A stretch of DNA of 32,375 bases from Nitrosotalea sp. (GTDB taxonomy: Archaea > Thermoproteota > Nitrososphaeria > Nitrososphaerales > Nitrosopumilaceae). The stretch spans positions 1 to 32,375 of the forward strand of contig JARCRW010000037.1 of the NCBI GenBank assembly GCA_029850515.1, in the 5' to 3' direction. Of this stretch, positions 1-32,375 are shown piece after piece. Within the stretch, counting starts at the first letter, position 1. Each line of letters opens with the position of its first letter. The notes beneath the pieces were generated by a model. It ran no database searches and had not been told where the DNA came from. It was given only the letters and a program-made list of their open reading frames with translations. The position numbers and the translations under genes are program-made.

Positions 1-1
1 T

Positions 2-2821
2 TTCATTGGTATTATAATATCCCCACTTCAAGTGTTTGGGCAGCTTGACTCGATCCTAGATGATACCAATTCCAATTTGTCATCACCGCAAGATATGAGC
101 AGTTTTACGATATGGATTCCAAGCAAAATGATCAGCGGTCATGATTATGAAGGAATGGTACTTTTAGACAAGCCAGCAAACCAGCCAAGTATTTTTTACT
201 TGTCTTCAAATGATAAATCGACATTACAGATACCGCTCTCAATAACGATACCTCCGTCAGAAAATCATGGAATATTTGCAATCAAGACACTCAAAGATGG
301 GAATGCTACGGTATTTGGTGCATTAAACGGGAACTTGGCTCAATGTGCCACCGTGGTTTATACTTCAAATTCACAACCATCCAAATTACAAATGATAGTT
401 CCAACGTCTACAACCAAGGCACAAGATATGCAATCATATGTTTTTTCAGAAGATAAATTTGGATTGCCAGTGCCAGTTGATGCAGATACTGAAATAACTG
501 TAACAACATCATCTATGATAACCGCGCCGCAAACTGTAACCATGCCAAAGGGACAATATTATACCACATTACCATTATTTACAAAAGGCAGTGGTATTGT
601 TTCAGTATCATCAGATAGTTTGGGTGTTGCAACTGCAAATGTTACAAAAATTAGTGACACTGTAACAATCAAGCTAGCTATAGCCCCGGATACAGCATTG
701 CCAAATTCACTTTCATATTATTACATGTGGTTGGAAAAAAATGGATTACCATTCAAGCCCCCCTATACAATTCATGCAACACTTACATCAAGTGATACAA
801 ATGTTGCAAGGTTTGGAAATAATTACGATGTCACACATTTTAACGACATACTTTATTCTACTACAATACGGGATGGAGTTGCAAAAGGTTTTGTGTATAC
901 ACGAAATGTTGGAAGTACAGTAATTTCTGCAAGCGTAGACGGGTTTGGTGCAGCAAGTGCTAACCTCATAGTTGGACCATCAACGAACAATCAGGTAACA
1001 GGACAAAACATCACAAGTTATTGTAGTGTATTTGCACCATGCAAACCAAACATGGTGAAAATTTGGACATATCCAACTACATTTGATGATTCTGGATATG
1101 GCATAGTTGGACTATATCATCAGATAAACCAATCAGGTTCCAGTACAATCATTCCACTCGTTGCAGACAGCAGCACGGTCCAGTTGTCATCAAATGGACC
1201 AGATACAAATTATGACAAACAAATCAACATGATACCCACACGCATACCTGGAAGTAACGAGGAAACAGGGATCGCACAAGCTGTAGAATTTGCCATACAG
1301 GGGGGTGGAACCGGAAACTTTACCATGACTGCATCAGGCCCGGGAGAGATACCAGGCACTGCAAATTTCAGTGTCCTGCCTAGATATGATGACTCGTACA
1401 GCATCAAGATAACTCCGCTTCCAACCAAGGCGGGAATAAATCAAGATCTCGGCATAATGTACATCGCAGACAGTACAGGTGCAATGGTGGAACCGTCAAA
1501 TGTTTTTGCAGAACCACCAAAAGTAGACATCAAAAGTACAGTCCAGAATATGCCAAAGACACTGGATTTTACAACAACTAACATGATACTCAGTGGGACA
1601 ATCACTAAAAAATCAGAACTAGTAGCTTCAATTCAAGGAATTCCATCTTTGGCAATTTCAATTGCTCCTCTGGATGTTGCAACAAACATAGAATTTGAAT
1701 TACCGCCAAAAGTACACGTTGGAGAAAAATTCCCTTATGTTGCATACAAAACAGATGCGTTTGGAATTCCGTTAATGAGAATTATACCAAATGATATATC
1801 TGCAATAACTGGAGTAAGCTTTGATCCTTCTGGCAGATACATGTCGGTAAATACGGAAGGAAGAATAACAATGGTAATAATCTCAGAGGATGGAGCAATC
1901 AAGCAGTCAATCAATTCGTTTTACAATGACATGAATGTAAACACAGATGCAAACTCGACAATCTTCAAAGTAGGGAAGGACAATATTTTCAATATAAAAT
2001 CAGATACTAGTAATGTAATATACGAGGTACAATCCATTTTTCCTGTTATCAAAAAAGGGGATGGCAAATATTCCATTACACCGTCAAGAGAACAGAATTT
2101 TGATGTAACTGTATTTGCACACAAGGATGGATTCAGACCAATATCGGAAACATTACATCTTGTTTCAAAGAAAATAATTGACATAACAATGGTTGCAAAA
2201 GGAAATGATGGAACACAGTTACACATCAGTCCAAAGTTTACTGTTAATAATTATTCCATTGCACAAAACACGCCATTTACTACAACAGTAAATGCTGGCA
2301 ATACCGACATGGAGTTGCCACCAAAAGTTATTTTACAAAACAAAAACTATGTTTTACATGTAATAGATATTGGAGACCAGAGTTATACGGAAAATAAAGT
2401 ACAAACATACCTAGAAGATGACTCGAACATAATTGCAACATATGACTTGGTCCTAAGTGTGAATGCAACAGACGCGATAGGCGGAGGATTTTACTCATAT
2501 GGGAACACTGTCACACTGGATGCCCCAGAGAAATGGCAAGCCTCATTTCTTGTAAGGCAGGTCTTTGATCACTGGGACGGCACCAATCTACCATTTGATT
2601 CCAAGACAAACAATGTCAGTTTTACAGCAAAAGACGATGTATTTGCAACTGCGATCTACAGGCCTGATTATACATATCTGATGCTAGTAATAGCTGGGCC
2701 AATCACAGTAATATTTGCAATGAAAAAATACAGTACCATCTCTTGGTATGCAAGAGAGATAAATGATAAACTGGAAAAATTTATCCCAAAATTACACATA
2801 AAGAAAAACATACGAAGATAA
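2..2821 (+). CDS. Large exported surface protein with Ig-like/BIG2-like domains and C-terminal TM anchor; 5' end truncated by window
   Basis: ORF track starts at GTG 32, but the frame is open to base 2 and encodes FIGIIISPLQVFGQ, which looks like a signal-peptide core. Beta-rich repeats, C-terminal TYLMLVIAGPITVIFAMKK TM segment then basic tail. Confidence 0.75.
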   Translation, partial: FIGIIISPLQVFGQLDSILDDTNSNLSSPQDMSSFTIWIPSKMISGHDYEGMVLLDKPANQPSIFYLSSNDKSTLQIPLSITIPPSENHGIFAIKTLKDGNATVFGALNGNLAQCATVVYTSNSQPSKLQMIVPTSTTKAQDMQSYVFSEDKFGLPVPVDADTEITVTTSSMITAPQTVTMPKGQYYTTLPLFTKGSGIVSVSSDSLGVATANVTKISDTVTIKLAIAPDTALPNSLSYYYMWLEKNGLPFKPPYTIHATLTSSDTNVARFGNNYDVTHFNDILYSTTIRDGVAKGFVYTRNVGSTVISASVDGFGAASANLIVGPSTNNQVTGQNITSYCSVFAPCKPNMVKIWTYPTTFDDSGYGIVGLYHQINQSGSSTIIPLVADSSTVQLSSNGPDTNYDKQINMIPTRIPGSNEETGIAQAVEFAIQGGGTGNFTMTASGPGEIPGTANFSVLPRYDDSYSIKITPLPTKAGINQDLGIMYIADSTGAMVEPSNVFAEPPKVDIKSTVQNMPKTLDFTTTNMILSGTITKKSELVASIQGIPSLAISIAPLDVATNIEFELPPKVHVGEKFPYVAYKTDAFGIPLMRIIPNDISAITGVSFDPSGRYMSVNTEGRITMVIISEDGAIKQSINSFYNDMNVNTDANSTIFKVGKDNIFNIKSDTSNVIYEVQSIFPVIKKGDGKYSITPSREQNFDVTVFAHKDGFRPISETLHLVSKKIIDITMVAKGNDGTQLHISPKFTVNNYSIAQNTPFTTTVNAGNTDMELPPKVILQNKNYVLHVIDIGDQSYTENKVQTYLEDDSNIIATYDLVLSVNATDAIGGGFYSYGNTVTLDAPEKWQASFLVRQVFDHWDGTNLPFDSKTNNVSFTAKDDVFATAIYRPDYTYLMLVIAGPITVIFAMKKYSTISWYAREINDKLEKFIPKLHIKKNIRR

Positions 2822-2902
2822 ATTTCATGCACCATGACAGATGATATCATGTTTGATAACGATAGATTACCTTAAAATCTGATCATATCCCTTCATAAGG
2901 TA

Positions 2903-4306
2903 TTGTCACTTGCAACCCGGATGAGTACATCAAATGATACAACAAAACAAGCCTCTGATTATTACTATGACTATGTCTTCAACTGGTTTGATTTTGCATT
3001 GAAATACAACTCGGCACTCTTTGATGCAGGCTCAAAGGCACTAGATACTTTTTTTAGTTCAAGGGAAGGAACTGCACAGAACATTGAAAAAAACATCAGA
3101 TCTTCTTTTGATTTTACGCTTCGAGATGATCTAAATGATGATGCTTTGGCATCAAGCATGTCCGACTATGTTAATTCTTGGATGCAATTGTGTGGTCTTT
3201 TTGGATATGGCCAACTCACTTCCAATTTTTACGATTTTATATCATATGCAAACAGAATGCTAGAACCACTGAGGGACAATATCAGCAGAACGCCATCTGA
3301 TATTATCAATTGCTCCGAGACTTCTTGTGAAACACCAATCTTGAGAGACAACACCAACAGGACACCATCTGATATTGTAGAGATGAAGGGAGGCTTCAAG
3401 ATACGTCACTATAAATCCGACTTGGCACCAAAACACAAGACGCCTCTGCTAGTGATATATTCGCTTATCAACAGACACTACATTTTGGATCTTCTACCCC
3501 AAGTCAGTGTCATAAGAAATCTCCAAAAGCAAGGCTTTGATGTTTACACGACGGATTGGGGAACTCCAAACTCATTTGACAAGGATCTATCCCTTGAGAC
3601 ATATGCCGAAAAATACATAGGAAGCACGGTGGAAAAAATCAAGGAAATAAGCGGATCCGAAAAAGTATCATTGTTTGGTTACTGCTGGGGGGGACTATTC
3701 GCTCTTATCTATTCAGCTACACATCAAGAAAATGTCAAGAATCTGATTTTGCATGCTACTCCGGTCGATATAGAAAAGGAAAAGACAATAATAGAAAACT
3801 GGACTGCTCATCTCAATGCCGATAACCTGGTAGATGTATGTGGAAACATTCCTGGCTGGCTCCTCAATTTGGCATTCGTTCTACGCAATCCCGTGGAGAC
3901 AATGCTAAAGTATCCCAGATATTTTAGCGAACCACGAAGCCTCGATGAAATAACCCAGTTTTTTGCAATTGAGACATGGCTATACGACAGCAGGCCGATA
4001 ATAGGAGAAGTTTATCGTGAGATAGTGGACCAGGTATACAAGAAGAATCTGATGATACAAAATAAGATGAAGGTGGGTTCTAAAATAATCAATCTCAAAG
4101 ACATATCAATACCAGTCCTTGACATAGTTGGTACCAAGGATGATCTGGTACCCCCATCATCAAGCAAATCTGTACTTGATGCAATAGGTAGTACAGACAA
4201 GAGACTCGTTGAATTTCCAACAGGCCATGTTGGTTTGTGTATAAGTACAGCAGCACATGAAAAATTATGGCCAGAAGTTGGAAAGTGGCTTGCACAAAGA
4301 TCTTGA
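2903..4306 (+). CDS. phaC: Class III-type poly(3-hydroxyalkanoate) synthase PhaC (alternative ATG at 2921)
   Basis: PhaC lipase-like box GYCWGG with catalytic Cys; GTKDDLVPP (Asp) and PTGHVGLC (His) complete the triad; VYTTDWGTP motif. Confidence 0.93.
   Translation: MSLATRMSTSNDTTKQASDYYYDYVFNWFDFALKYNSALFDAGSKALDTFFSSREGTAQNIEKNIRSSFDFTLRDDLNDDALASSMSDYVNSWMQLCGLFGYGQLTSNFYDFISYANRMLEPLRDNISRTPSDIINCSETSCETPILRDNTNRTPSDIVEMKGGFKIRHYKSDLAPKHKTPLLVIYSLINRHYILDLLPQVSVIRNLQKQGFDVYTTDWGTPNSFDKDLSLETYAEKYIGSTVEKIKEISGSEKVSLFGYCWGGLFALIYSATHQENVKNLILHATPVDIEKEKTIIENWTAHLNADNLVDVCGNIPGWLLNLAFVLRNPVETMLKYPRYFSEPRSLDEITQFFAIETWLYDSRPIIGEVYREIVDQVYKKNLMIQNKMKVGSKIINLKDISIPVLDIVGTKDDLVPPSSSKSVLDAIGSTDKRLVEFPTGHVGLCISTAAHEKLWPEVGKWLAQRS
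3272..3379 (+). repeat. In-frame 72-nt-period duplication inside phaC (RDNISRTPSDII / RDNTNRTPSDIV)
   Basis: 3272-3307 and 3344-3379 encode near-identical 12-mers exactly 24 codons apart. Confidence 0.7.
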
Positions 4307-4600
4307 GTAACATGTAATACGTTTTCACTTGGAATTAACTCAATCATAGTTCCCAAAAAATTCATCAATATTTCAAAAGGCATTATACTCGGATCTTGAC
4401 TGGATATGCATTATGGTATTTTTATTATCTTGCAATCCGTATACGATGATGAGAAATTCCATGTGTTCAATCAGGTGATGGGGAAAAATTATTGATTAAA
4501 AAATAATAAAACTTTGAATGCCCAAAGTGTGCTCAAGATTAGATATTTCAATGAATCCGCTCTAATCATTAATCGATACCACTAGATTCAAACTAGTTCA

Positions 4601-5050
4601 TTAATTAATCCAATCTTCGTAATCTTCAAACAAGTTTTTATAAAATTCTATTTTAGAGTCTTCAGAATCTGACAATATTGTATGGATGTGTTTCACAAAA
4701 TCTGTAACTGTGATTATTCCAAGCGGTAGTTCACCATCTACAACAATCACTCTTCTGATTTTTTTATCAAGCATTTTTTGTACTATGTCATTTACTGGAG
4801 TAAGGGGAGATACGACTGTAATGGGGGAAGTCATGATTTTGCTTGCTACAAGTTCGTGAGGTCTTTTGTCTGGTACAATAACTTTGGATAACAGATCTCT
4901 TTCTGTTATCATGCCTTGAAGTTTTTCATTTTTTGTAAGCACTATGCAACTGACATTGTTTTTGTCCATTATTTTTGCAACCTCCGAGACAGAAACAGTT
5001 GCATCAAGAGTAACAAGTTTCTTACTCATTATGTCAAGTGCAGTACTCAT
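4601..5050 (-). CDS. Two-CBS-domain protein
   Basis: MSTALDIMSKKLVTLDATVSVSEVAKIM...ITERDLLSKV...GIITVTDFVKHI, paired CBS pattern. Confidence 0.9.
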   Translation of the reverse strand: MSTALDIMSKKLVTLDATVSVSEVAKIMDKNNVSCIVLTKNEKLQGMITERDLLSKVIVPDKRPHELVASKIMTSPITVVSPLTPVNDIVQKMLDKKIRRVIVVDGELPLGIITVTDFVKHIHTILSDSEDSKIEFYKNLFEDYEDWIN

Positions 5051-5282
5051 GAATGATCATTCCAATGTTTGATATAAAATCAACCCGTAAAATTATCATG
5101 GTTGATAATAAGAAAACCAAAGGAACAAACAACAAGAGGATCTAAGGATTACCTCATTGGACTTATCGAGTACTCAAAACTAGAAAATGTTTTATGTACC
5201 AATGCATTCAATGACGTTTTTTACTAATTTGATGTGATAATCATGATCATCTTTAATGGCTATGACATCTGTAATAGAATAG

Positions 5283-5783
5283 ATGTCAGAAAAAACCGTG
5301 GAAACAATGGCAACAATAGAAAATGTAACAAAAAAGCAACTAATCGAGGCAATCAAGACAAGCAAAAATGAACATGATTTATCTGGACAAAAAACCTCTA
5401 CTTCTATGCCTAATGTAGTGAAAAACAACACTTCGGAGATAATTGAAAAGATTGATTCTAAAATTCCGACATATGTTCAACTTTATTCTGACCTATACAA
5501 AAAATATCTGCACATGGCAAACAATTTCTGCACCACCTCTTGCTTGGCTCAAAAAGAATTCTTTGATAAGATGGGAGTAAATAATGCAATGCCTACTATG
5601 TTTGACGCCTATTTGGGATCTGTCAAACAAATGGTTCTACTTCAAATAGACATGAACGAAAACATGATCCAGTCTTACGTATCTCATAGGCTTACAGTAT
5701 TGGACTTTTATGATCAGATGATGAATAGGAACATTACCAATTTTGCAAAGATGTTTTCTTTGTTTAATGACCACACAAAATAG
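5283..5783 (+). CDS. PhaE-like subunit of PHA synthase / PHA-associated protein
   Basis: 166 aa helical protein next to phaC; YSDLYKKYLHMANNF...MFDAYLGSVKQM...LDFYDQMMNRNITNFAKMF resembles PhaE/phasin-like proteins; mostly contextual. Confidence 0.55.
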   Translation: MSEKTVETMATIENVTKKQLIEAIKTSKNEHDLSGQKTSTSMPNVVKNNTSEIIEKIDSKIPTYVQLYSDLYKKYLHMANNFCTTSCLAQKEFFDKMGVNNAMPTMFDAYLGSVKQMVLLQIDMNENMIQSYVSHRLTVLDFYDQMMNRNITNFAKMFSLFNDHTK

Positions 5784-5892
5784 TGTACAAAAATCACAAA
5801 AGATATGTAAAAGATGTAAAACAGAATATGATGAAGACACAGGTTACCCCATCTGTAATTATTGCCTGAAATATTTGGATAATTGGGAATAA
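5767..5892 (+). CDS. 41-aa CxxC...CxxC zinc-binding mini-protein overlapping the phaE-like stop
   Basis: ATG 5767 to TAA 5890: MTTQNSVQKSQKICKRCKTEYDEDTGYPICNYCLKYLDNWE; two CxxC knuckles; absent from the >=60 aa track. Confidence 0.65.
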   Translation: MTTQNSVQKSQKICKRCKTEYDEDTGYPICNYCLKYLDNWE

Positions 5893-6017
5893 AATTAAGG
5901 ATGAAATTGTTTAGGGCAAGTCTTGTACGTCTAGGGTATGAAATCCGGCGGTTCGTGATATTGAACTAATTTTAGTAAATCCATACCAGTTTTTAAAATA
6001 GAATATTTCTGTAAATT

Positions 6018-8465
6018 GTGAGTTCTGGCAAGTCTGACATAACAGTTCTAGGTTTTAACGACAATGGCCTGACGGCAGGAATACCGCGAAATGAACAGAT
6101 ACACACGGGAATCTTTGGCGAGGTGGGCTCAGGCAAAAGTATTGTGGATACTATAATGATAAACCAAAACATAAACAGAGATGAGGGATTTATGCTTGTT
6201 GACCCGCATGGAACATTGGCACAAGATGTTCTAAGAATGATTCCGGAATCAAAAAAGGACCGTGTGATCTATATCAGTTTAGATACGGTGCGCTTGTGGG
6301 GGAAAATTGTAAAAATAAACCCACTTGAGGTAAAGAGTGGAGGAGACAGGTATGTTGTTGCCATGAATCTTGTAAATGCATTGCGAAACATATATCATGA
6401 TTCATGGGGTCCGCAGCTTGAGGCCTTGCTAAGAAATGGCACAAATGCTCTAGTAGAGATAGAAGATTCAACACTTAGAGATCTAGTTAAAATAATTACA
6501 GATGAAAGAATGCGTTCTATTTTTATAAATAAAGTCACAAACAGAGATGTCAGACATTTTTGGAATGTCTTGTTTCCCCAACAGTATCAAAAAGATGCAG
6601 GTCGTTCAGCATACAACAAACTTGACAAGATCTTGTCAACTCCACAGGTTGCGGCAATACTTGATACTGCAAAATCAACGATTGACTTTGGAGATATAAT
6701 GGAATCCGACAAGTGGGTGATAGTAGATTTGTCCAGTGGAGGCTCTGATGACGTGATATCGTTTCTTGGGACGATTTTAATCAACATGGTCTATGTAGAA
6801 GCAAGAAAGAGATTTGGAAGGCCTGTTGGTATGACAAAACCATTTTTCATGTATATTGATGAGGCACATCTTTTTGCACCATTTGCGCTCAGGGAATTGC
6901 TAAACACCATGAGAAAGGCAAACATGAAGGTAACAATTGCGACACAAACCATCAATACATTTCCAAGGGAATTTGCAAAGGAGATATCTGCCCTAGTTCG
7001 TACGCTAGTTTGCTTCAAAGTGGATTTGGAGACTGCAAATATGTTCAAGACGGTAATGCCTGTATCAGTAGAGCAACTCACATCCATGACTCAGGGAAGA
7101 TTTGCCTTTTATTCACAGGGGAATCCACCTCATACTGGATTACTAATAGCAGTTCCAATAGTTGATAGAAAAAAAGATTGGAAAGAACTGGCAAGATATA
7201 GTGTGGAAAAGTATGGCGAATCAACATCTCTTGAAAGATATGTCATGCCAACAAAGTCACAACACCCCTCGCCACAAGTGACACCACTTGAGGCAACAAT
7301 CTTGCTCTTGCTGTATAATGAAAATAGGGACATGACAAAAGATGAGATCTACGAATTTATTTACAAAATGTTTCCAGTAGATAAACGAGATGTTTTTTCA
7401 AAACTCGATGATATACTAGTTAATCAATTACGTCTGGTAGAGCGTAAAAATATGATATTTTACGATGGCGCTGACAAACTTGCTATTAGTTATGTGCTGT
7501 CAGGCCTTGCGTACAATAGTTTTTTCTCACAAACTGCAATAGGAAGACGTGCAGGATCTCCATTACACCAGACTACCATATTTCTGATAATGAATATGCA
7601 GCAAAAGACATTCAAATTTTGTATTCCCGATCTTGGTGACAAGGGAGAACAACGACCAGATCTTTTAATATTTGAGCCACAAAGACGCAAGGCTTCAAAA
7701 GGGATAACTTGTGATCCTCTGCATTGGTCTGAAAAAATAATTGCAGTAGAAGTAGAGATAGATCCAACAAAACATGAATCCCAAGTTGTTGAGAATTTCA
7801 GGAAAAACTTTGAACTTGGGTACGATGTATGGTTCATAGTTTTCTCAGACAAGTACAAACAATATGTTGTGGATACAATGAACAAGAATAACATTGCCAA
7901 GCAGTTTTATAATATTGCAATCATCTCACCTGATGCAGTAGGGCGACTTGGTAACATACAGAACAATTCTATATCTTGCCTAACTGGGGAGGAACTTGAG
8001 GTATATAATGTGCTAAAAAGTAATGGTACGGCGCAATCTGTTGACTACAAAACGGGACTTTCTGCATGTGATGTAATGAAAATTTTATGGAAACTTGAAC
8101 AAAAAGGTGTGACAGAACGCGGCTATGTTGAGACTGGGAATATTGAATTTGACTTGGAAAGAAAAGACATCGCCCAGGTCAAAAGACCGGAATATCTCGT
8201 ACCAGTAGAGGAGGGCAAAAAACTTGGTGAAAATTCGGATTCTCATAATTTAGAAACAGAGAAGAAAAATGATACGGCTGCATCATCCGATGCGAATGTC
8301 CAGCAACTGGCAGGATTTGATTTTTCAAAACTCAGCAATCAAGGGTTGAAGGACTTGGTATTGGATCCAGAATGTGGAACCTTTGCAAAGACGCTTCTTG
8401 AAAATAGGGGAAACTATGTGTATGTGAAAAATGGCAAGGTAAAGACAAGAAAAAAATCACGGTGA
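6018..8465 (+). CDS. HerA/VirB4/TraG-like DNA-pump ATPase with C-terminal wHTH and PD-(D/E)xK-like region
   Basis: Walker A GEVGSGKS, Walker B FFMYIDEAH, ATQT sensor; C-terminal RPDLLIF...IIAVEVEID...GYDVWFIVFSD. Confidence 0.85.
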   Translation: MSSGKSDITVLGFNDNGLTAGIPRNEQIHTGIFGEVGSGKSIVDTIMINQNINRDEGFMLVDPHGTLAQDVLRMIPESKKDRVIYISLDTVRLWGKIVKINPLEVKSGGDRYVVAMNLVNALRNIYHDSWGPQLEALLRNGTNALVEIEDSTLRDLVKIITDERMRSIFINKVTNRDVRHFWNVLFPQQYQKDAGRSAYNKLDKILSTPQVAAILDTAKSTIDFGDIMESDKWVIVDLSSGGSDDVISFLGTILINMVYVEARKRFGRPVGMTKPFFMYIDEAHLFAPFALRELLNTMRKANMKVTIATQTINTFPREFAKEISALVRTLVCFKVDLETANMFKTVMPVSVEQLTSMTQGRFAFYSQGNPPHTGLLIAVPIVDRKKDWKELARYSVEKYGESTSLERYVMPTKSQHPSPQVTPLEATILLLLYNENRDMTKDEIYEFIYKMFPVDKRDVFSKLDDILVNQLRLVERKNMIFYDGADKLAISYVLSGLAYNSFFSQTAIGRRAGSPLHQTTIFLIMNMQQKTFKFCIPDLGDKGEQRPDLLIFEPQRRKASKGITCDPLHWSEKIIAVEVEIDPTKHESQVVENFRKNFELGYDVWFIVFSDKYKQYVVDTMNKNNIAKQFYNIAIISPDAVGRLGNIQNNSISCLTGEELEVYNVLKSNGTAQSVDYKTGLSACDVMKILWKLEQKGVTERGYVETGNIEFDLERKDIAQVKRPEYLVPVEEGKKLGENSDSHNLETEKKNDTAASSDANVQQLAGFDFSKLSNQGLKDLVLDPECGTFAKTLLENRGNYVYVKNGKVKTRKKSR

Positions 8466-8479
8466 CACTGTATGGGCAA

Positions 8480-8620
8480 CTAAAGTACAACTTTGTCTTT
8501 CTGTTGTTGAGCAAATGCATCCAATGAATTGGAATTGGGCTTGTTGTGGACTTTCTCAACATGCACTTGGAATCCTTCTTGTGAGTAAAAAACAATATTG
8601 CATTCTTTACATGTGGGCAT
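8480..8620 (-). CDS. 46-aa C2H2 zinc-finger mini-protein
   Basis: MPTCKECNIVFYSQEGFQVHVEKVHNKPNSNSLDAFAQQQKDKVVL; Cx2C-x12-Hx4H; absent from ORF track. Confidence 0.75.
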   Translation of the reverse strand: MPTCKECNIVFYSQEGFQVHVEKVHNKPNSNSLDAFAQQQKDKVVL

Positions 8621-8687
8621 GCAATAACTAGGAATGATTTTCGATTTAATGGGTGTGATTGAAATTCAGCTATGTTGTAATCAATAA

Positions 8688-10043
8688 TTATTTGTTATAA
8701 CTCTTGGTCTGATCCTGTCTTTTTGGAATCTTTCCAATGTCAATCGTAGTGATTATCACAGTGGATATGATTATGATAAAAGTAATCTCGGTATAGACCT
8801 TGGCATGTGGAACTCCAAACGTGAGGGCAAATGTGGAAAGTACTGCAGCTGCCAATCCTCTTGGTATCATAGACCTTATCACTTTTTTATCAAATTCGGG
8901 AAACCTTGAAGTAAACAAGGCTTTGGTAATTATTCTCCTAGATAGATAAAGTGCAATTGCAATTATTATCCCGACTATCACATATCTTAGCTGACCGAAT
9001 TCTGCAATCAATCCAACAAACACAAAGAAAAATGACCTTACCAGAAATGTCACCTCGTCATGAAATGTATCTTCCATGGAGATCTCTGGCATGCTAAACT
9101 TGAGATATCTTGAAAGCGTTTTTCTGTTACCTAATACCAGTCCAAAAATTAGAGCTGTTAATGCTCCTGATTCGCCAAGTGACTTGGCAGCGAAAAAAAG
9201 TACAAACAGTATGGCAAGTGTGAGCATGTATGCGTGCTTGATATTTGAAATCTTGGAGAAACCATAAAGCCAAGGTATGCCAATTCCAAATCCAAGTCCA
9301 ACGCCAACTATGATCTCTCTTCCAAAATCCAATCCCAGTAAACTAAGGCTGAAATGCCCTGATGAAATAATGTCAAAAAGCAAAAAGGCTCCTATGGTAG
9401 CCATGATATCGGTCATGGCAGATTCTAAAATCAAAATTGATTTGGTGTCTTCAGTAATTTGCAGTCTCTTTACTATGGCAAATACTACTATTGGACTAAT
9501 TCCACCTAAAATGGAACCGAGAAGTATTGCGCTTATCCACTGCCAGCCAAAAATATAGACTGCAAGAGATGAAACAATGGCCAACGTCGCTAAAAAGCTT
9601 AGTATTGCAACAAGCAGAGAATAATGTGCAGTTCTGATTACTGTCTTTATGTCAAGATTGAGGCCTCCGTCAAACATTATGATGATGAGTGCAAGAGATG
9701 AAAAATATGGAATAATTCTAATGATGGTGGAAGAATCCACTATGCTAAAGATTGGACCTAGGACAAATCCCACAACTGTAAGAAAAAGAACTTCTGGAAT
9801 TCCTGTCTTTCTGAAGAAGGCTTCTCCTGCCACACCGACAAAAATTATGACTCCTACAGCAAGAAGAATGACTTGAGCTGATGCAAGGTTAGTACCATGA
9901 AACACTGTCTGCGCAAGACTATGATTTATTCTAGTTATCTCTGTTGTAATAATGTTAGAATGTAAAGCCTGGTTTATCGATTCTGAGAAATTGGTTGTTC
10001 CAGTTACTGACGTTGCATATCTGATCAAATCTTGGAGGGTCAT
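8688..10043 (-). CDS. Monovalent cation:proton antiporter (CPA family, NhaP/KefB-like)
   Basis: 451 aa, about 12 TM; GIPEVLFLTVVGFVLGP, MFDGGLNLD, LGGISPIVVFAIVKRL, GALTALIFGLVLGN. Confidence 0.9.
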   Translation of the reverse strand: MTLQDLIRYATSVTGTTNFSESINQALHSNIITTEITRINHSLAQTVFHGTNLASAQVILLAVGVIIFVGVAGEAFFRKTGIPEVLFLTVVGFVLGPIFSIVDSSTIIRIIPYFSSLALIIIMFDGGLNLDIKTVIRTAHYSLLVAILSFLATLAIVSSLAVYIFGWQWISAILLGSILGGISPIVVFAIVKRLQITEDTKSILILESAMTDIMATIGAFLLFDIISSGHFSLSLLGLDFGREIIVGVGLGFGIGIPWLYGFSKISNIKHAYMLTLAILFVLFFAAKSLGESGALTALIFGLVLGNRKTLSRYLKFSMPEISMEDTFHDEVTFLVRSFFFVFVGLIAEFGQLRYVIVGIIIAIALYLSRRIITKALFTSRFPEFDKKVIRSMIPRGLAAAVLSTFALTFGVPHAKVYTEITFIIIISTVIITTIDIGKIPKRQDQTKSYNK

Positions 10044-10220
10044 TTCATTTGCATTAAAACTTTTTAATATGCGATAAAATTACTTGAGAAATCCATTATG
10101 ACGACATTTTTTCTTACACGAAATAAAGAGTTATTTTTGTAATTTTCATTTACTTTTGTTTTCATCATGTATACTTCATACAAATCAACTTTTTTCATAC
10201 ATATTCATTATTGATCTAAT

Positions 10221-10555
10221 CTACTTGCTGTGAAACTTTACGTATATTCCACCAGAACGTTGTTCCATCCAGGATAGATTTTGATCTACACGTCTTGTTC
10301 TTTTTACATCGTTAATTTCTTGCATGCACTTCTTTTCAATGTTGTAATATTTAGAGAATGATGATCCTTGTTACGTTACCATGTTACAGAAGACTTATCT
10401 CCTATCAATTTTTGACAAATTTCTCTTGCGGTGCCTCTTACATGCTGAGAAATCCATGTCTTGTCTACTTTATTATCTAAAAGTTGATCCAATTAGTTTC
10501 TGATTAAATCATGAGATGATTCATAGATTAAGACAAACGTAACATTGTTAATCAA
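10221..10555 (-). pseudogene. Decayed protein-coding gene, family not identified
   Basis: Minus strand reads VTFVLIYESSHDLIRN*LDQLLDNKVDKTWISQHVRGTAREICQKLIGDKSSVTW* and, in another frame, EKKCMQEINDVKRTRRVDQNLSWMEQRSGGIYVKFHSK*; coding-like but broken by stops and a frame change. Confidence 0.5.
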
Positions 10556-10566
10556 TTGTATTATAT

Positions 10567-11052
10567 TTGAAAACAATTCATAAAAACATGGATAAAATAT
10601 TTGCCTTGCCTCCAACTATTTTTGTTGGTACGATTGCAATGCTGTATGTTTTCCAAATGGTTAGCTCGGGAGAATTTTCACAAAATCTAATTAATAACAA
10701 GATTGAATCAATAGCAAATAAAGATAATCTTGCAGTGCTGAATGTAAGTGAAAGTATAGACTCTCATGCAGTTATGCATCTTTCAACTGTATTATACAAT
10801 ACTGGTAATGCTCCAATCAGTGACATTAGATTTTCAATGGAAAATATGGGATTACTGGGAAGTCCCTATGACAAGTCTATGATTACTACGAATTTGAATC
10901 CTGGAAAAACTGCATCATATGATGAGATTGTCATGCCTGTTAGAGGAGATCCAAGTATAGGAACAAAGATGCCAGTGACAATAGAAGGCATGTTACAAAA
11001 TGGTAAAAACATTGTTTTGTATGCTAGTACCATAGTGGGTAAAACAGATTGA
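10567..11052 (+). CDS. Membrane-anchored exported protein with CARDB-like beta domain
   Basis: TTG start, N-terminal TM (IFALPPTIFVGTIAMLYVFQM), extracellular LYNTGNAPISDIRFSMENMG...LNPGKTASYDEIV. Confidence 0.65.
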   Translation: MKTIHKNMDKIFALPPTIFVGTIAMLYVFQMVSSGEFSQNLINNKIESIANKDNLAVLNVSESIDSHAVMHLSTVLYNTGNAPISDIRFSMENMGLLGSPYDKSMITTNLNPGKTASYDEIVMPVRGDPSIGTKMPVTIEGMLQNGKNIVLYASTIVGKTD

Positions 11053-11462
11053 TAAGATAAATCATCATCACGGTATCTTGAAGTAGGCGCAAGAAATTTT
11101 TCGATGACGTTTTATTGATGAAAAATGTGTACAATCTACTGATCTTATGATCAGTTGATGATTCATGCCTTGGTATTATCCACGGTTGGTTTGAGCCTTT
11201 GATTAACGTAAAATATCAGAAATACGGTTACCTATTGCAAGGATAAAGACTAGGTACTACTTTCAATAGGTTATGAAAATGAGGAATCAAAGGGGAAAAC
11301 AATGAAGAGTTCTAAGGATCTATCCATATGACAAACTAATTGAGCATATTTCTCAAGTTAAAACTAGATTGTCGTCTCTAAGGTAAATTTTGTATGTCTA
11401 AATGAGAAATTGGAATAAACTTGCTAGAGATTTAGTAATCTATCTGTAATTTATGACCTCAC

Positions 11463-12584
11463 GTGAAATTATGTATCAAATGTGATGATAATTGGGCCTT
11501 GAAAATACGAAACAAGATTTTAACCGGATTTTTGTTAATTGTGCCTACCATCCTAGTTTTCTCATTCATTCAATTTTACTACACAGATCAATTGCAACAA
11601 GTAGCAAATAACGATAGCCTTGATCCTGTGATAGCAAAGCATGATGTTGATAATTTAGTACAGATATTGTCTAGTTTTCGTGTTGTTAGAGATGTAATAT
11701 TAATTGCCGAGGTTTTAATAATTGCGGTATTTGTATCACGTTCCATATCTCAACCAATAGAACATCTTGCTGATTCGTGTGCAAAGATAGATCCAAAAAA
11801 TCTACGGCCACTTCAGGGTGGAACTAAAAATGAGATTGGCAAAGTCATATCTGCCATAAATTTGATGATCGATCGCATAAATCAAAATGAAAAGGAGATA
11901 AGATCACAATATGAACATCTTCAATTACAAAATCTTAGGATTCAAAAATTGGCATCTGTTGGAGAATTAGCCGCACGTGTATCGCATAATTTGAGAAACC
12001 CTTTATCTGTCATCACTGGTACTATCGGAATCATTGAACAAACTGCTAAACACATGGACGAAGCTACAATATCGCGACTGAAAAGAATCTCTGATGCATC
12101 TTCTAATATGAAAAATCAAATAAACGGTGTGTTGACATTTGTAAAAGAAAAACCACTTGATATTGCAGATAATTCCTTAAAACAAATTCTACACTCTGCT
12201 TTGTCGAACATTCACAAACCTGAACTCATAACTGTGTCATTACCTGAAAACGATGTTTCCTTCAAGTGTGACGATAACAAATTACAAGTTGTTTTCATGA
12301 ATCTGATAGATAATGCAGTACATGCCATTGGAGAAAAAGGTACGATCAAAATTCAAGCTAATATTCAAGGCAAAGATCTTATCATAGATGTAGAAGATTC
12401 TGGACCGGGTATTTCAGATGATGTTCTTCCAAGAATATTTGATTCACTGTTTACTACAAAGGAATCCGGGACTGGGTTGGGTTTGTCATACTGCAAAAGT
12501 GTAATTGAACAACATGGGGGGAAAATAACCGTTAAAACAAAACCTACCGTATTTACTATTTACTTGCCTAATGTAATTAAATAA
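11463..12584 (+). CDS. Membrane sensor histidine kinase with HAMP domain
   Basis: Two TM, HAMP (SRSISQPIEHLADSC), H-box ARVSHNLRNPLSVI, N-box NLIDNAVHA, G boxes DSGPGIS and GTGLGLSYCKSVIEQHGG. Confidence 0.93.
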   Translation: MKLCIKCDDNWALKIRNKILTGFLLIVPTILVFSFIQFYYTDQLQQVANNDSLDPVIAKHDVDNLVQILSSFRVVRDVILIAEVLIIAVFVSRSISQPIEHLADSCAKIDPKNLRPLQGGTKNEIGKVISAINLMIDRINQNEKEIRSQYEHLQLQNLRIQKLASVGELAARVSHNLRNPLSVITGTIGIIEQTAKHMDEATISRLKRISDASSNMKNQINGVLTFVKEKPLDIADNSLKQILHSALSNIHKPELITVSLPENDVSFKCDDNKLQVVFMNLIDNAVHAIGEKGTIKIQANIQGKDLIIDVEDSGPGISDDVLPRIFDSLFTTKESGTGLGLSYCKSVIEQHGGKITVKTKPTVFTIYLPNVIK

Positions 12585-12649
12585 CAGGCCTGAAATGTAG
12601 ATTTAAGACAAATTAATGTTGAGTATATTAAACTAATTTAATCCCAACC

Positions 12650-12760
12650 TTGGCATATGATATTCCAACTGACAAGGAAACGGTACATCTATTCCACTTC
12701 TACGATAATCCTGAAATGTGTTGTGTTTCATGGTATTTAGAAAATGATAAATCATCATAA
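12650..12760 (+). CDS. Possible 36-aa leaderless small protein (TTG start)
   Basis: MAYDIPTDKETVHLFHFYDNPEMCCVSWYLENDKSS; TATA-like gtatatta at 12623-12630 about 24 nt upstream; could also be a gene remnant. Confidence 0.35.
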   Translation: MAYDIPTDKETVHLFHFYDNPEMCCVSWYLENDKSS

Positions 12761-12811
12761 GTGCATTTTGTTACGGAAGACTTTTCTTCTCTTACTGTAT
12801 TCTAATATGTA

Positions 12812-13189
12812 ATGTCACTACATCTAGACCATGTTGGGTTGTGCAATTCCATCCTATCTATTAATAAAAATATCCAATCTATTGCATTAATCAACAGACA
12901 GGGAAGGGCAGTTGAAAAAATCTCAAGACCTGGATTTACAAACCAATTTCCAGATTACATGAGTGAGATGTTCTTCATGCAGTGTGTTCTCCAAGTGTCC
13001 ATGGGCGGTGACTTTGATGAACATTTTGGCCCAATCAACTATTACATATCTGAGAGGAATAATCTTACAATGCTCACCTTCCCTATGGACGATCACATCA
13101 TTCTTGTAACAATAAACAAGAATGCTAGCCCAATATCATTAGCTAGGAAGATTGTAAATACTATTGATGACTCAAAAGCAACCACGTGA
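12812..13189 (+). CDS. Roadblock/profilin-like small sensor protein, similar to thaumarchaeal DUF6659-type proteins
   Basis: IQSIALINRQGRAVEKISRPG...MLTFPMDDHIILVTINKNASPISLARKI. Confidence 0.55.
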   Translation: MSLHLDHVGLCNSILSINKNIQSIALINRQGRAVEKISRPGFTNQFPDYMSEMFFMQCVLQVSMGGDFDEHFGPINYYISERNNLTMLTFPMDDHIILVTINKNASPISLARKIVNTIDDSKATT

Positions 13190-13295
13190 TACCTGATAAA
13201 ATCACTTTATGTGATAGGATGAGACAGACTAGGATCATTACCTGTCTGAATCCAAGATTTTAATTCTTTAATACTCTATGTTTTTCTACAAAAAC

Positions 13296-13691
13296 TCATG
13301 TTGATATCAAGATCAAATAAGCAAGTACGATTGCTGCAAAGATGACAAGACCTATGCTTGCTAAATACATGATAGGATGTCTAGGAATGTAAGCACCAGC
13401 TTCGATAGATTTCTGAGCTTTGAGATAATTCATCAATGCGTAAATTATAAGCAAAATTCCCAGACCAATCATACTCATGCCCAACAAGGTTGATGAGGAT
13501 TGGGTTGGAAGATTTGATGGAATTGTTTGATTCTTTGTTATGATGCTAAATTCTTTAAGAAATAGACCAAATCTTGCAATTACAAAACCCAGTCCCATGA
13601 GTGCAATACAGGTGCGTAACCATGCAAGAAAAGTGCGTTCATTGGCTAGGTGTTCCGTTACTCGATCAGATTTTTTATCTCCTGTAGACAT
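13296..13691 (-). CDS. DUF202 family membrane protein
   Basis: HLANERTFLAWLRTCIALMGLGFVIARFGLFL signature, 3 TM. Confidence 0.9.
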   Translation of the reverse strand: MSTGDKKSDRVTEHLANERTFLAWLRTCIALMGLGFVIARFGLFLKEFSIITKNQTIPSNLPTQSSSTLLGMSMIGLGILLIIYALMNYLKAQKSIEAGAYIPRHPIMYLASIGLVIFAAIVLAYLILIST

Positions 13692-13738
13692 TTGACTGGA
13701 ACTAATTTTATGTACTTATAAGGTTCTGGTTTTTATCG

Positions 13739-13796
13739 GATACTGCTACGTCTTTGGTTGCTAACACTACCAAATTATGTTTGATCAACAGATAAG
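13739..13796. repeat. Dispersed intergenic repeat, copy 1
   Basis: gatactgctacgtctttggttgctaacactaccaaattatgtttgatcaacagataag; roughly 75% identical by eye to 17961-18017. Confidence 0.6.
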
Positions 13797-13824
13797 ATGG
13801 CAACATCTTTGGTCATTTGTAATA

Positions 13825-14439
13825 CTATGTTTGCAAAAACCTGCCATATCCTACTATGCCGTTCTTATTGACATCCCATATTGCAGGTTTTATCCATAAA
13901 TTCTCATCATTATCAATTTCAAGATAAAGAGTTGCCAACACATTTGATGGTGCGGCTTGAAGAGACGCAGGTCCTGCAAACGCCTTACCGTTTATCATGT
14001 TGTACATGCTTCCATGGCATGGACATTCTCCTCTTTTTCTACCTTCTTGTGGCCAGTATTTCCACAAGCACCATAGATGTAAGCAAACCATGCTGTAGGC
14101 ACGAAAAGCACTGACATCTTCTTTGCTACCGCCAAGTTCATCAGGCAATCGAACAAACTGCCATTTCTTAAATGGTTCTTTATCAAGCACAGGATCGCCT
14201 GACAATGGATAAGTAATGACCTCGGAATGATTCTTTGGAAAAGTCTTGACGTTTGCCTGTGTTCCGTCTGGGAGTATGACCTCAGCTTTTATCGGCATTA
14301 TATTCGAGGGGTTTGGCATGAATTTTCCCCATGGAATAAACGGTGTAAATGCCAGTCCAACTCCTGCAGCAGCCAACAACTTTAGAAAATCTCGTCTAGA
14401 TACATCGCTCTTGGAAGGTTCTATCTCTATTGGATCCAC
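13825..14439 (-). CDS. Rieske [2Fe-2S] protein with Tat signal
   Basis: SRRDFLKLLAAAG Tat motif; CLHLWC...CPCHGSMY cluster ligands. Confidence 0.93.
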   Translation of the reverse strand: MDPIEIEPSKSDVSRRDFLKLLAAAGVGLAFTPFIPWGKFMPNPSNIMPIKAEVILPDGTQANVKTFPKNHSEVITYPLSGDPVLDKEPFKKWQFVRLPDELGGSKEDVSAFRAYSMVCLHLWCLWKYWPQEGRKRGECPCHGSMYNMINGKAFAGPASLQAAPSNVLATLYLEIDNDENLWIKPAIWDVNKNGIVGYGRFLQT

Positions 14440-14522
14440 TCAAACTCACTACCTGTAAAGAAATGACTCTCTCGAAGCGCAATCTGTGTAGACAAAGAAT
14501 CTTTAATTTGTTGATCAATCAT
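14427..14522 (-). CDS. Candidate 31-aa leader ORF overlapping the Rieske start
   Basis: MIDQQIKDSLSTQIALRESHFFTGSEFEWIQ*; 13-nt overlap with Rieske GTG; TATA-like cataaaag (14544-14551, minus strand) about 26 nt upstream of its ATG. Confidence 0.45.
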   Translation of the reverse strand: MIDQQIKDSLSTQIALRESHFFTGSEFEWIQ

Positions 14523-14718
14523 GCTCTTAATACTACTTCTTGGCTTTTATGTCTCCCTATCATTATCTTTGTTTGACACATCTTACTAAAAGGGACTTGT
14601 GTATATCTCGAGATATAGCATTCGCACAAAACACTATGGCTATCTTAAACATCTGCTGAACTTGTTGCGGTATTGATATCATAGTTTGACTACCTGTTGC
14701 TATCTATAAGGAGAACTG

Positions 14719-14835
14719 ATGATTATCTTGCTTGAAAATTTAGTCAGATCACATGTCATACTTTTTGGGTTACATCTTATTGCTATCATTTACTTTTCTA
14801 TGTTTTTGCTAATTGACGCTGTTTTGGTTTGCTAA
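14719..14835 (+). CDS. Candidate 38-aa single-TM small protein
   Basis: aaggag Shine-Dalgarno then ATG: MIILLENLVRSHVILFGLHLIAIIYFSMFLLIDAVLVC. Confidence 0.4.
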   Translation: MIILLENLVRSHVILFGLHLIAIIYFSMFLLIDAVLVC

Positions 14836-14882
14836 AATAATCTATTATGCATGCTTCATGAGTATAACTATAAGCATTGCAG

Positions 14883-14899
14883 TGGTTTTGACAAAACCA
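14883..14899. promoter_or_regulatory. 17-bp near-perfect palindrome TGGTTTTG-A-CAAAACCA
   Basis: 8-bp perfect arms with 1-nt centre in the region upstream of the DoxX-like gene. Confidence 0.35.
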
Positions 14900-15086
14900 A
14901 CAAATACCTTTGCGAAATTTTGGTGATTCTTTTTCTATCATGATGATATAATACGTCATTCCAAGTATTATCTATGATCTCATATTGTTTTTGTCTGCAA
15001 TCGGGATCATTATATTCTTGAATCACGAGTGTTTTATCAAGAATGTTGGAATTTGTATATCATAATTTACAGGATCCAGAAGAAAT

Positions 15087-15845
15087 ATGGTGTTGTTGAA
15101 CTACAAAAATTATGTAAATGAACTCCCGCGGTATGGGCTTGCAGTAGTTTTTGCATGGTTTGGTATTGACAAATTCTTGATACACCAATACTATGTTTCA
15201 TGGTTCTCGGCAACAAAAAGTATCATGGTACTTTTACCTTTTCAGGACATCAGCATGTCAGTGTATTCAATCGGAATTGTAGAAATATGCTTGTCGGCAT
15301 TATTGTTTTTAGGAATTAAAATTCGGGTGGTCTCTTCAGTTGTTATTGTATTTCTTACTGTGATATTATTCACAGCCAAATATCCATCCAGCTTTCCACA
15401 AGATATTGGCCTCATTGGTATAGCGCTTGTGCTTGTAATGTCTTCCATGTCTGCCAAGAACAAAAGACAAGAAAATCGCTTCAAATACTCGCGCATAATT
15501 ACATATTCTGTTTCTCTTGTACTTGTTCTCTGGGCTGCAGATTATTTCCTAAATTATGAAAGACATGTAGGCTGGATCCATCTATTCAGTCCGATTTTTT
15601 CAAATCTCGGGACAAATGAAACATTTTATCTCATTGTAATTGTAGGAATTTCAGAAATTTTACTTGCGATATTTTTGATAATAGGGGATCGTATTAAGAA
15701 CAAATATCCCTTTGTTATAACAGTAGCATTCCTTATCTTTGCTATCTTGACACTCGATCCTCCTATAAATAATCATCAAACCATAGGTCTTATCATGACA
15801 TCCTTTTGGTTAGGGTATCGTTATTTTGCTAGCAACCTATCGTAA
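15087..15845 (+). CDS. DoxX/DoxD-like integral membrane protein with two repeated halves
   Basis: RYGLAVVFAWFGIDKFLIHQYYVSWF...VEICLSALLFLGIKIR and LVLVLWAADYFLNYERHVGWIHLF...SEILLAIFLIIGDRIK look like tandem DoxX units. Confidence 0.65.
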   Translation: MVLLNYKNYVNELPRYGLAVVFAWFGIDKFLIHQYYVSWFSATKSIMVLLPFQDISMSVYSIGIVEICLSALLFLGIKIRVVSSVVIVFLTVILFTAKYPSSFPQDIGLIGIALVLVMSSMSAKNKRQENRFKYSRIITYSVSLVLVLWAADYFLNYERHVGWIHLFSPIFSNLGTNETFYLIVIVGISEILLAIFLIIGDRIKNKYPFVITVAFLIFAILTLDPPINNHQTIGLIMTSFWLGYRYFASNLS

Positions 15846-15907
15846 AACAACTGAATGCCACAGTTGCCAGATCAGTACAAGGATGCCAATGTGTGTACTT
15901 GGGGCAT

Positions 15908-16513
15908 TCAAAATCTTGCTCTAGATGTAACTACCAATATTCCCAAAACCGATATTGCAAGGATGATGGTTGTTGTACTACCAAATTCTGGAACTGTTTG
16001 TAAAGTAAACTTGTCTCCCAACGGGGTAGGAAGAGGATTGAATTCAACCCCCACTATGGATGCAGAAATTTCATAATTTCCAGTTCCAGTAAATACTGGC
16101 CCGCTGACCTGATATGGTCCAGTAGTAGTGTTGCTTGGATCCGACTGACCTCCGGTGACACCAATCGCTCCAGATCCACCCGTAAATTCCAATGTTAGAT
16201 TGCCACTATGGGTGTGCATTTGTTGGTGAAACACTTCCTTGCCATTCTGTGAAATTATAACTAGATAGTCAAGATGGTCAATCTTGTTGGGGGTGATCGA
16301 ACTACCAAGAAATGCGCTCTGGTTTGAATTAGGAGTAAAATAAAACGTGATGTTATTTGTTTTACTGGTATCTGGCGGAAATGGAAGTATGGTAAGATTG
16401 ATGTTGTTTCCCTTGAACTGACCACCCGTGTCTCCAAACACATCAATCTGATTTGACATCATCAAAAATGGAGTAAATAAAATCAATGCAAGCGATACTG
16501 CATAACCTTGCAT
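15908..16513 (-). CDS. PEFG-CTERM exported protein
   Basis: N-terminal signal; C-terminal VPEFGSTTTIILAISVLGILVVTSRARF (PEFG, TM, basic tail). Confidence 0.88.
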   Translation of the reverse strand: MQGYAVSLALILFTPFLMMSNQIDVFGDTGGQFKGNNINLTILPFPPDTSKTNNITFYFTPNSNQSAFLGSSITPNKIDHLDYLVIISQNGKEVFHQQMHTHSGNLTLEFTGGSGAIGVTGGQSDPSNTTTGPYQVSGPVFTGTGNYEISASIVGVEFNPLPTPLGDKFTLQTVPEFGSTTTIILAISVLGILVVTSRARF

Positions 16514-16658
16514 ATCATCTATACGTTGAGGAATTATTTAAGATAGCAGACTGATCAAGTGTTTGCAGAAATTGCCTACAACCGCTTTCAAGCCTTTTCT
16601 TTCAATGTAATTCTGATATCTATGTTCAATAATCATTGGACTACCAAAAAACCACAAT

Positions 16659-17186
16659 TCATGCTCTTGTCACCGATATCTCGCACTCGGCATCCCCATT
16701 GAGCATGCACTTTGGTTGAATTATGAGGACTTTTTGCTTGTAATGCGCGGCTGCAGATTCTACTAGACCTTCTGCAAAGTGACACATTCTTAAAGATGAG
16801 CAATAGTGAATCACGACATTGTCTTTGCTTGGTCGTGATACTTGTAGAGTGGGAGGATTAGCACCACGAATCTGGTTTCTGACTTCTTTGTGAATGTAAT
16901 CTTCAGTATGCTCCAGAAAATCCAAGACATCCCATGTATTATCAATATAGTGTCGGAATTGTGCAATAAGGTGAGGTGCTACGAATATTCCAAAATTTCG
17001 AAGAAATTGGTTGAGAGGCAGATGGCTCAGTTTGGCTGCTGTTGAAAGAAGTTGCTTTGCTTGCAAATCTGTAGGTATGTCCAAATAAACACCAGTATCT
17101 GAAAGATTTGCTTTTAAGAGCCATTCCTGCCATTTTTCTTCTGATCCTGCAAATTGTTGCAAATTAACAAAAATCAGTTTATGCAC
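16659..17186 (-). CDS. Stand-alone H-NOX / heme NO-binding (HNOB) domain protein
   Basis: Co-linear with recalled Tt H-NOX: MHKLIFVNLQQFAGSEEKWQEWL; FLEHTEDYIHKEVRNQIRGANPP (proximal His99); HYCSSLRMCHFAEGLVESAAAHY (YxS of YxSxR); CMLNGDAEC. Confidence 0.85.
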   Translation of the reverse strand: MHKLIFVNLQQFAGSEEKWQEWLLKANLSDTGVYLDIPTDLQAKQLLSTAAKLSHLPLNQFLRNFGIFVAPHLIAQFRHYIDNTWDVLDFLEHTEDYIHKEVRNQIRGANPPTLQVSRPSKDNVVIHYCSSLRMCHFAEGLVESAAAHYKQKVLIIQPKCMLNGDAECEISVTRA

Positions 17187-17382
17187 AGATCATATTTCTA
17201 ATCAGCGATATTAAAGTATACACAAGTAATAACATGTAGGTGTGGATATCAAGAAGAAAAATTCAAAATCAAACCATGTTCCAGTTCATGAACTTGTAGT
17301 TCTATGACAACATGTCTGAGATGGAATTTATGAGACTACACGCATCCTAATCCTTATCGGGTAGAACGTCGTATTATAATAC

Positions 17383-17931
17383 ATGATGATGCAAGAAAGT
17401 CCAAACGGCATACTGGAAATATTAGATAGTTTCATGAAAGATGATGTCCTCAAAGATTTGTATGAACAAGGCATCATGCCAGTGGAATGCATCATGAGAA
17501 GAGATGTGGCGAGTCTGGATCACACCCACACTGCGTACGATGCAGCGATGCTTATGATGGAAAAGGGAACAGAATGTATCGTGGTAACTGCATATGGTAA
17601 ACTCTTTGGCATGATAACTGAAAGGGATATTATATGCATGGTTGTCGGTCTCAATATACCGCTTAGAAACCTAATCCTGAGTTTTCTAGCCTCAAGACCA
17701 TTGATATGCATCAGTCCGCATCAAACTGTTGAAGATGCAGTAGAAATTATGAAAAAATACAACATACGTCAACTTCCAGTAGTAGACGTAGACAAGCTTG
17801 TTGGGTTAGTTACAGCAAGAGATCTAGCCATGTTCTCATATGTACCGGAGATCAGATTTTGTAAAAACTATCCATTCCACGATGCCCGGATTCAGAAAAA
17901 TATAATTGAAAAGTTGATTGAATTTGAATAG
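17383..17931 (+). CDS. Two-CBS-domain protein
   Basis: MRRDVASLDHTHTAYDAAMLM...GMITERDIICMV...TVEDAVEIMKKYNIRQLPVVD...GLVTARDLAMF. Confidence 0.92.
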   Translation: MMMQESPNGILEILDSFMKDDVLKDLYEQGIMPVECIMRRDVASLDHTHTAYDAAMLMMEKGTECIVVTAYGKLFGMITERDIICMVVGLNIPLRNLILSFLASRPLICISPHQTVEDAVEIMKKYNIRQLPVVDVDKLVGLVTARDLAMFSYVPEIRFCKNYPFHDARIQKNIIEKLIEFE

Positions 17932-17960
17932 TCACATGTATACCCTGTGATTCTACCAGC

Positions 17961-18017
17961 GATGCTACTACGTCTCTGGTTGTAACGCTCCGTAATAGTC
18001 ATTGATCAACTGATAAA
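17961..18017. repeat. Dispersed intergenic repeat, copy 2
   Basis: gatgctactacgtctctggttgtaacgctccgtaatagtcattgatcaactgataaa; homologous to 13739-13796. Confidence 0.6.
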
Positions 18018-18147
18018 GTAATGGACTTTTTTTTGGCATGAACTTCCTTAATGTGAGGGTTCTTGCTTTCTAGAATCTATCATTTTTAGGTTCTCAGTAT
18101 TGATACTTTGCATGGCACTTAAATGGTAAATTTTACTTTCTGATTTA

Positions 18148-18576
18148 TTGGCAAAAAGTACAATAAGGAAGATCCTAGTTCCAATGGATGGTTCCAAGGG
18201 CTCTTTTCATGCACTGGATGAAGCAATCTGTCTGGCAAGGCAGTTTGGTGCCCAGATAACTGGGCTCTATGTTTTACATGTTGCATATGATAGTCCAGAC
18301 TTGATTTACGTTCAAGAAACTCAAAACCGTTTAAAAAAGGTTGAAAAATTTCTTGAAAATGCAAAAAAGCAAGTCATGAAAAACAAAATCGTTTTTACGA
18401 AAGAAATTTTGTTTGGACAAGAATCAAAAAAGATTATTGATTTTGCTCAAAAAGAAAAGTTTGATCTTATAGTGATAGGGTCAAGAGGATTGGGTCCCAT
18501 AAAAAGAATGATTCTTGGCAGTGTAGCAAATTCTGTTGTTAACAAATCCAAAATCCCAGTACTTGTTGTAAAATGA
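18148..18576 (+). CDS. Universal stress protein (UspA family)
   Basis: KILVPMDGSKGSFHALDEA...VIGSRGLGPIKRMILGSVANSVVNKSKIPVLVVK; G2xG9xGS ATP motif; TTG start. Confidence 0.93.
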   Translation: MAKSTIRKILVPMDGSKGSFHALDEAICLARQFGAQITGLYVLHVAYDSPDLIYVQETQNRLKKVEKFLENAKKQVMKNKIVFTKEILFGQESKKIIDFAQKEKFDLIVIGSRGLGPIKRMILGSVANSVVNKSKIPVLVVK

Positions 18577-18729
18577 TGAAACCGTCTGGTTTTTGTGATA
18601 AACTTCTTGGTAAATCATTAAGAAATGCAATGTCAAAGGAATTCAGTGTATTTTTCATCGAGTCGCTAATTACAAACTAGTGCAAAAGGTTTGAGATCTG
18701 AAGTATGACAAAGACTTGTCAAGTTTTGA

Positions 18730-18758
18730 TACGTCTAGTTGAAGAAAGACTAGACGTA
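18730..18758. terminator. Hairpin between convergent usp and H+-ATPase genes
   Basis: Perfect 10-bp stem TACGTCTAGT / ACTAGACGTA, loop TGAAGAAAG, 28 bp from the ATPase stop. Confidence 0.5.
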
Positions 18759-18785
18759 AAAATGATGTATCACGGGAACCGCCTA

Positions 18786-21179
18786 TTACTGCGAGCTCTT
18801 GTAGAATCTACTTACCAGGTAAACCTTGAGAATATCATTTACAAGAAATGATGCAACAAGCGAATAAACAATTATTGCAAGCAACGGAATGTACCCTAGT
18901 GGACCAAGCTCCCAAAAGCCCAGTATCGATATTGCGGCTACGATTGCGATTTCACTAACAGTCGTAATGAGAAGAATATTGCTCGGCCTTGACTTCCAAA
19001 AGTGGCCGCGCTCACGCACTATCATTAGACTAAAGAGTGATTCTATGACCAGATATGAAAAAGTAAAGGTGTAGAGTCTGTGGATGTTACTGCTTAATCC
19101 GAAATAGTTCAAGCCTACCATGGTCAGCACCACACCCTCGATCACGGCAAGCATTGCCAGAGGTATTCCAACCTTGAATAACCATGAGGTATCAAGCGAG
19201 TCTGGGCTCTTTGAATGTCTGACATTATCTGTCGATATTGACATGGTAGCAAAATCGGCAAAAAATATCAGTAATACCATACTAAATATCGAGATTACAA
19301 GACTGTGAGTAAGAAATAACATGGACACGATATATCCAACCATGAAAGTCTTTTTGGTTACCATGTTGAGCACCCAACTGAATATTCTTTGGTAAATCAT
19401 CCTACCAGTCTTTATGATTGCAAGTATGCCTCCAAGGCCCTCTGTTACAAGCACCGCGCTTGCCGAGTCCTTTGCAATATCCGTTGCATTTCTGACTGCT
19501 ATTCCAACTTCTGCCTGCTTTAGTGCAGGTGCGTCATTGACTCCGTCGCCAGTCATTCCAACAATATGTCCCCTGCTCTGGAGACTCTTGACTATGGTAT
19601 ACTTGTCTTCAGGATAGATCTCGGCCATGCCACTACTTTCTTCTATCATAGAGCCTGACAAGTTTTGATTCTGCACATCGGGCATTCTGATGATGTTGTC
19701 CCCAAGACCTATCTGCGGTGCGATATTCTTTGCGATTGGAAGCGCGTCGCCCGTAAGCATCTTTACTGATACGCCGAGGTCATTGAGCTGCAAGACTGTC
19801 TCGCGAGAGTCTTGTCTTATCCTGTCAGCTACTCCTGCAAGGCCAACCAGTTCAAATCCGCCCTCGTGGTTTTCTTTGGCAACTGCTATGACCCTCAATC
19901 CTTTTGCTGAGAGGGCATCTGCATCCTTGCTCAAAGATGCGGTGTTCTCATCTGTCATTTTGCAGTAAAAACAGATGGCTTTGAACGAACCTTTCCTTAC
20001 GTGAAATTTTTCATCAGATCTCTGAACTGTAGATCCTGTCATCCTCGTCTGCGGATCAAATGGCACAAATTCTGTCTGGGAATAGCCGTCTAGTGGGATG
20101 TTCGTCTCCTTGGCTGCTGCCAGAAATGCAAGGTCTATGGGATCTTGATTTGCTTCATTTGAAGCAAGTGCACCGTAAAGTATGACATCATTTTTTTCAT
20201 ATCCGTTAACTGGAAATTCTTCTTCAACGAAGAGCTTGTTCATTGTCATTGTGCCAGTCTTGTCTACACAAATCACATCCATTATAGCAGCGTCCTCGCT
20301 TGCACTAAGTCTTGTAACAAGAACTCCCTTCTTTGCAAGCACCGACGAACCAAGTACCATGTTCAAAGTGAGCATGGTTGGCATCGCCACAGGTACGGCA
20401 GAAACTAAAAGTACTACAGCAAGTGGCAACAACACCACAAACTGGAAACCTGTCAAAAGAGCATAGGCAAAGGCAATTAGAAGGGATATGATAATTATCA
20501 TAGCAAGTCGTCGTGCAATTTTTACGGTCAGTGCTTCCATGTGCAATTTTGGTTTTGCCAAATCAACTAGTTCGACTGTCTTACCGAAATATGTCCTGAT
20601 TCCAGTAGCATCAACGATTCCAGTGGCCTCACCACGTTTTACTGTGGAACCTGAATAGACTGGTTCTCCACCGGACTTTTCCACCGTTGCCGATTCACCG
20701 GTGAGTACTGATTGATCAACATCAGTGCTTCCACCTACAATCTTTATGTCAGCTGGTAGAATGTCACCTGCTCTGACTCTGATGAGGTCTCCAGGCACAA
20801 GCTCTCTTGCAGGAATGACTGACCACATACCGTCTCTCTTTACCCTGCTTTGAATACTCAACCTCTGTTTGAGAGCGGCCATTGCCACACTTGCTTTTCT
20901 CTGTCGCATGATGGATATTATAGCATTGGAAAGGAGAAGTGCTACGATGATGATTGTATCAGGATACTTGCCCAAGAACCATGTGAGAAATGCGGTAGCT
21001 TCAAGCATCCATGGAACAATGCCCCAAAAGCACTTTACTAGTGTTATGAGAAAATGCGTCTTTTTCTCCGGGACCTCGTTGTAGCCATATTCTGCCAACC
21101 TTTTTTTGGCCTCTTCAGTTCCCAGTCCTTTTTCTATGTCTGTTTTGTCGTTTGCTAGTGTGCCCACGTTTCTCACCAT
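18786..21179 (-). CDS. P-type (IIIA, PMA-like) H+-transporting ATPase
   Basis: TGES, phosphorylation site CVDKTGTMTMN, MTGDGVNDAPALKQAEVGIAV; short N-terminus; 797 aa. Confidence 0.92.
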   Translation of the reverse strand: MVRNVGTLANDKTDIEKGLGTEEAKKRLAEYGYNEVPEKKTHFLITLVKCFWGIVPWMLEATAFLTWFLGKYPDTIIIVALLLSNAIISIMRQRKASVAMAALKQRLSIQSRVKRDGMWSVIPARELVPGDLIRVRAGDILPADIKIVGGSTDVDQSVLTGESATVEKSGGEPVYSGSTVKRGEATGIVDATGIRTYFGKTVELVDLAKPKLHMEALTVKIARRLAMIIIISLLIAFAYALLTGFQFVVLLPLAVVLLVSAVPVAMPTMLTLNMVLGSSVLAKKGVLVTRLSASEDAAIMDVICVDKTGTMTMNKLFVEEEFPVNGYEKNDVILYGALASNEANQDPIDLAFLAAAKETNIPLDGYSQTEFVPFDPQTRMTGSTVQRSDEKFHVRKGSFKAICFYCKMTDENTASLSKDADALSAKGLRVIAVAKENHEGGFELVGLAGVADRIRQDSRETVLQLNDLGVSVKMLTGDALPIAKNIAPQIGLGDNIIRMPDVQNQNLSGSMIEESSGMAEIYPEDKYTIVKSLQSRGHIVGMTGDGVNDAPALKQAEVGIAVRNATDIAKDSASAVLVTEGLGGILAIIKTGRMIYQRIFSWVLNMVTKKTFMVGYIVSMLFLTHSLVISIFSMVLLIFFADFATMSISTDNVRHSKSPDSLDTSWLFKVGIPLAMLAVIEGVVLTMVGLNYFGLSSNIHRLYTFTFSYLVIESLFSLMIVRERGHFWKSRPSNILLITTVSEIAIVAAISILGFWELGPLGYIPLLAIIVYSLVASFLVNDILKVYLVSRFYKSSQ

Positions 21180-21249
21180 GTACTCGATTATAAATTATGA
21201 TTCATAACATGGAATACAGTAATGTTTGTCATTTACGATGGCAAGCGAG

Positions 21250-21281
21250 AAAGCCCTAACCCTTTAGGGTCGGGAGTATGT
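21250..21281 (+). mobile_element. Possible IS200/IS605 (tnpB-type) right-end / omega-RNA hairpin relic
   Basis: aaagccctaaccctttagggtcgggagtatgtcag resembles IS605-family right ends (AAGCCC-stem-CTTTAG-stem-GGGAG(G/T)ATGTCA); no tnpB in the window. Confidence 0.4.
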
Positions 21282-21344
21282 CAGATGTTATCAATCCTGA
21301 TATTTTTACTGTGGTTATAATATCTGAGAAAACAAACAACTAGC

Positions 21345-21761
21345 ATGACTAGCAGATATGTGTGGATTGGATTGGCAATATGCCTATTCTTTGCTGGACT
21401 GGGCATGGGCTATAGTATTTTCATTAACACTTACAATCCGTATGCAATAATGGGAAACCCTGCTATGTTCAGTCAGATGATGGGGAAAAATCCACAGTTT
21501 TCTGGTCAGTATATGGGGTACATGATGCAAAACCCACAATACATGAACCAATGGATGTCGCAAAATCCACAGTATGTGGGTCAGTGGATGGGATCGATGA
21601 TGCAGGATCCTCAACTACGACAACAAATGTATAACTATATGTTACAAAATCAAGATTTTATGTATGAGATGATGAAAAATCCAAATTTTCAAAATAATTA
21701 CATGGGTCCTTGGATGATGCAAAATAATTTTACCTATCATGGCATGATGTGGAGAAAGTAA
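21345..21761 (+). CDS. Met-rich (24 of 138 residues), N/Q-rich exported repeat protein
   Basis: Signal/anchor TM then repeats: KNPQFSGQYMGYMMQNPQYMNQWMSQNPQYVGQWMGSMMQDPQ. Confidence 0.8.
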   Translation: MTSRYVWIGLAICLFFAGLGMGYSIFINTYNPYAIMGNPAMFSQMMGKNPQFSGQYMGYMMQNPQYMNQWMSQNPQYVGQWMGSMMQDPQLRQQMYNYMLQNQDFMYEMMKNPNFQNNYMGPWMMQNNFTYHGMMWRK

Positions 21762-21794
21762 TCTAGTATTCTAATTTAATAGTGGAATGCGCCA

Positions 21795-22310
21795 TTGAAT
21801 AAAAAAATTCTAACAATCATGATAATAGTTGTTGTATCTATAATATTTACAACTGCATATTTTCTGCCTACTAGTTACAAGAATACCGTTAACCAAACTA
21901 CCAACACGACTGAAGGTTTCAACCAGACTGCAATGCTAGAGCGCGGTAATATGGCAATGGGATTCAATCAGACCAAGATTCATCATCACTTTATGGCTTC
22001 TACCACGGGCGGTGAAATTATGATAATGTCATCTAACATGAGTGACATACAAACAATAAATGAAATAAAAAACCATGTAAAAGATATTCAATACGAATTT
22101 TCTCAGGGAAATTTCACCAAACCATTCTATATTCATGCCCAAATTGTTCCAGGTACTGCTGTGATGACTGCAAAAAAGGATTTGATTCATTATTCAATAA
22201 AAAATATTGACGGGGGCTCTATTCTAATTTTAACTACCAATGATACTGAACTCCTTAATGCAATACAACAATTCATGAACTTTCAGTCAAGCCAGCACAT
22301 GAATCATTAA
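21795..22310 (+). CDS. Exported His/Met-containing protein, downstream partner of the Met-rich protein
   Basis: TTG start; N-terminal TM; MAMGFNQTKIHHHFMASTTGGEIMIMSSNMSD; 33 bp after the previous gene. Confidence 0.65.
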   Translation: MNKKILTIMIIVVVSIIFTTAYFLPTSYKNTVNQTTNTTEGFNQTAMLERGNMAMGFNQTKIHHHFMASTTGGEIMIMSSNMSDIQTINEIKNHVKDIQYEFSQGNFTKPFYIHAQIVPGTAVMTAKKDLIHYSIKNIDGGSILILTTNDTELLNAIQQFMNFQSSQHMNH

Positions 22311-22358
22311 TGAGAATAGAATCAAAACAGGGTGTGTGTTGTTTAAGTAGATTTTCAT

Positions 22359-22536
22359 ATGTCGCTTAGACTAATGCAAAAGAGATCTTGATGTAGACTG
22401 GAATACTTTAGAAAAGTGTTTAGTACATAATTCTAGTTGCTTGGAACAAATCAAAAATGAAACAGGGATTGCTAACGCAATAAAAAAGATTGTAACTGTG
22501 GTTCACAATACTGAGACAATATTACAAAACAGGTGA
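22359..22536 (+). pseudogene. Gene remnant
   Basis: ATG 22359 MSLRLMQKRS*; the next frame continues RDLDVDWNTLEKCLVHNSSCLEQIKNETGIANAIKKIVTVVHNTETILQNR* (22381-22536) with no early start codon. Confidence 0.5.
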
Positions 22537-22601
22537 TACTATGTGGATGCTAGATTAGATAAAAAAATTTGAAACCGGGAAGATGGATTTTGTAGGACAT
22601 C

Positions 22602-23447
22602 TCATATTCCAGATAGGGTTTTAGCAATTATGAATAATGCAACTGCAACCAAAAGAATTGAAAACACTTTGGAAAGTTTTTCTCTTGGAAGTTTTACAGA
22701 AAGTTTCGTTCCTACAAATCCTCCTCCTATGCCACCAACAATGAAAAGAACCGAAACAAACCACTGAATCTGAGCTTCAAGAGAATATCTTATTGCAGTA
22801 GTTAGGCCAAAGGCACTTACAGGTAGGAGTGAAGTTCCAATGGCATCTATTATGTTCAAACCTGCGGAATACATTAGGGCGGGAGTGATCAAAAAGCCTC
22901 CACCGATACCAAAGTAGCCTGCTGTAACACCCACCGCAAAACCAATGATGATTATTTTCTTTTTGTGTAAAAGAAATATGTGATGTTTGTGCTGCAGTTC
23001 GGTGGGTAGAATCGTTAACTTTCTTTTCCACATTGTAACTGCTATGGCTATCATGAACAAGCCAAATAAGAGCAAGAGATGTTTTGAGGGAGTAAGCAGG
23101 CCAAGCTGGGCTCCAATTAACGCACCAAATATGCCGGGAATTGCAAAGACAAAACCTTCTTTGATTTTAACATGTCCGAATTTCTTGTGGTGTATTAGAT
23201 TGGTCAGGGCATTTACAGCTACAGCAAGTGCTGAAGTTCCAAGTGCAACATGTGGTTCAATGCCTATGGCATAAATTAAAAGAGGGACAGCAAGTATGGA
23301 ACCTCCGCCTCCAACCACCCCTAGACTGAATCCTACTATGATCCCAGATATCATGGAAAGAATGATAGTGATTGGTGAAAGTTCTAAACTGGAAATTTGA
23401 GATAAACTCAAAGTGGAAAGAGAAAAAACGAGGGAGATTAATTCCAT
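22602..23447 (-). CDS. TauE/SafE (TSUP) family sulfite/sulfonate exporter
   Basis: GFSLGVVGGGGSILAVPLLIYAIG and GVTAGYFGIGGGFLITPALMYSAGL repeats. Confidence 0.92.
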   Translation of the reverse strand: MELISLVFSLSTLSLSQISSLELSPITIILSMISGIIVGFSLGVVGGGGSILAVPLLIYAIGIEPHVALGTSALAVAVNALTNLIHHKKFGHVKIKEGFVFAIPGIFGALIGAQLGLLTPSKHLLLLFGLFMIAIAVTMWKRKLTILPTELQHKHHIFLLHKKKIIIIGFAVGVTAGYFGIGGGFLITPALMYSAGLNIIDAIGTSLLPVSAFGLTTAIRYSLEAQIQWFVSVLFIVGGIGGGFVGTKLSVKLPREKLSKVFSILLVAVALFIIAKTLSGI

Positions 23448-23464
23448 GTGCTATTGACCCGGAT

Positions 23465-24883
23465 CTAGGATGTTGGTATGGCACATCTATTTGGACCAAT
23501 CTCCAAATTTGCAACTTCCAAGACAGGTACTGGTTGAGACGACCTGTTTATCTGGATTATTTTTTCATAATTCATCGGTTTTGGAAGTGTCGTACTGGCA
23601 ACTTTTTCTATGAAACTATCGTGCAAGAGTTCCAATATTGGCAGATTCTTTGCTTCTCTGATAGTGGTATAATGGATGCCGTTTTTAGAACCAGACTGCT
23701 CTCCGTGATGAGCTGGAAGAACAATCACCTCGTTTGGCAAGGTAAGAATCTTTTTGTGCAGTGTATCATACAAGTCATTTGCAAACTCGTTTGCATTATT
23801 TCTCAAATCAGGTCTTCCTATTCCTTCTACAAAAAGAATATCTCCACTAAAGACATATTTTTCATTCAAGACATAGGACAAGCTTCCTGCCGTGTGTCCT
23901 GGAGTATGAATTGCTCTGATCTTCGAATCTCCGACAATTATAATATCACCATCTCCAACTCTGTTACTTTCAAAATCATATTGTTCGTACTTGCTCATGT
24001 ATAGTTCAGAGTTTGTAATTTTTACAAGTTCTCGCGCTGCAGAAACATGATCTGCATGTTGATGAGTGTCGATGACTTTTACTATTTGCAACCCCTCATT
24101 TCTTGCAAACTCTACATACTTCTCTGCAGGATAGACTGGATCAATTACTATGGCTTGCCCTTTTGAGCCCACTATGTATGACAGACACCCTTTTCCAATT
24201 TTTTCTACCTGTACCACAATGGATTTTTCTCTTGATACGACTTGAGAATTTAGAACTTGTCCCCAACCTGCAAGACCTCCTGTGAGCGATAATGCATCTA
24301 TTCCATTTCTTGCCAATGCAAACGCAGCTACCATTGATCTGTTTCCGTGGGGACAGATTGTGACTATCTGCTTGTTTTTTGGTATCCTGTCAACAGATTC
24401 CTTCTTAAATAATTCTGAAAGCGGGATGTTTATGCTACCTGGAATTTTAAAGTCTGAAAACTCTTCAGCTTGTCTTACGTCTACAAGTACGATATCTTCT
24501 TTTTTCTTAATCTTGGACCATAATTCCTCGGGAGAAATTGTGGAATGGGTTTCTTTTTTGACAAGACCTCTGTTCCAACCTTTGATTCCGTCCTTGAGAA
24601 AGTGAGAGTCCAATCCATGTGATGCCATCATACTAGCTGTCTCTGCAGATATGATTCCATCTTCATCAATTAGTACAATTTTTACACCTTTTGGAATTCT
24701 TGGCATTATGGTCTCTTTTGCGCGCGAGTCACAGACTGCATGAACAGAGCCTTCTATGTGCTCATGAATATAATGCTCCCTTAGTCGTAGATCAAACACT
24801 AGAAGTGGCTTTTCACTTTTTAGATCTGCATACAATTCTTCTGCAGTGACTGCTAGTTTGTTAGATTCTTGATTGGTGTTCAT
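23465..24883 (-). CDS. Rhodanese-rhodanese-metallo-beta-lactamase (persulfide dioxygenase) fusion
   Basis: Start reassigned to MNTNQESN (24883), not 24997. First rhodanese lacks Cys (LIDEDG); second has CPHGNRS; MBL has THQHADH, PGHTAGS, GDILFVEGIGRPDL, and C-terminal LEIGPNRCA. Confidence 0.9.
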   Translation of the reverse strand: MNTNQESNKLAVTAEELYADLKSEKPLLVFDLRLREHYIHEHIEGSVHAVCDSRAKETIMPRIPKGVKIVLIDEDGIISAETASMMASHGLDSHFLKDGIKGWNRGLVKKETHSTISPEELWSKIKKKEDIVLVDVRQAEEFSDFKIPGSINIPLSELFKKESVDRIPKNKQIVTICPHGNRSMVAAFALARNGIDALSLTGGLAGWGQVLNSQVVSREKSIVVQVEKIGKGCLSYIVGSKGQAIVIDPVYPAEKYVEFARNEGLQIVKVIDTHQHADHVSAARELVKITNSELYMSKYEQYDFESNRVGDGDIIIVGDSKIRAIHTPGHTAGSLSYVLNEKYVFSGDILFVEGIGRPDLRNNANEFANDLYDTLHKKILTLPNEVIVLPAHHGEQSGSKNGIHYTTIREAKNLPILELLHDSFIEKVASTTLPKPMNYEKIIQINRSSQPVPVLEVANLEIGPNRCAIPTS

Positions 24884-24886
24884 GAG

Positions 24887-24899
24887 TGTACATAGTACA
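24887..24899. promoter_or_regulatory. Candidate operator TGTAC-ATA-GTACA
   Basis: Perfect 5-bp inverted repeat 4 bp upstream of the Rhd-MBL start, in the 70-bp divergent gap. Confidence 0.4.
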
Positions 24900-24953
24900 A
24901 GAAAGTATTTAGCGAATATGTCTTCAATGTAATCAACTGTGTTCGGATGATAC

Positions 24954-25481
24954 ATGAGTAGCAAAAAAACAAGTACATTCACATTTAGAATAGACAAGGA
25001 GTATGAGAGAGTCTTGCGTGAGGAAGCTCACTCTAAAAAAATCACTGTAAATACTCTTGCAAACCAGATTTTTGGTGACTATGTGGAATGGCAACGATAT
25101 ATGGAAAAGTTTGGAACCATAGTTCTAAGCAGAGAAGCATTCAAAATTGTACTTGACTCGCTTGATGAAAAAAGCCTTCTAAACTTGGCAGTGGATATTG
25201 GAGAAAAAGCACCAAAGGAGTTTATCTTGTTTAAATGGAAAGAAATTGCCATTGACAATGTAATCAAGTTCGTCAAAATGTACTTTGATCACTGTGGATA
25301 TGGAACACATGACCATACAAAAACTGGAGGTACGATTACTTTTAGCATACATCATGATTTAGGCAAAAAGGGTTCACTATTTCTCAAGACATTCTTGGAG
25401 ACATTGATAAAATCAACACTTGGAAAATCCTGCAATTCGACCGTAACTACAAATTCGTTAGTGCTTAGTTTTCAAGACTAG
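24954..25481 (+). CDS. Ribbon-helix-helix-like regulator with Cys/His-rich C-terminal domain
   Basis: STFTFRIDKEYERVLREEAHSKKITVNTLANQIFGDYV (RHH-like); YFDHCGYGTHDHTKTGGTITFSIHHDLG; divergent from the Rhd-MBL gene. Confidence 0.65.
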   Translation: MSSKKTSTFTFRIDKEYERVLREEAHSKKITVNTLANQIFGDYVEWQRYMEKFGTIVLSREAFKIVLDSLDEKSLLNLAVDIGEKAPKEFILFKWKEIAIDNVIKFVKMYFDHCGYGTHDHTKTGGTITFSIHHDLGKKGSLFLKTFLETLIKSTLGKSCNSTVTTNSLVLSFQD

Positions 25482-25587
25482 AATACGATTACAGTTGATT
25501 ACATTGGAGACTTGTCTATCTATATCTCATGGATTGGTAAATTGATCATGCAAGTATTTCCTGGAAAAACCGCTGTGCTTGAGGATT

Positions 25588-25892
25588 ATGAAAGATGCGA
25601 GATCTTTAGACTCCTTGTTGGAAGACATGTATGAAAAATACTGGAGACAATCACAGATGTGCCTAGGTCTGCACTTGAAATAAGCAAGATCTGCAATATC
25701 GGATCATCTAACGTATACCGCACTTTGAATAAACTTTCACGATACAAACTTGTCAAGATTACAGGCTCCATTGGCATGGATGGTAAAAAAATGCATCTTT
25801 ACCAAAGCAAGATAAAATCAATCACAATGACTCTCAACTCCGATTGTTGCCCTGTTGTAACAATATTCGGGTCTTCAAGTGAACCTACTTGA
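25588..25892 (+). pseudogene. wHTH regulator with single-nt frameshift at poly-A 25634-25638
   Basis: MKDARSLDSLLEDMYEK then, after +1 nt, ILETITDVPRSALEISKICNIGSSNVYRTLNKLSRYKLVKITGSIGMDGKK...SDCCPVV; the track sees only 25659-25892. Confidence 0.6.
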
Positions 25893-25922
25893 CTTCTTTT
25901 AAAACAAAATGAAAAGGATCAG

Positions 25923-26093
25923 TTATTGATCCTTGATTTTTGATTTTACTTTTGCCGCAAGATCTGATGTGATCTCCTTGATGCCATGATTGGGCGCATG
26001 ACCTGCAATTTTCTGCATCAACTCCTTTTCAGAACTTGCCGAAGCTGTCCAACCGCAGGAAAATCCCATGTCTGCACATTTGAAAGACTTCAT
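25923..26093 (-). CDS. DUF1059 small protein, 56 aa
   Basis: MKSFKCADMGFSCGWTASASSEKELMQKIAGHAPNHGIKEITSDLAAKVKSKIKDQ; absent from ORF track. Confidence 0.88.
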   Translation of the reverse strand: MKSFKCADMGFSCGWTASASSEKELMQKIAGHAPNHGIKEITSDLAAKVKSKIKDQ

Positions 26094-26183
26094 GATATAT
26101 CCATGTGATGATGCTATTTTTATTAAAAAAGTATTCTATATATCCAAGACCATGAATTGTTACTAGTTATGTGGATAAATCAA

Positions 26184-26537
26184 TTATTCACTCATGGCTG
26201 GATCAGCTTTTCCAGAAATTTTTATAATGTCTTTGTCCAACGAAATCTCTCTGACTTTATCTATCTTCATATTGCTCATTATGTGAAGTGAATTTTGCTT
26301 ATCCGCATGTTCAACTTCCAAAGAATATTTTTCTCGTAGACCGTTGATTTTCTTATCGAGATCAACACCTGACTTGTACTCTATTATTGCATTAACATGA
26401 GGCTCGGATACCATTTCGTCAGCAATCTTTCTTTCCATGTACATTATGCGATGGGCAAGATTGGGGTCAACGTTAGGCATGGCCTGTTTTAGATTTGAAA
26501 GATATTGGTTGTATATTGATTCTACATCTTGTGACAT
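26184..26537 (-). CDS. Hypothetical protein, 117 aa
   Basis: Isolated ORF with coding-like composition; no family recognised. Confidence 0.6.
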   Translation of the reverse strand: MSQDVESIYNQYLSNLKQAMPNVDPNLAHRIMYMERKIADEMVSEPHVNAIIEYKSGVDLDKKINGLREKYSLEVEHADKQNSLHIMSNMKIDKVREISLDKDIIKISGKADPAMSE

Positions 26538-26675
26538 GGTTACACCTACGCCAAAATGTTATTTAAAAAATATCAAGAATATCACCAATGATAATCAAAG
26601 AAAAATATCAAACTTGGGAATTTGCCTATTTTTTATTTTGCCTATAAATGATAATGCAGAATTTCAAATCTGATA

Positions 26676-27125
26676 TTGTTCAAGGCTATTATAATGTGTG
26701 ATATTGCTAGTATAACTATGACTAGTGCGGAAAAGATCTCAAGTTTTAGCTATACCGTGAAGACTCTGAAGACGATAAATCAGGCAGTTGATGATGTGAC
26801 AACAAGTCTAAAGGATGTAGGCTTTGGCATTTTAGGCACTCTGGATTTTAAGGAAATTTTACAAAAGAAGGGATTGGATTTCAAGGATGAATATAGACTC
26901 TTAGAAGTATGCAACCCTGGAGCTGCAAAACAGGTATTGGAATCAAATCCAGAGGTTGGGTTGTTGTTACCCTGTACTATTGCAGTGTATCAGAAAAACA
27001 ATGAGAACTTTATCAGCTTGGCAAAACCTACATCCCTTCTAGCTAATATCCATGATGATAAATTAGAAAAATTCGGAGAGGAAATTGAACAAAAACTTGT
27101 ACAGGCTATCGAGAAAGTGAAATGA
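26676..27125 (+). CDS. DUF302 family protein (start may be a downstream ATG)
   Basis: LKDVGFGILGTLDFKEILQKKGLDFKDEYRLLEVCNPGAAKQVLESNPEVGLLLPCTIAVYQ. Confidence 0.92.
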   Translation: MFKAIIMCDIASITMTSAEKISSFSYTVKTLKTINQAVDDVTTSLKDVGFGILGTLDFKEILQKKGLDFKDEYRLLEVCNPGAAKQVLESNPEVGLLLPCTIAVYQKNNENFISLAKPTSLLANIHDDKLEKFGEEIEQKLVQAIEKVK

Positions 27126-27312
27126 TGAATCCTCTTGTTTCTAAAAATCTTGGAATGACTCGTAAATGTCTACCTGAAATACTTTCTAGCGTAAAACCAT
27201 TGCTTGTCCATTATGTGAAAACAAAAGAGCAATTTGAATCTGACCAAGTTAAAGGCTTACTCCATTATCGACAAACTTTTTGTAAAGGACATAATTCACA
27301 CACTATCAAGAT

Positions 27313-27744
27313 ATGAGAAAAAAAATCACTCGAATACTTGTACCATTGGATGGTTCCAAAAATTCCCTGAAAGGATTGGATTTTGCAATTTATCTCGCAA
27401 GACAATGCGGCGCAACCATAACCGGATTATACGTATTATCGTTTTACATAGCAGATAGCGGTCCAAGAATATTCGGGCCGTATAAAAAAGATCTTCTCCA
27501 AAATGCAAAGAATTTCATCTACGATGCAAAAGTTCGTTCAGCAAAAGAGGGCGTGGACTTGAAAGAAAAGATAATCGAGGGCGATGTAGTTTTCCAAGAC
27601 ATTGTAAAATATGCAAATAGCGGGAAATTTGACATCATGGTCATGTCGTCAAGAGGATTTGGACCTGTAAAAGGATGGTTTCTGGGAAGTGTTACTTATT
27701 CGGCATTACATAAATCAAAGATACCAATACTAGTGGTCAAATAA
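27313..27744 (+). CDS. Universal stress protein (UspA family)
   Basis: RILVPLDGSKNSLKGLDFAIYLARQCGATITGLYVL...SSRGFGPVKGWFLGSVTYSALHKSKIPILVVK. Confidence 0.93.
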   Translation: MRKKITRILVPLDGSKNSLKGLDFAIYLARQCGATITGLYVLSFYIADSGPRIFGPYKKDLLQNAKNFIYDAKVRSAKEGVDLKEKIIEGDVVFQDIVKYANSGKFDIMVMSSRGFGPVKGWFLGSVTYSALHKSKIPILVVK

Positions 27745-28269
27745 ATGGATGAAAAATCATTCTTGGAGTTTCTAAGAAAGAGACGATCAATCAGGTTGTT
27801 TAAAGAAAACACAATTGATGAATCACAGATAAATGAGATACTTGAGGCAATCAATTTGGCACCATCATCGGGTGGTCTGCAAACCTTCGAAATTTACCAG
27901 ATAGAAAATAAAGAAACGAAAGAAAAACTAGTTTCGGCAGCAAAAGACCAAACCTTTGTAGCACAAGCTCCTTTACTACTGGTCTTCTGTGCAAACCCAT
28001 CTCGTTCTGTTGAACGATTTGGAGATAGATCGCAGTTGTTTTCTGTTCAAGATGCCACCATCGCAGCTGCTTATGCTCAGCTAACATTGCATGCAATGGG
28101 ATTGTCCACAGTATGGATAGGAGCGTTTGATGAAAAACAAGTCTCAGAGATACTGGATATCCCAAAAGGGCAAAGACCAGTTGCAATACTTCCTATAGGT
28201 TATGAAAATGAGAAACCAAAGGAAAAGACAACTAGAGGTGCAAAAGATCTACTACATATAATAAACTAG
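27745..28269 (+). CDS. Nitroreductase family flavoprotein
   Basis: FLRKRRSIRLFKENTIDESQINEILEAINLAPSSGGLQTFEIY...ILPIGYENEKPKEKTTR; starts immediately after the USP stop. Confidence 0.92.
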   Translation: MDEKSFLEFLRKRRSIRLFKENTIDESQINEILEAINLAPSSGGLQTFEIYQIENKETKEKLVSAAKDQTFVAQAPLLLVFCANPSRSVERFGDRSQLFSVQDATIAAAYAQLTLHAMGLSTVWIGAFDEKQVSEILDIPKGQRPVAILPIGYENEKPKEKTTRGAKDLLHIIN

Positions 28270-28374
28270 GAAATTACCAACTGATGATTATATTCTCTCA
28301 ACATCTGCGGTAAAATTAGTCCGTACTCCAACTGCCAATATCTATTTATTGAAACATTCTTGTCCTAGATTAAA

Positions 28375-28614
28375 ATGAAATTTGAAAAACGTGAACTTCT
28401 CTTGATTGTGGGAGTTTTGCTTGTGATGATTGGAATGATGTCAGTTCTTGCACCTGCATATGCTCTTGTAATTGCAGTCTTGATATATTTTGGAATCAGG
28501 GTGTTTGTTGGAAGGCGAAAAAGACAGATTCAAAGAGAAATCGGTCAGGGCATCTGCGCAACATGTGGGGCAAAAATAATGGATAGCAAGTGCCCCCAAT
28601 GTGATTCTGCATAG
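28375..28614 (+). CDS. Small membrane protein with C-terminal zinc ribbon
   Basis: Hydrophobic N-terminal half; CATCGAKIMDSKCPQC. Confidence 0.75.
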   Translation: MKFEKRELLLIVGVLLVMIGMMSVLAPAYALVIAVLIYFGIRVFVGRRKRQIQREIGQGICATCGAKIMDSKCPQCDSA

Positions 28615-28777
28615 AAAACCATTGTCTGATTTTGGTATAAATTCTGAGTATGCCTTATAATACTTGCAGGAGTATTTTGTTTATGCGAATTCATGCATAT
28701 TGTGCATTAACCACTTGCTCAACTTTTCCACAATTAACACCTAAAATTCTAAAAGTGGGCTTGAAATGGTATAACAG

Positions 28778-31700
28778 ATGAAATACTCTAGCTCAGGCCT
28801 TATTGCAGGAATTGTTCTCTTGCTTGTAATTGGGCAAAGTTATACCGTAAATGCGCAAACCCCTACAATTGCAAACCATGTTGTGATAAACGAAGCAGAG
28901 ATAAATCCTGCCATTGATGATACCACATCGCCTGCACAATGGGTTGAACTGTACAATCCGACTAGTTCTCCTGTCAATATAGGGGGGTGGACTATTGGGG
29001 CAACAACTGGATTAAGACAGGCATATACAATATCTGCAGGTACCACAATCCAGAGCCAGCAGTTTATTGTTTATCACTATGTGCCAATTTGGTTTCCACA
29101 TGCTGGTGCTGTAATACAGCTAACTGATCCAACTGGTACAGTAATTGATCAGACCCCTCCACTCTCAGACACCCAAGGTGATGGCAACACATGGCAGAGA
29201 ATGTATGACGGTCTTAGTACGGGTTCTGCAAGTGACTGGGTGTACAAAATTGGCACTCCTGGATTTTCAAATGGAAAACCACCTATAACCAGTACAACAA
29301 CCCAGCTAACAATGTCTGTGTCAACTGACAAGCAGAGCTATGTCTTTGGGGACTTTGTAAACATTAGTGGTAAGGTATCTCAACTTGTCATGAATTCTGC
29401 GGTATCTTCAATTCCTCAGACTGTTAACATGGTTTTGTCCGGTCCGCAAGGGTTCCAGCAAACATTTTCACTATATCCTGGAAATGATCTCAAGTTTTCT
29501 CAATCTGTGAAAACTGATCAGGTGCTGGGATTTTCTGAAGGAATGTATACTATTTCTGCATCATATGGAGGTATACAAACATCCACCACATTTTCATTAA
29601 ATTCAGTAGCATTTGTTCCGCCAACACAAGCCGCTCCGACAACACTTGTCATATCCACGGATCATTCCAATTATACAGTCTCACAGCCTGTTGTATTGCA
29701 AGGAACTGTCTCAAACGTAATTCCGCTTACTCCTGTCCAGTACAAGGTTTATGATCCAACAAATGTCTTGATATATCAAGGAAATTTGTTTCCTGATGCC
29801 CAAGGGAAAATAACTTCTGTAAATCCGTATCAGAGCAGCACTGGCAGCTCTGGATTGCTCATCAATGGAGTAAATCCAATTTATGGAATATATAGAGTGA
29901 GTGCAACTTATGGTGATGCATCTGCCACTACCACCTTCATACTTGTTCCTGCTCAAATACAAACTAGCCAGATAACGTTATCGACTGACAAGCCAGCATA
30001 TGCCCCCGGTGAAACTGTGACACTCAAAGGAAGCACACTGCTTCAAGGGTTGCAAAATGCTGGACTGGGCCCAACTCTGCAAATAATCCAGACAGGTGTA
30101 GGCTCTAGTTACCAAACCTCTACGAGTGTCACAAATACTGCAAATATCAAGACCCAGGTCAATCTCAAATCTGATAATACATTCTCATACCAGTTTGTCC
30201 TTTCTGGAACCTCAAGCAGCTTGGGAAATTATAGAGCGATTATCTCGATACCGCAAGGTAGTGCAGAATCTGACTTTGTTGTCATGCAAAACCCCTCTGC
30301 ATACAATGGTACAACATCATCGTCTCCATTTACCATTGTTACAGACAAGAGTTTGTATGCTATAGGAGACCCAATAACAATATCTGGCCAAATTCTACAT
30401 CCAATCCAAATCTCCACCCAAAATTCCGGAGTAGGTGTGAGCATTCAGGTATTGAACTCAACAGGTATGCCAGTAACATCTGCTGGTAGTTTACATGCTA
30501 ATATATCAACACTGACCAGTAACCAAACCGCACCTACTGCCACTGCTAACGCCTTGTCTTACTCTGTATTCCCTGATGCTAACGGTCGCTATCAGGTACA
30601 ACAAATTGTCCAGACTGGAGTATATCAGCCAGGAAATTACATGCTCAAGGCATCTTATCTAAATTTGGTTGCTTCAACAACATTTACAGTATATGACCCA
30701 CTTGCAACAGGCTCACAGGGTCCAATTGCTGTAAGTACTGACAAAAAGGTATATGGTGTTGGAGATACGGTACAATTAACTGGAAACATTTCAGCTCAAA
30801 CAAGTACTTCGTCTTTTACACTGACATTGATAAAACCTGATGGGGAACAAATAACCTCTCCATTAATTCTTAACAATGGTCACTTTTCATGGACTTGGAC
30901 AGTGGCAAGCACTGCAAACCAAGGAGCTCAAATTCTAACTGATAGGTCATCTTCTCCTGTATCAGATCCTACGATCAATGTCTACGGAATATATCACATA
31001 AAAATAAGTTCAGCTAATGTAAACTCTGACCTGTTTTTCCAAGTGTCTAAAAACCCTCAGCCCAACCAAGACATTGCTCCTCTTGTAGTGATGACTGACA
31101 AGACAAACTATACCTCAACAGATGTGGCAAAGATCTGGGGAGAGGTTGTCCCAATACAAAATGCTGCATCTCGGGACACCAACACTGCAGTTCAAATTCT
31201 GATTTACTCTAGCACTGGACAAGAGATTTACCGCGGTAATGCAAATGTCAACCAAGGCGGTCAATATTATGCTACGGTGCCATTCCATATCGGTATATGG
31301 AATGCTGGCGTCTACAAGCTTTATGTTCAATATCTTACAAATACAATAATATCGTCATTTAGTGTGTATGACCCGTTTGTAACAAGTTCCACAGGGTTGC
31401 AGGTCTTTATGACTACTGACTCTGACAAATATCTTCCAGGACAAACTGTACTTGTTACTGGAAGGACAAGCAGCATAGTTTCAGTCAATAACGTGAATCT
31501 TTCATTTGGCATTGCAAACGATACGACGATAAGCGAGGGCCAAGTCGTATCGATTACTGGAAACGTGGTACCAACCGTTACTGTACCGTTTGATCAATTT
31601 GGATCCTTTACCTATGATTACAAGATCCCAGGTAATGCACCACTTGGAAATTATACTATACTTGCACAGGTGCCATTTGGGACATACAATGCATACTTTA

Positions 31701-32287
31701 GCGTGGTAGACAAATTGCCAGTCAGTACAATTCCAGTCATAAACGAAACGCAGACAGCGTCCACAACTGGCGTGAATCAAACTGTAACCAACGCTACTTC
31801 TCCTGTAACAATTGCTCCATCTACTATAGGACCAACACAAAAGCCCTCAAAGACAGCTAACATGTTTGTTGAAAAAATGGGCCAGATTTCAGAGTCTGTT
31901 GTTCCAATAAATCTTGGTTCCAAGTCAAGTGGGAATGCAACATACTATCCGAGTGAACTTGATGGTCTTTTACGAGTAAATCCTGGTGATGTAAATTCAG
32001 TGAGCCTCAAGGTGAGCTCACAGGATGGGACATGCATAATTGGGCAAGATCCGGGCTGCAAAATATCGGGATCTACTGTCCAGTCAGGCGGAGTATATCA
32101 GACCGAAACAATTGATGGCATGCAATACCTTGTTGGATATTCCGGAACAGGCGGAAGGCTGACACAGTTTAGCATCATGCCTGCACATGCTGGCGACGTA
32201 ATACCAGATGGGCAGTGGGGTGTTCAGATAATTAAAAAAGACCAGGTGACTAGATTCTATTACCAAGTAACGTATATCAGCAAATAA
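28778..32287 (+). CDS. Giant exported protein: lamin-tail domain (LTD) plus seven Ig/MG2-like repeats
   Basis: Signal peptide; VINEAEINPAIDDTTSPAQWVELYNPTSSPVNIGGWTI (LTD); seven (S/T)TDKxxYxxGDxVxIxG-type units. Confidence 0.85.
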   Translation: MKYSSSGLIAGIVLLLVIGQSYTVNAQTPTIANHVVINEAEINPAIDDTTSPAQWVELYNPTSSPVNIGGWTIGATTGLRQAYTISAGTTIQSQQFIVYHYVPIWFPHAGAVIQLTDPTGTVIDQTPPLSDTQGDGNTWQRMYDGLSTGSASDWVYKIGTPGFSNGKPPITSTTTQLTMSVSTDKQSYVFGDFVNISGKVSQLVMNSAVSSIPQTVNMVLSGPQGFQQTFSLYPGNDLKFSQSVKTDQVLGFSEGMYTISASYGGIQTSTTFSLNSVAFVPPTQAAPTTLVISTDHSNYTVSQPVVLQGTVSNVIPLTPVQYKVYDPTNVLIYQGNLFPDAQGKITSVNPYQSSTGSSGLLINGVNPIYGIYRVSATYGDASATTTFILVPAQIQTSQITLSTDKPAYAPGETVTLKGSTLLQGLQNAGLGPTLQIIQTGVGSSYQTSTSVTNTANIKTQVNLKSDNTFSYQFVLSGTSSSLGNYRAIISIPQGSAESDFVVMQNPSAYNGTTSSSPFTIVTDKSLYAIGDPITISGQILHPIQISTQNSGVGVSIQVLNSTGMPVTSAGSLHANISTLTSNQTAPTATANALSYSVFPDANGRYQVQQIVQTGVYQPGNYMLKASYLNLVASTTFTVYDPLATGSQGPIAVSTDKKVYGVGDTVQLTGNISAQTSTSSFTLTLIKPDGEQITSPLILNNGHFSWTWTVASTANQGAQILTDRSSSPVSDPTINVYGIYHIKISSANVNSDLFFQVSKNPQPNQDIAPLVVMTDKTNYTSTDVAKIWGEVVPIQNAASRDTNTAVQILIYSSTGQEIYRGNANVNQGGQYYATVPFHIGIWNAGVYKLYVQYLTNTIISSFSVYDPFVTSSTGLQVFMTTDSDKYLPGQTVLVTGRTSSIVSVNNVNLSFGIANDTTISEGQVVSITGNVVPTVTVPFDQFGSFTYDYKIPGNAPLGNYTILAQVPFGTYNAYFSVVDKLPVSTIPVINETQTASTTGVNQTVTNATSPVTIAPSTIGPTQKPSKTANMFVEKMGQISESVVPINLGSKSSGNATYYPSELDGLLRVNPGDVNSVSLKVSSQDGTCIIGQDPGCKISGSTVQSGGVYQTETIDGMQYLVGYSGTGGRLTQFSIMPAHAGDVIPDGQWGVQIIKKDQVTRFYYQVTYISK

Positions 32288-32375
32288 TTTTTTTCAAATC
32301 TGAAGCAATTTATTGTTGACAAATTTTTGTATCTATGATGCAAATCCATGTGCTAATGTTTGAGCAGGACGATCC

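Follow-up and report, generated by a model that had tools for sequence, protein, structure and literature searches.

Introduction

In some bacterial H-NOX proteins, a zinc-site motif mediates the sensing of oxidants. The fourth zinc ligand of this site is either a histidine or a glutamine in H-NOX groups 2 and 3 (PMC7108781). The H-NOX protein of Vibrio cholerae responds to cysteine oxidation when it is free of heme (PMC7108781), and the Caulobacter protein binds NO yet is activated by cysteine oxidation only (PMC12329717). With regard to heme, a mutant of sGC R139, the equivalent of the arginine in the YxSxR motif of H-NOX proteins, is cited in connection with the apo form (PMC3212528). MetOD1 of methanogens has been described as HNOB-like (PMC5847659), and a central, seemingly obligate role as an intermediate has been reported for NO in archaeal ammonia oxidation (PMC7490402).

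Here we examine an H-NOX gene carried by the archaeon Nitrosotalea sp. The stretch of DNA analysed, hereafter called the window, comprises 32,375 nucleotides of contig JARCRW010000037.1 (assembly GCA_029850515.1). A stand-alone archaeal H-NOX with a variant heme motif had been proposed in an earlier note on this window, and its claims are taken up below where the results bear on them.

Identification of the H-NOX gene

The gene is located on the minus strand at positions 16659..17186, where the earlier note had placed an ORF of 175 amino acids. An ORF of this length is indeed present, with a GTG start codon at 17186 and a stop at 16659, and the plus-strand frame across the same interval is crowded with stops. 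The predicted protein matches the Pfam profile PF07700 (HNOB) over residues 15-155 (2.6e-23) with a score of 83.1 bits, compared to a cut-off of 25.5 bits. Its top phmmer matches in the PDB are entries for the Shewanella oneidensis H-NOX protein, at about 1e-11. An AlphaFold model computed from three sequences, which contains no cofactor, has a mean pLDDT of 76.5 and a pTM of 0.75. In a Foldseek search with this model the nearest structure is 4u9b, again the S. oneidensis protein (TM 0.77), and the top matches are all H-NOX proteins. Chance cannot account for a match of this strength, and we regard the ORF as a genuine H-NOX. The identity given in the earlier note is thereby upheld, both by the HMM search that had been suggested as a check and by the structure model. 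The fragment of the Thermoanaerobacter tengcongensis (Tt) H-NOX that had been cited for comparison is likewise accurate, as the full Tt sequence matches 1u4h along all 184 residues. The YxSxR motif is typical of the family, and the HNOB profile is not defined by it. We retain the protein in the family despite its missing YxSxR arginine because the profile match, the fold and the proximal histidine are all in place.

The possibility that the ORF instead encodes a V4R-type domain, which would bind a small molecule or hydrophobic ligand, is highly improbable. A weak match to V4R (PF02830) does exist at residues 134-173, and the cysteine motif of the protein also occurs in V4R, MetOD1 and PoxR-type domains (PMC5847659). 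However, the V4R score of 26.3 bits falls below the cut-off of 31 bits for that profile, whereas the HNOB score is well over its own. Moreover, 44 H-NOX and sGC chains rank before the first TRAPP/Bet3 fold in the Foldseek search (TM 0.50 versus 0.77), and H99, Y128 and S130 are retained. On these three grounds the V4R identity is disfavoured.

Predicted heme pocket and zinc-cysteine site

Residue conservation was assessed in a table of 14 rows, made up of the three archaeal copies of the gene (see below) and 11 outside H-NOX homologs, in which no gap occurs between Y128 and C135. H99 aligns with the heme-ligating histidine of the Tt and S. oneidensis proteins and is invariant in all 14 rows, as are P112, Y128 and S130. 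The assignment of H99 as the proximal histidine in the earlier note, together with that of Y128 and S130 to the YxSxR motif, is borne out by this alignment. The arginine position of the motif is occupied by Leu132 in 3/3 archaeal copies and by arginine in 11/11 outside homologs. The neighbouring Arg133, a lysine in one of the archaeal copies (isolate REEA57), aligns with the second basic residue that is found in most other H-NOX proteins (SHRRLC, SPRKLC, SKRRMS). Because this alignment is free of gaps, the arginine has simply been exchanged for leucine, and a shift of the arginine by one residue is ruled out. The claim of a genuinely variant heme motif is therefore upheld, but the displaced arginine that was part of the same claim is the second basic residue of the family.

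The exchange of this arginine may, by analogy with sGC, result in weaker heme binding or low heme occupancy, and we have lowered the claim of normal heme binding because Leu132 is present in all three archaeal copies. The residues that stabilise O2 in the Tt protein (W9, N74 and Y140) correspond to L9, V69 (threonine in isolate clean277) and F137. Since the archaeal protein thus has neither the distal tyrosine nor the polar network of Tt-type O2 binders, it is not expected to bind O2 stably.

A complete predicted zinc-site motif, formed by C135, Q157, C160 and C168, is located in the C-terminal subdomain and is invariant in the three archaeal copies. These residues coincide in position and spacing with the zinc ligands C139, H161, C164 and C172 of the S. 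oneidensis protein, so that the archaeal protein has the three cysteines and the histidine or glutamine that characterise the site in groups 2 and 3. The earlier note had overlooked this site, which offers a possible second sensing mode without a need for NO.

Distribution and history

Among 252 genomes of the family that were searched, HNOB is found in three, all of which belong to the genus of the window: the window genome (G000) and isolates REEA57 (G139) and clean277 (G105). The same count is obtained among genomes of the class (3/401), and 2/401 genomes of the phylum have a match; REEA57 is absent from the latter matches and presumably was not drawn in the sample. The REEA57 and clean277 proteins are 85% and 78% identical, respectively, to the window copy. 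A fourth, weak hit within this genus, in G299 (E 4e-4), sits at a trpB/trpA junction and was rejected as spurious. Contamination of the assembled genomes was also rejected, as three separate assemblies carry the gene, two of them in the same archaeal gene order. Phage records gave no match, and no relative was found in viral contigs; an alignment that takes in distant H-NOX proteins is too diverse for a scan of this kind.

In a tree built from the rpoB genes of 30 members of the genus, the three carriers do not form one clade. The window genome and REEA57 fall into a clade of seven genomes with five non-carriers, and clean277 is located elsewhere with two non-carriers, such that the presence of H-NOX requires three changes on the tree when all rows are counted, and one when the count is confined to labelled rows. 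Between the window genome and REEA57, dS is 0.56 for H-NOX and 0.53 for rpoB, as is expected for vertical descent. Between the window genome and clean277, the corresponding values are 0.81 and 2.07, with third-position differences of 0.349 and 0.460. Because the H-NOX dS is well below that of rpoB, this comparison gives an indication, from one gene of 175 codons, that H-NOX was transferred within the genus after the two lineages split. The dN/dS among the three genus copies is 0.13-0.16, which shows that the gene is under purifying selection where it is kept.

The nearest relative of the window genome is G313 (rpoB 97.6%). Its corresponding locus matches window positions 9167-15156, followed by what is left, in decayed form, of 16122-16471; beyond this point the DNA is unrelated and includes a Fic/Doc gene. 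It seems that G313 has lost the part of the locus that held H-NOX, or has had it replaced, although this genome is 76% complete and might hold a copy elsewhere. The first 2300 positions of the locus (L127 1-2300) carry the Fic/Doc-family gene and small ORFs beside decayed remnants of the H-NOX-flanking genes of the window, which marks a region of gene turnover.

Genomic context and candidate partners

Two genes flank H-NOX. Divergent from it on the plus strand (17383..17931) is a gene for a protein with two CBS domains (Pfam CBS, 94.7 bits), which we followed by genus search and synteny. Downstream, co-oriented on the minus strand and separated by a 145 bp gap, is a gene (15908..16513) for a predicted secreted or membrane-anchored protein with no Pfam match, whose ortholog adjoins H-NOX in REEA57 and not in clean277. 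Within the limits set by the contigs, no neighbour other than the CBS protein is retained in every H-NOX carrier. Its gene is adjacent to H-NOX in the window genome and REEA57; in clean277 the ortholog is found close to the beginning of contig C19, and H-NOX close to the end of contig C23. No overlap was found between these two contig ends, whose contents would fit the same divergent arrangement.

The genes next to H-NOX in the window encode neither a kinase nor a cyclic-nucleotide enzyme nor a chemoreceptor, in agreement with the earlier statement that no recognised partner gene adjoins it. Nor does a kinase adjoin the gene in any of the three carrier loci, as would be seen for an H-NOX/HnoK pair. 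The HAMP kinase at 11463, the only kinase in the window according to the earlier note, lacks support as a partner because it is missing from the syntenic REEA57 locus, and it was rejected.

The CBS protein and the class III nucleotide cyclases of these genomes are leads only, and either would be compatible with heme-based or thiol-based sensing. That the CBS protein is the output partner, or is itself regulated by H-NOX, seems quite unlikely. It is the sole neighbour kept with H-NOX in the window genome and REEA57, and the clean277 ortholog (59%, the best match outside REEA57) starts 330 bp from its contig end, with H-NOX starting 157 bp from the end of the other contig. Yet these two ends share no overlap, and the genus is rich in paralogous CBS proteins, which are present without H-NOX; none of the characterised H-NOX partners is known to contain CBS domains. 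A slimmer chance still is given to a partnership with a class III cyclase, which would create an analogue of a split soluble guanylate cyclase. In clean277, a short class III cyclase (PF00211, 42.8 bits) is encoded 259 bp downstream of H-NOX on the same strand and is followed by a GvpD/KaiC-like ATPase; the equivalent cyclase/ATPase pair of REEA57 is located ~6.5 kb upstream of H-NOX, also on the same strand, and four other loci for class III cyclases are present in the window genome. However, a gap of 259 bp is not operon-like, the short cyclase occurs in four genomes without H-NOX, and the window genome has no near ortholog of it (its best match there is a 53% longer paralog).

Several observations on these loci stand apart from H-NOX. 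The short class III cyclase and the directly following GvpD/KaiC-like double-RecA ATPase (clean277, L073 16797-19103; REEA57, L071 6154-8484) look like an accessory two-gene module of the genus, and the short cyclase is also found in G129, G116, G395 and G404. An HNH endonuclease ORF of REEA57 (L071 11619-12128) ends in 71 bp that are 96% identical to window positions 4600-4670, which form the 3' end of another CBS ORF (4601-5050). This common segment is perhaps an insertion or recombination scar.

Promoter region and host genome

A putative archaeal TATA box, TTTAATAT, is located at 17208..17215 on the minus strand, 21 nt before the start codon. Direct reading of the upstream sequences revealed that the element recurs 21-22 nt upstream of the H-NOX start in REEA57 and clean277. 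This spacing in all three copies suggests that the mRNA is leaderless. A scan for sigma-70 promoters, a model that is not apt for archaea, yielded six hits versus 3.7 expected, which is near chance.

The host genome comprises 1.70 Mb in 97 contigs and is 99.55% complete. It encodes an archaeal AmoA (353.5 bits by profile search), and this gene content supports the earlier view of the host as an ammonia oxidiser. A search of the genome with the AhbD (heme b synthase) model gave radical-SAM matches below the cut-off only. The NirK model identified a single multicopper protein of 451 amino acids, whose score of 114 bits is below the cut-off of 296.

Further genes were noted in the window. A P-type ATPase of the plasma-membrane proton-efflux type (18786-21179, minus strand; TIGR01647, 686 bits, over the NCBIfam cut-off) would fit life at low pH, as in an acid-adapted archaeon. 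A PhaC-like polyhydroxyalkanoate synthase is encoded at 2903-4306; its best match, class III PhaC at 321 bits, falls slightly short of the cut-off (365 bits), and the ORF at 5283-5783 could be a putative PhaE-like companion. A protein with two rhodanese domains and a metallo-beta-lactamase domain (22602-24997, minus strand) adjoins a permease that by eye resembles TauE/SafE, and is also encoded near H-NOX in REEA57. These two proteins are perhaps a pair for sulfur or persulfide detoxification.

Proposed function

We propose, with a probability of roughly 0.6, that the protein is a stand-alone cytosolic sensor, encoded by an accessory gene of one genus, that detects NO or CO through a heme of the non-O2 class, has a zinc-thiol redox switch as well and acts in trans. 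The N-terminal helices and the helix bearing His99 would form the usual H-NOX pocket, where Fe(II) heme on His99 would bind NO, or CO, and would not stably bind O2. This half of the mechanism is proposed because His99 and the pocket are conserved. The C-terminal subdomain would hold zinc at C135, Q157, C160 and C168, and oxidation of this site would alter the same output surface, as judged from the precedent of the V. cholerae and Caulobacter proteins. The redox half is proposed because the zinc site is intact and because such precedents are published. With Leu132 in place of the propionate-binding arginine, the heme is perhaps held more loosely, and much of the signalling may then fall to the thiol/zinc switch. 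A partner would receive the output in trans.

An alternative with a modest chance of being right, well short of even, is that the H-NOX fold has turned mainly into a zinc-thiol redox sensor in which heme is weakly bound or absent, the exchange of arginine for leucine being a sign of relaxed heme binding. The uniform replacement of this arginine in the archaeal copies, the four invariant zinc ligands and the responses to cysteine oxidation of the heme-free V. cholerae protein (PMC7108781) and of the Caulobacter protein (PMC12329717) speak for such a protein. However, loss of the histidine would be expected if heme had been abandoned, and His99, Pro112, Tyr128 and Ser130 are conserved under selection. 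A broader proposal is more speculative, and we consider it unlikely. It holds that an archaeal H-NOX branch moves among members of one ammonia-oxidising genus, that it has lost the heme-propionate arginine, and that its zinc-thiol switch now acts as the chief sensor or as an equal one. Such a sensor would read the oxidative or nitrosative stress created by the host's own ammonia oxidation and would act through a partner class not known from bacterial H-NOX systems, either the CBS protein or a stand-alone class III cyclase.

The earlier note had suggested that the protein could monitor ammonia-oxidation flux or nitrosative stress. The idea of a general flux monitor is weakened by the rarity of the gene in the family and by its apparent loss or transfer between closely related genomes, and a stress sensor for a particular niche is the better fit.

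A small soluble H-NOX candidate of this kind permits a direct test of whether NO, or the oxidative stress accompanying it, is sensed by some ammonia-oxidising archaea. As a natural variant, the protein also probes the weight of the YxSxR arginine in heme retention, and whether a zinc-thiol switch works without tight heme binding.

Comparison with known H-NOX systems

The earlier description of the protein as a stand-alone archaeal H-NOX is correct as to its stand-alone form, and it is not the sole archaeal case. H-NOX is already known in archaea, because a plasmid of Natrinema salinisoli carries an annotated one (WP_226007972.1), of similar length and with three cysteines. The Natrinema protein is 28% identical and differs in its intact YxSxR motif (YNSDR), in a glutamate at the fourth zinc position and in the presence of PAS-domain proteins nearby. 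In a tree of 14 rows, the window group joins Natrinema and two Bacteroidota sequences with modest support (80/76). A literature search, of incomplete coverage, found no paper describing H-NOX in ammonia-oxidising archaea.

The Tt H-NOX (1u4h) shares its fold, its proximal histidine and the equivalent of its Pro115 with the archaeal protein. However, it binds O2 via Y140, W9 and N74, is fused to a chemoreceptor and has no zinc site. The S. oneidensis protein (SO2144; 2kii, 4u9b) is the best match by both sequence and fold; it has equivalent zinc-ligand positions and, like the archaeal protein, lacks the distal tyrosine. At ~23% identity, it differs from the archaeal protein in having an intact YxSxR arginine, a cognate kinase (HnoK) and a bacterial host. 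The H-NOX proteins of V. cholerae and Caulobacter vibrioides are oxidant-responsive and have a site of three cysteines and a histidine or glutamine, the V. cholerae protein having glutamine as the archaeal protein does (PMC7108781). Both act on the kinase HnoK, whereas the archaeal H-NOX has no adjacent kinase and combines its predicted zinc site with a YxSxR variant.
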